Part shown: positions 1-64,000 of the stretch, in pieces | Layout: each line of letters begins with the position of its first letter | How positions within the stretch are numbered: position 1 is the stretch's first letter | Origin: an uncultured Bacteroidales bacterium | GTDB taxonomy: Bacteria > Bacteroidota > Bacteroidia > Bacteroidales > Bacteroidaceae | Direction of reading: 5' to 3' | NCBI GenBank assembly: GCA_902783885.1 | Contig: CACZSQ010000039.1 | Coordinates: 30,543-94,542, forward strand | Length of the DNA: 64,000 nt | Program-made: the position numbers and the translations under genes | Notes under the pieces: generated by a model | What the model was told of the DNA's origin: nothing | Seen by the model: only the letters and a program-made list of their open reading frames with translations | The model's database searches: none

Positions 1-1
1 C

Positions 2-442
2 ATTTACACCATCATCTTCTGGTTCATTGACTTCGTGTTCTACAATTATCTGCAGTTTCCCTGCGCCTGCGGCATACCACGCATGATGCTGTGGGGGTTC
101 CTGGCTGTATTAGCATCCCAGGGGTTCGGACTTTTACTCTTTGAGGCCTTCCCCGGCATGATGCGCTTTGCCATGTCTGCGTGCTCACTGCTGGGTGTGA
201 TGCAGTTCTCGCTGGCTGGCTTCTCATTCCCCGTCACTGCCATGAACTCTGCTTTCGAGTGGTTGGCAAACATCTTCCCGCTACACCACTACTTCCTTGT
301 TTACGTTAATCAGGCGCTCAACGGATATCCTATCAGCTATGCATGGGCTAATGTCGCATTTTTGCTGCTCATTGCATTACTGCCATTTCTGTTTACACAC
401 CGGTTGCGCAATGCTTTTCTCTATAAAGAATACCGAGCATGA
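2..442 (+). CDS. ABC-2 type transporter permease, 5'-truncated by window edge
   Basis: The frame is open from base 2 with no stop, so only the C-terminal 146 residues are present and the gene begins outside the window. The visible part has four hydrophobic spans (for example around WGFLAVLASQGFGLL and VAFLLLIALLPFLF) with the loop order of ABC-2 permeases (YhhJ-like), which form the membrane part of exporters for small molecules or drugs. The stop overlaps the start of the next permease by 4 bp (ATGA), so the two are translationally coupled and probably form a heteromeric permease. The GTG at 35 is not needed as a start, since homologous membrane sequence continues upstream of it. The ATPase and any HlyD-type partner would lie upstream, unseen. 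Confidence 0.8.
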   Translation: MYTIIFWFIDFVFYNYLQFPCACGIPRMMLWGFLAVLASQGFGLLLFEAFPGMMRFAMSACSLLGVMQFSLAGFSFPVTAMNSAFEWLANIFPLHHYFLVYVNQALNGYPISYAWANVAFLLLIALLPFLFTHRLRNAFLYKEYRA

Positions 443-1623
443 ATAAGCCTAAGTTCCCGATACTCCATGTGTGGCTCGACGAACTGAGCGAACTGGTGAA
501 AGACGAGGGTATCCTCATCTTCCTGATTCTCCTGCCACTTGCTTATCCGCTTCTTTACGCGATGATTTATAACACAGAGGCGCAAAGGCAGCTGCCCATC
601 TGTGTAATAGATGATTGCATGACAGACCGCAGCCGAGCATTTATCAGGCGCGTAGATGCCACTCCGGAAGTGAACGTTGTAGCCCATTGCACCGATATGC
701 CTCAAGCTCAAGAACTGATGCGACGTCGCCAGGTCTTTGCCATTTTGCGTGTGCCGGCTGAGTTTGACCGCGATCTGTGGCGTGGCAGGCAGACGGTAGT
801 AGGCGTGTATAGTGATCTCACCAGTATGCTGTACTACAAGGTCGTCTATCTCGGCGTCATCAACGTGGCGCAGGAGATGAATCGCAACATCAAGGTAGAA
901 GAACGTCAGAACAACATCTCACGGCGCGAGGAACAACTAGCACGCTGGCCCATCCGCTTTGAGGAAGTGAAACTGTATAATTCTGCCGGAGGCTTCGCAT
1001 CATTTCTGATACCACCTGTACTCATGCTCATTCTTCAACAGGCACTTTGTTTGGGCGTAGGTATGTCTATGGGACGCTCACGCGAACGTTTCCGCGGTTT
1101 TGTCATTCCGCCCACAAAGCACTACAAGAACACCTTGGCTATCGTCCTTGGCAAAGGTCTCGTCCACTTCCTGCTCTTCATGCTCATGGCTTTTTATATG
1201 GCCATCTGCGTGACTCGCTGGTTTGGACTTCCACAGCTGGCACATTTCTGGGATTTGCTCGGTTTCTTCGTCCCCTACCTGGCAGCCTGCACCTTCATGG
1301 CTATGTTCTGGTCGCATTTTGTCTATCGCCGAGAGGACTGCATCCTGTTGTTCGTTTTCATGTCCGTCCCCCTGCTGTTCCTGTCTGGCGTGAGCTGGCC
1401 GGGAGCCTCTATCCCAACACTGTGGAAGGTTGTAGGCAGCGTGTTCCCCTCGACATGGGGGTTAAATGCTTATGTCCGCATCTCAGGTATGGGCGCATCG
1501 TTGGGCGATGTGCGACATGAAATCATGATTCTATGGATTCAGGCTGGCGTTTATTTCCTTCTTTCATGCCTGTTTTATATGCAGGAAATCCGTAAAGCTG
1601 TCGGGCGTTCTGTGCTCAACTGA
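439..1623 (+). CDS. ABC-2 type transporter permease
   Basis: 394 residues with the ABC-2 membrane layout: one N-terminal transmembrane helix (about 25-45), a soluble periplasmic domain of about 130 residues, then five hydrophobic helices between about 180 and 385. This is the YhhJ/YbhS-type permease of exporters that work with a separate ATPase and often a HlyD-like adaptor and TolC. It starts inside the stop of the preceding permease (4-bp ATGA overlap), so the pair is one operon. The substrate cannot be read from the sequence. Only 4 bp separate its stop from that of the convergent MFS gene, and I see no terminator hairpin there. Confidence 0.85.
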   Translation: MNKPKFPILHVWLDELSELVKDEGILIFLILLPLAYPLLYAMIYNTEAQRQLPICVIDDCMTDRSRAFIRRVDATPEVNVVAHCTDMPQAQELMRRRQVFAILRVPAEFDRDLWRGRQTVVGVYSDLTSMLYYKVVYLGVINVAQEMNRNIKVEERQNNISRREEQLARWPIRFEEVKLYNSAGGFASFLIPPVLMLILQQALCLGVGMSMGRSRERFRGFVIPPTKHYKNTLAIVLGKGLVHFLLFMLMAFYMAICVTRWFGLPQLAHFWDLLGFFVPYLAACTFMAMFWSHFVYRREDCILLFVFMSVPLLFLSGVSWPGASIPTLWKVVGSVFPSTWGLNAYVRISGMGASLGDVRHEIMILWIQAGVYFLLSCLFYMQEIRKAVGRSVLN

Positions 1624-1627
1624 TTTC

Positions 1628-2896
1628 TCACTGCAATTGTTTCTTTCCATAGTTCGGATCTATTCGGATGAAAGCCGAGACTACAAAAGTAACAAAACAA
1701 CATCCCACAACCCACCAGAAGAAGTTTTGATAACCGAGATGATCGGCCATCCATCCTGCAATCATACCCGGAAGCATCATGCCAAGTGCCTGCATCGCAG
1801 TGCAAATACTAAACACAGCAGTACTACGCTCGCCTTGAGAAAAAAAGACAAGATAGAGCATATATGCCGTAAAGCCGAAGCCGTAGCCGAATTGCTCGAT
1901 GAAGACACAGCAATTGACGATCGGCAGTGATGGTTCAGAAGCGTACGCAAGATAAACATAGACAAGGTCGGGCAGAGAGATAGCAAGGACCATAGGCCAC
2001 AACCAACGCTTCAGGCCATGACGAGATACACACCATCCACCGAGCAAGCCACCTATCGTCAGACCGATAATGCCCACAGTACCATAGACAAAGCCAACGG
2101 CCTCTGTTGACAAAGCAAGTCCTCCCACTTCTGTGCCGTCGAGGAGGAATGGGTTCGCAATCTTCACCAGTTGTCCCTCAGGGAAACGGAACAGAAGCAT
2201 GAAAAGCAGAGCGGATACAATATGCGGCTTGGTAAAGAACGTTTTCAGAGCAAGCCAGAAATCGAGGAGGAGCGATTTATTATTCGTCTCTGTCCTTTCC
2301 TCTTTCAGCGGTTTTGGCAGCGTCACTTGATGCCATAGCCAAAGCGCAAGGAATAAGCCGGCAAGAACGAAGAAAGAGATGCTCCAAGCCATGGGGATTG
2401 TCTGGGAACGTTCCAGCCATCCAGCAAATATTACCAGAAGGCCCTGCCCGAAGATGTTACCTATGCGGTAGAAGGTACTCCGAATGCCCACGTAGAGACT
2501 CTGGTCATGACTGCTAAGGCCAAGGATATAGAGTCCGTCAGCTGCTATATCATGAGTAGCGCTGGCAAAAGCCAGAATCCAAAAGAAAGCCAACGAGCCT
2601 TGCAGCCAGAATGTCGTAGGCAACGTGAAAGCGATGCCAGCGAAACCGGCACCGATGAGTAATTGCATCAGCAGAACCCACCAGCGTTCGTCCTTGATGG
2701 CAGCTATGAAAGGGCTCCATAGGGGTTTGATGACCCACGGCAGGTAAAGCCACGAGGTATAGAGAGCCAGTTCCGTGTTCGAAAGGCCCATTCGTTTGTA
2801 CATCGTGGTAGCAATAATCATTACTGCTACATAGGGAAGTGCTTCAGCAAGATAGAGGGACGGAACCCAAGCATAGGGACGGGAGGAAGAATTCAT
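1628..2896 (-). CDS. MFS transporter, AmpG-like
   Basis: 422 residues, about 12 hydrophobic helices, with an N-terminus (SLYLAEALPYVAV) and helix pattern like the AmpG branch of the major facilitator superfamily, which imports muropeptides or other solutes across the inner membrane. Substrate is inferred only at family level; Bacteroidales carry many AmpG-like proteins of unproven specificity. Its ATG lies inside the end of the upstream MFS gene (4-bp overlap), so it is translationally coupled to it. It is the last gene of a likely proS-MFS-MFS transcript and converges on the ABC permease gene. Confidence 0.8.
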   Translation of the reverse strand: MNSSSRPYAWVPSLYLAEALPYVAVMIIATTMYKRMGLSNTELALYTSWLYLPWVIKPLWSPFIAAIKDERWWVLLMQLLIGAGFAGIAFTLPTTFWLQGSLAFFWILAFASATHDIAADGLYILGLSSHDQSLYVGIRSTFYRIGNIFGQGLLVIFAGWLERSQTIPMAWSISFFVLAGLFLALWLWHQVTLPKPLKEERTETNNKSLLLDFWLALKTFFTKPHIVSALLFMLLFRFPEGQLVKIANPFLLDGTEVGGLALSTEAVGFVYGTVGIIGLTIGGLLGGWCVSRHGLKRWLWPMVLAISLPDLVYVYLAYASEPSLPIVNCCVFIEQFGYGFGFTAYMLYLVFFSQGERSTAVFSICTAMQALGMMLPGMIAGWMADHLGYQNFFWWVVGCCFVTFVVSAFIRIDPNYGKKQLQ

Positions 2897-4155
2897 ATGG
2901 ATTTGTAATTTTTAATTTTCATTGTTCCCAGTCGTCCTGCAATAAGTGCAGGAACAGCCATAAAAGAGTCAACAGCAAAGTAATGGGGAAATCCGAGGTA
3001 ATCCACCAGCCAGCCAGAAACGCTGAAGGGAATCAGCATCACGAGGGCGACAAGAGGAATATATAGATAGTTGATAGTACTACGATAGCGCTCACCGGAG
3101 ATATAGCGCACATAGGGAATACAAGCGTTCAGTCCGAAACCGAAAGAGATTTGTGCCACAAAGGTCGCCATACAAAGCAGCCAAAGGCTCTGCGGTGGCC
3201 ACTGCGTCATCAACCAATAAACGAAAGGAGAGAGGACCAGCATCACACAAGCTGTCGGGATGGTTGAGAACACATGGTGACGACGTTCCAAACGATAGCC
3301 ATAGCCGAGCCCCAAAGAAAACGCCAACACCCCCACAGTTCCCTGTGCCAAAGCAATCCATTGGAGGGAGCACCCCAATCCGCCTTCTGCCGGTGAGGCA
3401 TAAAGGAAGAGAACGCGTGAATGAAACAATAGCGCCTGCGGCAACAGCATAAGAAACAGGCACACCACCACAAGCAGCCAATGAGGCTGATGGATAATGC
3501 GGTCGATTGTACGCACCTCAGCACGTACGGCACCACCAATCGTTTGCGTTTGACTGCGGTCTCCCACATGAGCCGGTTTCAAGGTAAACAGGTTATAAAT
3601 CAGCAACAACAGATAGATGCCAGCCAACAGATAGATAGAAGTGCTCCATGAGAGGGCTACCGCCTGATGACGATTGTGATAAAAAATCTCTAACCCGCCC
3701 ACGACCAAGAGCATCACCCCATAGGTGATGATGACAAAGCACTGCGAAAAGAACATCTTCGGGGCATTGTACAGGCGCTGTTCCCGGGGTCGGAGCATAC
3801 GCTCGTAATACATCCGCGCCGCCAACTCATGCCAGGCACAAAAGAAACAGATAAGAAAAAGTATCCCATAGATGTGCCCCACGCGATATTTGCTGATGTT
3901 AAAGCTGAACGCTAATGCCACAAGTGAGAAGAAAAGACACACCTCTATCAGTCGCAGCACATGAGCAAAACGGCCATGACGCCTCACTTTCTCACGGAGA
4001 AAGGACTTCAACACCCATGGCAAGGTGAGCAAACCACAAAGGAGCGTGCTCTTCCCCCACCCTTCGCCCAGCTGCACAAACATCAGCAGCGCCACAAAGG
4101 TCACGACTGCACTGGGAATCGCCTCAGCAGCAAAGAGTGAGGGAAGCCACTTCAT
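2893..4155 (-). CDS. MFS transporter, paralogue of the downstream gene
   Basis: 420 residues with about 12 transmembrane helices. The N-terminus (SLFAAEAIPSAVVTF) aligns by eye with that of the next gene (SLYLAEALPYVAVMI), so the two are diverged tandem paralogues in the AmpG-like MFS group. It starts 4 bp after the stop of proS and overlaps the next MFS gene by 4 bp, giving a tight minus-strand operon. The central cytoplasmic loop is longer and more charged than in the paralogue. The substrate is not predictable from sequence alone; the pair could act as a heteromer or as two separate importers. Confidence 0.75.
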   Translation of the reverse strand: MKWLPSLFAAEAIPSAVVTFVALLMFVQLGEGWGKSTLLCGLLTLPWVLKSFLREKVRRHGRFAHVLRLIEVCLFFSLVALAFSFNISKYRVGHIYGILFLICFFCAWHELAARMYYERMLRPREQRLYNAPKMFFSQCFVIITYGVMLLVVGGLEIFYHNRHQAVALSWSTSIYLLAGIYLLLLIYNLFTLKPAHVGDRSQTQTIGGAVRAEVRTIDRIIHQPHWLLVVVCLFLMLLPQALLFHSRVLFLYASPAEGGLGCSLQWIALAQGTVGVLAFSLGLGYGYRLERRHHVFSTIPTACVMLVLSPFVYWLMTQWPPQSLWLLCMATFVAQISFGFGLNACIPYVRYISGERYRSTINYLYIPLVALVMLIPFSVSGWLVDYLGFPHYFAVDSFMAVPALIAGRLGTMKIKNYKSI

Positions 4156-4159
4156 TCTA

Positions 4160-5641
4160 TTAGTAGGACCGAGCTATGAGAACACGATATTTGGCTGGCT
4201 TGCCACTGACCATATCTGTGCCAGGAGTCTGTTCAAAAGCGAAAGGCACGCAACGGATGGTCGCCTGGGTTTCTTCCTTGATCTGAGCCTCCGTCTCAGC
4301 GGTGCCGTCCCAGTGGCAAAGGAAGAAGCCGCCATCCTTGATGCGTTCCTTGAATTCCTCATAGTTCTCACATTCGTAGATACGCTCGTCACGGTACTTA
4401 CGTGCCTTCTCGAAGATGGCAACTTGAATGTCATCAAGCAGTTGCTTCACATACTCGACAATACCATCACAGCTGCGTTCTTCCTTCTCCAAAGTATCGC
4501 GACGCATCACTTCTATGGTGTTATTCTCCAGATCGCGTCCGCCCATCACGAGACGCACAGGAACGCCCTTCAACTCATAATCGGCAAACTTGAAGCCCGG
4601 GCGCTTCTGGTCGTTATCATCAAGCTTCACGCTGATGCCAAGCGCTTTAAGCTCATCGGCAATACCCGAGAGCTTCGTGCGAATAGCGTCGAGCTGTTCT
4701 TCCGTCTTATAAATAGGAATAAGCACAACCTGTATAGGTGCCAAGGCGGGAGGCAACACAAGGCCGTTATCGTCGGAGTGAGTCATGATGAGAGCACCCA
4801 TCAAACGCGTTGACACGCCCCAGGACGTTGCCCATGCGTATTCGGGCTGGTTGTCCTTGTTGAGGAACTGCACTTCGAAAGCCTTACCGAAGTTCTGCCC
4901 CAAGAAGTGGCTGGTGCCGCTCTGTAGTGCTTTTCCGTCCTGCATCATGGCCTCAATGGTGTAGGTGTCGAGGGCACCTGCGAAACGCTCTGTCTCACTC
5001 TTGACACCCTGCATGACAGGAACGGCCATCACCTTCTCAGCGAAATCAGCATACACCTTCAGCATCATGCGGGCACGCTCTTCTGCCTCCTCACGGGTAG
5101 CATGGGCTGTGTGACCCTCCTGCCACAGGAACTCTGCCGTGCGCAGGAACAGGCGTGTACGCATCTCCCAACGCATGACATTGCACCACTGGTTCACCAA
5201 CAAGGGAAGATCACGATAGGAATGAATCCAATTCTTAAACGTGTTCCAAATGATGGTCTCCGATGTCGGACGGATAATCAGTTCCTCTTCCAGTTTAGCC
5301 TCGGGATCCACTACCACGCCATCGTGCGTCTCATTGGTCTTCAGGCGATAGTGTGTCACGACGGCGCACTCCTTGGCAAAGCCTTCCACGTGCTCTGCTT
5401 CCCGGCTGAGGAAACTCTTGGGGATGAGCAGGGGGAAATAGGCGTTCTGCACGCCAGTCTGCTTGAACATATCATCGAGGATGCGTTGCATCTTCTCCCA
5501 GATGGCATAGCCATAAGGCTTGATGACCATACAGCCTCGCACGTCGCTCTGCTCTGCGAGGTCAGCCTTGACAACAAGTTCATTATACCATTGCGAATAG
5601 TTCTCGCTGCGTTTTGTCAGATTCTTCAGTTCTTTTGCCAT
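4160..5641 (-). CDS. proS: Proline--tRNA ligase (archaeal/eukaryotic-type)
   Basis: Class II aminoacyl-tRNA synthetase that charges tRNA-Pro in the cytoplasm. 493 residues from the chosen start. Motif 2 ([20 protein letters not shown]) and the motif 3 region ([17 protein letters not shown]) are clear, followed by an anticodon-binding domain and the C-terminal extension typical of the shorter ProS without the bacterial editing insertion. An in-frame ATG at 5656 would add five residues (MPVIN); I prefer 5641 because conserved sequence begins at MAKELKN. A Bacteroidetes -7 element (TAATTTTG) lies at 5716-5723 on this strand, with no good -33. Two MFS genes follow with almost no spacing. Confidence 0.96.
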
Positions 5642-5760
5642 ATTGATAACGGGCATACCCGCTGTTTAAAGTTTAAGGTTTAAAAGTTCTAAGAGTTATT
5701 CACTCATTTTGGGTGCAAAATTAGTAAAATATCGTCAAAGAAACGCACAATTTTTGCGCT

Positions 5761-5795
5761 TTTGACACATCATACACGGATTTTGTGTACATTTG
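5761..5795 (+). promoter_or_regulatory. Promoter of the OmpA-family lipoprotein gene
   Basis: TTTG at 5761-5764 and TACATTTG at 5788-5795 match the Bacteroidetes -33/-7 pattern; the gap of 23 bp is slightly wide. The start codon follows 52 bp after the -7. Confidence 0.6.
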
Positions 5796-5847
5796 CAGCA
5801 GAAAAGGTACAACCCAAACTCTATTTATTCATTAAACAACAAAAACA

Positions 5848-6570
5848 ATGAAAGGATTAAAGTTTTATGCACTCGGCCTCTGCGCCGTTTTGATGTTGCA
5901 TTCATGCGGTAACATGACCAACACAGCCAAGGGTGGTATCATCGGTGGTGGTGGCGGTGCTGCTCTCGGTGCTGCTCTCGGTGCACTCATCGGCGGTAGC
6001 GGCAAAGGCGCACTTATCGGTGGCACGATTGGTGCTGTTGCCGGAACTACAGCCGGTGTCCTTATCGGCAAGAAGATGGACAAGGCTAAGGCTGCTGCCC
6101 AACAGGTTGCCAATGCCCAGGTAGAAACCGTCACCGACGGCAACGGCTACCAGGCTGTGAAGGTTACCTTCGACAGCGGCATTCTCTTCCAGACAGGCCA
6201 GTCTGTCCTCAGCGCCAGTGCACAGAGCTCACTCTCCAACTTTGCCAACAATGTGCTGAAACCCAACGCTGACATGAACGTGGGCATCGTTGGCTACACT
6301 GACAATGCTGGTTGGAAAGGTAGCTCCGCAGCTGAAAGCGCCCAAAAGAATCAGGCTCTTTCCCTGCAGCGTGCACAGGCTGTAAGCGGTTATCTCCTCG
6401 GCCAGGGCGTGATGAGCACTCAGATTAAGGAAGTGGCTGGTCTCGGCGAAAGCAACCCCGTGGCTGACAACAGTACCGTTGCAGGCAAGGCTCAGAACCG
6501 TCGTGTGGAGGTCTTCCTCTATGCCAGCGACCAGATGATTCAACAGGCTCAGGCTGGTACTCTCCAGTAA
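5848..6570 (+). CDS. OmpA-family lipoprotein with glycine-zipper domain
   Basis: 240 residues. A lipoprotein signal peptide ends at Cys20 (VLMLHSC). Residues about 28-75 are a glycine-zipper segment (GGIIGGGGGAALGAALGAL) that can insert in membranes. Residues about 100-230 are an OmpA C-terminal peptidoglycan-binding domain, with VGYTDNAG and the QNRRVEV motif. The protein should tie the outer membrane to the peptidoglycan, like YiaD/Pal-type proteins. The gene is monocistronic, with its own promoter and a strong terminator shared with the convergent TRIC gene. Confidence 0.92.
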   Translation: MKGLKFYALGLCAVLMLHSCGNMTNTAKGGIIGGGGGAALGAALGALIGGSGKGALIGGTIGAVAGTTAGVLIGKKMDKAKAAAQQVANAQVETVTDGNGYQAVKVTFDSGILFQTGQSVLSASAQSSLSNFANNVLKPNADMNVGIVGYTDNAGWKGSSAAESAQKNQALSLQRAQAVSGYLLGQGVMSTQIKEVAGLGESNPVADNSTVAGKAQNRRVEVFLYASDQMIQQAQAGTLQ

Positions 6571-6583
6571 GCCTTTTATAGAC

Positions 6584-6617
6584 ACAAAGAGCCCCGCCGA
6601 GTGGCGGGGCTCTTTGT
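6584..6617. terminator. Bidirectional intrinsic terminator
   Basis: Perfect 15-bp stem (6584-6598 with 6603-6617), a GAGT loop, A-rich on one side and T-rich on the other, so it can stop both the lipoprotein gene and the convergent TRIC-family gene. Confidence 0.9.
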
Positions 6618-6621
6618 TTAT

Positions 6622-7287
6622 TTACTCCTCTATACCTTTAATATAAGGAAGTGCCCAGTGGTACTTGACAGCCAGCATACGAATGGCAATAGCCACTGTG
6701 CAGGACAGAAGCGCACAGCCCTCGGGAGTCCATCCCCAATGCAGGAATAGCACATAGACAATACCTCCCGCCAGGCAACAGGTGGCATAGATTTCTTTAC
6801 GGAAGATGAGCGGCACCTCGTTGATGAGGATATCGCGCATCACGCCGCCGCCCGCTCCCGTAATACATCCGAGACAGATAGCCGCCCACGTTGGGAAACC
6901 GAGGCCCAATGATTTCTCGATACCGATGACATTGAACAGCGAGAAACCGATACAGTCGAACAAAAACCATGTGTTGTTCTGTCGCACAAGCACCTTACGG
7001 AACAGGAATACCCACAACAAGCCGAAAAGGCAGGCCAACAGATAAATAGGATCTTCAAGCCAAAAGGGAGGCTTGCCAATCATCAAGTCGCGGATGGTGC
7101 CACCTCCGCAAGCCGTGGCGATGCCTACAATCAACGCACCAAAAAGATCGAAATGCTTGGCAGAAGCCAATCGGGCACCCGACACAGCGCCCGCCAATGT
7201 ACCAATCACCTCAAGGATGACAAATGACCAGGGGATGCTGAGCATCGCTCCCATTTCCTGAAAAAAGGTCTTAAAGATTTCCATCAT
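6622..7287 (-). CDS. TRIC-type (UPF0126) cation channel protein
   Basis: 221 residues with about seven transmembrane helices and two copies of the family signature, GGGTIRD in the first half and GAGGGVMRD in the second, showing the internal duplication of the UPF0126/YadS-YicG family. Prokaryotic members with solved structures are trimeric intracellular cation (TRIC) channels conducting K+ and Na+. It sits in the inner membrane. Start may be the first or second of two adjacent ATGs. It converges on the OmpA-like gene and is 33 bp downstream of the DUF5103 gene, so it could be the last gene of that operon. Confidence 0.9.
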   Translation of the reverse strand: MMEIFKTFFQEMGAMLSIPWSFVILEVIGTLAGAVSGARLASAKHFDLFGALIVGIATACGGGTIRDLMIGKPPFWLEDPIYLLACLFGLLWVFLFRKVLVRQNNTWFLFDCIGFSLFNVIGIEKSLGLGFPTWAAICLGCITGAGGGVMRDILINEVPLIFRKEIYATCCLAGGIVYVLFLHWGWTPEGCALLSCTVAIAIRMLAVKYHWALPYIKGIEE

Positions 7288-7320
7288 TATCGTTATTATT
7301 CATTTGCTCTTCAAGCGCCA

Positions 7321-8556
7321 TTACAAACTGCTATGCACCGCCTTAGCACCCACAAGCGCATCGTAACGTGCTCCTTGCGGACGATGATAGACAAGAATCA
7401 AGTACTCGTTCTCCGTCTGATAGAAGTCACCCTCTGTACGGGCTGTACGGCCTATGCCATCAGCATCGAGCTGACGAAATTGGTAGTTGTAGTAGCCCTG
7501 CTTCAGCAAAACGCCGCATTCGTAAGCGTGCCGTTGCTCGTCATAGCGCATTCGACAGTTCGGGTCGGGGAAGCCACCGTCCCACGTGCCGCAGACATAA
7601 ACGTCGCCACCGGGCAGACGGGGCGTCTGCAAGAGAAAGTGCACAAAAAGATATTCGCTTTGTGTGTCATTGTCCTCATCGCCGCTGTGACGGATAATAT
7701 ACGCACCGTCAGCATCGGTGTCAGAAGTATAATTATGCTGGGGTTGAACAGCAAAGAGTGTCGCATGGTAATAAGGTTCGAACCACTCCATGCGATCAAC
7801 ATTCATGCCATTCAGCCGCACATCCAGAATCTCAAACTTGTGGAATTCAGAGCCAGCGTCGAAGATCAGTTCCCGTCGGTGCGTCCACTCAGCCCCGACA
7901 GCCGTCTGAACGTTCGGGGGCAGATTGATGACTGCTGTGTCCCACCTACGGTTCTGCATCACAACAGTCTTCAGTTCCTGCTGTGGATTCACCACGCGCC
8001 GCGAACCATAATTGAGTGCATAGGTCACCTGCTGATGAGTCTTGTTGAAATCCACATCTGTATTCGAGCTCACCTGTGCCAACACATTCATCTCTGGCGC
8101 ATAAAGCGCAAAGCAGGCTTCCAGCACAGGCGTATCACTATCTTCCTCAAAGACACGCAAACGATAGTTGCCGGGCAGCTTCAGTCTCAAGTCCTCATTG
8201 GGCAGCAAAATGCGATAGTGGGTATAGAGCACGGTCGTGTTGAAGCTCGTCTCAGCATCCTCTATCGGACGACCGTTGAAGCCCTCCATCCAGTCGCTCT
8301 CAAAAAGATCCACAGCGGGCGTCCAGTCGGCATGACAGAACTCCACCTTATATATATAGCGCGTATATTCGTGTGTCAGTTCGTCAAAGCCAATCTCCAC
8401 CCTACTGCCCAGACGTGCTACAGGCGGAGCCACCGGATTCTCGTTCATGATTACCTGCACCGTACGGATGTTTTCCGCGAGACTACGCGTCTGCTGTGCT
8501 GTCATCGTCATTGATGACAACATCATTCCGCAAGCTATCAATAAATTACTCCTCAT
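7321..8556 (-). CDS. DUF5103 protein, type IX secretion plug-like
   Basis: 411 residues with a Sec signal peptide (cleavage after MTMTA). N-terminal beta-rich domain to about residue 130 ([15 protein letters not shown] region), middle domain with [12 protein letters not shown], and a C-terminal domain whose [11 protein letters not shown] stretch resembles the early-Ig fold of glycogen-binding modules. This is the DUF5103 architecture; a Flavobacterium member was found as the plug that closes the SprA translocon of the type IX secretion system. A plug role here is inference by family. Its start overlaps mtgA by 4 bp, so both are made from one mRNA. Confidence 0.8.
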
Positions 8557-9257
8557 TGTGTCTTCCGTTCATCAGTTAATGTGTTGATGTGCTTCATCTG
8601 TTTCAGGATCCAGGATTGGCGCCGAAGGACATAGGGGCTTGGCGTCTGACTGCTGAAGCGCAGTGGGTTCGGCAGCGTAGCAGCAATGAGAGCGCACTGC
8701 TGCCGTGTGAGCTGAGCAGCTGTGCAGTGGAAATGCCATTGTGCAACAGCCTCAGAGCCATAGATGCCGTCACCCATCTCGATAGAGTTCAGATAGACCT
8801 CCATGATGCGTTGCTTGCTCCAGCATAGCTCTATGAGGGCTGTGAAGTAAGCCTCCAGCCCTTTACGCAGCCAGCTGTGAGCGGGCCAGAGGAAGACATT
8901 CTTCGCCGTCTGCTGGCTGATAGTACTGGCACCGCGTTGCCGTTTGCCACGCTGGTGGTCTTTCCATGCCAGACCAATCGCATTGAAATCAAAGCCGTGG
9001 TGCGTCATGAAGAGCTGATCCTCCGAGGCCATGACAGCGACGGGCATATACTTTGACATCTCCTCAAGCGGAACCCAATGATGGCGCAAGCGTATCTTTT
9101 CTCCATGTCCTGCCTGCTGTACACAGCGTATGAGCATCAACGGGGTCACATACACCGGCAGCCAGCGGTAAACCACTACGGCTCCGATGCTGCTGACAAA
9201 GAACAGGATTACCAGCCACCGGAAGCACCTCTGTATGGTTTTCAGGACGTTCTTCAA
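8553..9257 (-). CDS. mtgA: Monofunctional peptidoglycan glycosyltransferase
   Basis: 234 residues: an N-terminal membrane anchor (about 13-33) followed by a GT51 domain that polymerises lipid II glycan strands in the periplasm. Visible motifs are [14 protein letters not shown] (with the catalytic Glu), [13 protein letters not shown] and the [14 protein letters not shown] region. There is no transpeptidase domain, and the length fits the MtgA family. It overlaps the DUF5103 gene by 4 bp and follows the PqqD-like gene by 29 bp, an unusual setting for a cell-wall enzyme. Confidence 0.95.
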
Positions 9258-9286
9258 CTTACAGTTCCCTGCTTGCTTTCAACTTG

Positions 9287-9553
9287 TCACTCTGCCATGC
9301 CAGCTCCACGCCAGTCCTGCATCGTCTTCTCTGCATCACGGAGCGCAGTAGCCTCGTCCACCTCATACTCTTCGGTCAGCAGGCGAGCCAGCATAGCGGC
9401 ATCAAAATCCTGTCCCTGCACTTTATGCCACAGATAGGCAGCACTCTCATTGAGGCTTATGATCTTGGAGAAATCTATGTTTCCCCGACCATGGGCTACC
9501 ACGACATGTTCGCCGCAGATATCTCTCAGTTCAAATCCTTCTTTAATTCGCAT
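9287..9553 (-). CDS. PqqD-like protein (RRE-type fold)
   Basis: 88 residues. The pattern FELRDICGEHVVVAHG, then IISLNESAAYLWHKVQG and a helical C-terminus, is that of the PqqD family, a small winged-helix domain known in several peptide-modification (RiPP) systems to bind a precursor leader. No radical-SAM enzyme or precursor gene is seen nearby. Its neighbours are the S24/SipW-like peptidase upstream (24 bp) and mtgA downstream (29 bp). A stand-alone PqqD-like protein with a peptidase and an HPr-kinase-like protein recalls lasso- and related peptide clusters, but this is inference. Confidence 0.85.
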   Translation of the reverse strand: MRIKEGFELRDICGEHVVVAHGRGNIDFSKIISLNESAAYLWHKVQGQDFDAAMLARLLTEEYEVDEATALRDAEKTMQDWRGAGMAE

Positions 9554-9577
9554 GATTTTTATTATAAGTTAATCCTT

Positions 9578-10144
9578 TTACGCTCTTTCATCAATGGTCA
9601 GCCGATAGAGGAAAAGCAGTGCGCGACGGATTGGCAGCAGACGACGCCACAGACGGATGCGCTTCTGCAGTTTCTTGTCACTGGCATAAAGCACATGGCC
9701 GTTTGGACGCAGGTATTCAGTGACCACGCCACACACATCATCTATCGTACACGGCTCTGTACCACAAATGTTTCCGTCACCCATAAGCGTCAGCTCACGA
9801 CCCTGGCGAATCTCTATGATACGATGCAACACGAAATGTCCAGGCGCAATCTCAGCCAGCACAGCATCGCCCACTTGCAACTCAGTCCAAGGAGACAGCT
9901 TCACGCGGTCGCGCAGATGTTCCAGGAACGGACGCATCGAATAGCCTTTTACGGAGATAATCACATGCTCTCCCTCGGCCACATACTGCCTCACGAGCGG
10001 CAGCAACTTGTCATTAGGCAACTCCATTCGTGGCGCAGTCACCTCCTCCGCATACCGTCTCTGTTTGGCCCGCCTCCAAGGGGCAGCCAAACAACGGCCT
10101 ACAGCATTTATGACAGTTTTTATAGAACTCATATTCTCCTTCAA
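9578..10144 (-). CDS. S24/S26 (SipW-like) peptidase family protein
   Basis: 188 residues. The core has VKGYSMRPFL (Ser-Met, nucleophile), LQVGDAVLAEI, FVLHRIIEI and MGDGN. The His in VLHRI stands where bacterial type I signal peptidases have Lys, as in the SipW/ER type (Ser-His) peptidases; the MGDGN stretch fits the later conserved box. There is no strong transmembrane anchor; the N-terminus and C-terminus are basic and amphipathic. It may cleave a leader peptide or act on a small protein. It starts 1 bp after the kinase-like gene, so the two are coupled. ATG at 10132 is an alternative start. Confidence 0.8.
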   Translation of the reverse strand: MKENMSSIKTVINAVGRCLAAPWRRAKQRRYAEEVTAPRMELPNDKLLPLVRQYVAEGEHVIISVKGYSMRPFLEHLRDRVKLSPWTELQVGDAVLAEIAPGHFVLHRIIEIRQGRELTLMGDGNICGTEPCTIDDVCGVVTEYLRPNGHVLYASDKKLQKRIRLWRRLLPIRRALLFLYRLTIDERA

Positions 10145-10145
10145 C

Positions 10146-11039
10146 TCACCCCCTCACTCTCACCGCTTCGTAGCAAACGCGGGCAGCCTCCTCATCGGGG
10201 CGGCAACCCAGCCAAAAGACAGGTGTCAGAGATAGCAGCTTTGAAATCGTGTCACAGATGCCCTTATACACGCGGGCATCCCATTTCATCGAGCTGACAG
10301 CTGGCAACAGATTGGCGAAAGCCTCCACGGGTGCCATGCGCCGGATGGTGTTCTCGGGACGCTGCTCTATTCGCGTGATAGCGCCGACAGGTGCCCAAAT
10401 GTTCCTGTAACAAGGTGTCTTCCCGCTCCAAGGAGAGCCGAAGATGATGGTCTCGCCATCTACGATTCGAACAACCGGGTTATCATCGTTCATCAGGTCG
10501 CAGCCCGGAATGTGCTTGTACCACAGATGGGTATGCGTGCTCTTGCCTGTACCACTGGGAGCAGTGAACAGGTAGCCATAGCCGTTGTTGCGAATTACGG
10601 AAGCGTGCACCAGCAGCGTGTCTTTCTCGGCAGCCGCAAAGGCAAAGGCCATCATCAGGGCGTTGTTCAACCCGAACTGCTGCTGATGTGACGGAACCCT
10701 CATGAGCACAGCACGGCAGCAAGTGAAATCAGCGTTCGTCGTGAGACAGCAACTCAAGGCACCGCCGTCGCAGGTCGGAAGGCTAATCTCAAAAGCATAG
10801 CCGCCATCCACTCCCTGATAAACACCATGGTTGGCACCTCCGCAGTCGAACTGTCCGATTTCATCCATCCGGCTGAAGTCGGGGGCGCTTCCTTCACATA
10901 CGTCCATCTCTAAAAGAGTACTCCCCCCTGCCTCGCATACGAACGGCGAGAAGGAGGGAATCAGCGCATCCGCATCAAGACCGTCGGCAAAACGAACCGA
11001 CAGAAGATGCCGCGCAATCATATAGTATCTTACGTTCAT
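10146..11039 (-). CDS. HPr kinase/PEPCK-like ATP-binding protein
   Basis: 297 residues. The P-loop FTAPSGTGKSTHTHLW around residue 160 and the following NDDNPVVRI resemble HPr kinase-related proteins, a group found in many RiPP clusters and in Bacteroidales without a PTS. The N-terminal 140 residues are a separate beta-rich domain. A role as a kinase on a peptide, protein or nucleotide is inferred from the fold only. It overlaps the upstream secreted protein gene by 4 bp (ATGA) and is followed 1 bp later by the peptidase-like gene. Confidence 0.78.
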   Translation of the reverse strand: MNVRYYMIARHLLSVRFADGLDADALIPSFSPFVCEAGGSTLLEMDVCEGSAPDFSRMDEIGQFDCGGANHGVYQGVDGGYAFEISLPTCDGGALSCCLTTNADFTCCRAVLMRVPSHQQQFGLNNALMMAFAFAAAEKDTLLVHASVIRNNGYGYLFTAPSGTGKSTHTHLWYKHIPGCDLMNDDNPVVRIVDGETIIFGSPWSGKTPCYRNIWAPVGAITRIEQRPENTIRRMAPVEAFANLLPAVSSMKWDARVYKGICDTISKLLSLTPVFWLGCRPDEEAARVCYEAVRVRG

Positions 11040-11479
11040 TCTCCGTCCTCGTGAATGATAATTGGGCGATATTCCTCTGGTTTGAAACGGAACTCTGTCA
11101 GCGGAACAATCTTGAATCGCTGGGCTTCTGATTGGGTGTGACGCTTACGAATCTTTTCCCATTTACTTTTCAGCGAACTTTCTTTCTTGTTGAACAGCAC
11201 GGTGCAGACAGCGTTCTTCACACCTTGGTGCTCCATGAAATACTGGAGCTGCAAACTGTAGAGTGAGCGGTCTTCCAAGAAGTTGCGGGAGGGGTTCACC
11301 CATACGCTGTCCAGAACCTGTATCTCGGTTTCATACACCACAGAATCCGTGAACGAGATACCGACACCGAACATCGCTATCGTCTGCATCTTAGGCGTCT
11401 TCCCGCCGCCAGCCATCACTGCTAACGGCTGAAGGCAAGAAAAGACCAGCAGGAACAATATAGCTCTCATTTTTCTCAT
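11036..11479 (-). CDS. Secreted protein of unknown function
   Basis: 147 residues with a signal peptide (MRAILFLLVFSCLQPLAVMA). The mature part is soluble, with a charged C-terminus (RPIIIHEDGE). No family is recognised with certainty; the stretches VVYETEIQVLDSVWV and QYFMEHQGVKNAVCTV look like a small conserved alpha/beta fold. It overlaps the kinase-like gene by 4 bp and so opens the cassette of kinase, peptidase and PqqD-like genes. It is long for a RiPP precursor, but being secreted and first in the operon, it is a candidate client of the cassette. Confidence 0.6.
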   Translation of the reverse strand: MRKMRAILFLLVFSCLQPLAVMAGGGKTPKMQTIAMFGVGISFTDSVVYETEIQVLDSVWVNPSRNFLEDRSLYSLQLQYFMEHQGVKNAVCTVLFNKKESSLKSKWEKIRKRHTQSEAQRFKIVPLTEFRFKPEEYRPIIIHEDGE

Positions 11480-11498
11480 AATTCTCTTTAATCAATGG

Positions 11499-11567
11499 AG
11501 GCTTCATGGGGCTCATTGGGCTTATAGGGCTTATAGGGCTTATAGGCCTTATGGGGTTCATAAGCCT
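11499..11567. repeat. Short tandem repeat, 9-10 bp units (GGGCTTATA type)
   Basis: About seven head-to-tail units, three of them identical (GCTTATAGG at 520-546 of this kilobase), the rest degenerate (GGCTTCATG, GGCTCATTG). Related units occur at about 12596-12632 and 14203-14236, again between genes. Part overlaps the spacer between rpoD and the secreted-protein gene. Confidence 0.8.
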
Positions 11568-11572
11568 GCCCA

Positions 11573-12433
11573 TCACCCCAGATAGGATTTCAGCAATTTG
11601 CTCTTGGAATTGTTGCGCAAGCGGCGGATGGCCTTCTCCTTAATCTGGCGGACACGCTCACGGGTGAGGTTGAACTTATCGCCAATCTCCTCCAGCGTCA
11701 TCTCCTGATGATTAATACCGAAGAACATCTCAACAATCTGCTTCTCGCGGTCGCTCAGCGTGCTCAGTGCGCGATCAATCTCACGGCTCAGGCTCTCATT
11801 GACGAGCGTCTTATCGGCCATGGGGCTGTCATCGTTGACAATGACGTCCAGCAGCGTATTGTCCTCGCCCTCCACGAAAGGAGCATCTACAGAGATATGG
11901 CGTCCGCTCACCTTCAGCGTGTCTGAGATCTTATCCACGGGAATGTCCAACTCCTCGGCCAGCTCATCGGGGCTCGGGCGGCGTTCGTTCTCCTGCTCGA
12001 ACTTGGACAGGGCTTTCGAGATCTTGTTCAGCGACCCCACCTGATTCAGCGGCAGGCGCACGATGCGGCTCTGCTCAGCCAATGCCTGCAGGATGCTCTG
12101 GCGAATCCACCAAACGGCATACGAGATGAATTTGAAACCGCGCGTCTCATCGAACTTCTCGGCAGCCTTTATCAGTCCGAGGTTACCCTCATTAATCAAG
12201 TCGGGGAGGCTCAATCCCTGGTTCTGGTACTGCTTGGCCACACTGACGACAAAGCGCAAGTTGGCGCGGGTCAGCTTCTCCAAGGCCACACGGTCGCCCT
12301 TGCGAATGCGCTGAGCCAATTCCACTTCCTCCTCTACGGTGATGAGGTCCTCACGACCGATTTCCTGAAGGTACTTGTCCAGCGATGCGCTCTCGCGGTT
12401 GGTGATGCTCTTGGTAATTTTTAGTTGTCTCAT
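11573..12433 (-). CDS. rpoD: Primary (housekeeping) sigma factor RpoD/SigA
   Basis: 286 residues. Region 1.2 ([13 protein letters not shown]), region 2 ([17 protein letters not shown], then [15 protein letters not shown]) with the -10-binding and melting residues, region 3 and region 4 (TREKQI-like [13 protein letters not shown] and [20 protein letters not shown] helix-turn-helix) are all present, without region 1.1. This short form is the usual primary sigma factor of Bacteroidetes and reads the TTTG/TAnnTTTG promoters found across this window. It has a strong promoter of its own, and the htrA terminator lies just before it. Confidence 0.97.
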
Positions 12434-12457
12434 TCCTTCTTTTTGGTTTTAAGCGTG

Positions 12458-12489
12458 CAAAGATAGACATAATATAGTACGCGAGCAAA
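12458..12489 (-). promoter_or_regulatory. Promoter of rpoD
   Basis: On the minus strand TTTG (12486-12489), 20 bp, then TATCTTTG (12458-12465): an exact Bacteroidetes consensus, 24 bp before the start codon. Confidence 0.85.
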
Positions 12490-12519
12490 AAAAATTCAAG
12501 ATTTTGCTCAAAAAAGAAG

Positions 12520-12558
12520 CGAAAGACGCAAAGAATTCATCTTTCTTTGCGCCTTTCG
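12520..12558 (-). terminator. Terminator of htrA
   Basis: 15-bp stem with one G-T pair (12520-12534 with 12544-12558), followed on the minus strand by a run of six T within a few bases. It separates htrA from rpoD. Confidence 0.85.
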
Positions 12559-12595
12559 GTTCATTTAACGGGTTTGGCCTGCTTTTTGCAGGGCG

Positions 12596-12632
12596 CCTAT
12601 CAGCCATATAGGCCCCATAAGCCTTATAATCC
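12596..12632. repeat. Degenerate copy of the CTTATA/CCATAT 9-bp repeat
   Basis: Contains ATAGGCCCCATAAGCC and TTATAATCCTTAT, related to the array at 11499-11567, directly after the htrA stop codon. Confidence 0.5.
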
Positions 12633-14165
12633 TTATTTTTTCTTCTTCTCATCGCTGAGGTCGATGGCGGTAGCTACACGACGGCCGCTCGGAGTGATAG
12701 CGCGTATCCAGAGCACACGGTCGCTCGACTGGTTTGCAGCCTTCACGGCATTCTCGAAGTCCTCCACCGTACGCAGTTCCTGATTGTTGACCTGAAGCAG
12801 AATCATACCCTTGGCGATACCGGCCTCTTGCATCTTACCCTTCTTGATGGCCGTGACCTCCAAGCCATAGCGCAGAGCCAGTGCCTGGCGGTTCTCATCG
12901 CTGAGAGGTTTCAGCTGAGCGCCGAAGATGTCGATATCCACTTCCTCCATCACCTCGGTGCCGCCCTGCGTGTTGCGCAGCGTTGCAGTTTCGGTGCGAC
13001 TCTTCTTGTTGCGCATGAAGGTCACCTTCACCTTGTCGCCCGGGCGGCGCTGCGAGAGTACTTCCTGCAGCTCAGCCATCTTCGTGATGGTCTTTCCGTC
13101 GATGGCGGTGATGACATCGCCTTCCTGCAGGCCCAGTTCCTCGGCTGTTGTCTTGGGTTCCACATCCTTGACATAGATGCCCTGATTCGTGCCGAGGTCA
13201 ACCTCGTTGCCTTTCTCTTTCTGCGTATCGATATAGATAGTCACATCCTGGCCCATCACGCCCAGCACAGCACGCTGCACCATGCCGAACTCCTTCAGGT
13301 CGGCAACCACTTTGTTCATGATGGTAGTCGGGATAGCGAAGCCATAGCCGCTGTAGCTGCCCGTCTGACTGTAGAGCATCGCGTTGATGCCCACCAACTC
13401 ACCACGTTCGTTCACCAGTGCACCGCCCGAGTTACCGGCATTGATGGCAGCATCAGTCTGTATGAAACTTTCCACGCCATTAGCGCCCAAGGAACGGGCT
13501 TTGGCAGAGACGATGCCGGCGGTGACCGTGCTTGTCAGGTTAAAGGGATTACCCACGGCCAGCACCCATTCTCCAATCTTCAGATTATCAGAGTTCCCGA
13601 TGACGATTGCGGGCAGGTTCTTCGCCTCCACCTTCACGAGGGCGAGATCCGTCGTAGCGTCCAGTCCGATGATGCGGCCCTTATACTCCGTATTGTCATT
13701 GAGTTTCACAAGAATCTCATCAGCACCCTCCACCACATGGTTATTGGTGACGATGTAGCCGTCGGGGGAGATGATGACGCCCGAGCCGGCACCTTGACGC
13801 TTGGGCTGCGTCTCTATCTCCTGCTGTCGTCCGCGACCACGGTTGCCATAGCCGAAGAAGTCGCCGAAGAAATCCTCAAACGGATCGCGCACGGTCACCG
13901 TCTGGCGCTTGGCATTCTGCGTCACCTTAATATATACGACGGAGTTCACCGAGCGCTCGGCAGCGGTCGTGAGGTCCACCAGACCTGCCGGAGCGGCCAC
14001 GGCAGAGGGAGACTGTGCCGTAGCCAGAGCCGAGGTATCGGCAGCCGTGGCCGTGGTTGCAAAAGTTATCCTGTCACTCATAATAGCGCCTGTCAGCAGG
14101 CTGCTGCTCAGCACCAGCGCAGCTGCGCCGAGCCATGTCTTCTGTTTCTGTGTCATCTTATCCAA
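12633..14165 (-). CDS. Periplasmic serine protease Do (DegP/HtrA)
   Basis: 510 residues. N-terminal signal anchor, trypsin-like domain with catalytic His (TNNHVVEG), Asp (TTDLALVKV) and Ser (NAGNSGGALVN), then two PDZ domains (about 290-385 and 400-505; GIYVKDVEPKTTAEELGLQ and KGKMQEAGIAKGMILLQV). It acts in the periplasm as a protease and chaperone of envelope proteins. A Gly/Arg-rich loop (YGNRGRGRQQE) marks the LA loop. Monocistronic: -7 element at 14264-14271, terminator at 12520-12558. Confidence 0.95.
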   Translation of the reverse strand: MDKMTQKQKTWLGAAALVLSSSLLTGAIMSDRITFATTATAADTSALATAQSPSAVAAPAGLVDLTTAAERSVNSVVYIKVTQNAKRQTVTVRDPFEDFFGDFFGYGNRGRGRQQEIETQPKRQGAGSGVIISPDGYIVTNNHVVEGADEILVKLNDNTEYKGRIIGLDATTDLALVKVEAKNLPAIVIGNSDNLKIGEWVLAVGNPFNLTSTVTAGIVSAKARSLGANGVESFIQTDAAINAGNSGGALVNERGELVGINAMLYSQTGSYSGYGFAIPTTIMNKVVADLKEFGMVQRAVLGVMGQDVTIYIDTQKEKGNEVDLGTNQGIYVKDVEPKTTAEELGLQEGDVITAIDGKTITKMAELQEVLSQRRPGDKVKVTFMRNKKSRTETATLRNTQGGTEVMEEVDIDIFGAQLKPLSDENRQALALRYGLEVTAIKKGKMQEAGIAKGMILLQVNNQELRTVEDFENAVKAANQSSDRVLWIRAITPSGRRVATAIDLSDEKKKK

Positions 14166-14202
14166 TTAATAAATTTGACAATTTAGTTCTTAACTCATTT
14201 GT

Positions 14203-14236
14203 CTCATGAGGCTCATAGGGCTCATAAGCCCCGTCA
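14203..14236. repeat. Degenerate copy of the GGCTCATAG repeat
   Basis: Three units (CTCATGAGG, CTCATAGGG, CTCATAAGC) in the 5' leader of htrA, related to the array at 11499-11567. Confidence 0.6.
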
Positions 14237-14263
14237 AGCTCCCCGAGCTTTGTTTTTCGGACA

Positions 14264-14271
14264 CAAAAGTA
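14264..14271 (-). promoter_or_regulatory. -7 element of the htrA promoter
   Basis: TACTTTTG on the minus strand; an imperfect -33 (ATTG) lies about 22 bp upstream. The leader is nearly 100 bp and contains the 9-bp repeat. Confidence 0.5.
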
Positions 14272-14331
14272 GTGCTAAAGTTTATTCCGCTGACAATTTG
14301 GCGCCCATTTTTGCTTTCTTTTAACACCACG

Positions 14332-14365
14332 GCCCCTTGGCTTAACCGCTGTTAAGCCAAGGGGC
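14332..14365 (-). terminator. Hairpin at the 3' side of rnpB
   Basis: Perfect 15-bp stem (14332-14346 with 14351-14365) with a 4-base loop, about 30 bp beyond the rnpB 3' end. The T-run after it is poor, so it may be a processing or protective hairpin as well as a terminator. Confidence 0.6.
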
Positions 14366-14395
14366 TGACAAATTTACATTTGTTTAAAGAAAAGA

Positions 14396-14805
14396 AGGCA
14401 GTGGAACTGTAAGCCGGGTTCTGTACCCGCCGAGGCGGGCGCTTGCCATTTATCCACGACGCCGCTCTCGCGACGCCTCTATCGTTCTACCCTCCGGCTC
14501 GGACGGGTCGCCCTCTCCCACCCTTACGCCCCGCAGGAGCGCAGTCGGTGCGTCGCCGGTTTACGCGAACTTTCAACCTCCGGTGTGCACAGCACGTGTG
14601 TCGCCACACGCCTGGTGGGCTCTTACCCCGCCTTCTCACCCTTACCGAGCTTTGTCTAACCGACTCCGCGCGGCGGTTCTTTTCTTCTGCACATGCAAGC
14701 CCTCGCGGACTTCTACCTGTTAGGTAGCGGAGTGCCCTATGTTGCCCGGACTTTCCTCTCGCCTCAGCCCGAAGGCCTCAGCCAGCGGCAAGCCGTTCCA
14801 CTGTC
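14396..14805 (-). ncRNA. rnpB: RNase P RNA
   Basis: Catalytic RNA of RNase P, which removes 5' leaders of tRNA and tmRNA. The two ends pair as P1 (12 bp, 14396-14407 with 14795-14806). Near the 5' end the conserved GAGGAAAGTCCGGGC occurs on the minus strand, and near the 3' end ACAGAACCCGGCTTAC, the two universal P4-containing blocks. Length of about 410 nt fits the bacterial A-type. It lies directly downstream of the HAD gene, overlapping its stop codon by about one base, and followed by a strong hairpin. Confidence 0.95.
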
Positions 14806-15230
14806 TAACCGAACAAGCGTTGCCAGAAGCTCTTCGGCTTCGGAGGCTCGCTTTGTAGTTCCTCCAGCAGTATCTGCTCCAGCGTCTTGCGGTCGTGAAT
14901 CATCTGGTAGATGGTACCCCAGTCGGGCAGCCCACCCACATTACGGTCATCGATGAAGAGGTCCACCTTGAGCTTGCGTGAGAAATGCTCGTTCAGCTGA
15001 ATATCTTCTTCCGGATAGTCACGGTTCACGGCATAGAACTCCACACCTCGCTGGCGGCACCATTCCACGGCCTCGTCCAACAGCTTTCCTTCGCGCACCG
15101 ACCAGAGGATGAGCTGGTGGCGCTCCTCGATGAGCTTCTTCAGCGTCTGAGTGGCAAAAGGAATCTCCTCGCCGATGGCCGGATAGCGGTGGCGCACGAT
15201 GGTACCGTCGAAATCTACTGCAATGGTCAT
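14805..15230 (-). CDS. HAD-superfamily phosphatase-like protein
   Basis: 141 residues. Motif I is AVDFDGTIV (nucleophile and acid Asp), motif II LILWSVREG, motif III Lys in SRKLKVD, and motif IV DLFIDDRN. There is no cap domain of note, so it is a minimal C0-type HAD hydrolase, similar in size to BT0820-type proteins of Bacteroides. Substrate unknown; a phosphorylated sugar or nucleotide is possible. It is immediately upstream of rnpB, and a TACCTTTG -7 element lies at 15263-15270 before it, so the two may be co-transcribed. Confidence 0.85.
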   Translation of the reverse strand: MTIAVDFDGTIVRHRYPAIGEEIPFATQTLKKLIEERHQLILWSVREGKLLDEAVEWCRQRGVEFYAVNRDYPEEDIQLNEHFSRKLKVDLFIDDRNVGGLPDWGTIYQMIHDRKTLEQILLEELQSEPPKPKSFWQRLFG

Positions 15231-15322
15231 ACTTTATACCTTATTTATAATCTATAGCGGGGCAAAGGTAGTGAAAAAGCATCACAAAAGTGTCCTTTTA
15301 CACTATTTTTTTGCATTTTCCT

Positions 15323-15353
15323 TTTGTTCGCTCAAAAATATATCCTACTTTTG
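15323..15353 (+). promoter_or_regulatory. Promoter of the first giant secreted protein gene
   Basis: TTTG at 15323-15326, 19 bp, TACTTTTG at 15346-15353. Leader of about 60 nt to the start codon. Confidence 0.8.
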
Positions 15354-15416
15354 TCACGATTTAAGCGTAAATCAACGAATTCAACTAATATCTATTACTA
15401 ACTAAATTTATTAACA

Positions 15417-18400
15417 ATGAAACAGCGTTTACTTTCATTCGTCGCCATCGCCGCACTGAGTTGCGTCGCTATGGCACAAACATGGACGGAGCCTGTGAAG
15501 CCCACGAATCCCGCATTAGGATTCCTGGAGATTGCAGCAGACCCTGTCAATGGCGGAAACTTCTTCCTCATGAATGTCGGTGAAGGTCAATTCCTGACGG
15601 GTGCCAATGTATGGGCTACACAGATCAGTCTTTCTGCTGACGCTATTCCGTACATGCAGTTGACCACCGTTGAGATTGAAGAAGAGTCCGGCATTTTCAA
15701 GCTCCGCCGTACCAACGACGCCAATGACAAATTCTACGGTGATCATGATCGTGAAGGCGGTTACAATCCTCCCGCTGGCCGCAACCTCCTGTTCCGTGGC
15801 GGTGATGATGGTTATGTGGATGAGAACGGCCAAGGAGGCGACAGATTTGTGTTTAACAAAAGCGACAACAACAACTACTACTACTTCCAGTCAGATGTGA
15901 CCGAAGGTAAGTTCGCCGATGCTGAAAACCAATATGCAGGCAGCACCGGAGCCGGCAAGTACGTCAGCTTTACTAAGGCCAAGACCGATGATAACATCGA
16001 GTGGGTCTTCATTCCTGTAGATGAGGTGGTCATCGCTGAATACAAGCCACTTGCTGATGCCTATGCTGCGCAGATGCTTATTTACGAAGCTCGTCTGGCG
16101 CTGTACAACACCTTAGTTGATGCCGCCAAATACGGTGTAGATTATGCCGATGCCTCGACTGTATATAATAACCCCGATGCCACCGTTGACCAGCTGACAG
16201 CCGCACAAGAAGAGCTACAGCCCGAAGTGAACCATGCCGCGCTGATGGCAGCTATCGCCGCATCCAGCGAAGAAACCCCCTATGATGTCACCCAGTATGT
16301 ACTCAAAAACCCCTCCTTCGACGAAGGCGATAAGTACTGGACCATCACACCAGGCATGGGACAGAACTTGCAGGTACAAAGCCAAAAATATACTTATAAT
16401 GATGTCACCATTCAGAACTTCATCGAGGCTTGGAGAAGTACAGGCAACGGTCCTCTGAGCGATGGTGTCATCTGCCAGACCGTCACAGGTCTTCCCGAGG
16501 GTCGCTATCGCATCGAGGCTGATGTGATGGCCGTATGGCAGGGTGCAGCCCTGAGCGAAGATCCAAAGGGCATCTACCTGTTCTACAACAATGGCAAGTT
16601 TACCCTCCACAGCGAGTCTCTGGCAACTGGTGACGGCGAGCCCGAGCACTTCACTTTTGATTTCGACTACGACGGAGCCGCTGAAATGACCATCGGTCTG
16701 ATGGCAGAAAAGACAAACCAGAACTGGATGGGCTTTGACAACCTGAAGCTCTTCGCTATCGGCGAAGTGCAGACGCCTCCCTCATTCTACGCCCTGTTCA
16801 GCGAGGTGGAGACTTCTGAGCCCTACAACGATGAGGGTGACGATCTCATAGCCAATGCTGGACTCAGGACCTCTTTCCAGAATGCATTCAGCGCAGCATA
16901 CAAACTCGCAGATGACCAGAATCCAACCAAGGAAAAGGCTGAAAGCTACGAAAATGCTTATCAGGCATTGCACGATGCCCGCGTAGCACTCGAGGCTTCT
17001 ATCGAGGATTACAAGAACCTGAACACACTCATCGAGCGCATCCAGAGCGACTATGCCGCTTACGAAGGACAGAGCATGTACGAAGACCTGCGCACACAGC
17101 TCAACAGCATGATGGAAGAGTATCAGGGTGGTTATGAGAACGGTTCCTATACGAAGGAACAGATTGACGCATTCATTGCCGCTTACGACAATGTCCTTAA
17201 GAACTATGTCCAGGGCCTCTTCGACAAGGCCGCAGAAGATGCTAAAAAGAATATCACTCTGGATGATCCCATCAACATCACAAGCCTCTTCGAGCACATG
17301 AGCTATGAGTACTCTACAACAGCTGTTGACAAGCGCACCGAAGGTTACCCCAACGAGAATCCTGTTTGGATTAACGAGACAAAGTCAGAAAAGTTCAAGA
17401 CGCAATACAGCACTGCCGAAATATGGAACGACAGGCCCTTCAGGATTTCCCGCACGTTCGAGGACCTGCCCGCCGGACGCTATGAGATTCGTGTTCATGG
17501 CTTCTACCGCATGGCCGCCAACAATGAGAATTACAACAACTACATTGCCGATGCTTATGTTGGCAACGAAGGGGCCTTCCTGTTCGCAGGAAACAAAAAG
17601 ACAGCCTTCACGAACGTAGCCGCTATCGCCGAAACAGTGGCTTTCGAAGATTTCGCTGAAATCAAGGATGGCGAAGGCGACGAAGCGCCCATTCTCTGCT
17701 ATGTTCCCAACTCTCAGGCCGCTGCACACAACCTCTTCTCTGACGCTGGAGGTAAATACGGAGACAAAACCGAGCTCTGCTACATCGCTGCTGCCACCAA
17801 CGTCAAGGACGGCACACTCACCGTGGGTGTCGAGGGTAACGACAATCTGCAGGCCAATCAATGGACGGTATGGCAGGACTTCGAACTCTACTATTATGGT
17901 GCCGCTGATGCCAGCGCCCTCGACGAAGAGATCGAAGCGCTCATCGCCGTTGCACGACCCATCAGCGAAGCTGGCGGTGAAGGTGATTATCTCATCGTTG
18001 TTGAAACCATTATCAATGACCTGAAAACCGCTATCAAGCAAGGCGAAGATGCTATAGGCGTTGAAGATGCAACCGTACAAAATGCCGCCATCACAGCCCT
18101 CGAGGATGCCATTGCCGCCGCCCGCGAGAATATGAGCGTCTTCACAGAGATGATGGCATTGTATGAGTCACGCGCCACTGCCATGGAGAATCTCACAGAA
18201 TACAGCTTCGAAGATACAACTTATCCTGACTTGCTGAATGAAGTTATACAGCGTTTGGATGGCATTTTCTATGATGAAGAGCTACAAGAAAATGTGTCCT
18301 TCGACTCTCAGGAACAAATGGTGACCTATCTCAACCGCATGAAGGACGAGTGGTACACTTACCTCTTCTCCCTACAAGGCATTGATCAGGCCACTGAGGA

Positions 18401-19172
18401 CGAACCCATTGACCTGAGCTACCTCATCACCAACGCCACATTCGACGACATGACAGGCGCCACTAAGGCTGATCCTCAAGGTTGGACATGCGAGTATGAG
18501 AGCAAAGACGGTGGTGGTCGAGAAGGCGTGGCCGAGTTCTGGAATGCCAGCGCCTTCAACATCTATCAGGAGATTCCCACACTGAAGGATGGCTACTGGC
18601 GCCTGAGCGTTGATGCTGTGTATCGTGCAGGCAATGCTGCACAAGAAGCTAAAGACGACAATGGCAACTATAAGAACGATGAGTATCTCTATGCCAACGA
18701 TTTGACAACCAAGATCATCCAATGGAGCGATACAAAGCGTGGAGCCATCAAGCCAGACGATCCAGAGACTTACACCCCGATTCAACAGCTCTACACTCAG
18801 GACGGCGTACAGTTTGATGCGCCTAACAGCCAAGCAAACTTCTTGCAGTTCATAGAAAAAGGCCGATATCACAATGTATTGATATTCGGATATGGCGAGG
18901 GCATCGAAGACGCATTATCAGGCAGTATCACCATCGGTTTGAAGAAGACTATTGCAGTTGCCAACGACTGGTGCCCCTTCGACAACTTCAAGCTCGAGTA
19001 CCTCGGCATTGAAAAGCCGACAGCTGTTGAAGGTCTGGGCGCTAAGACTCCTGCCAGCGCAGCCATCAGCACCATCTACAGCATCGATGGTCGCCAGCAG
19101 AGCCAGCTCCGCCGCGGCATCAACATCGTCCGCACAGCTGACGGCAAGGTCACAAAGGTGCTCGTGAAATAA
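15417..19172 (+). CDS. Giant secreted multidomain protein with T9SS-like sorting tail (paralogue 1)
   Basis: 1251 residues. Signal peptide to about residue 20 (ALSCVAMAQ). Residues 30-210 look like a ricin/fascin-type beta domain (FFLMNVGEGQFLTG). Three jelly-roll, carbohydrate-binding-like blocks follow: about 290-445 (from DVTQYVLKNPSFDEG), 620-835 and 995-1200, with helical, FIVAR-like spacers between. The last 35 residues (SIDGRQQSQLRRGINIV, ending KVLVK) match the tail common on secreted Prevotella proteins and resemble a T9SS type A sorting signal. No catalytic motif is seen; a surface adhesin or glycan-binding role is inferred. It has its own promoter and terminator. Confidence 0.75.
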   Translation: MKQRLLSFVAIAALSCVAMAQTWTEPVKPTNPALGFLEIAADPVNGGNFFLMNVGEGQFLTGANVWATQISLSADAIPYMQLTTVEIEEESGIFKLRRTNDANDKFYGDHDREGGYNPPAGRNLLFRGGDDGYVDENGQGGDRFVFNKSDNNNYYYFQSDVTEGKFADAENQYAGSTGAGKYVSFTKAKTDDNIEWVFIPVDEVVIAEYKPLADAYAAQMLIYEARLALYNTLVDAAKYGVDYADASTVYNNPDATVDQLTAAQEELQPEVNHAALMAAIAASSEETPYDVTQYVLKNPSFDEGDKYWTITPGMGQNLQVQSQKYTYNDVTIQNFIEAWRSTGNGPLSDGVICQTVTGLPEGRYRIEADVMAVWQGAALSEDPKGIYLFYNNGKFTLHSESLATGDGEPEHFTFDFDYDGAAEMTIGLMAEKTNQNWMGFDNLKLFAIGEVQTPPSFYALFSEVETSEPYNDEGDDLIANAGLRTSFQNAFSAAYKLADDQNPTKEKAESYENAYQALHDARVALEASIEDYKNLNTLIERIQSDYAAYEGQSMYEDLRTQLNSMMEEYQGGYENGSYTKEQIDAFIAAYDNVLKNYVQGLFDKAAEDAKKNITLDDPINITSLFEHMSYEYSTTAVDKRTEGYPNENPVWINETKSEKFKTQYSTAEIWNDRPFRISRTFEDLPAGRYEIRVHGFYRMAANNENYNNYIADAYVGNEGAFLFAGNKKTAFTNVAAIAETVAFEDFAEIKDGEGDEAPILCYVPNSQAAAHNLFSDAGGKYGDKTELCYIAAATNVKDGTLTVGVEGNDNLQANQWTVWQDFELYYYGAADASALDEEIEALIAVARPISEAGGEGDYLIVVETIINDLKTAIKQGEDAIGVEDATVQNAAITALEDAIAAARENMSVFTEMMALYESRATAMENLTEYSFEDTTYPDLLNEVIQRLDGIFYDEELQENVSFDSQEQMVTYLNRMKDEWYTYLFSLQGIDQATEDEPIDLSYLITNATFDDMTGATKADPQGWTCEYESKDGGGREGVAEFWNASAFNIYQEIPTLKDGYWRLSVDAVYRAGNAAQEAKDDNGNYKNDEYLYANDLTTKIIQWSDTKRGAIKPDDPETYTPIQQLYTQDGVQFDAPNSQANFLQFIEKGRYHNVLIFGYGEGIEDALSGSITIGLKKTIAVANDWCPFDNFKLEYLGIEKPTAVEGLGAKTPASAAISTIYSIDGRQQSQLRRGINIVRTADGKVTKVLVK

Positions 19173-19211
19173 CCGCACACCCTACACCTTATTATATATA
19201 ACATAAGGCAT

Positions 19212-19244
19212 AGTGCCTCGGCCCCGTGGTCGAGGCACTTTTTT
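19212..19244 (+). terminator. Terminator of paralogue 1
   Basis: 9-bp stem (19212-19220 with 19231-19239), 10-base loop, six T. Confidence 0.85.
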
Positions 19245-19334
19245 GTCTGACGTCAACGCCATATGGTGCAGACCTTACTATCGATGCAGGTCTTACAGCC
19301 ATAAGATACAGGTCTTATTCACGTAAGTTATATG

Positions 19335-19537
19335 ATTCAAGTTTCGGATGTAGGAAACTCACTATCTATAAGTGATTTATTGCTATCAAGAATTAGAGAA
19401 TTAGAGAAGTTTTCTCAATATGCGCTACTCTATCATATGAATTGCTGAGAATGAATAGAAAGTTTTTTGCTTGCAAAAACAAGTATAATCTCTAATTCTC
19501 TAATTCTTGACAAAAAAAACACTTCCTAAACTTGAAT
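19335..19537. repeat. MITE-like AT-rich element with nested inverted repeats
   Basis: Outer inverted repeat ATTCAAGTTT (19335-19344) with AAACTTGAAT (19528-19537). Inner perfect 22-bp inverted repeat at 19386-19407 and 19489-19510, itself built of AATTAGAGA direct repeats. A core around 19413-19445 (CTCAATATGC) recurs reversed at 26040-26075. No ORF inside. The remaining spacer to 19650 shows nothing further that I can name. Confidence 0.75.
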
Positions 19538-19664
19538 TATATTACTAACGGCAAAAGTATAGTGAAGCGACCATTGAGGGCTTCATAGACACCCTTAAAT
19601 GTTAATTATCCTTAAGAAAACGCGAATTTAACATGAAAACGAAGGCGGCTAATCGTATTAAGTG

Positions 19665-19672
19665 TACTTTTG
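19665..19672 (+). promoter_or_regulatory. -7 element of paralogue 2 promoter
   Basis: TACTTTTG, with no clear -33; 78 bp before the start codon. Confidence 0.5.
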
Positions 19673-19750
19673 CCACCAAATAAGCTTTATATTGGCTTTA
19701 TATCTCTTTTTTGAATCACATTACTAACTCATTTATTAAAAATTTGCTTT

Positions 19751-22700
19751 ATGAAACACTATCTACTCTCTCTCATGGCTCTCACTACAGCCATGCTTAC
19801 GAGTGCCAGTGCTTGGGCACAGACAGAACTGCCTGACCCAGTGTTGCCGGTGAAGCCTGCCTATCCTACGGTAGAGGGCAATTGGGTTGCACCTGCTGCT
19901 AATGGCATCTTTTACATTTACAATGTAGGTTCTGGACAATTTCTTGGAACAGGTAGAGAATATGGTTGTCGTTCTATCACAACCAATGAACATCTACTTA
20001 AAACCACTGATGCAGTATGGGCTGTTAAAGAAAACAGCAACACCATTGTCCCTTACCAACTCATTCTCATTAATGAGGGCGCAGCTATCGATGGCTACGA
20101 AGGTCCCTGGTATTATATGCAACGCCAAAATTGCTCTGGCGGCCAAGGTCCCTACCTCTGCCATGAAGGCAATGCAGGTTGGGCTGATGGAACAGAAGGC
20201 CGTCGCGACCAAGACAAGAACGGCTATTGGCGTATTGAGCAAACCGAACAGGGTTATATCCTCCGTCCATTTGATGTTATCACCATTGTTGACGAGGAAG
20301 GATCTCCTATTCTGGATGGCTCTGGAAATGAACAGCATAAAATTACCGATAACGCTTTTGGTCTGCATAACACCAACATGACAGACAAATATGCCTACAC
20401 TTGGACAGACCGCCCCGTTGACGCTACTTCTTATGTTCATTGGAAGTTCATCGACGCTAGTGCTCCAGAAGATGCTGAGGCAATATTGAACAATGAGGAA
20501 GCCAAGGCTCAATACAAGGCTGCAATGGAAGTTTACGATAGCGAATTTGCCATCTACAACGCCAAGCTCGCCCTGAAGGCCACCATCGCTCAGGCAGAGG
20601 AGGTTAGCATTGATGTTACTGAAGCTATCAACATCTACAATTCTGCCGAGGCCACTCTCGAACAGGTGCAAAAGCAGAACAACCATCTGCAAGCTGAAAT
20701 GGCTGGTCTGAAGTACAAAGACATCTCTGAATTCAATATCGCTACAGACGACAACCCGCAGGATGTCACAGAATACGTGCTGATTAATCCTGACTTCGAG
20801 AAAGATTATGCAGCATGGAAGAGCTATACCGAAGTGGACGGATGGGATATCACCATCGCAGCTCAGAACCGAAACCTGCAAGAAACTGCCGGCACCACCA
20901 ATGAAGAGTTAGGCTATGTGAAGATTGACCACTTCCTGGAAGCATGGAATGGAAGTGCTCTGGGCGACGGCACTATCTCCCAGACAATTTACGGTCTTCC
21001 TGCTGGTAAGTATGTGCTGGAATGTGATGCCTTCACGGGACAGGGCACAAAAACCTTCGAAGGTATTTATATCTTTATTCAGAGCGATAACGGCATCGAA
21101 AAGAAGCGCATGAATACGCCCGACGGACAGCCCATGCACTTTACTGTCACCTACCTCAACGAGGGCAGTGATTTCCTGACCTTCGGTCTGATGGCTGAAA
21201 GCACAAACGCCAACTGGATTGGATGCGACAACTTCAAGCTCACCTTCTACGGTGCAACCACCAAGACTCAGGCACAGTTGGATTTGGAGGCTGCCATTGA
21301 AGCCGCAGAGTTATATCAGGAAGAGGTGACTGACAAATACTACAACGCTGCTGTCAAGACCGCGTTCGAAAAAGCCATCAGCGATGCTCAAGATGTAGCA
21401 GATGGCACCGACGAGGAGTGCGTGACAGCTAAAACGAAACTTGAAACTGCACAGGCAGCTGTGGCCAACTCCATCGAAGCCTACAAAGTACTCCTGAGCT
21501 ATCTCGACCGCACAGGCGGCAAGAACCTGCTCGGCCAATACTACGATATTGCCGATGGTTGCGGCATGACAGAACTGACAACGAAGTGGCAGGATTGGCT
21601 GGATTCTTGGGATGATGCCTACGAAGAAGGCACGATGACGGATGAGGAGATTTACGAAAAGACTGCAAGCATCTATCCCGATCTGAAGGCTGCATGGCTC
21701 AACGTGAATGTTGAAAACGTTAAAGTTGGCACAGACCTGACCTGGTTGATTGAGAACGCCGACTTTGAGGAAGGCGGTGTCTATACCGCTGGTTCTGGCG
21801 GCTCCATCCCTGGTTGGACAATTGTCAGCGGTGATATTACCCGCAAGGACCACGTCATCGAGGCCTACCATCGTCTATTAGACTTCCAGCAGGTCATCCC
21901 CAATATGCCTGCCGGTGTGTATGATGTAACTTTGCAAGGCTTCGTCCGCCACGATGACCCAGAACAAAATGATAACAAGAGCACCATTTTCTATGGTGGT
22001 GATTCTAAAGCTACGCTTATGCAGCGCAGCGACCAATGGCACGCTACTGGTTTCTATCTGAGTAATAGCCAAGGAGATCCCTGCGGCGGTGCCAACAAGG
22101 ATCAGGATATCACCAACAGCCATGGTGAAGCTGTCAAGGTGCCCAACGGCATGAGCGGCTTCTATTTCTGGGAGGATGAAGAAAACACCGGTGGCGAGAC
22201 TATGGATTATGCCAACTGGAAGCCTGGCGACAAGTACTACACCAACCATATCAAGGTCATCCTGAAAGCAGACGGAGACCTCACTATTGGTCTGAAGAGC
22301 CTTGACACCCACGACTGGATTATCTGGGACAATTTCGGTCTCTCCTATCTGGGACAGGATGCCAACATCTATGACGAGATGATTCAAGATAAAGTAAAAG
22401 AACTTGATAAGGTTTGCGATCCCGAAACGATTATCATCACCTCCGGCGGCCAACAGAAGGTTGATGACCTCAAGGACGAGATTAAAACTAAAGAGGGCAC
22501 ACTGGATGCTGACACCGAGGCTGAGTACGAGGACAAGATTGACGCCCTCATCAACTACCTGAACGAGGGTCACAAGCTGGCCATCAGTCTCCGCGACGAC
22601 TTGAGCGATTACAATGAGATTCGTCTTGTTAGTCAGGATTTATTCTCTGACGATGAGAATGGATTTGTATCTTGGGTGGGCGATCTGTTAGGCTATCTCC

Positions 22701-23728
22701 CAACTGACGACTACGGTATGCTGCCCGCAGAAGATGACATAAAGGATGATGCGTACAAAGGCACCATCAATAACAACGAGGCCCTGCAGGCAACGACTAT
22801 AGACATGAACCGCCGTATGGCTGACTATGTGATGCAGTTTGCTGCCGCAAACCCCTACAAAGAGAATGAGGGAACCTTCTATGGCAACGCTACTGAAGCT
22901 ATCTTCAACCCACGCTATACCAAATACGCCGACGAAAATCAGACCACTAGAGGCTGGACCATGGAAGTAGCCGACAGCATCAAGGGCAAGGTCATTGGCC
23001 TGGGCAACAGCTACGCTGAGGTATTCGACTGCTCCAACTTCGTCGTCTCTCAGACCGTGAGAGGTCTCTATCCCGGCTGGTACCTGCTGACCGTAGATGG
23101 CTTCTATCGTCCCGGACTGCCCAAAGAAGAAGACACAAAGAAAGTGTTCACCACTGAGGACGCACAGAAACAGTACGTGGAGATGTTTGCTGAGAGCGGT
23201 GACCTGAAGTACAGCCACCCGCTGATGAACATCATGGCCAATGCTCAGACCATGTCTATTGTTGGCGGCGATATCAATGTGACCATCGGTGAAGAAGAAT
23301 TATATATTCCTGATAATATGGCAAGCGCTGCCACCTACCTGCAGCAGGAAGTAGGGCACCTTGTAGGAGAGCAAGAAGTCTATTACCAGATTGCTGTTTT
23401 GCCCGAATTTGGTACATTTAGCTATAACTCCGTCTATCGCAACGGTATGCTTGTTCAGGTGGATGAGAGCGGCGAGATGACCATCGGCCTGCGCAAGGAA
23501 GATCTTTGGGTTTACCATGACTGGACATTCTTCGGCAACTGGACGCTGACCTACTTCGGCGACGAGGAGAACATCCCGACCGCTGTGGAGACCGTGGAAG
23601 CCAAGAGCGCCAAGAACATGATTCAGGATATCTTCACCATCGACGGCCGTCAGGCACAGCGCCTGCAGCGCGGCATCAACATCGTCCGCACATCCGATGG
23701 CAAGATCCACAAAGTGCTCGTAAAGTAA
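19751..23728 (+). CDS. Giant secreted multidomain protein with T9SS-like sorting tail (paralogue 2)
   Basis: 1325 residues with the same plan as its upstream neighbour: signal peptide (STSASAWAQ-type), an N-terminal beta domain (FYIYNVGSGQFLGTG), then carbohydrate-binding-like blocks at about 338-510 (DVTEYVLINPDFEKD), 660-870 and 1050-1280, helical spacers, and the tail TIDGRQAQRLQRGINIV ending KVLVK. Similar blocks in the two proteins (ending NWMGFDNLKLF and NWIGCDNFKLTFYG) show that they arose by duplication and diverged. No catalytic residues are evident. The likely place is the cell surface after export by Sec and a type IX-like route. It is monocistronic, with a terminator at 23753-23781. 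Confidence 0.75.
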   Translation: MKHYLLSLMALTTAMLTSASAWAQTELPDPVLPVKPAYPTVEGNWVAPAANGIFYIYNVGSGQFLGTGREYGCRSITTNEHLLKTTDAVWAVKENSNTIVPYQLILINEGAAIDGYEGPWYYMQRQNCSGGQGPYLCHEGNAGWADGTEGRRDQDKNGYWRIEQTEQGYILRPFDVITIVDEEGSPILDGSGNEQHKITDNAFGLHNTNMTDKYAYTWTDRPVDATSYVHWKFIDASAPEDAEAILNNEEAKAQYKAAMEVYDSEFAIYNAKLALKATIAQAEEVSIDVTEAINIYNSAEATLEQVQKQNNHLQAEMAGLKYKDISEFNIATDDNPQDVTEYVLINPDFEKDYAAWKSYTEVDGWDITIAAQNRNLQETAGTTNEELGYVKIDHFLEAWNGSALGDGTISQTIYGLPAGKYVLECDAFTGQGTKTFEGIYIFIQSDNGIEKKRMNTPDGQPMHFTVTYLNEGSDFLTFGLMAESTNANWIGCDNFKLTFYGATTKTQAQLDLEAAIEAAELYQEEVTDKYYNAAVKTAFEKAISDAQDVADGTDEECVTAKTKLETAQAAVANSIEAYKVLLSYLDRTGGKNLLGQYYDIADGCGMTELTTKWQDWLDSWDDAYEEGTMTDEEIYEKTASIYPDLKAAWLNVNVENVKVGTDLTWLIENADFEEGGVYTAGSGGSIPGWTIVSGDITRKDHVIEAYHRLLDFQQVIPNMPAGVYDVTLQGFVRHDDPEQNDNKSTIFYGGDSKATLMQRSDQWHATGFYLSNSQGDPCGGANKDQDITNSHGEAVKVPNGMSGFYFWEDEENTGGETMDYANWKPGDKYYTNHIKVILKADGDLTIGLKSLDTHDWIIWDNFGLSYLGQDANIYDEMIQDKVKELDKVCDPETIIITSGGQQKVDDLKDEIKTKEGTLDADTEAEYEDKIDALINYLNEGHKLAISLRDDLSDYNEIRLVSQDLFSDDENGFVSWVGDLLGYLPTDDYGMLPAEDDIKDDAYKGTINNNEALQATTIDMNRRMADYVMQFAAANPYKENEGTFYGNATEAIFNPRYTKYADENQTTRGWTMEVADSIKGKVIGLGNSYAEVFDCSNFVVSQTVRGLYPGWYLLTVDGFYRPGLPKEEDTKKVFTTEDAQKQYVEMFAESGDLKYSHPLMNIMANAQTMSIVGGDINVTIGEEELYIPDNMASAATYLQQEVGHLVGEQEVYYQIAVLPEFGTFSYNSVYRNGMLVQVDESGEMTIGLRKEDLWVYHDWTFFGNWTLTYFGDEENIPTAVETVEAKSAKNMIQDIFTIDGRQAQRLQRGINIVRTSDGKIHKVLVK

Positions 23729-23752
23729 TACCCGCACAACATCATCAATATG

Positions 23753-23781
23753 AGCCCTGCGCAAACTGCGCAGGGCTTTTT
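23753..23781 (+). terminator. Terminator of paralogue 2
   Basis: 11-bp perfect stem (23753-23763 with 23767-23777), AAC loop, five T. Confidence 0.92.
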
Positions 23782-23792
23782 CTTGTCTTTTC

Positions 23793-23824
23793 TTTGGCGA
23801 AATGAAAGAGAAGTCGTACCTTTG
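23793..23824 (+). promoter_or_regulatory. Promoter of the small membrane protein pair
   Basis: TTTG at 23793-23796, 20 bp, TACCTTTG at 23817-23824: consensus. The predicted transcript start (about 23829-23831) falls on the ATG of the first gene. Confidence 0.8.
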
Positions 23825-23828
23825 CCAC

Positions 23829-24071
23829 ATGAATAACAAAAAAGTGGCAGATAATTCCACAAAACATAGGCACAAGAATGAGCAGAGTACCCTTCACTAT
23901 GAAGCTGGTAAATTCTGCCTTGACATAGCAAAACTTGTTTTTGCAGGTGTCATATTAGTAGGATTAATGAAACAAGATATGGAGTTTTCTATTCAATTCT
24001 CCTTAGGTCTTTTCGCTGTTGGTGTTTTTTGCTTTTATGGTTTTCTACTTATTTACTCGTCAAAAAAATAA
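23829..24071 (+). CDS. Small two-helix membrane protein
   Basis: 80 residues from the ATG at 23829. A polar, Lys/His-rich N-terminus (about 30 residues) is followed by two transmembrane helices (LVFAGVILVGLM and GLFAVGVFCFYGFLLIY), ending in Lys-Lys. It resembles small Bacteroidales two-helix proteins of unknown function (DUF6722-like; not certain). The start at 23802 is excluded because the promoter lies downstream of it. With the -7 ending at 23824, the mRNA would begin at or within two bases of the ATG, so it is probably leaderless. The next, 31-codon gene follows 5 bp later. Confidence 0.7.
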   Translation: MNNKKVADNSTKHRHKNEQSTLHYEAGKFCLDIAKLVFAGVILVGLMKQDMEFSIQFSLGLFAVGVFCFYGFLLIYSSKK

Positions 24072-24076
24072 AGACA

Positions 24077-24172
24077 ATGGAACTTGTAATCTTATTTGCC
24101 GCAATGTCCGTCATCGGCCTTATAGGCATAGCGATAGAATTATACAAATTAAGACAACATTCTGTTGATTAA
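24077..24172 (+). CDS. 31-residue single-span membrane miniprotein
   Basis: ATG at 24077, stop at 24170-24172. The product begins [18 protein letters not shown], a hydrophobic helix, and ends in a charged tail ([11 protein letters not shown]). It starts 5 bp after the stop of the small two-helix protein and ends 13 bp before rfbA, so it fits an operon. The clean helix plus basic tail and tight spacing support a real gene. Function unknown. Confidence 0.55.
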
Positions 24173-24185
24173 TCCCTTTGAGATA

Positions 24186-25067
24186 ATGAAAGGAATCGTT
24201 CTTGCCGGAGGGTCAGGCACGCGCCTCTACCCCATCACCAAAGGTGTGTCGAAACAGATGCTTCCTGTTTTTGACAAACCCATGATTTATTATCCCATCT
24301 CCACGCTGATGCTGGCCGGCATCCGCGAGATTCTGATTATCTCCACGCCTACGGACCTGCCGGCGTTCCGACGCCTGCTAGGCGACGGTTCGGACTTCGG
24401 CGTGCGCTTCGAATATGCTGAACAGCCCTCTCCTGACGGACTGGCACAGGCTTTCATCATCGGCCGCGACTTCATCGGCGACGACTGTGCCTGCCTTGTA
24501 TTGGGTGACAACATCTTCTATGGTGCAGGCTTCAGTGCCATGCTCAAGGAGGCTGTGCGCACAGCCGAAGAGGAGCAGAAGGCTACCATCTTCGGCTATT
24601 GGGTCAACGATCCCGAGCGCTACGGTGTGGCTGAGTTCGATGCCGCCGGCAACTGCCTGAGCATCGAGGAGAAGCCCGAACACCCGAAAAGCAACTACGC
24701 CGTGGTGGGACTCTACTTCTACCCCAACCGTGTGGTGGATGTGGCCACAACCATCAAGCCCTCGGCACGCGGCGAGCTGGAAATCACGACCGTGAACCAG
24801 CGCTTCCTGAGCGACGGCGACCTGATGGTGCAGACGCTGGGGCGCGGCTTCGCATGGCTGGACACCGGCACTCATGACAGCCTCAGCGAGGCCTCGACCT
24901 TCATCGAGGTGATTGAGAAGCGCCAAGGACTGAAGGTGGCCTGCCTCGAGGGCATCGCCTACCGCCGTGGCTGGATCAGCGCCGAGAAACTGTGCCAGCT
25001 GGCTGAGCCGATGAAGAAAAACCAGTATGGGCAGTACCTGCTGAAGCTGGCAAGCGAAGGACGTTAA
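24186..25067 (+). CDS. rfbA: Glucose-1-phosphate thymidylyltransferase
   Basis: Makes dTDP-glucose from glucose-1-phosphate and dTTP, first step to dTDP-rhamnose and other deoxysugars. 293 residues from ATG 24186, the normal length. The nucleotidyltransferase signature is [16 protein letters not shown] with [17 protein letters not shown], followed by [10 protein letters not shown] and the [10 protein letters not shown] block. An upstream TTG at 24165 would add seven unconserved residues. The rfbB, rfbC and rfbD genes are not in the window, although rfbA sits beside export genes for a polysaccharide. Confidence 0.96.
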
Positions 25068-25125
25068 CGTCAAGTTCTTAACGATAAATCATAAGCAATA
25101 AACTATAAACAATAATCACACTGAC

Positions 25126-25944
25126 ATGAAAAAGATTTCCATTCTCACGCTGATGGCTGTGGTGGCCATGTGCCTCTCCTCATGTGTCAGCAGCAAGAAA
25201 ATCATCTATTTCCAGGGCGCAGACTCCATCTACGCCCAGGCTCAGCAAATCCAGCAGAAGTACGAGATGAAGCTGAAGCCCGCCGACCAAGTGCTCATCA
25301 AGGTGACCTGCGACAGCCCTGAACTGTTGGAGCTCTTCAACTCCGACGTCATCATGGGCTCCAGCAGCCGTACCGGTAGCTCGTCCAGCTACGCTTCCGG
25401 CAGTATGACCAACGCCTACGGCTACACAGTGGACAACAACGGTTTCCTGACGCTGCCTGTCATCGGCAAGGTGCAGGTTGAGCACCTCACCTGCGACGAG
25501 GCTGCCGTTGTCATCGAGGACGCCATCAAGGCACAGAACATCATCAAGGATCCTGAAGTGACAGTGCGCCTGCTGAATGCCCGCGTGACAGTGCTCGGCG
25601 CTGTCAAGGGGCCGCGCGTGGTGACGCTCACCTCTGAGCGTAACACCGTGCTCGACGTGCTCTCGCAGTGCGGCGACGTGAGCGACCAGGCTTTGCGCCA
25701 GAAGGTGACACTCTTCCGCGAAGAGGACGGCATCCGCACCATGTATCACATGGACCTGACACAAGCAGACATCTTCGAGAACCCTGCCTTCTACGTGCAG
25801 CAGAACGACCTCGTCTATGTGCAGCCCAACAAGAGCCAGAACGTGAAGAGTTCCGCATTCTCCACCTTCCTGAGCTCTGCTGCCAGCATCGTGGGCTTCG
25901 TCACCAGCCTCACGGCGCTCATCATCAGCCTCTCCAAGAAGTAA
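25126..25944 (+). CDS. Polysaccharide export lipoprotein (Wza-like)
   Basis: 272 residues. Lipoprotein signal with Cys20 (MCLSSCVSSKK). A polysaccharide-export (Poly_export) domain begins at about residue 50 (LKPADQVLIKVTCDS) with a Ser-rich insertion (GSSSRTGSSSSYASGS), then an SLBB domain (ARVTVLGAVKGPRVV) and a C-terminal hydrophobic helix (FSTFLSSAASIVGFVTSLTALIISL) like the alpha-barrel helix of Wza. It should form the outer-membrane exit pore. The BY-kinase that would pair with it lies 700 bp away on the other strand, ending towards this gene. Confidence 0.9.
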   Translation: MKKISILTLMAVVAMCLSSCVSSKKIIYFQGADSIYAQAQQIQQKYEMKLKPADQVLIKVTCDSPELLELFNSDVIMGSSSRTGSSSSYASGSMTNAYGYTVDNNGFLTLPVIGKVQVEHLTCDEAAVVIEDAIKAQNIIKDPEVTVRLLNARVTVLGAVKGPRVVTLTSERNTVLDVLSQCGDVSDQALRQKVTLFREEDGIRTMYHMDLTQADIFENPAFYVQQNDLVYVQPNKSQNVKSSAFSTFLSSAASIVGFVTSLTALIISLSKK

Positions 25945-25971
25945 GAGATTATCTCTTGACAACTCCCGAAT

Positions 25972-26012
25972 ATCATCCGCAATGTCGTCATGGCATTGCG
26001 GATGATTCTTTT
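25972..26012 (+). terminator. Terminator of the Wza-like lipoprotein gene
   Basis: 13-bp perfect stem (25972-25984 with 25994-26006), 9-base loop, T-rich tail. Confidence 0.92.
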
Positions 26013-26019
26013 TGTGCAC

Positions 26020-26098
26020 TAGCTTTTGCAAGCAAAAACAATCCAATTCATTTGATTGAGTAATGCATATTGAGAACAGTACTCTAAATCTCTAATAG
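26020..26098. repeat. Partial, inverted copy of the element at 19335-19537
   Basis: Read on the minus strand it contains CTCAATATGCATTACTC then ATCAAATGAATTG and TTTTTGCTTGCAAAAG, closely matching 19413-19480 on the plus strand. Only the core is kept; the 22-bp arms are degenerate. Confidence 0.7.
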
Positions 26099-26378
26099 AT
26101 GTTTCGGATGTAATTCTCCACCACAGATTACACGGATTACACTGATTCTTGTCCTCTGGATTTCAAAATTTCATTCTATATTACACAGATTCTTGGCAAC
26201 ACGCTACGCAGGTGTTGAGTGCAGAACAGGCCTAAGTGACCGCGTTGAATGCCATCGAGACCCGCGAAGCGTCTCGCGCAATAATCTGTGGAATGAGTAA
26301 CCAGAATTCATGATGGCCAATAGCTTTGAATCTGTGGAATCTGAGAAATCTGTGGTGAGATTAAACTTCCGAAACATG
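26099..26378. repeat. 280-bp inverted-repeat element with CCACAGATTACAC motif
   Basis: Ends are ATGTTTCGGA (26099-26108) and its complement TCCGAAACAT (26369-26378). About 50 bp on each side pair imperfectly, including CCACAGATTACACGGATT on the left and ATCTGTGGAATCTGAG plus AATCTGTGGTGAG on the right. ACAGATTACAC-type strings are common spacer repeats in Bacteroidales. The middle contains no convincing ORF. Confidence 0.65.
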
Positions 26379-26439
26379 AATTCTCTAATTCTTGATTGTA
26401 ATAAATTGCCAGAAAGACAACAAGCTTCAACATTCAAAG

Positions 26440-26571
26440 CCTTAGGGCAATGGACCAAAACCCTTAGGGCAATAAGCCTAAACCCTTAGGACAATGAGCC
26501 AAAAGCCTTAGGGCAATGGGACAAAAGCCTTAGGGCTGTTAGCTTACACCCTTGGGGCTGCACCATTGTGA
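26440..26571. repeat. 22-bp tandem repeat, six units
   Basis: Exact 22-bp period: units start at 26440, 26462, 26484, 26506, 26528 and 26550. Each begins CCTTAGGGCAAT or a variant; the first four differ in a few positions, the last two are more diverged. It sits just past the terminator of the BY-kinase gene. Confidence 0.9.
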
Positions 26572-26577
26572 TAAAAG

Positions 26578-26618
26578 AGTTAGGGGCTGTGTCGTTCGAT
26601 TCGACACAGCCCCTAACT
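26578..26618 (-). terminator. Terminator of the BY-kinase gene
   Basis: 17-bp perfect stem (26578-26594 with 26602-26618), 7-base loop, then TTTTAT on the minus strand. Confidence 0.9.
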
Positions 26619-26639
26619 GTTATTGATGTCTGAGAGAGC

Positions 26640-29096
26640 TTACTTCTCTACGTGAACCTTGTGCTTGCCAGAGGCATCGCCGTAGTTGCCGTAGGAGCCG
26701 TAGTGACCATAGCGACCGTAATAGGTGCCGTACTTGTGGTAGCTGGAGTACTTGCCGTAGCCATAGTAGAAGCCGTACTTTCTCTTCTTCAGGTCCAGAC
26801 CATTGAAGACGATGTTCACCTTCGGGAGCTTCTGCTCGTGAACTGCACGGTTAATGAGTTCAATCTCAGCCTTCGTGGTCACCTCGTTGCGCACAACAAA
26901 GAAGGTGACGTCCACCAGGCGTGCCAACTCATAGGTGTCGCTGACGAGGCCCACAGGAGGCGTGTCGAGGATGATATAGTCGTACTTGGTCTTCAGGTAG
27001 TCAATACCCTGGTCCAGCAGTTCACGCGTAATCAGCTCACCCGGGTTGGGCGGGATAATGCCGGCAGGCAGGACATCGAGATTGGGGTTGAGGACGCCCT
27101 TGGAAATCTGTTCTTCGAGCAGGTCGAAGTCAGCCTTATTACCTGCCAGATAGGTGGTGATGCCATGCTGGCTGGCTGTGAGGCCGAAGAGGCTTACCAG
27201 ACGCGGTTTGCGGATATCGAGACCGATGATGATCACACGCTTGCCCAGCAGAGCCAGGGACATGGCCAAGTTCGTAGCCACGAAAGTCTTACCCTCACCC
27301 GGCACGCTCGACGTGCAGCAGATGACCTTCTCGTCGGGTCCCAACAGGAAGCGCAGATTGGTGCGGAGTCCGCGGAACGACTCTTCCATCATGTCGTTCT
27401 TGTTCTCCTTCACCACCACAGCACGCTTACCGTCGATAACCTTCTCGCTCAACGGGATATCTGCGACAACGGGAACCTTCGTGAGTTTCTCAAGATCGCC
27501 ACGACCTTCGATGCGGAAGTGCAACAGCTCGCGCAGATAGAACAAAGCCAGCGGCAGGAAGAGACCGAGCAGGAAGGCAGCCAGCAGAATGAGGCGGCTC
27601 TTGGGGGCCACCTGTCCGTCAATCTGAGGCATATCGATGATACGAGCCTTGTTGGCAGTAGAAGCCAGAGAGATGTAGTTCTCCTCGCGGCGCTCGGCCA
27701 GCATCAGATAGAGCTGAGCCTTGATCTGCTGCTGACGGCCCATGTCGTTCATGGCGCGTTCCTGTGTAGGACTGCTGCCCATACGGCCGGCGAAGAGGTT
27801 GTACTGTTTGTCGGTGCTTCTCTTGCGGATAAGCAGATCCTGGTAGATGCTGCGCAGGTTCTGCCCCACAGCATCCCACATGGCCTGAGCCTCTTCCGTG
27901 ATCTGCATCACGGCAGGTGAATCCTCAGAGGAAGAGCGGACCATACGGTTACGTCTCAGGATTAACGCATTGTAATCTGCCACCATCTTGTTGTTCTCGG
28001 AATTGGTGATGCCGATGTTCACGGGGATGATGGTGAGATTGTTGGCGGGGTTCTGCATATAGTCGATTAGCGACTGCACCAGACTCATCTGTGTCTGAAT
28101 CTCCACCTGCTTCTTCTGGAACTCGGTCGTCTGTGTGACGGCCTGCGAAGCATCGGTGGGCAGATTCACGAGATTGTTGCGGAGTTTGTAGCGCTCCACA
28201 CGCACCTCGGCCTCATCCAGTTCGCCCTGAATCACATTGATACGCTCGTCGATGAACTCCTTGGTCTTCTCGGCCACCTCGTTCTTGTCCTCGTTGGCAT
28301 CGTCGTTGTAGGCGTTCACCAATTCATTCAGGTAGTCGAGCGCGCGTGCAGGATGTGTATCCAAAATGGAGAGAATAGCCACGGTGGTCATCTTCGACGT
28401 GGGCTGCACATTGAGTCTGCCGGCATAGGAACGTCCCACCTTCACGGGAGGAGTAATCACAGCCGTGAGCTTACGCTCGGACAGTTCCTGCCCGGGATTG
28501 CGGGCCAACATCACCTGACCGTACCTCGTGGGAATGAGTGCGGGGAACTCCGTAATCTCGCGTGAGAACGTTTCAGGTTCCTCAGCACCGGGCATGAACA
28601 CCTGGAAGTCGGCCTGCACGCTCTCCTCGCCAGTCTTGTTGAATTCCACGACGATGGGAGAAGACATCTGCTCCAGCTTGCCGTCCTCCATATCCACCAG
28701 GATAGGACTGTTCTTGTAGAGTTCGGACTCATGGAAGCGTCCTTCAACATAATAAGTGACATAGAGCTTCAGCTTCTGCACGGCACGTGTGGCCACCGCC
28801 GTGGAGCTGATAATCTCCATCTCATTCTCAAAACCGTTTGAGTTACTGATGAATCCCAGCTGGTCCAGGGACATCTCGCCCTGCGACTTGCCGGAATCGT
28901 CCTTGATGAGGATCTTTGTGGAGTTCTGGTAAACAGGGTTCTGATAGCGCAGATAGACAAATGCTGCAGCTAAGCAAACCAGCACGGACAGGATGAGCCA
29001 GTACCAGTTCAGGACAATAACTGACCACAATAAGCGGTAATCAAATCCTGATGACTCTTCCGCCTCAACTCTTTCTTCGTCAATGTAATCGGCCAT
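26640..29096 (-). CDS. Polysaccharide co-polymerase and tyrosine autokinase (Wzc-like)
   Basis: 818 residues from ATG 29096. N-terminal Wzz domain between two transmembrane helices (about 28-48 and near 515), a long coiled-coil periplasmic region with a GNVR-like domain, then a BY-kinase domain: Walker A SSVPGEGKTFVATNLA, Walker A' VIIIGLDIRKP, Walker B YIILDTPPVG. The last 45 residues hold a tyrosine cluster (KYGFYYGYGKYSSYHKYG and on), the autophosphorylation tail. Sets chain length and export of a surface polysaccharide with a Wza-like pore. The ORF can be read 25 codons further upstream, but the TACCTTTG -7 at 29128-29135 lies within that stretch. Its own promoter and terminator flank it. 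Confidence 0.94.
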   Translation of the reverse strand: MADYIDEERVEAEESSGFDYRLLWSVIVLNWYWLILSVLVCLAAAFVYLRYQNPVYQNSTKILIKDDSGKSQGEMSLDQLGFISNSNGFENEMEIISSTAVATRAVQKLKLYVTYYVEGRFHESELYKNSPILVDMEDGKLEQMSSPIVVEFNKTGEESVQADFQVFMPGAEEPETFSREITEFPALIPTRYGQVMLARNPGQELSERKLTAVITPPVKVGRSYAGRLNVQPTSKMTTVAILSILDTHPARALDYLNELVNAYNDDANEDKNEVAEKTKEFIDERINVIQGELDEAEVRVERYKLRNNLVNLPTDASQAVTQTTEFQKKQVEIQTQMSLVQSLIDYMQNPANNLTIIPVNIGITNSENNKMVADYNALILRRNRMVRSSSEDSPAVMQITEEAQAMWDAVGQNLRSIYQDLLIRKRSTDKQYNLFAGRMGSSPTQERAMNDMGRQQQIKAQLYLMLAERREENYISLASTANKARIIDMPQIDGQVAPKSRLILLAAFLLGLFLPLALFYLRELLHFRIEGRGDLEKLTKVPVVADIPLSEKVIDGKRAVVVKENKNDMMEESFRGLRTNLRFLLGPDEKVICCTSSVPGEGKTFVATNLAMSLALLGKRVIIIGLDIRKPRLVSLFGLTASQHGITTYLAGNKADFDLLEEQISKGVLNPNLDVLPAGIIPPNPGELITRELLDQGIDYLKTKYDYIILDTPPVGLVSDTYELARLVDVTFFVVRNEVTTKAEIELINRAVHEQKLPKVNIVFNGLDLKKRKYGFYYGYGKYSSYHKYGTYYGRYGHYGSYGNYGDASGKHKVHVEK

Positions 29097-29127
29097 ATTT
29101 ATATACTTTTTAATTATTTCAAGCGCG

Positions 29128-29135
29128 CAAAGGTA
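29128..29135 (-). promoter_or_regulatory. -7 element of the BY-kinase gene
   Basis: TACCTTTG on the minus strand, 32 bp before the ATG; the -33 is weak. It places the start at 29096 rather than 29171. Confidence 0.6.
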
Positions 29136-29184
29136 CATATTAAATTCCGAAAAACCTAAACGAAAGCACAAAAACTGCCTTTTT

Positions 29185-29216
29185 CTTGTTTAACCATTAA
29201 AATAACGCTACCTTTG
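29185..29216 (+). promoter_or_regulatory. Promoter of the unknown gene at 29250
   Basis: CTTG at 29185-29188, 20 bp, TACCTTTG at 29209-29216. Start codon 34 bp downstream; this rules out the longer ORF start at 29214. Confidence 0.7.
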
Positions 29217-29249
29217 CACCGTTTTTTTAACGTTTTATATCAAATATAT

Positions 29250-29894
29250 ATGTCATTCCTCAACAAAATATTTGGCAGGAAAGCCAATCAAGAGACTGTA
29301 AAAGTGGGCGGCATGGAAGATTTCATGACCCTCATCCGCGTCTATCTCCAAGCCAGCATGGCAGCACAGGTGGGCATCACCAATCTGGCTGCCCTGCCCG
29401 ACCTGCGGGTGTTCAAGCAGACGCTGAAAGTGCCCACACTCAATAACAAGCTCGGCTTAGGCGAGAAGAAGCGCTGCGCCAAGATGCTCTCCGAGGTATA
29501 TGGCCTAAGCGACACCTTCGGCACAGAGATTGATGCCAGTGTCAAGCGCCGTTGCAAGCGCCTGCAGGACGTGCAGCCCTATATGCTTCAGTTCCAGGGC
29601 TTCTCACAGGACCTGATGATGCTCATGGGAAATATCATGCAGTGGAAATTCCGCCTGCCCTCATTCATGCGCAGCGCCCTGCGCAGCATGACGGAAAAAG
29701 CCGTACACGACGTCATGACCAAGAACGACTGGAAGGACGACAACGTGCGCCGCACAGCCGCCCAGGTGCGCCACTACCAGCAGACACTCGGCTTCTCCGA
29801 AGCGTGGATGACAGAGTTTGTCCACACCACCGTCATGCTGGCCAAGAAAGAGAAACGCGCCGATATTGACGATGAGAAATTGAAAAATAGCTAA
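29250..29894 (+). CDS. Conserved-looking cytoplasmic protein, function unknown
   Basis: 214 residues from ATG 29250. No signal peptide and no membrane helix. Composition is helical and basic, with a Met-rich stretch (FSQDLMMLMGNIMQWKF) and a C-terminus rich in Lys and Asp. I do not recognise a family. It has its own promoter, is divergent from the BY-kinase gene, and is followed by a separate promoter for the coiled-coil/ZapA/RNase Y group, so no operon partner suggests a job. Confidence 0.7.
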   Translation: MSFLNKIFGRKANQETVKVGGMEDFMTLIRVYLQASMAAQVGITNLAALPDLRVFKQTLKVPTLNNKLGLGEKKRCAKMLSEVYGLSDTFGTEIDASVKRRCKRLQDVQPYMLQFQGFSQDLMMLMGNIMQWKFRLPSFMRSALRSMTEKAVHDVMTKNDWKDDNVRRTAAQVRHYQQTLGFSEAWMTEFVHTTVMLAKKEKRADIDDEKLKNS

Positions 29895-29897
29895 AAA

Positions 29898-29929
29898 CTT
29901 GCATAAACCGAAAAGGTTCACTACCTTTG
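29898..29929 (+). promoter_or_regulatory. Promoter of the coiled-coil/zapA group
   Basis: CTTG at 29898-29901, 20 bp, TACCTTTG at 29922-29929; 40 bp before the start codon. Confidence 0.7.
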
Positions 29930-29969
29930 TGGCGAAAATGTCGCAAAAGCGACCATAAACAGGCTTCCA

Positions 29970-30287
29970 ATGACCGCCGAAGAAGAGAAAACCATCAAGA
30001 CACTGGAGACTCGTACGCGGCAGCTCATCCTGAAATTCCAACAGCTGAAGGAAGATCACGAAGAGTTGCTGAACGAACTTGTTGCCAAGGACTCTGAACT
30101 TCAGGCCGTCAAGCAGCGTAACAAGCAGCTCGAAGCCAACTATGCAACCCTCAAGATGGCCAAGATGCTGGAGGTGGGCGACACCGACCTTGCCGCCGCC
30201 AAACAGCGGATCAACCATCTGGTGCGAGACGTAGATAAGTGTATCGCCTTGCTCAAGGGCATGGGCCCCGAAGCAATCACGACATAG
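29970..30287 (+). CDS. Small coiled-coil protein, putative ZapA partner
   Basis: 105 residues. Residues about 5-70 are one continuous coiled coil (heptads in IKTLETRTRQLILKFQQLK and onward), followed by a short helical tail (AAAKQRINHLVRDVDKCIALL). It precedes zapA by 13 bp. A small coiled-coil protein next to zapA suggests a ZapB-like or other divisome scaffold role, but sequence identity to ZapB is not evident, so this is inference from context. Confidence 0.7.
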   Translation: MTAEEEKTIKTLETRTRQLILKFQQLKEDHEELLNELVAKDSELQAVKQRNKQLEANYATLKMAKMLEVGDTDLAAAKQRINHLVRDVDKCIALLKGMGPEAITT

Positions 30288-30300
30288 AAGAAGACGATAA

Positions 30301-30591
30301 ATGGAAATCAGCGATACCTTTCAGATAACCCTCAAATTGGGCGGGCAGAACTTCTCCATCACCATCAAGCGTGACGAGGAGCTCCACTACCGTAACGCGG
30401 AAAAGCTGATCAATCAGCGCTACAGCTACTATGCCAACCGCTTCACCGGACAGCCCGTGACCACCTATCTGCTCATGACGGTGCTCGACATAGCCGTGCG
30501 CCAGCAGAAGCAGGAAGCCGCTGGCAACCTCCAACCCATCATGGCCACCCTCAACGGCCTGGTGAACGAGCTGAACACAGCCCTGAAATAG
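30301..30591 (+). CDS. zapA: Cell division protein ZapA
   Basis: 96 residues. N-terminal beta strands (FQITLKLGGQNFSITIKRDEE) and the helix EKLINQRYSYYANRF, then a C-terminal coiled coil, as in ZapA, which binds FtsZ and bundles its filaments at midcell. The length is normal. It is followed by a structured 117-bp spacer and RNase Y, a neighbourhood that I recall from other Bacteroidales. Confidence 0.88.
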   Translation: MEISDTFQITLKLGGQNFSITIKRDEELHYRNAEKLINQRYSYYANRFTGQPVTTYLLMTVLDIAVRQQKQEAAGNLQPIMATLNGLVNELNTALK

Positions 30592-30708
30592 AGACATCTG
30601 AACACACGATACTACCGACGCACCATCCCCTTGCCGATACCCCCGAACGGAGGTGAGGCTGTGGTTGGCGCGTTATCTTTTTATATTTATTAATCATTAA
30701 GCTACCTT
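30592..30708 (+). ncRNA. Candidate structured RNA between zapA and rny (possible 6S-like)
   Basis: The spacer contains nested complementary pieces: CGC-ACCA at about 30624 with TGGT-TG-GCG at about 30662, enclosing ACCCCCG/CGGAGGT and CCTT/GAGG, followed by TTATCTTTTTAT. A 6S-type RNA often lies beside zapA, and Bacteroidales have one, so this is a candidate; but it is shorter than usual 6S RNA and could be just a leader of rny or a terminator. Confidence 0.3.
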
Positions 30709-32268
30709 ATGACAATCATTGGATTAATCATCACCATCGCCTCCGCTGTCATCGCTATTGCGCTGATAATCTATCAGGTGGTCTGGTATCGACATACAAG
30801 ACCCAATAAGATGAAGGAATTGAATGAGGAGGCCAAGAAGAACGCCGAGGTCATCAAGCAGAAGAAGCTGCTGGAGGTCAAGGAGAAGTTCCTCAACAAG
30901 AAAGCCGAGCTGGAGAAGGAAGTGCAACAGCGCAACCAGCAGATTCAGCAAGGCGAGAATCGCCTGAAACAGCGCGAGATCAGCCTGAACCAGCGTCAGG
31001 ACGAGCTCACCCGCCGCAAGAGCGAACAGGAAAACGAGCGTAAGCGCCTGGATCAGCAGCAGGCCCTCCTCTCCAAGAAGGAGGAAGAGCTGAGCCAGCG
31101 CCTGGAAAGCCTCATCACCCAGGAGCGCACACAATTGGAGAAAATCAGCGGCCTCACCGCCGAGGAAGCCAAGGAGCGCCTCGTGGAGACTTTGAAGGAC
31201 GAAGCCAAAACAGCTGCCGCCAGCTATATCAACGAGATCATGGACGATGCCAAGATGACAGCCAACAAGGAAGCCAAGCGCATTGTCATTCAGACGATAC
31301 AGCGTGTGGCCACCGAGGCAGCCGTGGAGAACAGCGTCACCGTGTTCCACATCGACAACGACGACGTGAAAGGTCGCGTCATCGGACGTGAAGGCCGCAA
31401 CATACGTGCGTTGGAAGCTGCCACCGGAACTGAGATTGTGGTTGACGACACGCCCGAAGCCATCGTCATCAGCGGCTTCGACCCCGTACGCCGCGAGATT
31501 GCACGTCTGGCCCTGCACCAGCTGGTGGCCGACGGCCGCATCCACCCCGCCCGCATCGAGGAAGTGGTGGCCAAGGTGAAGAAGCAGGTGGACGAGGAAA
31601 TCATGGAAGTGGGCAAGCGCACCGCCATCGACCTGGGCGTGCACGGCCTGCACCCCGAGCTCATCCGCATCGTGGGTAAGATGAAATACCGTTCCAGCTA
31701 TGGTCAGAACCTGTTGCAACACGCCCGCGAAACCGCCAACCTCTGTGCCGTCATGGCTTCTGAGCTGGGCTTGAACGCCAAGAAAGCCAAGCGTGCCGGT
31801 CTGCTCCATGACATCGGCAAGGTGCCCGATGAAGAGCCCGATCTCCCACACGCCATCTACGGCGCGAAGCTGGCCGAGAAATACAAGGAGAAGCCAGACA
31901 TCTGCAATGCCATCGGCGCCCACCACGAGGAGATGGAGATGACCTCGCTCATCGCCCCCATCGTGCAGGTCTGCGATGCCATCAGCGGTGCCCGCCCGGG
32001 TGCCCGCCGCGAGATTGCCGAGGCATACATCAAGCGTCTGAAGGACTTGGAGAACATCGCAATGAGCTATCCTGGCGTCACCAAGACATACGCCATTCAG
32101 GCCGGACGCGAGCTGCGCGTCATCGTCGGTGCCGACAAGATTGACGACAAGCAGATAGAGACGCTCAGCACGGACATCGCCACGAAGATCCAGAACGAGA
32201 TGACCTACCCCGGTCAGGTGAAGATTACCGTCATCCGCGAAACCCGCGCCGTCAGCTACGCGAAGTAG
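30709..32268 (+). CDS. rny: Ribonuclease Y
   Basis: 519 residues, the usual length. N-terminal transmembrane helix (3-23), a long coiled coil to about residue 190, a KH domain ([20 protein letters not shown]), and an HD domain with [18 protein letters not shown] and the GAHHEEMEM His pair, which bind the metals for endonuclease action. It starts mRNA decay at the inner membrane. A terminator-like long hairpin follows at 32323-32385. Confidence 0.97.
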
Positions 32269-32322
32269 TCTTTGACAAAAACATATAAAACACCGCAGAG
32301 GTGTTGGTGCTACGCACCCGAT

Positions 32323-32385
32323 AAAACGGCTCCTTTTTTCTATGTGAGAGCAAGCTCTCCCAGACTAAAGGAGCCGTTTTTATCA
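32323..32385 (+). terminator. Terminator after rny
   Basis: 14-bp stem AAAACGGCTCCTTT (32323-32336) with its complement at 32367-32380, enclosing a small inner hairpin (GAGAGCAAGCTCTC), followed by TTTTATC. Confidence 0.8.
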
Positions 32386-32456
32386 TCCTTTCAGGACAAG
32401 CACCTCTATAGCTATAAACAAAAAAAGAAAATGACCTATCATCTTTCGATCCGACA

Positions 32457-32858
32457 TTGGCTCATGATTTAAAGCAGTATTGCTACGAACTAAATGGTTG
32501 CTGCCAACAGGTACATAAAGAACTGGGTCCCTTTTTGAATGAATATATATATCAAGATGCTTTGGAGATTATTCTACAAGAAAGAGGGATTTCTTATAAA
32601 CGAGAATTCTATTTCTCCATTGAGTTCCATAGTCATCAAATAAAACACACGCATTTCGTGGATTTCTTTTGCCAGGATAAAGTGTTCATCGAGTGCAAAG
32701 CTATAGATTGCCTTGGAATCGCACAACGGCAGCAACTTTGGAACTATATGCGACTAACAAAAGTGCCCATCGGTATCCTTTATAACTTCGCACCTATTCG
32801 TGATCAAGCTGAGCATTATTTCTTTGATGTTAAAACGAATACCATGTTCCTTTTCTAG
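32457..32858 (+). CDS. GxxExxY-type protein (PD-(D/E)XK-like)
   Basis: 133 residues from a TTG at 32457. The signature HKELGPFLNEYIYQDAL matches the GxxExxY family, and HFVDFFCQDKVFIECKA gives the D...ExK core of a PD-(D/E)XK nuclease-like fold. Function of the family is unknown. No ATG exists in this frame between the upstream stop (32415) and the conserved region; an ATG at 32431 is in another frame and ends after 13 codons. Either TTG is used or a one-base indel removed the start. AT-rich compared with its neighbours, which suggests transfer. Confidence 0.7.
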   Translation: MAHDLKQYCYELNGCCQQVHKELGPFLNEYIYQDALEIILQERGISYKREFYFSIEFHSHQIKHTHFVDFFCQDKVFIECKAIDCLGIAQRQQLWNYMRLTKVPIGILYNFAPIRDQAEHYFFDVKTNTMFLF

Positions 32859-32896
32859 TCCGTAACGCTCTGTTTTTGAGCGAAGCGGTGTTTTTG

Positions 32897-33015
32897 CCAT
32901 CAGGCAGGGAAACGACCGAAGGCGAAGGGTTATCCGCATCCTATCAGAAAGCTAGCTTTCAATGATTGGAGGCAGATAACCCTTCAAGGCATGAATATGC
33001 CTACCTGTCTGATGG
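32897..33015 (+). other. Multi-helix palindromic element, candidate structured RNA
   Basis: Closing stem 32897-32908 with 33004-33015 (12 bp, one mismatch); long arm 32924-32934 with 32975-32985 (11 bp perfect), continued by 32939-32946 with 32963-32970 and capped by the 14-bp palindrome GAAAGCTAGCTTTC (32947-32960); second arm AGGCAT-GAAT-ATGCCT (32987-33002). T-rich tail follows on the plus strand (GGTTTTGTCGGTTTTTG). No protein is encoded here. It may be an sRNA, a repeat element, or a DNA structure. Confidence 0.6.
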
Positions 33016-33041
33016 GGTTTTGTCGGTTTTTGTAAAAAAAG

Positions 33042-34160
33042 TCAAAGAGAGTCTTCTGTTAGCAGGCGCATGAGGGCCTCCTTGCGATGTACGACGCTGA
33101 AGGCAATGACGAAGAACAGCATATACAGCGTCACATCAATGAAGAAGATGATAGTCAGCGGCACCTGCATATCATCCAACAACAGGTTGCCCAGTATGAA
33201 AGCCAACACCATGGCGAGAATAACCCACAGCGCCTGATGCATCGTCAGTCCACAGCGCATCAGCACATGATGCACGTGGCGCTGGTCTGCATGGAACATC
33301 GGTTCACCGGACAGCACGCGCGTCAGCGCCACACGGATCAGGTCGAACACCGGCACGATGAACAGGGAATAGGGAATCAGGATGGGACAGATCTCGGTGT
33401 AGATGTCCTGTTCGGTGAGCATCATATACTTGATGGCCAAATACGACAACACATACCCGAGGATGAGACTGCCCGCATCGCCCATGAAAATCTTCATACC
33501 TCCTACCTTGCCAAAGACATTGAAAAAGAAGAACATGAGCACCGAGCCCAGTAAGGCCGCCGAGAGAATCATGAACACAATGACGCGCAAATCCAGAAAC
33601 AAATAGATCAGCACTGCCAGACAAATGATGGAGATACCCGAAGCAAGGCCATCAATGCCATCAATCAGGTTTACCGCATTCACAATTGTCATAATCACCA
33701 GCACCGTCAGCGGGTAGGACAGCCACAGGGGCAGCTCATAGAGGCCGAAGAACCCATAGAGGTTGTCCAAATACAAGTTGCACACCGGCAACATGGCCGA
33801 GCCAATCGCCAGAATCACGAATTTCAGGTTGGCAGAGAGATCCAACAGATCGTCAAGGATGCCCATGAGATAAACGACGGTAGCGCCAAACACCATCAGC
33901 ACCGAGGTTATCTGAAAGTCCGGCGGCACCGTCGTGCGTGCATAGAACGCCAACAACGTGACAAGGCCGCCCATCGCCATGGCAGGCAAGAACGCCAAAC
34001 CACCCAGACGCGGAACCGCAACACGATGCACCTTACGTTGGTTCGGTTGGTCGTAATAGCCATACTTCCGGCAGAATGCAATAACCAGCGGGATGATAAT
34101 CGCCGTTACCACAAGACCTGTCAGAAATGCCAGCAGTATGTAAATGCCATAAGACGACAT
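33042..34160 (-). CDS. Undecaprenyl-phosphate GlcNAc-1-phosphate transferase-like (WecA/MraY family)
   Basis: 372 residues, about 11 transmembrane helices. The catalytic loops are visible: GILDDLLDLSANLKF (Asp pair), NLIDGIDGLASG, GDAGSLILGY, and HADQRHVHHVL near the C-terminus (WecA-type HxH motif). It transfers a sugar-1-phosphate from UDP-sugar to undecaprenyl phosphate, the first step in building lipid-linked glycan units, and could supply the Wzx/Wzy pathway encoded downstream in the window. Sugar specificity cannot be read. Monocistronic. Confidence 0.93.
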   Translation of the reverse strand: MSSYGIYILLAFLTGLVVTAIIIPLVIAFCRKYGYYDQPNQRKVHRVAVPRLGGLAFLPAMAMGGLVTLLAFYARTTVPPDFQITSVLMVFGATVVYLMGILDDLLDLSANLKFVILAIGSAMLPVCNLYLDNLYGFFGLYELPLWLSYPLTVLVIMTIVNAVNLIDGIDGLASGISIICLAVLIYLFLDLRVIVFMILSAALLGSVLMFFFFNVFGKVGGMKIFMGDAGSLILGYVLSYLAIKYMMLTEQDIYTEICPILIPYSLFIVPVFDLIRVALTRVLSGEPMFHADQRHVHHVLMRCGLTMHQALWVILAMVLAFILGNLLLDDMQVPLTIIFFIDVTLYMLFFVIAFSVVHRKEALMRLLTEDSL

Positions 34161-34271
34161 TCTGTCTTGAATAGTACTATCTATATAGATAACGACAAAT
34201 GCCGCCTTTTTATTATTCTTTTACGTGAAAAAAGTCATCGAGCCTATCATGAGAAGTCACACCTATGGGTC

Positions 34272-34349
34272 TTATGGCATTTGCCACTATTGGCAAATGG
34301 ATTTACCATTGATGGTAAAACGTTTTTCCACCAATGGAAAAAGCCATAA
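34272..34349. other. Cloverleaf-like array of three hairpins in one closing stem
   Basis: Closing stem TTATGGC (34272-34278) with GCCATAA (34343-34349). Inside are three consecutive perfect hairpins with 4-base loops: 34278-34299 (9-bp stem), 34302-34319 (7 bp) and 34323-34342 (8 bp). Each stem ends in CCA/TGG at the loop. It is tRNA-sized (78 nt) but lacks tRNA consensus bases. Upstream of the WecA-like gene; nothing else in 34161-34650 except the hairpin at 34448. Confidence 0.6.
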
Positions 34350-34447
34350 AACCTGCGTGTTCAACCTCGGTCACCCGCCTCTTACGCTCCTCTCATCCAA
34401 CTGCGTTCTGTGAAAAAGCCTGTTTTCAGACAAAATATCTACATGAT

Positions 34448-34475
34448 TATGACGATATTTCAAAATATCGTCATA
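34448..34475. other. 12-bp hairpin in spacer
   Basis: TATGACGATATT pairs with AATATCGTCATA around a 4-base loop. The half-site ATGACGATA recurs directly at about 34514-34530. It could be an operator or a terminator; no T-run follows. Confidence 0.5.
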
Positions 34476-34651
34476 GTATTAACAAACTGTGAACAAGCAA
34501 GATACGTAGCACGAATGACGATATGACGATAATTTTCGCCGATAATACATTAGAGGAGAAATAGCCGTTCCCTCATAACGAAAAACAAAGCTATTTATTT
34601 CAAAAGCACATACTTTTTTTATAAAAAGAAAATGGATTCTAAAATTTATTG

Positions 34652-34659
34652 TATCTTTG
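34652..34659 (+). promoter_or_regulatory. -7 element of the GT2 gene
   Basis: TATCTTTG, 31 bp before the ATG; no clear -33. Confidence 0.55.
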
Positions 34660-34690
34660 CAAGTAGAAACAATACAACCATCCTGCTTTT

Positions 34691-35503
34691 ATGCACGAAG
34701 AACTCGTCTCAATCATTATGCCCTCATTCAATGCTGCCAAGTATATTGCCGACAGCATTGACAGCATCATAGCCCAGACCTATCAAAATTGGGAACTACT
34801 GATTACGGATGACTGCTCAACCGATGACACTCCAACCATACTGAAAGATTATGCGGCTCGCGACGCCCGCATTCGTATCTTCTTATTTGACAAGAATCAA
34901 GGTTCGGGAGCTACCCGAAACAAATGCATAGAGGAATCACGAGGCCGTTATATTGCTTTCTGCGACAGTGATGACCGTTGGCTGCCCGAGAAACTGGAAA
35001 AACAAATCGCCTTTATGCAGCAACATGACTACGCTTTCACTTTTGCCAGCTACTACACCTGCAACGAATCCGGTACCATCAACGGCATCGTCATAGCGCC
35101 ATCACGACAGACGCTCATCAACACGAAGCGCGATGACAAAATAGGTTTCCTCACCACCATTATCGACACACAATACTGCCCCAAAATGCTGATGCCCCTG
35201 CAGCGCAAGCGGCAGGACTGGGCATACGTACTGATGATACACCAACAAGTGGGCGATGCCTATTCCCTACAGGAGCCTCTCGGAATCTATCGTCTCCATC
35301 AGAACAGCATTTCCCATAACAAATGGTCGCTGGTGAAATATAATGCCGCAGTCTATCATGAAGTTTTCGGCTATTCCAAACTGAAATCCTTTGCCTATCT
35401 CTTCACCTTCTTCCTTCCCACTTATTTCGTCAAACGTGTCAGGAATATGATCAACGACCGCCGCTATCATCATCAGTGGCAGGAGTTCTCCAAACACACA
35501 TGA
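34691..35503 (+). CDS. Glycosyltransferase family 2
   Basis: 270 residues. GT-A fold signature SIIMPSFNAAKYIADSIDSI, then NWELLITDDCSTDDT and the DXD-like FCDSDDRWLPEK, as in GT2 enzymes that add a sugar from a nucleotide donor in polysaccharide synthesis. No membrane helix except a weak C-terminal hydrophobic patch (FAYLFTFFLPTYF). It overlaps the following alginate-lyase-like gene by 4 bp. The two form a plus-strand pair facing the minus-strand polysaccharide operon. Confidence 0.92.
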   Translation: MHEELVSIIMPSFNAAKYIADSIDSIIAQTYQNWELLITDDCSTDDTPTILKDYAARDARIRIFLFDKNQGSGATRNKCIEESRGRYIAFCDSDDRWLPEKLEKQIAFMQQHDYAFTFASYYTCNESGTINGIVIAPSRQTLINTKRDDKIGFLTTIIDTQYCPKMLMPLQRKRQDWAYVLMIHQQVGDAYSLQEPLGIYRLHQNSISHNKWSLVKYNAAVYHEVFGYSKLKSFAYLFTFFLPTYFVKRVRNMINDRRYHHQWQEFSKHT

Positions 35504-36594
35504 GATATTTCTCCATTCTCCTTCTGACATCTTACTTCTTTCATCTCCCCCCGTCTTCCAAGCCTTCCACATATATTTGGGACATGAAGGAGGTGGACAC
35601 TTTGGCAATGAAGCCTACATCACAGGCATACAAGGCTCTCGTCAAGAAAGCTGATGACTTGGTTGGGCAAGAACCCATTTCCGTGACAGACAAAAGCATC
35701 TGTATCTCTGGCGACAAGCACAACTACGAAAGTCTGGCAACATACTATTGGCCCGACCCCAATAACCCTCAAGGACAATATATTTCCAAAGATGGTCAGA
35801 CAAATCCTGAAACAAATCGATACGATTTTCCACGGTTGCTAAAGCTCAATGAGATTTGTACTTATTTAGGAAGAGCTTTCTATATTACCAGAGATATCAA
35901 GTATCACGCAGCCCTCTGCAATTATTTGGATGCATGGTTTGTATCAAAGTCAACAAGGATGAACCCTAGTATGGAATATAGTCAGTTCATTCCGCGATTC
36001 AATGAAAACAAAGGTATGCCAGGGGGGGTATTAGATGCGTATCGGTTTGTTGATGTCATAGAGAGCATTATGCTTGTTGATCAAATTAAATCCATTGGAT
36101 GGCTACGTAGGAAAAAACTAAAGAAATGGTTCGGAGACCTTGCTGAGTGGATGATCGATAGCCCCAATGGACAGAAGGCGAGTAAAAAACTCAACAATCA
36201 TGCCATTGCGTATTATGGAACATTGTTAGAGATAGCGTTGTTCACGAATGACCATCTTTTGCAGCAGAAAGCTATAGATGGATTCATCCTGAATGTTGAC
36301 AAGCAGATAGAAAAGAATGGAAAAATGCCTCAAGAGTTGTCAAGGACCAAGGCTTTCACCTATTCTATTTTCAACCTATCACACATTATTGATTGCTACG
36401 CAATGGCGAAGAACAGCGGAATAGAGATACCTGATACCACAAAAAAAAGAATACAGGATGCCGCCATTTACCTATCATCTTTTGTTGGGAAGAAAGAATC
36501 ATTCCCATACAAAGAGATAGGACAGTGGGAGAGGCAAGAGAAAAACCTGGATAGGGTTTTGCGTCGAATGGTTCAATTAGAGTTGCGGAAGTAA
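35500..36594 (+). CDS. Alginate lyase family protein (secreted)
   Basis: 364 residues from ATG 35500 (an in-frame ATG at 35476 lies inside the GT2 gene and would spoil the signal peptide). N-terminal signal (YFSILLLTSYFFHLPP). The alpha/alpha barrel of the alginate lyase family (PF05426) is suggested by ESLATYYWPDPNNPQGQY, YSQFIPRFNENKG and KLNNHAIAYYGTLLEIAL, whose Asn-His pair is the usual catalytic site. It overlaps the GT2 gene by 4 bp. In a polysaccharide locus it may trim or modify the chain in the periplasm rather than feed on alginate. Confidence 0.83.
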   Translation: MRYFSILLLTSYFFHLPPSSKPSTYIWDMKEVDTLAMKPTSQAYKALVKKADDLVGQEPISVTDKSICISGDKHNYESLATYYWPDPNNPQGQYISKDGQTNPETNRYDFPRLLKLNEICTYLGRAFYITRDIKYHAALCNYLDAWFVSKSTRMNPSMEYSQFIPRFNENKGMPGGVLDAYRFVDVIESIMLVDQIKSIGWLRRKKLKKWFGDLAEWMIDSPNGQKASKKLNNHAIAYYGTLLEIALFTNDHLLQQKAIDGFILNVDKQIEKNGKMPQELSRTKAFTYSIFNLSHIIDCYAMAKNSGIEIPDTTKKRIQDAAIYLSSFVGKKESFPYKEIGQWERQEKNLDRVLRRMVQLELRK

Positions 36595-36596
36595 TG

Positions 36597-37637
36597 TTAA
36601 GCCATTTCTGAAATAAGTATAGAAATAACTTTTTCTGGTACATAGCGCTGCGCTTCCTGTAGGCATTTAGGGCGCATTGATTCAACAACATTCGGATTAT
36701 TTGAAAGATACAGAAGTATATCCGTCAGAGCTGGCAGCGAATTCATCGGATATATGAAACCCGTTTCTCCATCACGAAGTATTTCTTTGATACTTGCACA
36801 ATCGCTTGCTATTGTCGGAAGGCCAGCAGAAAAGGCATCAATAACTGTTCCTGGAAAGCCTTCTGTTGGGAAGTGTGTCGGGAAGAGCATGACGAAATAC
36901 TCTTTCAAGACTACAGAACTCTGCTTGTAATCAACAACACCTTTATAACAAATCTCCGCGGGCTGATTTCGCATAAGATCCTCGAACCATTGTTCTTGCC
37001 CCGGTTCAACCATGCCGTAGATATTCAAGGTATATCGGATAATCCCTAATCGTCTGTTACACTCTACAACAGCGTTTATTGCATCCTCTATGCCTTTTTC
37101 CTTCATGACACGCGAAAACGTACATACCTTGAGTACAGGAGGCACAGAGGCTGGAAGTTCATTCGTCTGTAAAATGTTAAGACGCTTAAAGTTCGGCATC
37201 ACCTTCACATTATTAACACCAAGACCAGAAAGATCCCCCTTCATCTTATTTGTCTCAACATATATTTTTGTAAGGCATTTACATGTGAACTTCAAGAGCG
37301 GATGCTTTTTCATATATGAAGGAAGCCATCCTCCAATGACAACATAGTGAATGCGTCGATGAAAGAACAAGTTCAGTAATGACAGAACTGGAACGATGAC
37401 CAAAACTCCCTTATAGGCCGGAAGAATAATGATATTGGAATAATTTCTCATCAACCTGAACAGCACGAAAGGAAGCCGCAGTAGAAAACGAAAGCCCCCC
37501 ACAGTGTCTTCCATATCAACATTCTCATCTCCAAGGGAACGCTTCAACTCGATGGCAATGAACTGTGTTTTGATGGTCTGCCCATTGCTTTTGTTCATGC
37601 CAAATGCAAAATGACCTAATACAACGACCTTTTTCAT
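36597..37637 (-). CDS. Glycosyltransferase family 4 (GT-B)
   Basis: 346 residues. C-terminal half has the GT4 donor-binding motif FPTEGFPGTVIDAFSAGLPTI with the E-x7-E pattern, and KVCTFSRVMKEKGIEDAI. It would add a sugar from a nucleotide donor to the lipid-linked repeat. AT-rich relative to the housekeeping genes around it, as is usual for polysaccharide genes. Last gene of the minus-strand operon, 5 bp after the WbsX-like gene; convergent with the alginate-lyase-like gene. Confidence 0.9.
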   Translation of the reverse strand: MKKVVVLGHFAFGMNKSNGQTIKTQFIAIELKRSLGDENVDMEDTVGGFRFLLRLPFVLFRLMRNYSNIIILPAYKGVLVIVPVLSLLNLFFHRRIHYVVIGGWLPSYMKKHPLLKFTCKCLTKIYVETNKMKGDLSGLGVNNVKVMPNFKRLNILQTNELPASVPPVLKVCTFSRVMKEKGIEDAINAVVECNRRLGIIRYTLNIYGMVEPGQEQWFEDLMRNQPAEICYKGVVDYKQSSVVLKEYFVMLFPTHFPTEGFPGTVIDAFSAGLPTIASDCASIKEILRDGETGFIYPMNSLPALTDILLYLSNNPNVVESMRPKCLQEAQRYVPEKVISILISEMA

Positions 37638-37642
37638 CTTTG

Positions 37643-38788
37643 CTATCCTATCGCGTTCCTAATAGCTTGAATATAGCCGTGACCGAACTTTTGATCAGGT
37701 TCGACATAATTGCATTCTCCCCATTCATTCCAAGCTTTGAGAAATAGTATTTGATGCTCTGGTGATTTCGTTTTTATCAGTTGCAAGGCTTCTTCGATGG
37801 TCCTCTGGAACTTCTCTGGTGTACTGTCCACTAATGGATTTGTCTGCACGCCTGCTCTCGGAGTCCGATCCCATTGCGGCATCAGAGTTGGATAAACATT
37901 CTCCCATGCATCTTCTTCTACATAGTAATGCCGCATTGTCTTTGAATAGTCAGAGCGGAAAGCAATGGGCAAAGGGGTGTTGTTATTCAAAAAGGACGAT
38001 ATGACCGTTCGCAGGCGTCCTTTGCATAGTGTCTGGGCACGATACATGCCTGAGGAGAGAACAGCATCGAAACCCATATTCAAAATCTCACGGTACACAC
38101 TACCAGATTCATTCACATCCCAATAAGTTATTTTACCTTCTGTATTGCGGACCGTCTTGCGGACATTCTCTGTATATCCTACAAAATGTATATCTCCTAT
38201 TCCATTTTCCCGAGCCATTTTTCGCCACAAGTCTATAAAGCACTCAATATCAGGAAACTTGCGAGGTGCCCAAATACCGAAAAGCGGCTTACCGTCCACC
38301 CTAATGTACCTTGGATCCCGAAATGCAGGAAGTAAGCTCTTGAAGTGTTCTATATGATCATCAAAATCATAGTGCATCTTCATGATCATTGAATCGCGAC
38401 GTAAGCTGCTACCCTTTTTCCAAGTCTTGCTCGTCCAATCATGATTCGCCCAACAGAGGCAAAATGGGAAATCTGGCTTGCCACTTTGGAGCACTTCATT
38501 AAAAGGACGTTCCAACAATTGTTTGCCATTACCAAACCAATAATGATAGTAACAGAAACCCTCAATGCCAGCTTCGCGTGCCAACGATGCCTGCTGCTCT
38601 CGCACCTCTGGCAGACGTAAATCATAAAACCCGAGGTCAGCAGGGATACGAGGCTGATAGTGGCCGCGGAACAGCGGGCGCGCCTTCACGACATTGTTCC
38701 ATTCTGTGAAGCCTGGCCCCCACCATTTGTCGTTCTCGGGGATGGGGTGGTACTGCGGCAGATAAAGTGCAATGACTCTTGCTTTCAT
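37643..38788 (-). CDS. WbsX-like glycoside hydrolase 99-like protein
   Basis: 381 residues. Begins ARVIALYLPQYHPIPENDKWWGPGFTEW-type, the hallmark of the WbsX family (PF14307), seen in many O-antigen and capsule clusters and related to GH99. Further marks are GFCYYHYWFGNGKQLLE and CLCWANHDWTSKTW. Role is either a glycosyltransferase or a glycan-processing hydrolase; this is not settled for the family. The ATG overlaps the stop of a remnant acyltransferase frame (4 bp) and is 5 bp before the GT4 gene. Confidence 0.87.
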   Translation of the reverse strand: MKARVIALYLPQYHPIPENDKWWGPGFTEWNNVVKARPLFRGHYQPRIPADLGFYDLRLPEVREQQASLAREAGIEGFCYYHYWFGNGKQLLERPFNEVLQSGKPDFPFCLCWANHDWTSKTWKKGSSLRRDSMIMKMHYDFDDHIEHFKSLLPAFRDPRYIRVDGKPLFGIWAPRKFPDIECFIDLWRKMARENGIGDIHFVGYTENVRKTVRNTEGKITYWDVNESGSVYREILNMGFDAVLSSGMYRAQTLCKGRLRTVISSFLNNNTPLPIAFRSDYSKTMRHYYVEEDAWENVYPTLMPQWDRTPRAGVQTNPLVDSTPEKFQRTIEEALQLIKTKSPEHQILFLKAWNEWGECNYVEPDQKFGHGYIQAIRNAIG

Positions 38789-38979
38789 AGTTGTGAATAT
38801 ATCTTTGGTGATGCGATTTGCTTGATAACTCGTGTCTGAACTCCGACTATCATGGAATAGACAGGTACGTCATGTGTCACGACTCTGTTGGCACCGATGA
38901 CAGCGCCAGCGCCAATCCAGTAAAACTTAGGATCATAGTGAGTGCGCGGAGCAACACGTGGAGGATACTTTTCATTGTG
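38785..38979 (-). pseudogene. Remnant of a hexapeptide-repeat acyltransferase (3' end only)
   Basis: On the minus strand, between wzy and the WbsX-like gene, a frame reads YDPKFYWIGAGAVIGANR then VVTHDVPVYSMIVGVQTR and VIKQ to a stop at 38785-38787. This is the C-terminal end of a left-handed beta-helix O-acetyltransferase (GAGAVIGAN.VVT.DVP). No N-terminal coils and no in-frame start exist: upstream the frame runs into wzy in another phase. The stop overlaps the next ATG by 4 bp, so the junction of a once intact gene is kept. I infer a deletion that fused wzy to the tail of an acyltransferase gene. Confidence 0.75.
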
Positions 38980-40279
38980 ATGAATCGGATAGGTGCTTGA
39001 GTAAAGGAAACTTCTCGAGCAAAAGGTCGTGATAGCGTAGGTATGCGTAAAGCAGGAGTGTCACTATTATTTTTAGATTGGCTCCGTCAGAGTAGGCAAA
39101 GAGCGTCATGCCGCCTTGGATGCAAATGCATGCTGTAAAAAAGATGAGCAGTAATTGGTGGAGTTTGAGACACCCTTCGTGTGGACTGGTGTTGGAGAGT
39201 ACCCACAGGTTGAATACAACAAAGATGACAAAGGCGAGGATCGGGCCAAAATCTAGGCAGAAATCACCGACGAAGGTGGTGAAATAGTAGTCGTCGATTT
39301 TGAGATTGGAGTATTTATAGCGTCGCTCGGTGTAGTTCCGTGGCACTGATGAGTCAAACAGGCGTTTGAAGAGGTTCATCGTGCGGTCGCCATAACGGAT
39401 TCCACCAGCATCCATTGCGCAATTGTTAAAGTAAAGATTCTCTTGTCCAACATACCAACTGACATACCCGGTAACACCCGCATTGCGTTCTCCGAAACGG
39501 CTGACAGTGATGGCCGCAACTGGCAATAGTACCAAGAATAAAGCCACAATACCAACCCATCGAAACCAGCGCGCAATTTTTTTTGAGATATACTCATGGA
39601 AAAGCATATAACCGAGAATGATAGTCAGTAGGTTGGTAATTACGATACTACGTTCACCTTTCATAATGGGGATGAGAAGACCAATGAATGCCGAAAACAA
39701 CGTACCGATGGTGAAGATGATGCTTCTGTCCTTGCGGCTCAGATAATAGAAGGCAAGGAAGATAGAGATGTCATAGAGTGCATTGAATATGATGGCAGGA
39801 ATGTTCCTGATAGCCGTACCTGCATCAACAGCCTCCTCTGCATGTTCGTTGTAGGCTTCTAGACCGGCGCTAGCGTCTGTGAACAACTTGACAATACCGT
39901 CCCCGAAACCCTGAATGATATCTGGAATCTGGATGATGGCACAAATGATGAGTAGCCAGCAGATAGGCTTGAGGATGCGAGTATTAGGTTCTCCTAGTTG
40001 CTGGACAGGGTGAAAATGATGGTGGATAGTTGGCGAAAGGGCAATCATCAACATCACATATAGGTATATAAATGGAAATAGTCGAAGTGGGTCATACTGA
40101 ATCGAGAAGAGATCGTCGTTGAGCGAAAGGATGGAGAATACCGCATAGACAACATAGGAGCCGATGATGGCACTACCGGCGTCCAACTTGTGGCGGCGCC
40201 AGTGATACCAGACAAAGGTGGCAATCCATACCAGAAGGTAGAGGGCTATCAGGAGGTTATCGGCAACTATCGTACTCAT
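38972..40279 (-). CDS. wzy: Oligosaccharide repeat-unit polymerase (Wzy-like)
   Basis: 435 residues, about 12 transmembrane helices with a large periplasmic loop (about residues 270-350, RFGERNAGVTGYVSWYVG). This is the pattern of O-antigen polymerases, which join lipid-linked repeats at the periplasmic face; Wzy sequences diverge strongly, so the call rests on topology and place. It starts inside the end of wzx (4-bp overlap) and is followed by an acyltransferase remnant. Confidence 0.85.
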   Translation of the reverse strand: MSTIVADNLLIALYLLVWIATFVWYHWRRHKLDAGSAIIGSYVVYAVFSILSLNDDLFSIQYDPLRLFPFIYLYVMLMIALSPTIHHHFHPVQQLGEPNTRILKPICWLLIICAIIQIPDIIQGFGDGIVKLFTDASAGLEAYNEHAEEAVDAGTAIRNIPAIIFNALYDISIFLAFYYLSRKDRSIIFTIGTLFSAFIGLLIPIMKGERSIVITNLLTIILGYMLFHEYISKKIARWFRWVGIVALFLVLLPVAAITVSRFGERNAGVTGYVSWYVGQENLYFNNCAMDAGGIRYGDRTMNLFKRLFDSSVPRNYTERRYKYSNLKIDDYYFTTFVGDFCLDFGPILAFVIFVVFNLWVLSNTSPHEGCLKLHQLLLIFFTACICIQGGMTLFAYSDGANLKIIVTLLLYAYLRYHDLLLEKFPLLKHLSDSSQ

Positions 40280-41838
40280 AAATTCCGCTTCAGGATGAAT
40301 TTGACATAGTTCTGCAAGATCACCCGCTCACTGCTGTTGAGAAAGAAGTGATAGGCCAGCAGACAGACGATAGCCGGCGGCACACACAATTGGCAAATGA
40401 GGCGCAGCAGCGATGCGCCGATGAGTCCATGGCATAGGCCGGCGATGGCCACGGCAGCAACCGTCAGCAACAGCAATGGAAGGACAAAGGAAAGCAGGTA
40501 GGCTCGGAGAGAGAACGGCTTGTAATAGTGCCGAAGGCATAGGATGCGAGCTATGTGAGCGAGGAAGGTCAATACAATCATCGACGCCAGCGTAATCCAC
40601 GAAGGCAAGCCGCATTTGAAGAGGACGTAGGATAGCGGCAGACACAGCAACATAATGCTCTCGACGATGAGGTGATAGACCTTGACCAACCCCATGGCGT
40701 ACATAATGATGGTTATAGGCTGATTGAGCGCCATCAGGACGATATAGACAATCATCAGACGGGAAAACAGGATAGCCTCGGCACTGGCACTGCCCAGCCA
40801 GAACTGGAAGATGGTGTCCATCTCAAAGATGAGAGGAATGCCGATTACCAACAGCATGAAAGAGAGGAACTTGTTGGCGAAGTAGAAAAGCTGGTTGACA
40901 TACGGCGTATCGCCCTCAGCGAAGGAACGGATCATCCCAGGACGGAAGGCGAGAACAACGCTGTTTGTGAGGGTGCTGAAGGCGTGGTTGATCTGCAACG
41001 AGATGGCGAAGGCTGCAGTGGTCAGGGTGCCGAAGAACATATAAAGCAACACGGTGTTGCCCTGATAGAGAAGCACTCCGGCCAGCGAGCCCAGGAAGGT
41101 CCAACTGGAGAAAGAAATCAACTGCCAGTAGAGATGGCGGTCGGTAACTCGGGTGTAGCTGCACTCGGAGTAAGCATGGTGGCCGTAGAACATATAGGTG
41201 AGGAAAACGAGGATACCAATCACCAGCAGGCCGACACTGTAGAAAATCAGATGGTCGCCGTAGGAAACCTGGATGAGTGCTGCAACAAGCAGTTTCAGCA
41301 GGCACTCGCCGGTGGACACCACGGCGAAGACTCCCATATCTTCGTTGGCAATGACAGCAGCGGTGTAGGGAATCTGAAGCAAGGTGCAGACAAACGCCAG
41401 ACAGGAGAATTCATAGACGTAGATGACGGCTACCATACGATTGGCAGGGATATGCAGTTGGTAGGATACGAACCAGAGACCTACCGTCTCGAAGAGCAAC
41501 AGCGCCACCAGCGAGATGCCTACATTGATATTGACGCTGACGGAGAAAATCTTTTTCAATGAGGAGAGGTCTCCTTTGCCAGCGGCAAAAGAATAGAAGC
41601 GCTGGGTGGCCGTTGCCAACACCCCCGTCAGGCAGCTCAGCGACGTCACTACCCCTGCCACGGCATTGAAGGTACCGTATTCGTCTTCTCCTAATCCTTT
41701 GAGTAGTAAGCGGACGATGTACAGATTCAGCAGCATCAGGATGAACATGCGCAAAAACAAAACTACCGTATTCTTGGCAATACGATTGGATTGTTTCAGC
41801 ACGCCTGATGTGGAATGGAAATCTACAGAATCTGCCAT
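40276..41838 (-). CDS. wzx: Polysaccharide flippase (Wzx-like, MOP superfamily)
   Basis: 520 residues with about 14 transmembrane helices. The N-terminus (KNTVVLFLRMFILMLLNLYIVRLLLKGLGEDEYG) is the standard start of Wzx/RfbX flippases that move the undecaprenyl-linked repeat across the inner membrane. It follows wzz by 6 bp and overlaps wzy by 4 bp. Confidence 0.93.
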   Translation of the reverse strand: MADSVDFHSTSGVLKQSNRIAKNTVVLFLRMFILMLLNLYIVRLLLKGLGEDEYGTFNAVAGVVTSLSCLTGVLATATQRFYSFAAGKGDLSSLKKIFSVSVNINVGISLVALLLFETVGLWFVSYQLHIPANRMVAVIYVYEFSCLAFVCTLLQIPYTAAVIANEDMGVFAVVSTGECLLKLLVAALIQVSYGDHLIFYSVGLLVIGILVFLTYMFYGHHAYSECSYTRVTDRHLYWQLISFSSWTFLGSLAGVLLYQGNTVLLYMFFGTLTTAAFAISLQINHAFSTLTNSVVLAFRPGMIRSFAEGDTPYVNQLFYFANKFLSFMLLVIGIPLIFEMDTIFQFWLGSASAEAILFSRLMIVYIVLMALNQPITIIMYAMGLVKVYHLIVESIMLLCLPLSYVLFKCGLPSWITLASMIVLTFLAHIARILCLRHYYKPFSLRAYLLSFVLPLLLLTVAAVAIAGLCHGLIGASLLRLICQLCVPPAIVCLLAYHFFLNSSERVILQNYVKFILKRNL

Positions 41839-41844
41839 TAGAAG

Positions 41845-42930
41845 CTATGCGTCGGATTTGGGGATAAGGATATCACGCAAGATGTAGATAGAGGTGCCGA
41901 CGAATGTCAGGAAAAGGATGACGGCCACGAAGATCATGCGCTTGGGTCCTGCGGGCTTTACAGGAACGGTGGCAGTCTTCAGAGTGGTGAAGGCTGGTGT
42001 TTTCTCCTGCACCTTGGCGCGCGCGCCCTGCATCTGAGTGTTCATGGCGGTGTAGGTCTGGTACTTTAGTTGCATATCGTTCTCCAGCTCATCACGGCGT
42101 GAAAGGTAGGACTGCAGCACTGAGTTGCGGTTAGTGTCGCAGAAGCGGCTATATTCCAGCACGGAATGCTCGTACTCCTGCTTCGCCTCGTCGGACAGTT
42201 TCTGGTAGTAGGCCAGGTCTTGGCGCGCCTTGCTTGTACGGTAGTTGATGATGAATTGCTGAAGGCGGCTCTTCACAGAATCGGCCATCACGGCGCTGAC
42301 AACAGCATTTTGATCAGTGACCACAATGGTGGTAACGTCGGTTTTCTTGTCCACTGTGCACGTGATGATGCTCTTCACCTCCTCCACAAGGTTATAGTCG
42401 GCATAGGAAAGCTGGAATGGATTCAATTGGCTAGCATCGCCGGCAGCACGTTCGCTTTCCTTTTGAGGTTTTACCCACTGCTTAACGCTTCTCAGCGTCT
42501 GCTGGAAAGGATAAGTGAGCCAGTTCTTCTTCCGGTGCTTAAGCAGGTAGGTATAGTAGTCAGTGTGCAACACCTCACCGTCGTCCAAAGGAACCGTAAG
42601 TTTGACGTCAAACAGACTGACTATGAAGTCCGGAGACTTAAAGAGGTCGGGGTAGAGCATTGGATAGATGGCATCACCAGTGCCTTCACCGATGTTGAAG
42701 CCGAAGGAAGAAGCCAGATTTGCTAGACTACCACCCGTCACCTCGCCGGCTGCTTCGGGAGCCAACATCACCTCGCTGGTGTAGTACCTCGGCTGAGGTA
42801 GGATCCAGATGCAAGCGAGCACAAAGGCGATGGGCAGCGTCTTCCCAAATAGCTTACGGCGTTTCCAGATCTCGGAGAAGACTTTGTGGTAATCCACCCC
42901 GATGACAGTATAAAGATTCTTTTCTTCCAT
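41845..42930 (-). CDS. wzz: Chain-length determinant (Wzz-type, no kinase)
   Basis: 361 residues. Transmembrane helix at about 29-46 (FVLACIWILPQPRYYTSEVML), long periplasmic coiled-coil domain, second helix at about 330-352 with the Pro-rich approach VPVKPAGPKRMIFVAVILF typical of Wzz proteins. No kinase domain follows, unlike the BY-kinase gene at 26.6 kb. It controls polymer length with Wzy. Starts 1 bp after the SLBB export gene. Confidence 0.92.
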   Translation of the reverse strand: MEEKNLYTVIGVDYHKVFSEIWKRRKLFGKTLPIAFVLACIWILPQPRYYTSEVMLAPEAAGEVTGGSLANLASSFGFNIGEGTGDAIYPMLYPDLFKSPDFIVSLFDVKLTVPLDDGEVLHTDYYTYLLKHRKKNWLTYPFQQTLRSVKQWVKPQKESERAAGDASQLNPFQLSYADYNLVEEVKSIITCTVDKKTDVTTIVVTDQNAVVSAVMADSVKSRLQQFIINYRTSKARQDLAYYQKLSDEAKQEYEHSVLEYSRFCDTNRNSVLQSYLSRRDELENDMQLKYQTYTAMNTQMQGARAKVQEKTPAFTTLKTATVPVKPAGPKRMIFVAVILFLTFVGTSIYILRDILIPKSDA

Positions 42931-42931
42931 A

Positions 42932-45391
42932 TCACTTCAGCAGATTAATGAGTGCGACAATCATGGTGGTGAGGCTGGCAACAGAGGTTCCGAGGACAGA
43001 AATCTCAGCTGTCGTCATACCCTCTCGTATGGGCTTGGACGGCACGACAATCTCCATGCCTGGCTGGAGGTCCTTGCCGCTCGCCGTTCGGCCCAACTTG
43101 TTTACGGCACCATTCATATAGATGGCGTAGGTGCGCTTGCGGCTGGCCTGTTTGGTTACACCACCGGCACTGTTCAGATAATCCGTCAACGTGGCTCCCT
43201 TTCGGTAATGAACAGAAGTCGGAGACATGACCTCACCCGAAATCTTCACTACGCCAGAGTACTCTGGAATGATAAGTTGGTCGTTTGCACGGAGTATAAG
43301 ATCCGACGAGCCACCTGGTTCGGCCAATGCCTGATCGAGGTTGATAGCGACACTATAGCTGTCGTCGGAATTGGTCTTGAGCATCAGGATGGAGTCTGCT
43401 AAAGCATAGTTGAACGACTCTTTCTCCAAGCCACGTTCCATCAAGAGGATCTGGTTGTTCAAGTTGGATTTATCTCGCTGCAGACGTTCCTCATCGTTCA
43501 TCTTGCGGATGAGACGGGCACCTTTGATATAGGCCTCCTGTGTGGTTCCGCCAGCCATCTGAATCAGATCGCTGAGGCGGAACGTGCGGTGAGTCATGGC
43601 GAACTGCCCCTCGAAATTCACACATCCTGTGACACGGACATTCTGCTGCTCGGCATAGACTGGACTGCGACGCACCTGCACCTCATCGTAGGGTTGAAGG
43701 ACAAAGAGCGTATCTTCTAAGACAAAGCCGTCATCGATATTAAAGGAGAAACGGCGCGCAAGGACATCGGTTCCCTGATTGGCAGCGGGGTTATAGATGC
43801 GGCGGAACACATCGACCTGTGCTGTGGATGCTGCACGAGTGAGGCCACCGGCCTGCAGAATGAGGTCCTTGATGGTGGTGTTCTCGGCAAACTGGAAGGT
43901 TCCGGGGAAGTTAACCTCGCCACTGATGCGCAGGAAACGATCGCCGTTCATGTCGGTTTTACTGGGGATGAAGAGGAGGTCGTTGTTACGCAATGGAATA
44001 TCGGGCACTCGGCCATCAAGAATACCTGCGATATCAATCGAAATCATCTCCAACGTGAGGTCTTCTTTCTCGCGATGCATGACGGCACGCTCCGTGAAAG
44101 CGTCCTCACGCAAGCCATCGGCAATAGCGACCAGGTCTCGCACGCTCTGAATACGGCCGTCCAACTGGAACTCACCGGGATGTTTGACGGCACCGCGCAC
44201 TGTCACACGGTTGCGGAAGCGCGGAAGAATGCTATCAACATACAGGCTGTCACCATCGGCAAGGGTGAAGCCGTTCATGTCGAATTCCTCAATCGTGTGA
44301 ATACTATACTCGCTGCCTGACCTGCGAACAAGCCGGACGCTCTTGGTGAAGGCATTGCCCGTGAAGCCTCCCGCAAACTGAAGCAGACGCTGCACGCTCT
44401 CGCTGGACTTCATCTCATAGAACATAGGGCGCTTGACCTTACCCTGCACTTCAACGAGGCAGTCGTAGGGCCCGACGATGATGACATCGTTGTCCTGAAG
44501 ACGCACATCGCCACGGGAGTTACCGTTGACAAGGTAGTCATAAACATCGATATGAGCCAGCACGCGACCGCCACGATAGACGCGGATATCACGAAGCGTG
44601 CCGACGTCGTTGATACCACCGGCGGCATACAGGGCATTGAAGGCTGACGAGAGACTGCTGAGCGTGTAAGTACCGGGCATCACGACCTCACCCATGACCT
44701 GAACAACAATGCTGCGGTTCTCGCCCAAGGAGAGGCTGACCTGACAGTCGGAGTAGTAACGGCCAAGCTGTGAACGCAGACGGCTGGTGGCTTCGCTGAC
44801 AGAGAGGCCTGCCAGTTTAATGGGCCCCACGCCCTCAATGGTGACAACGCCATCGGGAGAGATGGTCTTCTGGAAAGTTTCCTGGGATGCACCCCACACA
44901 TCGATGATGACGACATCGCCGGCACCCAGACGATAGTTGGCGGGCGTGGCCATGTTCTGATTGGGAGCAAAGGTCAGGTTCTTCTGATTGAAAAGATTAC
45001 GACCAAACACGCGTTTGCCCTGTGGCTCTTCAGGAAGCTGTTCCTGAGGCAGCCCCATGTCGGCGGTCTCTGCCATGAGCATCTGCTGACGTTCCTGAGT
45101 GGAGAGGCTGCGCTCCTCGTCTTGGGTGCGCATCCGGTTTACGGGACCTTCAGGAGTCCCCACAGCACCCATCTGCTGCTGACGGCTTTCAAGCTTCTTG
45201 CGTGCCTGACGCAGCTGCTCAACTGTAACACCGCGGCGCACCAGATTCTGGATGATGGTCTGCTGAGACGTGCCTTTGGACATCTCACTTTGCAGATACT
45301 GGATAATCTGATCAGTGCTCATTGACTGGGACATGACCGGCATCTGCATCAGCAGAAAGGCACAGAGCAAAAAAAGGATTTTTCTTTTCAT
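42932..45391 (-). CDS. Multi-SLBB polysaccharide export protein (Wza-like)
   Basis: 819 residues. Signal peptide (FLLCAFLLMQMPVMSQ), a short coiled region (about 25-90), the Poly_export domain (YRLGAGDVVIIDVWG), then about six SLBB domains (for example VQVMGEVVMPGTYTLSSL, VTVRGAVKHPGEFQLDG, LRISGEVNFPGTFQF, VRVTGCVNFEGQF). A C-terminal hydrophobic stretch (TSVASLTTMIVALINLL) may be the membrane helix. It forms the exit conduit for the polymer. First gene of a seven-gene minus-strand operon. No lipobox is visible. Confidence 0.93.
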   Translation of the reverse strand: MKRKILFLLCAFLLMQMPVMSQSMSTDQIIQYLQSEMSKGTSQQTIIQNLVRRGVTVEQLRQARKKLESRQQQMGAVGTPEGPVNRMRTQDEERSLSTQERQQMLMAETADMGLPQEQLPEEPQGKRVFGRNLFNQKNLTFAPNQNMATPANYRLGAGDVVIIDVWGASQETFQKTISPDGVVTIEGVGPIKLAGLSVSEATSRLRSQLGRYYSDCQVSLSLGENRSIVVQVMGEVVMPGTYTLSSLSSAFNALYAAGGINDVGTLRDIRVYRGGRVLAHIDVYDYLVNGNSRGDVRLQDNDVIIVGPYDCLVEVQGKVKRPMFYEMKSSESVQRLLQFAGGFTGNAFTKSVRLVRRSGSEYSIHTIEEFDMNGFTLADGDSLYVDSILPRFRNRVTVRGAVKHPGEFQLDGRIQSVRDLVAIADGLREDAFTERAVMHREKEDLTLEMISIDIAGILDGRVPDIPLRNNDLLFIPSKTDMNGDRFLRISGEVNFPGTFQFAENTTIKDLILQAGGLTRAASTAQVDVFRRIYNPAANQGTDVLARRFSFNIDDGFVLEDTLFVLQPYDEVQVRRSPVYAEQQNVRVTGCVNFEGQFAMTHRTFRLSDLIQMAGGTTQEAYIKGARLIRKMNDEERLQRDKSNLNNQILLMERGLEKESFNYALADSILMLKTNSDDSYSVAINLDQALAEPGGSSDLILRANDQLIIPEYSGVVKISGEVMSPTSVHYRKGATLTDYLNSAGGVTKQASRKRTYAIYMNGAVNKLGRTASGKDLQPGMEIVVPSKPIREGMTTAEISVLGTSVASLTTMIVALINLLK

Positions 45392-45410
45392 CGATGTATT
45401 TTGTTTTTCT

Positions 45411-45422
45411 TGTTTCGAAACA
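45411..45422. promoter_or_regulatory. 12-bp perfect palindrome upstream of the polysaccharide operon
   Basis: TGTTTCGAAACA, 20 bp before the SLBB gene start. It could be an operator for a dimeric regulator. No consensus -7 was found for this operon. Confidence 0.4.
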
Positions 45423-45569
45423 GAACTAAATGTATGTCCGCTTCACGCTTGCGCACGGGCGACACATAATATATCTAATAAAAGAACTGAAATAACGCCG
45501 TTTTATTGTATTTGACTTGCGATTCCGCTCATTTTTCCTTATTAATTTTTCGTTTTTAATTATTTTGCC

Positions 45570-45577
45570 TACCTTTG
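45570..45577 (+). promoter_or_regulatory. -7 element of ssrA
   Basis: TACCTTTG, 26 bp before the mature 5' end of tmRNA; the precursor would be trimmed by RNase P. Confidence 0.6.
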
Positions 45578-45603
45578 CACCCGCAAAGTGACAAAGAAGT
45601 CCG

Positions 45604-46001
45604 GGGGCTGACATGGATTTGACAGCAGGATGATGTGTTACGTAAGCACGCAGAGAGTCGCTGATCGCTCTCTTTAATCCATGGTCTGTCAACGATTATC
45701 TGGCGAAAACACTTACGCTCTCGCTGCTTGATTGAAGTATAGTAGATCGGCCTATCGCGGCACCAGGTGCTGCGACGAGACATCACTCAGAGGCTACCCG
45801 CCCCAAAACGCTCTGGCAAAGTGGTGCAGCTAAATTGGGGATAGCCGAGCGCGGCCTCGCGCACTCGGTGACTCTTTAGAGGATAAGGCATCGGTTGGTG
45901 GTCCAGGTCTTGCCCATGCTCGAAAATCGAAGTCTGGAATAAGCGTGTAGAAAGCGTAGGATGTCCCTGTTTGGACGCGGGTTCAATTCCCGCCAGCTCC
46001 A
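45604..46001 (+). ncRNA. ssrA: tmRNA (rescue RNA)
   Basis: Frees stalled ribosomes and tags the unfinished protein. 5' end GGGGCTGACATGGATTTGAC pairs with the 3' acceptor CAGCTCC; the T-arm is GCGGGTTCAATTCCCGC at 45977-45993. The tag frame runs 45702-45731 and encodes GENTYALAA before TGA, close to the known Bacteroides tag GENNYALAA. CCA is not encoded: the genome has ACTC after the acceptor stem. A 16-bp terminator follows. The minus-strand ORF within is an artefact. Confidence 0.97.
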
Positions 46002-46040
46002 CTCATTTACTCGGCTATGCCAGCTCCACAATGTAAAAGA

Positions 46041-46076
46041 AATGAATCAGCCGCCTGCTGAGGCGGCTGATTCATT
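46041..46076. terminator. Bidirectional terminator between ssrA and the DUF4831 gene
   Basis: 16-bp perfect stem (46041-46056 with 46061-46076), GCTG loop, T-rich on the plus side; it abuts the stop codon of the convergent gene. Confidence 0.92.
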
Positions 46077-47144
46077 TTATTCTAAGCTCTTGACACTACC
46101 TGTGTGCTGATACAGAATGACATGCGTGTCCATCTTCTTGTTAAACAACGCATCAGAAAGGACTTCAACCGTGCCCAACTGGGCCACGGGGAAATCATTC
46201 TTGAAAAGCGTCTGCTTATCGGTGCTGATGATGACTTGTACACGCTGAGGCTGATTGACATACAAGCCCTGTTCCATCTTTACCTTCTTGCGGGCCGTCT
46301 GCGTTGCAGGCAGCGTGTTCAACGGCTTGACAGTAATCCAAATAGGCTCACCGCTAAGGTCGTCGGAATCTACCAAGCCAAGCCAACGGGAGAAACGGCA
46401 TAAAAGGTGGCGGGTGCCGCCATCTTCGAGTGTAGAAGCGGGCTCATAGTCGAAGCTCATCACCTCGGTGCTCGTGAGTCGCTGCCCCTTGAACAAGGTT
46501 TCGAGACCCATTGCCTGCTGATCCAGGTTCTCAAGCATCAGCTTCAACTGGGCGCCATCCTTGGGCATATTATCCGCTTCGCCACGTACGAGGGAGTTAC
46601 GACTGTCACGAATATCATAAATCTCTTCAGCTGTGAGCTGGGCCATCTTTGCCGTGCTGCCAGCTGAGATGATGTCGTGGGTCATGTAATCGCGACCGTT
46701 CAGCGGCTTGGGGGCCGGTGTCTTCTGGGGCAGGTCGGGAACAGGCTCCGGCAGCACTTCGGTGTTCACGCCAAGGAGCAAGCCGTCGTCAGTCAAGCTC
46801 ACCAATGGTGCCGAGGTCTTGGGATTCAGCTTAATAGAATATGCCTTTGTGGAATCGGGCACGCCATAAGCAAAAAGCGAGACTGCTTTCAGATTCCACT
46901 CAACCGTCTCTTCAGTGGGGACATCTGACAGACGCAGATAACGGTCAGCGTAATTAGCAAATTCGCCTGGCTTCGTCACCGTCTTTTCTGCCGTCAGCAC
47001 CACTTCGAAAACAGTCTTGGGCAAGAAATAGTTAACGCCTTCCGGTGTAATGCCCGGTCTGAAAGGGGCTATCTCCGTCTGAGCAGAAACGAAAAGAGGA
47101 GCAAGAGCCAACAGAAGGCTGGCAAAGATGAAGTTACGAGTCAT
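46077..47144 (-). CDS. DUF4831 family secreted protein
   Basis: 355 residues with a signal peptide (SLLLALAPLFVSAQ). The features VNYFLPKTVFEVVLTAEKT, YADRYLRLSD and AEEIYDIRDSRNSLV fit DUF4831, a family restricted to Bacteroidetes with no known function. Mature part is beta-rich and soluble. It is downstream of adk and hpt on the same strand, 43 bp after adk. Confidence 0.85.
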   Translation of the reverse strand: MTRNFIFASLLLALAPLFVSAQTEIAPFRPGITPEGVNYFLPKTVFEVVLTAEKTVTKPGEFANYADRYLRLSDVPTEETVEWNLKAVSLFAYGVPDSTKAYSIKLNPKTSAPLVSLTDDGLLLGVNTEVLPEPVPDLPQKTPAPKPLNGRDYMTHDIISAGSTAKMAQLTAEEIYDIRDSRNSLVRGEADNMPKDGAQLKLMLENLDQQAMGLETLFKGQRLTSTEVMSFDYEPASTLEDGGTRHLLCRFSRWLGLVDSDDLSGEPIWITVKPLNTLPATQTARKKVKMEQGLYVNQPQRVQVIISTDKQTLFKNDFPVAQLGTVEVLSDALFNKKMDTHVILYQHTGSVKSLE

Positions 47145-47187
47145 AGGAACAAATGAGTCAAAAGACTTATGGGATTATAAACGATTG

Positions 47188-47769
47188 TTATCGGTTTTCT
47201 TTCTCGATTTCCTGGAAGATGGCTTCGAGCATACCCTCTTTTGTCTTGCAGATGCTCCAATCGAAGGTGTGGCGAATGCCCTCTGCAGCAAACCACTTGG
47301 ACAGAGGCTCCGTCTGACTGTGATAGACAGCGAAGCGCTTGCGGATGGTTTCTTCATTGTCATCGGCACGTCCTTCAATCTGGGCGCGACGCAGGAGACG
47401 CTCCATGAGCACATCTTCGCTCACAATCAACTCTATCATCATTCCCAGATCATGACCGCGCTCAGCAAGCATCTTCTTGAGGGCTTCTGCTTGAGCCGTT
47501 GTGCGTGGGAAGCCATCGAAAATCACGCCTTTTCCTTGGGGAAGGCTGTCATATTGCGAAGCCAGAATGTCAATCATCAACTGGTCGGGAATCAGCTGTC
47601 CATTGTCGATATATCCTTGAGCAATCTTGCCCAATTCCGTTCCGTTCTTAATCTCGGATCGCAACACATCACCTGTGGAGATATGTCCCATTCCATAACG
47701 CTTTGCAATCTCGTCGCTGTAAGTGCCCTTGCCAGAACCTGGAGCACCAAAGATAATAATATTCTTCAT
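47188..47769 (-). CDS. adk: Adenylate kinase
   Basis: Balances AMP, ADP and ATP. 193 residues, the short form with a small lid. P-loop IFGAPGSGKGTYS, AMP-binding ISTGDVLRSEIK, GVIFDGFPRTTAQA, and the lid-arginine region RRAQIEGRADDNEETIRKR. No Cys4 zinc lid. It starts 10 bp after hpt, so the two purine genes share a transcript. Confidence 0.97.
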   Translation of the reverse strand: MKNIIIFGAPGSGKGTYSDEIAKRYGMGHISTGDVLRSEIKNGTELGKIAQGYIDNGQLIPDQLMIDILASQYDSLPQGKGVIFDGFPRTTAQAEALKKMLAERGHDLGMMIELIVSEDVLMERLLRRAQIEGRADDNEETIRKRFAVYHSQTEPLSKWFAAEGIRHTFDWSICKTKEGMLEAIFQEIEKENR

Positions 47770-47779
47770 AAAAATGTAT

Positions 47780-48316
47780 TTAACTGATTAACGTGTAAAT
47801 GTCTCTTGTGTTTCTACCAAAGCCATCGTAGTCGAGGCCAAAACCAACGATGAAATCGTTAGGTATCTCCATGCAACAGTATGCAATAGGCACTTTCACC
47901 TTCAGCGCATCGGGCTTGACAAGCATCGAGCACACCGATATACTGGCTGGGTTCTGACGCTGCAAAGTGTCAATCATGTGAGCCATCGTGAGGCCCGAAT
48001 CTATGATATCCTCGACGATGATGACGTGACGCCCCGTGATATCCTGAGTGAGGCCTATCACCTCACGAATCTCACCCGTGGACTGTGTTCCCTGATAGCT
48101 GGCCAGCTTGATAAACGAGACCTCACAAGGAATAGGTATTTCGCGCAGGAGGTCTGCGGCAAAGATAAATGAGCCGTTCAACACGGGCATGAACAGTGGT
48201 TCCTTACCCTGCATATCCTTGGTGATTTCGTCAGCCACGCGACGGATTTCCTTCTGCAATTCAGCCTCTGGAATACTCACGGCAAACCTCTTGTCTTTTA
48301 CTTGCAGTTCTTTCAT
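47780..48316 (-). CDS. hpt: Hypoxanthine phosphoribosyltransferase
   Basis: Purine salvage: hypoxanthine or guanine plus PRPP to nucleotide. 178 residues from ATG 48316; a longer frame to 48412 covers the promoter (-7 TACTTTTG at 48359-48366) and is rejected. PRPP motif VIIVEDIIDSGLTM and the early FIAADLLREI, SFIKLASYQGT segments are standard. Confidence 0.95.
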   Translation of the reverse strand: MKELQVKDKRFAVSIPEAELQKEIRRVADEITKDMQGKEPLFMPVLNGSFIFAADLLREIPIPCEVSFIKLASYQGTQSTGEIREVIGLTQDITGRHVIIVEDIIDSGLTMAHMIDTLQRQNPASISVCSMLVKPDALKVKVPIAYCCMEIPNDFIVGFGLDYDGFGRNTRDIYTLIS

Positions 48317-48358
48317 GAGAATGAGATGTTTTTTTCTTTGAACTCGAGTTTTCGCTTG

Positions 48359-48366
48359 CAAAAGTA
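48359..48366 (-). promoter_or_regulatory. -7 element of hpt-adk
   Basis: TACTTTTG on the minus strand, 42 bp before the hpt start. Confidence 0.55.
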
Positions 48367-48376
48367 GGTATTTTAT

Positions 48377-48407
48377 TTTGTTTTTCGCATCGTTTGCCGT
48401 ATTTTTG
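48377..48407 (+). promoter_or_regulatory. Promoter of the nnr gene
   Basis: TTTG at 48377-48380, 19 bp, TATTTTTG at 48400-48407, divergent from the hpt promoter. Confidence 0.75.
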
Positions 48408-48433
48408 CACACGAAAACAGAAAAAAGTTAAGA

Positions 48434-49954
48434 ATGAAGATTCCCACAGGCGGTCAATTCCGAGAATTGGACCTCTTTACCATCGAACACGAGCCTGTTG
48501 CGTCCATAGATTTGATGGAACGCGCCAGTCGTGCCATCGCCGATGAGATTCTTCGCAAATGGAGCAGTCCCGAGCAACGGATCTTTGTGTTCGCAGGACC
48601 TGGTGGCAATGGTGGTGACGGACTGGCCGTTGCACGTATGTTGGCACAAGCTGGCCGCATCGTCACAGCATATCTCTTTAATGTCAAAGGGCAGCTGAAT
48701 CCCGACTGCGAATGCAACCGCGACCGGCTGCGCGAGATGGAAGAGGCGACGCTCGTTGAAATCACGTCTGAGTTAGTATTCCCTGAGTTAACTTCAGACG
48801 ACCTTGTCATCGACGCCTTGTTCGGGACAGGGCTGAGCAAGCCGTTGAGCGGAGGCTTCGCCTTGGTCACCAAGCGTCTCAACCAAAGCCGTGCCACCGT
48901 GGTCAGCATTGACATCCCGTCCGGATTGATGTGCGAGGATAATACGTATAACGACACATCTTCTATAATACGCGCAGACGTGACGCTAACGTTGCAGACG
49001 CCCAAGCTCTCGTTCCTCTACGCAGAGAATGAGCGATTCGTGGGCGACTTCACCGTGTTGGACATCGGACTCAGTCGCGAGGGGCTGGACAGCATGAAGC
49101 ATTTCCTGTGGATGACCGAACCGGCAGAGGTGCAGGCTATCCTCCGTCCCCGTTCCCGATTTGCCCACAAGGGGACTATGGGGCACGCCCTCATGGTCAC
49201 GGGCCAACGGGGGATGATGGGAGCTGCCATTCTTTCTGCGCGCGCAGCTTTGCGCGCCGGTGCCGGCAAGATTACCCAGCAGCTTCCCAGCGAAAGTCTG
49301 AATATCATGCAGACAGCTGTCCCGGAAGCCATCACTCAAATAGACATCGATGCAGACATCATCACGTCTGCCATCGATGCCAGCCATTATCAGGCCATGG
49401 CGATTGGGCCAGGGCTGGGCACCAACACTTATACCGCAGCAGCGCTTCATTCCTACATGCGCCAGCAGGCTTGTCCCATGGTCATCGATGCAGACGCGCT
49501 GAACATCCTGGCAGAGAATCCGGAATGGCTCGGCGATATTCCGGCTGAGAGCATCCTCACTCCCCACCCTGCTGAACTCGACCGCCTCGTAGGGCACTGT
49601 GCCAATTCTTTTGAGCGCATGAACAGAGCACGCAATCTGGCTATTGCGCGCTGCGTGTTTATCGTTGTTAAAGGGCACTATACCCAACTATGCACGCCGA
49701 AAGGCGATGTACTGTTCAATCCCACAGGCAATGCAGGCATGGCAACTGCCGGAAGCGGAGATGTGCTCACGGGCATCATCACCGGTCTGCTGGCACAAGG
49801 CTATCTTCCAGCCGAAGCCGCCCAGCTCGGTGTTTATCTCCACGGGCTTGCAGGCGACCTGGCTGCCGAGGAACTTGGCGAAGATAGCCTCATCGCCAGC
49901 GACCTCATCAACTATTTGCCGAAGGCGTTCAAGAAGTTGAAAGTTAAATATTGA
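48434..49954 (+). CDS. nnr: Bifunctional NAD(P)H-hydrate epimerase and dehydratase
   Basis: Repairs hydrated NADH/NADPH. 506 residues in two domains. N-terminal epimerase (YjeF_N, about 1-215) with [18 protein letters not shown] and [11 protein letters not shown]-terminal ADP-dependent dehydratase (about 225-500) with [48 protein letters not shown] and [19 protein letters not shown]. Length and order are typical of bacterial Nnr. obg follows 43 bp downstream. Confidence 0.95.
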
Positions 49955-49987
49955 ATGTTCAAAGTTCAATGTTGAATGTTCAAAGTT
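49951..49987. repeat. Two 16-bp direct repeats between nnr and obg
   Basis: TTGAATGTTCAAAGTT occurs at 49951-49966 and 49972-49987 with 21-bp period. The first copy overlaps the nnr stop codon. GTTCAAAGTT-type repeats are frequent in Bacteroidales spacers. Confidence 0.8.
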
Positions 49988-49997
49988 AAGAGTTGGT

Positions 49998-51158
49998 ATG
50001 GAAACAAACTTCATAGATTACGTAAAAATCATCTGTCGCTCAGGCAAGGGCGGACGAGGATCCATGCACATGCACCGTGCCAAATATGTTCCCAACGGAG
50101 GCCCCGACGGGGGAGACGGCGGGCGCGGCGGACATGTCTTCCTGCGGGGCAACCGCAACTATTGGACGCTGCTCCACCTGCGCTACGAACGGCATGTGTT
50201 TGCCGGCCACGGAGGTAACGGCGGCAAGAGCGGCTCCCACGGTGCCGACGGCGAAGACCGCTACATTGATGTCCCATGTGGCACCGTTGTCTATGATGCC
50301 GAGACAGGACGTTTCCTCTGCGACGTGGCTGAGGACGGGCAGGTGGTGCAACTCCTCAAGGGCGGTCGCGGCGGTCTTGGCAACAAGCACTTTGCCACCG
50401 CCACCAATCAGGCACCTCGCTACGCCCAACCCGGCGAACCGATGCAGCAGCTGACGGTCATCATGGAACTGAAGATGCTGGCAGACGTGGGACTTGTCGG
50501 TTTCCCCAACGCCGGCAAGAGCACGCTCGTCAACGCCATCAGCTCTGCTCATCCGAAGATTGCCGGCTACCCCTTCACCACGCTGGAGCCTTCCGTAGGC
50601 GTGGTGAGCTATCGCGACAACCGTTCTTTTGTCATCGCCGACATTCCCGGCATCATCGAGGGAGCCAGCGAGGGAAAGGGCCTCGGCCTGCGCTTTCTGC
50701 GCCACATCGAACGCAATGCTTTGCTGCTGTTCATGATTCCAGGTGATACGGATGATATCCGCCATGACTACGAAGTTCTGCTGAGCGAACTCACTAACTA
50801 CAATCCGGAACTGCTGAACAAGCAACGTCTGCTGGCCATTACAAAAGCAGATCTGCTCGATGAGGAACTCATGCAGATGCTGGAGGCAGACCTGCCGACA
50901 GACCTTCCTCACGTGTTCATCTCTGCAGTGACAGGATTCCATGTAACCGAGCTCAAGGGCCTCCTGTGGCAACAACTCGACACGGCTGAGCACCAGCAAG
51001 CGCACAGCACCGCCATCGTACATCGCGACAAAGATGTCGCCACCCTTCAGGATGAGATGGCTCTTGAAGGCGAGGACACCGATTTGTTCATTCTCGATGA
51101 TGAAGACATGGAAGAGCTGGATGAAATGGATGATTTTGAAATTGTTGACATCGAATAG
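49998..51158 (+). CDS. obg: GTPase Obg (CgtA)
   Basis: 386 residues. Gly-rich Obg domain (1-158; [34 protein letters not shown]), then the G domain: G1 [15 protein letters not shown]3 [23 protein letters not shown] for G4. The C-terminus is acidic ([16 protein letters not shown]). Acts in ribosome assembly, DNA replication control and growth regulation. It follows nnr on the same strand. The Obg core is complete, so the gene is intact. Confidence 0.97.
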
Positions 51159-51225
51159 AACATCAAATTGACAACGAATAGGGCATCGGTATCGGTCTTT
51201 TAGCAAAAAGAAAGTTGCCCGAAAA

Positions 51226-51257
51226 TTTGTTCAGTTCAAAAATAGTCTGTACTTTCG
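51226..51257 (+). promoter_or_regulatory. Promoter of the cobalamin-riboswitch operon
   Basis: TTTG at 51226-51229, 20 bp, TACTTTCG at 51250-51257 (one mismatch to TAnnTTTG). Puts the transcript start a few bases before the riboswitch. Confidence 0.7.
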
Positions 51258-51261
51258 CAGC

Positions 51262-51480
51262 CGAAACAAGGCAATCGTGCCGCCGAAGCCGCACGATGCA
51301 AGGGAATCCGGTGAGAGTCCGGAGCTGTACCTGCAGCTGTAATCCCCTCAATGCAAGTCTGTTCGTATAACGCCACTGGCGAGACAGCCTCAAGTTTAAG
51401 GTGTAATGAAAAAACAACAACCTTGGCTTTTGGCTGCAAGCTGGGAAGGCAGGACAGGCTGGGGAAAGCCAGAAGACCTG
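51262..51480 (+). ncRNA. Cobalamin (B12) riboswitch
   Basis: Conserved blocks in order: AATCCGGTGAGAGTCCGGAG (P3-like), GCTGTACCTGCAGCTGTAA, GCCACTGG at about 51372, GGGAAGG at about 51444, and the B12-box-like AAGCCAGAAGACCTGC at about 51466. This is an adenosylcobalamin-type aptamer in the leader of a TonB receptor gene, so corrinoid plenty should lower expression of the whole operon. The first 68 codons of the longest ORF in this frame lie in the riboswitch and are not translated. Confidence 0.93.
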
Positions 51481-51554
51481 CTGAGTTTTCGTTTAACGTT
51501 TATCGTTTAACGTTTAGAAAAAAGATGGCGCTCAGGAACAAGCGCTCAGAAGTA

Positions 51555-53687
51555 ATGAATCATCTAAGGTCTTTTGGTGTCGCACTCCTGTGCCTCGCCT
51601 CCTCACTGCAAGCACAAGACTCGTTGAAGGTCAGCGACCTCCACGAGGTTGTTGTCACAGGCACTGGTACACAGCACCTGCTGGCCAATGCGCCCGTGCA
51701 GACGGAGGTAATTACCAGCCGTATGCTGAAGCAGTACGGGGGACAGAGCATCGAGGATATTTTGGGCAGCCTCACATCGTCTTTCTCATTCAACGAAGGC
51801 GACATGGGCTCTCAGATGCAGATGAACGGTCTCGGCAACAACTATATCCTCGTGCTCGTGGATGGCAAGCGCCTGCATGGTGATGTCGGCGGCGAGAACG
51901 ACCTGAGCCTCATCGACCCGCACAACATCGAGAAGATAGAGATTGTCAAGGGAGCCTCCTCGGCGTTGTACGGCAGCGACGCCATTGCCGGTGTCATCAA
52001 CATCATCACCAAGAAGCACGACGAGGGTTTGTTGATCGAAAATACAACACGCTACGGCAGCTACAATGACCTGCGCCAGCACAATGGATTGGCCATCAAG
52101 TTGGGTCCCGTAAAGAGTTATACCAATTTCCAAAGACAACACTCAGATGGTTGGCAGAATACAAGCGTTGAGAACACGCCCAGTTCCACCTCACCCATTA
52201 CAGACTCGCGCAGTAAAACCGTCAACGAACACACCAACTGGCAGATATCCGAACAGCTGACCGTGAATATCGGTCCGCATCTGGAGTTGTATGCCGGCGG
52301 CTCTTATTATAGAAAAGGTATATACCGCCCCAAAGGTAAATACCCGAAGTACGATGTCAAGACTTTTGATCTTAAGTACCGTAATGCATCTGCTTCTGTC
52401 GGGGGGAAATGGACAACACGCCGCAAAGATGTCATCACGTTAGACGTCGATTGGAATCGTCACGCTTATTACCATGCATTCACTGCCACCACGTTGGCCG
52501 AGGGTTTCGATCAACAAGGGCGCTTCATCCTGGATTTTCCTTATTTTGAGAATCAGAGCCTGCTCCAAAGCGACCAACGCCGCACGATGGCACATCTCAA
52601 AGGCATCTTTTCTCTCCCTGCTGACAACCGTTTGAGTGCAGGGTTTGAATACCGCCACGATTACCTCAAAGCCCCTACAAGCATCGAGGGGTTCACAGCC
52701 ACCGACAACACCGAAGCCCTCTATGTGCAGAACGAGTGGCGTGCCATCAAACGTGAGCGAACAAGCCTGCTCTTTACTGGCGGTCTTCGCCTGAACCACA
52801 ACGAAGCTTTCGGATGGCGCCTCACGCCTAAGTTTTCTGCCATGCTGCGTGTTGGTGAACTGCGATTACGCGCCTCGTGGAGCCAAGGCTTCAAGACTCC
52901 CACGCTGAAGGAGCTCAACTACCGCTACATCCGTGAGATGAACAACATCATCATGTATTTGGGCAACAAGAACCTTCAGGCACAAAAATCCAACTATTTC
53001 TCGCTCGGTGCAGAATACACGATAGGGCCGTTGAACATGACCGTCACGGGATATTACAACCGTCTGGACGATATGATTACATTGGTCACCGTCCCCCTCA
53101 CGGAAGCGCCAGAGGTTTACCGCCAGCAATACGGCGAATTACTCAACAAGGTTCGCCGTTATGACAATATGGAAGATGCGCGCACGTATGGTGTTGATGT
53201 CAGTCTTCGTCTCAATCTCAAGGAATTTGCTATTGGGGCAGGCTATAGCTACCTGGACACCGAAGCACATATATATGACGAGAAGCATGACCGCCTTGAG
53301 CGTGTAACCATCGATGGTATGGCTTACCACAAAGGCAATATGTTCATAACTTGGAATCATCCGTTTCGCAATCACGGCAGCCTTGGTATGGGACTTTATG
53401 GTCGCGCTTCCAGCAAACGTTTCTATCAAGTCGATGGCGATGGCAAAGGCTACCAGATATGGCGCGTAACCGCCAGCTACGAGCTTAAAAAACAACGTCT
53501 GGAGTGCGGTGTTGACAACCTCTTCGACTATGTGGACCGCACGCCCCACGGTCTTCATTTAGGAACGACAACGCCAGGCCGCACCATATATGCCTCGCTG
53601 AGCATCCGATTCAGTCACGGAAAAAATCTCATCAATAATAAACCAAAATATCAATTTAACTCAAAACAAGAAAATGAAGAAGATTAA
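51555..53687 (+). CDS. TonB-dependent receptor, BtuB-like
   Basis: 710 residues from ATG 51555 (51525 also possible). Signal peptide (FGVALLCLASSLQAQ), plug domain (VVVTGTGTQHLLANAPVQ ... IEIVKGASSALYGSDAIAGV) and a 22-strand beta barrel ending in an aromatic-rich strand (TIYASLSIRFS). The TonB box region is DLHEVVVTG. Control by the B12 riboswitch points to corrinoid uptake. The stop overlaps the start of the chelatase gene by 14 bp. Confidence 0.93.
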   Translation: MNHLRSFGVALLCLASSLQAQDSLKVSDLHEVVVTGTGTQHLLANAPVQTEVITSRMLKQYGGQSIEDILGSLTSSFSFNEGDMGSQMQMNGLGNNYILVLVDGKRLHGDVGGENDLSLIDPHNIEKIEIVKGASSALYGSDAIAGVINIITKKHDEGLLIENTTRYGSYNDLRQHNGLAIKLGPVKSYTNFQRQHSDGWQNTSVENTPSSTSPITDSRSKTVNEHTNWQISEQLTVNIGPHLELYAGGSYYRKGIYRPKGKYPKYDVKTFDLKYRNASASVGGKWTTRRKDVITLDVDWNRHAYYHAFTATTLAEGFDQQGRFILDFPYFENQSLLQSDQRRTMAHLKGIFSLPADNRLSAGFEYRHDYLKAPTSIEGFTATDNTEALYVQNEWRAIKRERTSLLFTGGLRLNHNEAFGWRLTPKFSAMLRVGELRLRASWSQGFKTPTLKELNYRYIREMNNIIMYLGNKNLQAQKSNYFSLGAEYTIGPLNMTVTGYYNRLDDMITLVTVPLTEAPEVYRQQYGELLNKVRRYDNMEDARTYGVDVSLRLNLKEFAIGAGYSYLDTEAHIYDEKHDRLERVTIDGMAYHKGNMFITWNHPFRNHGSLGMGLYGRASSKRFYQVDGDGKGYQIWRVTASYELKKQRLECGVDNLFDYVDRTPHGLHLGTTTPGRTIYASLSIRFSHGKNLINNKPKYQFNSKQENEED

Positions 53688-54885
53688 GTTTTTCATGATG
53701 GCTCTTGCAGCCGTCGCTCTTTCTGCTGGTTTTGTATCCTGCAGCAGCGATGATGGTGATGACGTGATTGACCCCTCCAATATGGAGCGTTACCAACAAG
53801 CTGTTGATGCAACAGTAAAGGCTGAAAAGCAGCATAACAAAGTTATTCTGCTTGTTGCATTCGGTAGCACATGGCAGCAAGCTTACGATGCTTTCGACGC
53901 TACTCGCACAAAGTACAAGAACCAATTCGGTGGTTACGATGTATTCCTCAGCTTCTCCTCTGCTATCTGCATCAACCGCGCTGCAGCCGCTGAGAATACT
54001 GACGCCCGCTACTTCTATGAGCCCAAATATTGGTTGGAAGCCTTTGGCCGCGTACAATATCAGGAAATCATTGTTCAGTCCATGCAGGTCATCCCCGGTG
54101 AGGAGTTCAGCCGCGTGGTGAACGCTATGAAAGACTTCGCTAACGACAGCAATGGCGACCTCGACCCTGCTTATATGGCTAAGTTCGCTTTTGATGACGA
54201 AGGTAATCCTGGCACGAACCAATTGAAGCTCGGTTTGCCGCTGATGTACTCTGGTTGGGCTAGCGATGTTGAATACGATGCCGATGATAAGTACGATGTC
54301 AACAAGTTAGCAGATGCATTAAACGATAATCTGAAAGACTATGCAGCAGATGGTCTGATGCTGCTAATGGGCCATGGCAACCCCGACAAATACGACACCT
54401 ATAAGGCCAATGTTCGCTACTCGCAGCTGGAGAAAGCACTCCAGAACAGACACAGCCAGAATTATTTCGTCGGCACCGTTGATATGATGGAGAACTTCAA
54501 GACACATGTTTATAATCGTATGCAGGCTGCTGGCAAGACCTCTGGCAAAGTGTTCTGCGCTCCCCTGATGTCTATCGCTGGTGACCACGCCCATAACGAC
54601 ATGGCAGGTGATGATCTTCCCGAAGACGTGAATCCTAAGAACTACACGTTTGCTGAGCTTCAAGGTTTAGCTAACGAAGAAGGCGAAGTTGAAGATTGCA
54701 GCTGGAAGAATTATTTCGGTGCATCTGGTTCTGGCTACACCATCGAGGCAGCTACCTATAAAGACAATGGCAACCGTGCCCTTGTAAAGGGCCTGCTTGA
54801 GTTCAAGAACATCCAAGATCTCTACATTCAGCACACGAAAGATGCTGAAGCCCAGGATTTCTATCACTCTCGTCGGCCGGAATAA
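53674..54885 (+). CDS. Lipidated sirohydrochlorin cobaltochelatase-like protein (CbiK)
   Basis: 403 residues. Lipoprotein signal peptide with Cys23 (AGFVSCSSDDGDD). The CbiK domain follows: VILLVAFGSTW near residue 55, GLMLLMGHGNPDK (His of the active site), SIAGDHAHNDMAGDD near the C-terminus (second His/Asp). CbiK inserts Co2+ into sirohydrochlorin and is a soluble cytoplasmic enzyme in most species; an exported, lipid-anchored form would act in the periplasm or on the outer membrane. An insertion of about 60 residues in the middle makes it longer than CbiK (~264). Sits between two TonB receptors. Confidence 0.85.
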   Translation: MKKIKFFMMALAAVALSAGFVSCSSDDGDDVIDPSNMERYQQAVDATVKAEKQHNKVILLVAFGSTWQQAYDAFDATRTKYKNQFGGYDVFLSFSSAICINRAAAAENTDARYFYEPKYWLEAFGRVQYQEIIVQSMQVIPGEEFSRVVNAMKDFANDSNGDLDPAYMAKFAFDDEGNPGTNQLKLGLPLMYSGWASDVEYDADDKYDVNKLADALNDNLKDYAADGLMLLMGHGNPDKYDTYKANVRYSQLEKALQNRHSQNYFVGTVDMMENFKTHVYNRMQAAGKTSGKVFCAPLMSIAGDHAHNDMAGDDLPEDVNPKNYTFAELQGLANEEGEVEDCSWKNYFGASGSGYTIEAATYKDNGNRALVKGLLEFKNIQDLYIQHTKDAEAQDFYHSRRPE

Positions 54886-54894
54886 ACAGAATCC

Positions 54895-56973
54895 ATGAGA
54901 CACAACATAAATACTATCTGCCTTTTGGCGGTGCTCCTGCAAATGAGCGGGAGCACCGCTTTTTCACAAACGAAAGAGACTGAAATCGTACACGACATGA
55001 ACCCTGTGGTCATCACAGGCACAGGCACTTACCACCGTGCAGACAACTCTCCCGTGGCTGTTAAAGTGATTACAGCCAAGGAACTGCAGGACGCCCAAGT
55101 CAGCACGCTGCAGGACGCACTCGCACGACTGACCACCAACGTCACCACGCACACCAACGGCATGGGCACCTTCGTGAACTTCAACGGCGTGAGCGACGAC
55201 TACATCGTCATTCTTGAGAATGGCAAGCGCGTGAGCGGCGACGATCGCTGGAACCGCATCAGTCTCGACAACGTGAAACGCATCGAGATCTTCAGCGGTG
55301 CAGCCTCGGCGCTCTATGGCTCTGATGCCATCGCCGGCGTCATCAACATCATCACCGAAGACAGCAAGTCACCCGTCGCCGCCTCCTCATCCACCAAAGT
55401 CATGAACCGGGGGCGCTTTGACCAGGACGTGAACATCGACGTCAATGCGGGTGCGTTCTCCTCACAGACTTCCTACAGCTATCACAAAGCCGACAACTGG
55501 CAGCTCAACAGCTATCAGGAGTTCGAAGAGGGCGACACGAAAGTGCTGAAGCTCACCGGCCGACCCATGTCCACCGCTTACCACAGCCACAACCTCAGCG
55601 AGAAACTGGAATGGCGCATCAACAACCAGTGGTCGGCCTACCTTCGCGGCAGCTTCTACGACTACGGCACCGAACGCCCGCAAAGCGCCATCTCCTTCAC
55701 ACAGAAGCCGCAGAAGGACAAGTCATACAAATACACGTCCAAGGCGGCCTACACCTACGACCTCCATCACCGCTCCTACACCTATGGCGGCGGAACACGC
55801 TGGTCGCCCAACAACCGCACCTTCGTCTATCTCGATGTCTTCAGCGACAACTTCTCCTCAAAGTACAACTACTGGCAGACCGCCGACGAAGAGAGCTATG
55901 AGGAGACCCGCAAACGCACCCACTATGTCAACGAGACACTGCGCGGCATCTTCCGCCTGGCCGACTGGAACAAGCTCTCCGCCGGTGCCGAATTTGTACA
56001 GGAAAGCCTCAGCAGCCATAGCGACAACATCGATTTCGAGACCTCTAACTCCTACAACTTCTTCGCCCAGGAAGAGCTGAAGATTGTGCGCGGCTTAGAG
56101 GCTGTCCTCGGCGCCCGCTTCACGCAGAACGACAACTTCGGCACCGCCTTCACGCCCAACGCCAGCCTTTTCTATCACATCGAAGGCTTCCGTCTGCGTG
56201 CCAGCTATGCCGGCGGCTACCGCACCCCCACCCTCTCCCAACTCTACGCCACCGACCAGGCCAAGACCAGTAAGCGCTACACGCTCAACAACCCCGACCT
56301 GAAGCCCGAGAAGAACCACTTCTTCAACATCAACGCTGAGTACAGCAACACGTGGATGAGCATCAGCGTCAGCGGTTTCATGAATAAGATCCGCGATATG
56401 ATCAACTACCGCACGATGACAACCGCAGAGATAGACAACGACGCCACGCTCAAGTCGCTACGCGACGACGAAGATTGGAAGACCATCCGCCAGCGCGACA
56501 ACATCGACAAGGCCACGCTGCGCGGCATCAGCACCTCCGTGAAGTTCCTGCTGCCCGGTGGCTTCACACTCGGCGGCGGCTACACACTCACCGACTCGAA
56601 AGCTGAGACCCGCACGCTGAACACCAAGACACAGCAATACGAGGTCGAGGAAACACCCGTTGACAAGAGCGTCAAGCACGTGGGCAACGTCCTGCTGGCA
56701 TGGGATCGCACGTGGAAGAACTACCACCTGAACATCACCCTCAACGGCCACATCCAAGGTGAACGCTACAGCAGCACCTACGGCTATGCCGACGGCTACA
56801 GCCAATGGGATCTGACCACGCGCCACACCATCCGACTCCGCAACTGCACCTTGGAACCCGGACTCGGCGTGGAGAACCTCTTCAACCAGCGCGACAACTC
56901 CTACTGGAACTCCAATTTCTCCACCATCAACCCCGGACGCTCATATATTGCCAGCCTGCGACTAAAGTATTGA
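54895..56973 (+). CDS. TonB-dependent receptor, BtuB-like (second)
   Basis: 692 residues. Signal peptide (LAVLLQMSGSTAFSQ), plug (VVITGTGTYHRADNSPVAV ... IEIFSGAASALYGSDAIAGV), 22-strand barrel ending IASLRLKY. The plug resembles that of the receptor two genes upstream, so the two are paralogues with possibly different corrinoid or precursor preference. 9 bp after the chelatase gene; same riboswitch-controlled transcript. Confidence 0.92.
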   Translation: MRHNINTICLLAVLLQMSGSTAFSQTKETEIVHDMNPVVITGTGTYHRADNSPVAVKVITAKELQDAQVSTLQDALARLTTNVTTHTNGMGTFVNFNGVSDDYIVILENGKRVSGDDRWNRISLDNVKRIEIFSGAASALYGSDAIAGVINIITEDSKSPVAASSSTKVMNRGRFDQDVNIDVNAGAFSSQTSYSYHKADNWQLNSYQEFEEGDTKVLKLTGRPMSTAYHSHNLSEKLEWRINNQWSAYLRGSFYDYGTERPQSAISFTQKPQKDKSYKYTSKAAYTYDLHHRSYTYGGGTRWSPNNRTFVYLDVFSDNFSSKYNYWQTADEESYEETRKRTHYVNETLRGIFRLADWNKLSAGAEFVQESLSSHSDNIDFETSNSYNFFAQEELKIVRGLEAVLGARFTQNDNFGTAFTPNASLFYHIEGFRLRASYAGGYRTPTLSQLYATDQAKTSKRYTLNNPDLKPEKNHFFNINAEYSNTWMSISVSGFMNKIRDMINYRTMTTAEIDNDATLKSLRDDEDWKTIRQRDNIDKATLRGISTSVKFLLPGGFTLGGGYTLTDSKAETRTLNTKTQQYEVEETPVDKSVKHVGNVLLAWDRTWKNYHLNITLNGHIQGERYSSTYGYADGYSQWDLTTRHTIRLRNCTLEPGLGVENLFNQRDNSYWNSNFSTINPGRSYIASLRLKY

Positions 56974-56982
56974 GAGCAAAAA

Positions 56983-57017
56983 CCCCTCTCCCAGCTCCCC
57001 CCTAAAGGGGAGGAGGG
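56983..57017. repeat. GC-rich inverted repeat (CCCCTCTCC/GGGGAGG type)
   Basis: CCCCTCTCCCAGCTCCCC, TAAA-type loop, GGGGAGGAGGG. Related copies lie inside the next gene at 57797-57915 and 58297-58339. Confidence 0.8.
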
Positions 57018-57070
57018 CCGCAGAGCAGAGAGGTTTGATTTGAATTGATTCATAAGTAAACAGATTCAGA

Positions 57071-58657
57071 ATGAAGAGAATCATCATCGCCGGCATAGGT
57101 CCAGGCAGCCCGGAGGACATCACACCAGCCGTGCTCAACGCTGTGCGGGAGGCAGATGCAGTGGTGGGCTACAAATACTACTTCCAGTTCATTGAGTCCT
57201 ACCTGAAGGCAGGCTGCGAGTGCATCGACACCGGGATGAAGCGCGAACGCGAACGCGCCGAGATGGCCTTCCAGCTGGCCGAGCAAGGAAAGACCGTAGT
57301 GGTCATCTCCAGCGGAGATGCCGGCATCTACGGCATGGCACCCCTCATCTATGAGATGCAGCGCAAGCGTATGGCCCAACAGCCAACGACCAACAGCCAA
57401 GAGCCAATATCCATCACCACCCTGCCCGGCATCAGTGCTTTTCAGAAAGCGGCATCGCTCCTGGGCGCACCCATCGGTCACGACCTGTGCCTCATTTCGC
57501 TTAGCGACCTGATGACGCCGTGGGCTGTCATAGAGAAGCGCATCCGTGCAGCTGCCGTTGGCGACTTCGTCACAGCCATCTACAACCCCAAGTCGCACGG
57601 CCGCTACTGGCAGCTCTACCGCCTCGTGGAGCTATTCCTGCAGGAGGGGCGCAGTGCAGACACGCCCGTCGGCTACGTGCGGCAAGCCGGGCGCGACGAC
57701 CAGGAGGTGAAAGTAACCACCCTTGGCGCCTTCGACCCCGAGGACGTGGACATGTTCACCGTGCTGATTATTGGGAATAGTCAGAGTTATATAGATAGGC
57801 CCCTGTCTAGCTCCCCCCGTGGAGGGGAGAACAAAGAGCGGCAGGCTGTCTTCATCACCCCGCGCGGCTACTACCATTCTCTCCCCCCCACGGGGGGAGT
57901 CGGAGAGGGGCTTGGTTCCCAGATCATGAACGAGAGCTTCCGCACCATCCTCTCCGAGATGAAGCACCCTGATGTGCCCAAGTGGCGGTTGTGGCCGTTG
58001 CTGCACGCCATCCACACGACTGTCGATTTCAGCATGGAAGAATGCTTGTGGATGGACGACCGCGCTACAGAGATTCTATATAACAAGGTGGCCGACGGAA
58101 GCCTCAAACATATCGTCACCGATGTGTCCATGGCAGCAGCCGGCATCCGCAAGGGCGCCTTGCAGCGACTCGGCATCGAGGTACACTGCTACATCAACGA
58201 CCCGCGCTCCAAGCAAATTGTTGAGGCTCTTTCCAAACCTCTCACCATGGGAGTGGAGTCACAACAGGCTGCAAACGATGCCAACGGAAACGAATACCCC
58301 TCCCTTGGGGAGTGGATAGGGGTGGGTTCCCCCTCCCTCACCCGCAGCCAAGCCTGTATGCAACTGGCAGCCCAGGAGTACCCCGATGCCCTCTATGTCG
58401 TGGGCAATGCCCCCACGGCCCTCTTCGAGATCTGCGACCTGGTGCGCAAGGGCAAGCTCCGCCCTGCCGGCATCATCGCCGCACCCGTCGGCTTCGTTCA
58501 CGTCTGCGAGAGCAAGCACGCCGTAAAAACCCTCCGCGGCATCCCCAAGATCATCGTGGAAGGGCGCAAGGGCGGCAGCAACCTCGCCGCCACCCTCGTC
58601 AACGCCATCCTCACCTACGATGACGCCGCCCAGCTAAAGCCTGGTCGCGATCTATAG
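57071..58657 (+). CDS. Precorrin-3B C17-methyltransferase / precorrin-8X methylmutase fusion (CbiH-CbiC)
   Basis: 528 residues carrying two enzymes of corrin ring synthesis. N-terminal methyltransferase (about 1-240): IIIAGIGPGSPEDITPAVL, VVVISSGDAGIYGMAP, TTLPGISAFQKAASLLGAP, FVTAIYNPKSHGRYWQL. C-terminal methylmutase (about 280-528): ESFRTILSEMKHPDVP, LLHAIHTTVDFSMEE (catalytic His), IVTDVSMAAAGIRKGAL and the GFVHVCESK block. Three low-complexity insertions interrupt it, encoding AQQPTTNSQEP, DRPLSSSPRGGENKER with LPPTGGVGEGLG, and EYPSLGEWIGVGSPS; all are in frame. Last gene of the corrinoid operon; other cbi genes are not in the window. Confidence 0.93.
   Translation: MKRIIIAGIGPGSPEDITPAVLNAVREADAVVGYKYYFQFIESYLKAGCECIDTGMKRERERAEMAFQLAEQGKTVVVISSGDAGIYGMAPLIYEMQRKRMAQQPTTNSQEPISITTLPGISAFQKAASLLGAPIGHDLCLISLSDLMTPWAVIEKRIRAAAVGDFVTAIYNPKSHGRYWQLYRLVELFLQEGRSADTPVGYVRQAGRDDQEVKVTTLGAFDPEDVDMFTVLIIGNSQSYIDRPLSSSPRGGENKERQAVFITPRGYYHSLPPTGGVGEGLGSQIMNESFRTILSEMKHPDVPKWRLWPLLHAIHTTVDFSMEECLWMDDRATEILYNKVADGSLKHIVTDVSMAAAGIRKGALQRLGIEVHCYINDPRSKQIVEALSKPLTMGVESQQAANDANGNEYPSLGEWIGVGSPSLTRSQACMQLAAQEYPDALYVVGNAPTALFEICDLVRKGKLRPAGIIAAPVGFVHVCESKHAVKTLRGIPKIIVEGRKGGSNLAATLVNAILTYDDAAQLKPGRDL
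57797..57915. repeat. Inverted GC-rich repeat pair inserted in the CbiH-CbiC linker
   Basis: About 33 bp at 57797-57830 (AGGCCCCTGTCTAGCTCC ... GGGGAG) is the reverse complement, with few mismatches, of 57879-57915 (CTCTCCCCCC ... GAGAGGGGCTTGG). About 50 bp lie between. The 119-bp unit keeps the reading frame. Confidence 0.8.
58297..58339. repeat. Further GC-rich repeat inside the methylmutase domain
   Basis: CCCCTCCCTTGGGGAGTGG and GGTGGGTTCCCCCTCCC; same family as 56983-57017. Encodes EYPSLGEWIGVGSPS between two conserved helices of CbiC. Confidence 0.65.
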
Positions 58658-58687
58658 TTTTTCAACGGATAAAAATTTAGCGTTTCC

Positions 58688-58719
58688 TTTGGTTATTCAA
58701 AGGAAATGCTGTATTTTTG
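58688..58719 (+). promoter_or_regulatory. Promoter of the alpha/beta hydrolase gene
   Basis: TTTG at 58688-58691, 20 bp, TATTTTTG at 58712-58719; consensus. Confidence 0.85.
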
Positions 58720-58778
58720 TGTTATTTCTATCAGCATAAGCGTAAGGAATTTCCTCAAGACACAAAATATATTATGAT

Positions 58779-60401
58779 ATGAAGAAAGTATTATTCATGA
58801 TGCTAACCGCAGCGCTCATGCTGGGCATGAGCGCCTGCTCTGACAAAAACGATGATGCAGCGGTGCACGACCAGCAGGCTTTGGAGAGAAGTCTCATTGG
58901 TCTGTGGTGCGAAGAGTTCAAGTATGAGGACGTGACCGAGGACGGCAAGCCCTTCAACCGCGCCATGATTGCTGTAGAGGCCAAAGAGGACCACACGGGC
59001 TACGTGGCGTTGGCTGTGTTCGACGAGATGTTCAACGAGCCGCTCGAGGTGTATGGCGGTCCTAAGGATGGGGCGTTCACATGGCAGGTGACGCCTGAAG
59101 GGCACATCACCCTTACGGTTCCGAATAGCGGTACGGCGACAAAGTCTGCTCTGACACGTAGCGATGGCGATCACAGCAACTTCGTCGATGTTAGTCAGAT
59201 AGAGATGACCAGTGCACAGGGGAATATCTCCTTCAGCAATGCATCCCACGAGGGCACGCTGACCAAGGCCACAGACAATGAGAAAGATCTGCTTCAGGAC
59301 TGGATGGCCAAGTCCACGCTGCCGAAGGCTTGCATCACAGACAAGATTCCGGTGCCGCTGTTATCCGACTACATGAACTACGTGTTCAACTACCCCTCCG
59401 TGGACCCCTTCGGCAATCCCTGCACGCTCAGCGGTACTATCACCGTGAACGAGGCGTTGTATAAAGAGGACAAGCCCTACAACGGCATCATGCTCTACAA
59501 CCACTTTACTATCTACGCCACGACTCAAGCTCCCTCGCGCGGCGCCGTGGAGTTCCCCACGGGAGCTTCCCTAACCGACTTTATCATCGTAGCGCCCGAC
59601 TACTACGGTTTCGGCATTACGGAGAATGAGCCGCAGGCCTATTGTATCTCACGCGCCAACGGCCGCGCCTCGCTCGATGCTTACCTCGCCGCCAAACGTT
59701 TGGTCGAAGAGTTGAATGTGAAGAAGCGTGATGACTTCGTCATCGTCGGCTATTCAGAGGGGGGCCAGACCACGATGGGCGTGCTACGCGAGATATCTGA
59801 GCGCCATCCCGAGATCCAGGTGAAGCGTGCCTTCGCGGGCGACGGCCCCTATGACATCAACTCAATGTATGACGTCCTCGCCCAAGGCTACACCGAGATG
59901 CCCAGCACCGTCTGCAACGTACTATGGGCCTACAACCACTTCTTCCGCTTGGGCTACGACATCCACGACTACCTCAAGGATCCCGTGGCGTCGCACTTCG
60001 ATGAGTGGTTCCTCAGCAAGCAGAACAAGCGCATCCCCCTCGACGAGGAACTGATCGTGACCAAGAAGACGAGTGACATCTGCACCGATGCCGTCCTCGA
60101 CAGCAAAAGTCCCCTGTCACGCCGCTTCAAGGCTGCCTTCAGCCAGGATGCGCTCACCAGCGGCTGGACACCCCGCAGCGACTTCGACATCATGCTCTTC
60201 CATGACACGATGGACGATGTCGTGCCAGTGGAGAACTTCTATGCCATGAGCGAGTTCCTCAAGTCCCATGGCATCAAGACCGAGGAGTTCGCGGGCGAGT
60301 ACAGTTCCGAAATCACCAAGGAGGCCGGCATCACCAACCATGAGGTCGCAGCCGCCACCTTCTTCCTCCAAGTGATAGCGTGGATAACGAAGAACTATTG
60401 A
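58779..60401 (+). CDS. Alpha/beta-hydrolase lipoprotein (esterase-like)
   Basis: 540 residues. Lipoprotein signal with Cys20 (LGMSACSDKNDD). Residues 20-155 are a small beta domain (lipocalin-like by appearance). From about 190 an alpha/beta hydrolase: FIIVAPDYYGFG, nucleophile elbow VIVGYSEGGQTTMG, acid in DTMDDVVPVENF, and His in GITNHEVAAATFF. The combination resembles secreted lipases and esterases. Substrate unknown. It has its own promoter; a SUMF1 fragment begins at its stop codon. Confidence 0.85.
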   Translation: MKKVLFMMLTAALMLGMSACSDKNDDAAVHDQQALERSLIGLWCEEFKYEDVTEDGKPFNRAMIAVEAKEDHTGYVALAVFDEMFNEPLEVYGGPKDGAFTWQVTPEGHITLTVPNSGTATKSALTRSDGDHSNFVDVSQIEMTSAQGNISFSNASHEGTLTKATDNEKDLLQDWMAKSTLPKACITDKIPVPLLSDYMNYVFNYPSVDPFGNPCTLSGTITVNEALYKEDKPYNGIMLYNHFTIYATTQAPSRGAVEFPTGASLTDFIIVAPDYYGFGITENEPQAYCISRANGRASLDAYLAAKRLVEELNVKKRDDFVIVGYSEGGQTTMGVLREISERHPEIQVKRAFAGDGPYDINSMYDVLAQGYTEMPSTVCNVLWAYNHFFRLGYDIHDYLKDPVASHFDEWFLSKQNKRIPLDEELIVTKKTSDICTDAVLDSKSPLSRRFKAAFSQDALTSGWTPRSDFDIMLFHDTMDDVVPVENFYAMSEFLKSHGIKTEEFAGEYSSEITKEAGITNHEVAAATFFLQVIAWITKNY

Positions 60402-60627
60402 TGATTGCGTCGAAGATGTTCATCTCGAAAGCGTCCCCGCGGGCTTCAAGATGATCCGCGTGGATGGCGGCACATTCACAATGGGTGGTACCTCGGAGCA
60501 GGGCAGCGATGCTGAATCTGATGAGAAGCCAGCTCATCAGGTGACCTTGTCCTCCTACTATATTGGAGAGACGGGTAGCTACCAATTAAAGGCCTTCAGT
60601 ACGGAGTCCATCTGCGATATGGCATAG
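60400..60627 (+). pseudogene. Fragment of a SUMF1/formylglycine-generating-enzyme-type gene
   Basis: In the +1 frame relative to the hydrolase, the sequence reads GFKMIRVDGGTFTMGG then EKPAHQVTLSSYYIGET, the N-terminal part of the FGE-sulfatase (SUMF1) domain. After IGET the similarity stops (about 60573) and the frame runs into the 3' end of the convergent ATPase gene, to a stop at 60625-60627. The upstream end has no signal peptide or convincing start. I take it as a gene cut at both ends by recombination. Confidence 0.75.
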
Positions 60628-61970
60628 AGCGGACAAATTTGTACGTGACGGACGGCTCCGCTGGCCTCTTGGTCTTGATAGTCGAAGGCACCGAAGTTCT
60701 CCAGCGAACAGCGGATGGCGTTCACAAGTTTCCTTTCGCGCAAAAATATCCAAAGACTCTTCATGCCACCCTGCTTTTCGGCTTTTACTTCGATAGGCAA
60801 TACTGTCTGGTGATAACTGGAGAAGTAATCCACTTCAGCCTGTGAGTTTTTTGCATGACGCTGCCAGTAGTATATCTCGTGACGGATGTTGGGCGTGCGA
60901 TAATGCAGCAATTCGAGTCCTGCCAGCATCTCAGCCATTGGTCCTTTGTTAACCAGGTCGGTAACATCGCTCGTCAGAATCTGTTCGGTGAGTTCTGAGA
61001 TGTCACCCGTGGTCATGTTCAGCAGTCGCAGCATCAAGCCCGTATCGAGCAGCAGCATCTTCTGGTACGACTTATCTGCCTCACTCCCCAGTGGCAATCC
61101 GTTGCCGTCAGTATGTGTCACGGGTATCACGATTCCTGCCTTGGTGAGCATATCCAGAGCCTTCTTTACCTCAGCTGCCTTATAGTTACCTTCCACTGCG
61201 GAACAGACAAACTTCTTCGTAGCCTGCACAGCGACACTTCTCATGGTGTTGCGAAGCAGTGTGGGGTCGATCTTCTTGCGGTATTTGGGGAAATCATCCT
61301 CGTAGGTCACAACGATATCATCCTGTATCTCCTGACAAGCCAAGTAGTCGTGTGTCTTCACCCACTTGGCCACAGCCTCGGGCATACCGCCTACAAGCAT
61401 GAAAGTCCTTGTGAGCCCCACCAGTTTATCATAGAGCGGTTGGGGGAGTGGTTGGGATGAAGAGGCTCCGTTTCGGGCTTCCATCAACAGCTGTTCGCCA
61501 TTGGCAATGAGGAATTCGTCGAAAGTCATCGGATACATGAACATGGAATGGATGCGGCCTACGCCGAACGACGGAAGGTCTTCAAGGGAAAACTCCAGCA
61601 GCGATCCGGCAGCAACCACATGCAATTCGGGCAGGTCTTCCTTGAAGAACCAAAGTGACATAATGGCCTCTGGACAGGCCTGAACTTCGTCCAAGAAAAG
61701 CAACGTCTTGCCCGGCACGATGCGTTTTCCTGCCATAGCGGATATCTGTGAGACAATCTTCTTCACGTCAATGTCTTTCACCTGAAACAGTGGGATGTAG
61801 GACGCTTGTTTCTCAAAGTTGATCTCCACATAGCTCTCAAAGTGCTCTGCCAGATGACGTACGGCTGTTGATTTTCCTACCTGACGCGCACCACGGAGTA
61901 GCAGCGGCTTATGAGTTTCGCGTGAGGCCCATTCTGCCAGATAGCTATCGATAAATCTCGGATAATACAT
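60579..61970 (-). CDS. AAA-type ATPase with DUF4143 domain
   Basis: 463 residues. Walker A LLRGARQVGKSTAVRHL, Walker B LLFLDEVQACPEAI, then AAGSLLEF (sensor region) and a C-terminal DUF4143 nuclease-like fold (EIYYWQRHAKNSQAEVDYF, LPIEVKAEKQGG with Asp/Glu-x-Lys). These proteins are common in gut Bacteroidales, often as lone genes next to mobile DNA, and are of unknown role; links to defence or transposition are guesses. The 3' end lies where the SUMF1 fragment breaks off. Promoter at 61998-62029. Confidence 0.9.
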   Translation of the reverse strand: MYYPRFIDSYLAEWASRETHKPLLLRGARQVGKSTAVRHLAEHFESYVEINFEKQASYIPLFQVKDIDVKKIVSQISAMAGKRIVPGKTLLFLDEVQACPEAIMSLWFFKEDLPELHVVAAGSLLEFSLEDLPSFGVGRIHSMFMYPMTFDEFLIANGEQLLMEARNGASSSQPLPQPLYDKLVGLTRTFMLVGGMPEAVAKWVKTHDYLACQEIQDDIVVTYEDDFPKYRKKIDPTLLRNTMRSVAVQATKKFVCSAVEGNYKAAEVKKALDMLTKAGIVIPVTHTDGNGLPLGSEADKSYQKMLLLDTGLMLRLLNMTTGDISELTEQILTSDVTDLVNKGPMAEMLAGLELLHYRTPNIRHEIYYWQRHAKNSQAEVDYFSSYHQTVLPIEVKAEKQGGMKSLWIFLRERKLVNAIRCSLENFGAFDYQDQEASGAVRHVQICPLYAISQMDSVLKAFNW

Positions 61971-61997
61971 CTTTTACTTATCTTGTTTTATCGGCTG

Positions 61998-62029
61998 CAA
62001 AAATATAAAACAAACATTATCCAAACAAA
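61998..62029 (-). promoter_or_regulatory. Promoter of the DUF4143 ATPase gene
   Basis: On the minus strand TTTG (62026-62029), 20 bp, TATTTTTG (61998-62005); exact consensus. Confidence 0.85.
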
Positions 62030-62044
62030 TAAATTAACTAAAAA

Positions 62045-62090
62045 TGACAAAATCCAAGGAAATAATTTGTCGGATATTGACAAAATCCAA
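62045..62090. promoter_or_regulatory. Two 13-bp direct repeats upstream of the ATPase promoter
   Basis: TGACAAAATCCAA at 62045-62057 and 62078-62090, 33 bp apart (about three helical turns), just upstream of the -33. Could be binding sites for an activator or part of a mobile element. Confidence 0.5.
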
Positions 62091-62137
62091 AGAAAAAGGA
62101 CAGACCTATCGCTGCCGTGAACCCTTCCACGGAAAGG

Positions 62138-62151
62138 CTTTTTCTAGTCTA
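62138..62151. repeat. 14-bp direct repeat, left copy (outside the IS)
   Basis: CTTTTTCTAGTCTA, identical to 63772-63785 at the other end of the insertion sequence. Confidence 0.7.
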
Positions 62152-62397
62152 TGACCTCAACTGAAAAAGGTTGTCACTTTTTGGAGAGTTAAACTTAAAC
62201 GGTTATTACAATATTTACTGTCTCACTAAAAGCGTTTACCTCATTTGATTTCTATAACGATATTGGTTGTCAGTTAGCCTGAATCGGTTGTCAGCATATT
62301 GCTCTTACAACAGAAAGGGTTACCCTTTCGCGCGGGTTTCACTGACTTGGTTACGTCTTTCTCGCTCCGAATCGTGGGCAAAGGTACACTTTATTCT

Positions 62398-63303
62398 TTA
62401 AATACCAGCATTTTCCCAGGGATTTTTCCACAATCGCTGCTGTGGTCCGCTTTGAGTATGCACCACCGATGGTGTCTGGTTCCCGATGCTCATGTGCGGT
62501 CTCTCGTCGTTGTAGAAGGCTATGATGCGGGTCAGTTCCTTCTTGCATGCCTTACGCGTCGGGATGGTCATCCTATAGAGCCATTCTGTCTTTAGGATTC
62601 CGTTTGCCCGTTCTGCCACTGCGTTTTCCAACGGGTCTCCGCTCTGTGTCATACTGATGCTGGTTCCATGCCCTTTGAGAATTGCCACATATGCCTGGCT
62701 GCAATACTGGCAGCCCCGGTCAGAGTGGTGAATCAGGCGCTTGGCGGTGTCTTCATCAATGTCTTTATAAGCCATGTTCAGAGCCTCTATAGGATAGGTA
62801 GTCTCCAGCGTAGGACCTACCGACCAGCCCACAATCTTGTGTGAATACAGATCCGTGATAAGAGAAAGATAACAGACCCCCTCGGCAGTCTCCACATAGG
62901 TGATGTCGCTGGCCCATACTTGGTTGGGGCGGTTCGGTACGACATCCTTGATGAGATTGGGGTACTTACGGTAGTTATGCCCGGAATCGGTCGTCTTGTA
63001 GCGCCTGCGACGCTTGATGCGCACCATAAGCCCGTGCTTGCGGAGCATCTCCGTGAAAGTGTCACGACCGGGAAAGCAGCCGGTGTCATCAAACATCTTC
63101 TTCAGGATGGCATGCAGCTTGGATGCGCCCAGCCCCGGGTTGGCCTTGCGGTACTCACGCGCCTTCTCCATGATGATAGGCTCTATGGCATCCTCTGCAA
63201 ACCCGTCTTTGTCGTCACGTTTGTTGTATGCCTGTCTGCTGTAACCAAACAGCCCGCAAAGAGTGCCCAGGGCTGACCCTGGACCTTCTTCGCGAAGCAG
63301 ACT
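62398..63303 (-). CDS. IS3-family transposase OrfB (DDE integrase core)
   Basis: rve/DDE transposase. Catalytic residues: Asp in VWASDITYVET, Asp in IHHSDRGCQY, Glu in DPLENAVAERANGIL; the N-terminal HTH_21 part (KAREYRKANPGLGASKL) precedes. The frame is open upstream of the ATG at 63171, through LCGLFGYSRQAYNKR, which is a normal part of OrfB; so translation starts earlier, probably by -1 frameshift from orfA near the A-run at 63321-63326. The exact start is uncertain. Confidence 0.88.
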   Translation of the reverse strand, partial: SLLREEGPGSALGTLCGLFGYSRQAYNKRDDKDGFAEDAIEPIIMEKAREYRKANPGLGASKLHAILKKMFDDTGCFPGRDTFTEMLRKHGLMVRIKRRRRYKTTDSGHNYRKYPNLIKDVVPNRPNQVWASDITYVETAEGVCYLSLITDLYSHKIVGWSVGPTLETTYPIEALNMAYKDIDEDTAKRLIHHSDRGCQYCSQAYVAILKGHGTSISMTQSGDPLENAVAERANGILKTEWLYRMTIPTRKACKKELTRIIAFYNDERPHMSIGNQTPSVVHTQSGPQQRLWKNPWENAGI

Positions 63304-63746
63304 TACTGTTTGGTGCCAGATTTTTTACTTACAGGGATGTTAAAGGTCTGTTCCGCTAGATCAATCATGGTGGAATAGGCATGGGAACGGAGTTTCTCCA
63401 GCTCCAAAGCCTTGCGAAGACGCTTTATCTCCGCGTCTTTTTCCTTTAAGCGTTCATCCTTCGTCTTTGACATATCTTCATCAAGAATGGATTCCTGCTG
63501 CAAAGGTAAAGAATCTTTTTCATTCAGAAGCTTGTCCATCCATGAAAACAGCACCGAACGGCTGCTGATATGGTATTTCTTGATGATCCTCTCTGCGGGA
63601 AGGCCGCTTTCAAGGTACTCACGAACGATTGAAATACGGTCATCGTCCGTGAATGTGTAACCCTTTAACTCTACCTCGCGTGTCTCATACCATCCTGTGG
63701 CCTCATTATACACACGCTCTGTTCTTGTCTTGTGTTTCATTGTCAC
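63303..63746 (-). CDS. IS3-family transposase OrfA (helix-turn-helix)
   Basis: 147 residues. Helix-turn-helix (DRISIVREYLESGLPAER, then IIKKYHISSRSVLFSWM) and a C-terminal leucine-zipper-like helix (KEKDAEIKRLRKALELEKLR) as in IS3 OrfA. It ends at TAA 63303-63305; orfB lies in the -1 frame. The site TAAAAAAT is a weak slippery sequence (six A rather than A-AAA-AAG). Second ATG at 63740 is an alternative start. Confidence 0.85.
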   Translation of the reverse strand: MTMKHKTRTERVYNEATGWYETREVELKGYTFTDDDRISIVREYLESGLPAERIIKKYHISSRSVLFSWMDKLLNEKDSLPLQQESILDEDMSKTKDERLKEKDAEIKRLRKALELEKLRSHAYSTMIDLAEQTFNIPVSKKSGTKQ

Positions 63747-63771
63747 TTCTTTTTGCCTCCTAAAGTGACAA

Positions 63772-63785
63772 CTTTTTCTAGTCTA
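63772..63785. repeat. 14-bp direct repeat, right copy (spanning the IS end)
   Basis: CTTTTTCTAGTCTA, identical to 62138-62151. Confidence 0.7.
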
Positions 63786-63787
63786 AG

Positions 63788-63910
63788 TCAGTATGAATCT
63801 ATAAACAGCTTCTTACTGTCCGGAATGTCTATATTGTCAGCGGCCTTACAACCAGCACCGCCAACTCCTATGATGAGAAATTTTGTGTCCATATCATATG
63901 CTTTATTCAT
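63788..63910 (-). pseudogene. N-terminal stub of an FtsZ/tubulin-superfamily gene, cut by the IS
   Basis: 40 codons: the product has DTKFLIIGVGGAGCKAADNI, the first strand and glycine-rich loop of FtsZ-family GTPases (GVGGAG), then KKLFID, which fits the second strand (FIAVNTD in FtsZ). It then reaches a stop 7 bp before the IS end. Its ATG overlaps the stop of the upstream gene by 4 bp. It is not housekeeping ftsZ (sequence too different, e.g. CKAADNID for GNAVNRM). The rest of the gene is not at the left side of the IS. Confidence 0.7.
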
Positions 63911-64000
63911 TCGTCTTTTCCGATTAAGATAACCCATTCGCCATTCTTGCGACCACCTGTGCGAGAAAGGATTCCCAGCTTTTTCAGCTTTGCAATGTCA
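63907..64000 (-). CDS. C-terminal end of a winged-helix protein (partial)
   Basis: The last 30 residues, DIAKLKKLGILSRTGGRKNG followed by EWVILIGKDE, match the C-terminal winged helix that ends RecG-like/AlbA (Schlafen-type) ATP-binding regulators (pattern I..LK..G.L.R.G..K.G.W.I). The gene starts beyond the window edge. It is coupled to the FtsZ-like stub by a 4-bp ATGA overlap, so both formed one operon. Confidence 0.6.
   Translation of the reverse strand, partial: DIAKLKKLGILSRTGGRKNGEWVILIGKDE

Follow-up and report, generated by a model that had tools for sequence, protein, structure and literature searches.

A Family of Short Palindromic Repeats Dispersed in Frame Among Protein Loops in Bacteroidota Rumen Bacteria

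The window analyzed here, a single stretch of DNA 64,000 nucleotides long, carries on its plus strand a cobalamin gene in which cbiH (cobJ) and cbiC are fused in one frame (57071..58657; 528 aa; TIGR01466, E 1.3e-88; PF02570, E 1.2e-56). Of 40 other genus genomes, 14 likewise carry the two halves in a single open frame, and in one of these (G040) the fused gene is adjoined by a second CbiC-like ORF of 229 aa (L031; G040:C10:51746-52294). Repeat-derived sequence lies at four sites within the window gene. Site 1 (57376..57407, plus strand) is an in-frame array of 4.6 copies of the heptanucleotide CCAACAG in CbiH, encoding QQPTTNSQE. Site 2 (57799..57829, plus strand), in the last β-turn of CbiH, is a forward 31-nt hairpin unit with two mismatches to the consensus that encodes PLSSSPRGGE, and site 3 (57881..57911, minus strand), in the interdomain linker, is a reverse unit identical to the consensus that encodes LPPTGGVGEG. 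Together they form an inverted pair spanning 113 nt and bracket the conserved native CbiH segment FITPRGYY (57851..57874, plus strand), of which T263-Y267 are invariant in 31 aligned rows. Site 4 (58226..58327, plus strand) is an insert of about 34 residues in a CbiC loop, containing two degenerate hairpins (58237-58257, direct repeat D11, and 58296-58316). A further copy, a rare TAAA-loop variant (CTCCCCCCTAAAGGGGAG), lies in the intergenic spacer (56980..57016, plus strand). Comparison with Rfam matched no known RNA at the window repeats; its matches, all at other places in the window, are RNase P, tmRNA, and a cobalamin riboswitch, the last of these at 51252-51499, ahead of TonB receptor genes and upstream of cbiHC.

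Repeats built on CTCCCC and GGGGAG are real, as the original prediction proposed, and exceed chance. Three strict palindromes of the form CTCCCC-N(2-20)-GGGGAG are present in the window (56995-57012, 57811-57829, and 57881-57899), against a mean of 0.07 after shuffling, with three reached in none of 100 shuffles, and the whole genome of origin contains 34 matches compared with one in its reversed control. Four copies had been counted at this locus; three of them are strict palindromes, of which only the two at 57799-57829 and 57881-57911 are intact 31-nt units, the fourth, inside CbiC (58296-58316), is degenerate, and a fifth was missed at 58237-58257. The inverted pair had been assigned to the linker between the two enzymes, which holds for its second arm but not for the first, situated in the last β-turn of CbiH; nor is the pair one 119-bp inverted insertion, because native FITPRGYY stands between the arms. 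The stretch CCAACAGCCAA noted in the methyltransferase is indeed there, as the 7-nt tandem array of site 1, and all genic copies keep the frame of the 528-codon ORF as had been claimed. The implied single class of repeat gives way to two, hairpins and heptanucleotide arrays, which use the same loops.

Folded as RNA, the whole pair (57796-57915) reaches −75.4 kcal/mol (z = −6.4), a value equaled in 0 of 200 shuffles. The single arms (z = −0.6 and −0.03), the spacer copy (−1.0), and the CbiC insert (0.2), each folded alone, do no better than shuffles, and thus only the inverted pair represents a notable RNA structure. This fold would suit a useful adaptation, in which the 113-nt pair, as a very stable hairpin of the mRNA, slows the ribosome between one domain and the next, or in which the Gly/Pro/Ser peptide is a selected linker, as might also be read from the presence of repeat peptide between the domains of CbiG-CbiF (L004) and CbiJ-CbiD (L255). 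We regard such an adaptation as improbable, however, given that the single arms fold like shuffles, that copies also occur within single-domain enzymes and at termini, that close relatives differ, and that in 26 of 81 orthologues all four loops are free of inserts of at least four residues. An AlphaFold model of CbiH-CbiC built from 31 rows (mean pLDDT 77, pTM 0.48) falls below a pLDDT of 50, apart from the C terminus, at residues 245-254, 265-278, and 392-419, which correspond to sites 2-4 and where the low values may partly stem from the few rows aligned at the inserts; site 1 shows no low pLDDT in the same model.

Relatives of cbiHC were sought in named genomes, and the best 80 of 520 were fetched and aligned with the window to give 81 rows. 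Their titles read uncultured Prevotellaceae, Bacteroidaceae, Bacteroidales or Prevotella, many of them from ruminants. Inserts of at least four residues are confined to four loops in these 81 orthologues, in agreement with the prediction of tolerated loops, the single exception being four residues at the N terminus of L145; when 13 of the 14 orthologues from the genus were aligned separately (G033 left out), G002 showed a 7-residue insert elsewhere in CbiC. Sites 1-4 hold such inserts in 31, 19, 17, and 15 of the 81 rows, respectively, with at least one insert in 55 rows and none in any of the four loops in the other 26. On a quick maximum-likelihood tree of 422 columns with the loops excluded, 40 of whose 78 inner branches are weak, a minimum of 15, 10, 15, and 14 changes is required at the four sites. 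The nearest relative, L083, at 93% over the tree columns, carries the same kind of heptanucleotide as the window at site 1; its site 2 holds another repeat, its site 3 another and longer one, and its site 4 is empty; 14 other rows hold other inserts in that CbiC loop.

The condition attached to the original prediction, that homologues might all carry the same residues as an old linker, is contradicted by this alignment, in which the residues are not shared and the site-1 array is absent from most of the 81 orthologues. An old conserved low-complexity linker, or local slippage without dispersal, would account for the abundance of G, P, S, and E in the cbiHC loops even where repeats are absent, and for those several site-1 inserts that are short expansions without a clear repeat. 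It is nonetheless very improbable, for near-exact 31-nt copies occur in unrelated genes and genomes where the reversed control yields none, and because close relatives differ and at least 10-15 changes are needed per loop, the alignment marks the cbiHC loop inserts as lineage-specific and not as an old linker. An assembly artefact of metagenome bins has a negligible chance of being the explanation; the named genomes come from metagenome assemblies or from isolates of uncultured bacteria, and assembly through hairpins is difficult, yet separate bins carry identical or near-identical inserts (L111/L112, L115/L126, and L134/L135/L137) and the frames stay open. As a separate observation on this locus, the cbiHC region of L025 and L026 (genomes G015 and G029) is 94.9% identical over 4 kb compared with 73-88% at 11 other matches, a difference that suggests recent transfer of the locus.

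Beyond the window the unit takes the form (RR)GCCCCTCTCNNNCTCCCCCCGTGGGGGGGAG(RR), with a core of 31 nt, and occurs singly, as a direct pair, or as an inverted pair whose GCCCCTCTC ends face outward. All 75 distinct copies collected are flanked by purines, with A or G at the position preceding the unit and at both positions following it. Copies were found by pattern matching because the unit is too short for nhmmer, which was too weak with 13 seeds. With at most two mismatches allowed, the unit is present in 19 of 101 genus genomes, reaching 70 copies in G015, and its reversed control is 0 in all of them. The strict palindrome occurs in 57 of 61 genus genomes in up to 156 copies (reversed control 0-12), and in a phylum sample it is matched in 160 of 198 genomes, mostly near the control level, with a few far above it (e.g., 51 vs. 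1 and 35 vs. 1). The TAAA-loop variant was considered as an intergenic sister family; only 5 copies are known, from 3 of the 101 genus genomes, too few for a judgement.

Dispersal over genes had been part of the original prediction, and the search found further in-frame copies in unrelated genes, among them those for the enzymes CysS, PurL, ValS, PheT, MetH, PFL, and UvrA; IspG (GcpE) and chorismate synthase are also among the hosts. The 34 strict matches of the genome of origin fall at 33 sites, three of them in the window; a Pfam scan covered 20 host ORFs outside cbiHC, leaving out ten sites, and identified a family in 17 of the 20 and none in three. The palindrome lies within or between matched domains in seven of the 17 (L008, L013, L067, L070 in CysS, L072 in PurL, L075, and L078), just N-terminal to the first domain in another seven, in which translation could begin downstream of it (L005, L014, L065, L069, L076, L080, and L082), deep in the ORF yet before its only match in two (L006 and L081), and C-terminally in one (L004). 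Two matches, L066 and L074, are apparent chance palindromes. A second scan, of 30 host ORFs from 40 listed, found a Pfam family in 25; UvrA (L256) and FGAM synthase/PurL (L072) are also named by NCBIfam, with scores below cut-off as expected for ORFs cut at locus ends. A repeat-derived interdomain peptide was noted in three fused cobalamin genes, namely CbiJ-CbiD (L255), CbiG-CbiF (L004), and CbiH-CbiC of the window.

Clean insertion is not the rule at these sites, contrary to what had been expected, as native loop DNA is often replaced instead of cleanly interrupted. CysS and PurL were matched in 38 of 41 genomes and 29 orthologues of each were aligned. At the two unit sites of CysS from the genome of origin, only one of the 29 orthologues (G016) carries units, and at the PurL site none does; one further unit lies at the CysS N terminus of G015 and G016. 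At CysS site B the genome of origin and G016 share a 33-nt unit with both ends exact, in a place taken up in other relatives by different codons or by heptanucleotide arrays, and the loop with the unit is 11 codons long compared with 10-18 in nine relatives without it. The PurL loop with the unit has 13 codons compared with 10 in 9 of 12 relatives inspected, and 36 nt stand for 27. Ten gene pairs of G015 and G029 were aligned, of which only ValS, PheT, MetH, and in part L264 were informative; in G015 the first three carry units at places where G029 has short native loops, GTGEPQ of PheT being replaced, although the insert boundaries are not readable to the base because identity elsewhere is only 73-88%.

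Heptanucleotide arrays were also observed in frame in loops that take hairpins, at cbiHC site 4 (L130 and L139), in CysS (L196 and L202), and in PurL (L164), and further arrays were noted in L008, L264, and at 57376-57407 of the window. They encode peptides such as TLNSQLS, HLSPLTS, QQPTTNS and similar, three heptamers making seven codons.

The replacement of loops invites a transposase-free explanation, in which hairpins stall replication forks, template switching writes the repeat over native loop DNA by microhomology, and those products that are in frame and in loops survive. The PurL, CysS site B, and PheT replacements (36 nt for 27, and the loss of GTGEPQ) are what such copying would produce, and the same loops are occupied in CysS (L196/L202), PurL (L164), and cbiHC (L130/L139) by heptanucleotide arrays, a kind of repeat that does not resemble a transposon. 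We consider template switching a tentative explanation with a real but lesser chance of being correct, and further evidence on both of its sides comes from the pairing of units and from the search for a mover.

The 75 copies derive from loci chosen on various grounds, among them cbiHC, CysS, and stretches of G015, G087, G042, G016, and G041 picked by hand, and their division into 57 clearly genic, 16 ambiguous, and 2 without a long ORF is accordingly not an unbiased estimate of the genic share of the genome. Four of the six frames are open in 75 of 75 copies. When the 18 ambiguous or ORF-less copies are dropped beforehand, one register accounts for 49 of the 57 genic copies, 21 read as PLSNSPRGGE and 28 as LPPTGGVGEG, the two peptides coming from opposite strands of one codon grid; a second register is used in seven and a third in one. 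Counted once per host family (33 families) and register, the 34 entries divide 28, 5, and 1; with the expected share taken as 0.4, a value that we set from the openness of the frames, p = 5.2e-7. The hosts without a Pfam family are the class C host, one class B host, and three class A hosts. The register bias could arise in part from solitary units that descend from inverted pairs.

Pairs were defined as neighboring units at most 160 nt apart with at most five mismatches. All 22 inverted pairs are of one polarity, forward then reverse (22 FR, 0 RF), with GCCCCTCTC outward, and at least three of them are homologous to others (window/L085, L070/L194, and L254/L259). The spacer is 39-54 nt long in 15 pairs and 84-122 nt in seven, giving total lengths of 101-116 and 146-184 nt, respectively, compared with 31-36 nt for single units; it is divisible by 3 in 20 of 22, and a short pair encodes about 35 residues. 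The seven direct pairs are spaced by 5 nt in four cases (period 36 nt), 20 nt in two, and 119 nt in one. Under template switching one would expect inverted pairs of both polarities, and only one is present. In 14 of the 22 inverted pairs, moreover, the spacer end lies within five mismatches of GACTCCTTATCCTC (background 0.4%), and because this motif is shared the pair may move as a unit, which again counts against template switching.

A mover was sought among RAYT transposases through the Y1_Tnp domain. No Y1_Tnp was detected in the genome of origin or in the copy-richest genome, G015, both of them incomplete; the six genomes whose Y1_Tnp matches reach E 1e-6 or better, also incomplete, contain no units, and among the eight unit-bearing genomes of G000-G040 two have a match, in both cases weak and partial. 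This absence of strong Y1_Tnp from these eight unit-bearing genomes is in keeping with template switching. In nine of 19 scanned Y1_Tnp loci, the repeat is represented by no more than isolated, scattered hexamers. RAYT as the mover of the 31-nt unit was set aside as unsupported, Y1_Tnp loci and unit-bearing genomes not coinciding, and RAYTs are not likely movers of that unit on this distribution; a RAYT link could exist for the wider palindrome class, which is abundant in two strong-Y1_Tnp genomes (87 copies in G013 and 156 in G027). Four RAYT-type genes (L046, L047, L049, and L050) have their own flanking palindromes, e.g., GCCCTGAAAGGGC and CCCAGGGC-N-GCCCTGGG, which belong to a different family of repeats. 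Among 11 inverted pairs and 50 solitary units, no direct repeat of 3-6 nt stood out above shuffled partners as a target-site duplication, as template switching would have it. Intervals of 2.8 and 4.2 kb between distant FR pairs were read for an autonomous parent, and no transposase was seen in their ORF lists; xerD (TIGR02225, over cut-off) lies in the 4.2-kb interval. The xerD of G015 (L289:3666-4643) has an in-frame repeat peptide, TTPLPHREGQGGES, near its N terminus.

Taken together, we assign a probability of about 80% to the reading that these repeats are a family of short, non-autonomous, hairpin-shaped dispersed elements behaving like protein-coding palindromic elements. The family is mostly genic in the copies sampled and is dispersed in frame into loops in rumen bacteria of the Bacteroidota. 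Its copies probably move, although comparison of genomes that are not conspecific dates no insertion. Copies that keep the frame and land in flexible loops, linkers, or termini would survive, and no targeting would be needed for this because selection on the protein suffices; the cbiH-cbiC gene would in this way have acquired two units and other repeats in its four loops, and the repeat peptides are probably just tolerated. Simple insertion does not explain the data, because native loop DNA is often replaced and pairs bracket native sequence in cbiHC, CysS, and ValS. Movement as MITE- or REPIN-like DNA served in trans by a putative enzyme has, in our view, a roughly even chance of being correct, and we favor it over template switching. 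A bolder reading, which we think unlikely, is that of a selfish DNA family adapted to genes, whose preferred register gives a tolerated peptide on both strands (PLSNSPRGGE/LPPTGGVGEGL) and which colonizes coding DNA and overwrites surface loops of housekeeping enzymes, possibly by hairpin-driven, transposase-free copying that also brackets native segments with outward-facing pairs; it would amount to a natural loop-diversifying system of a bacterial genus.

Translated palindromic repeats are best known from Rickettsia, and the present family comes from another phylum. Rickettsia palindromic elements (RPEs) are described as palindromic repeats of 100-150 bp within ORFs whose frame stays unbroken, different element groups being found at one locus of orthologues (PMC10969869, PMC3767692), and those of R. 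conorii bear a CGTC end tag (PMC3733652). The 31-nt unit resembles them, by description, in being an in-frame palindrome inside ORFs, in having PheT as a host, and in sharing loci with different elements; it differs in phylum, perhaps in its length (31-nt units or inverted pairs of mostly 101-116 nt), in the lack of a CGTC tag, in its measured register bias, and in sharing loops with heptanucleotide arrays. Intragenic GTAG/CGTC REPs are described as small in-frame hairpins, single or dimeric and sometimes twice per gene, with tRNA synthetase and uvr genes among their hosts, from families that are mostly intergenic and tagged (PMC3733652). The unit shares the small in-frame hairpins, the single or dimeric form, and the tRNA synthetase and uvr hosts, whereas 57 of the 75 unit copies in our non-random sample are clearly genic and the tags are absent, GTAG or CGTC lying near the left end in 1/75 and near the right end in 3/75 copies. 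The family thus works like RPEs and intragenic REPs, yet without their tags.

REPINs are reported to consist of two inverted palindromes around a short spacer and to be linked to RAYT transposases (PMC3116915, PMC2817692). The inverted dimers with short spacers (22 FR, 0 RF) recall them, but the four RAYT-type loci of the genus that were inspected are flanked by other palindromes and the strong-Y1_Tnp genomes lack the unit. MITEs are short and non-autonomous with terminal inverted repeats according to a review (PMC10969869), and the inverted pairs have outward-facing terminal inverted repeats of this kind, though many copies are solitary; unlike MITEs, the pairs have a short and variable interior. 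No target duplication stood out in the pairs and solitary units compared, and a parent transposase was not found in the two intervals read. Our search of the open-access literature, covering titles and the starts of abstracts with subscription papers mostly outside its reach, met no description of the family in Bacteroidota.

As a source of many natural experiments, the family can show which loops will take up new sequence, and it makes testable whether selfish DNA can be shaped for translation. It also calls for caution in annotation: when proteins predicted for these bacteria contain unusual PRGGE or PPTGG peptides, the source can be repeat DNA and not a conserved domain. Elsewhere in the window, a 22-nt tandem repeat of 4.6 copies (AAAGCCTTAGGGCAATGAGCCA) occupies positions 26436-26536.
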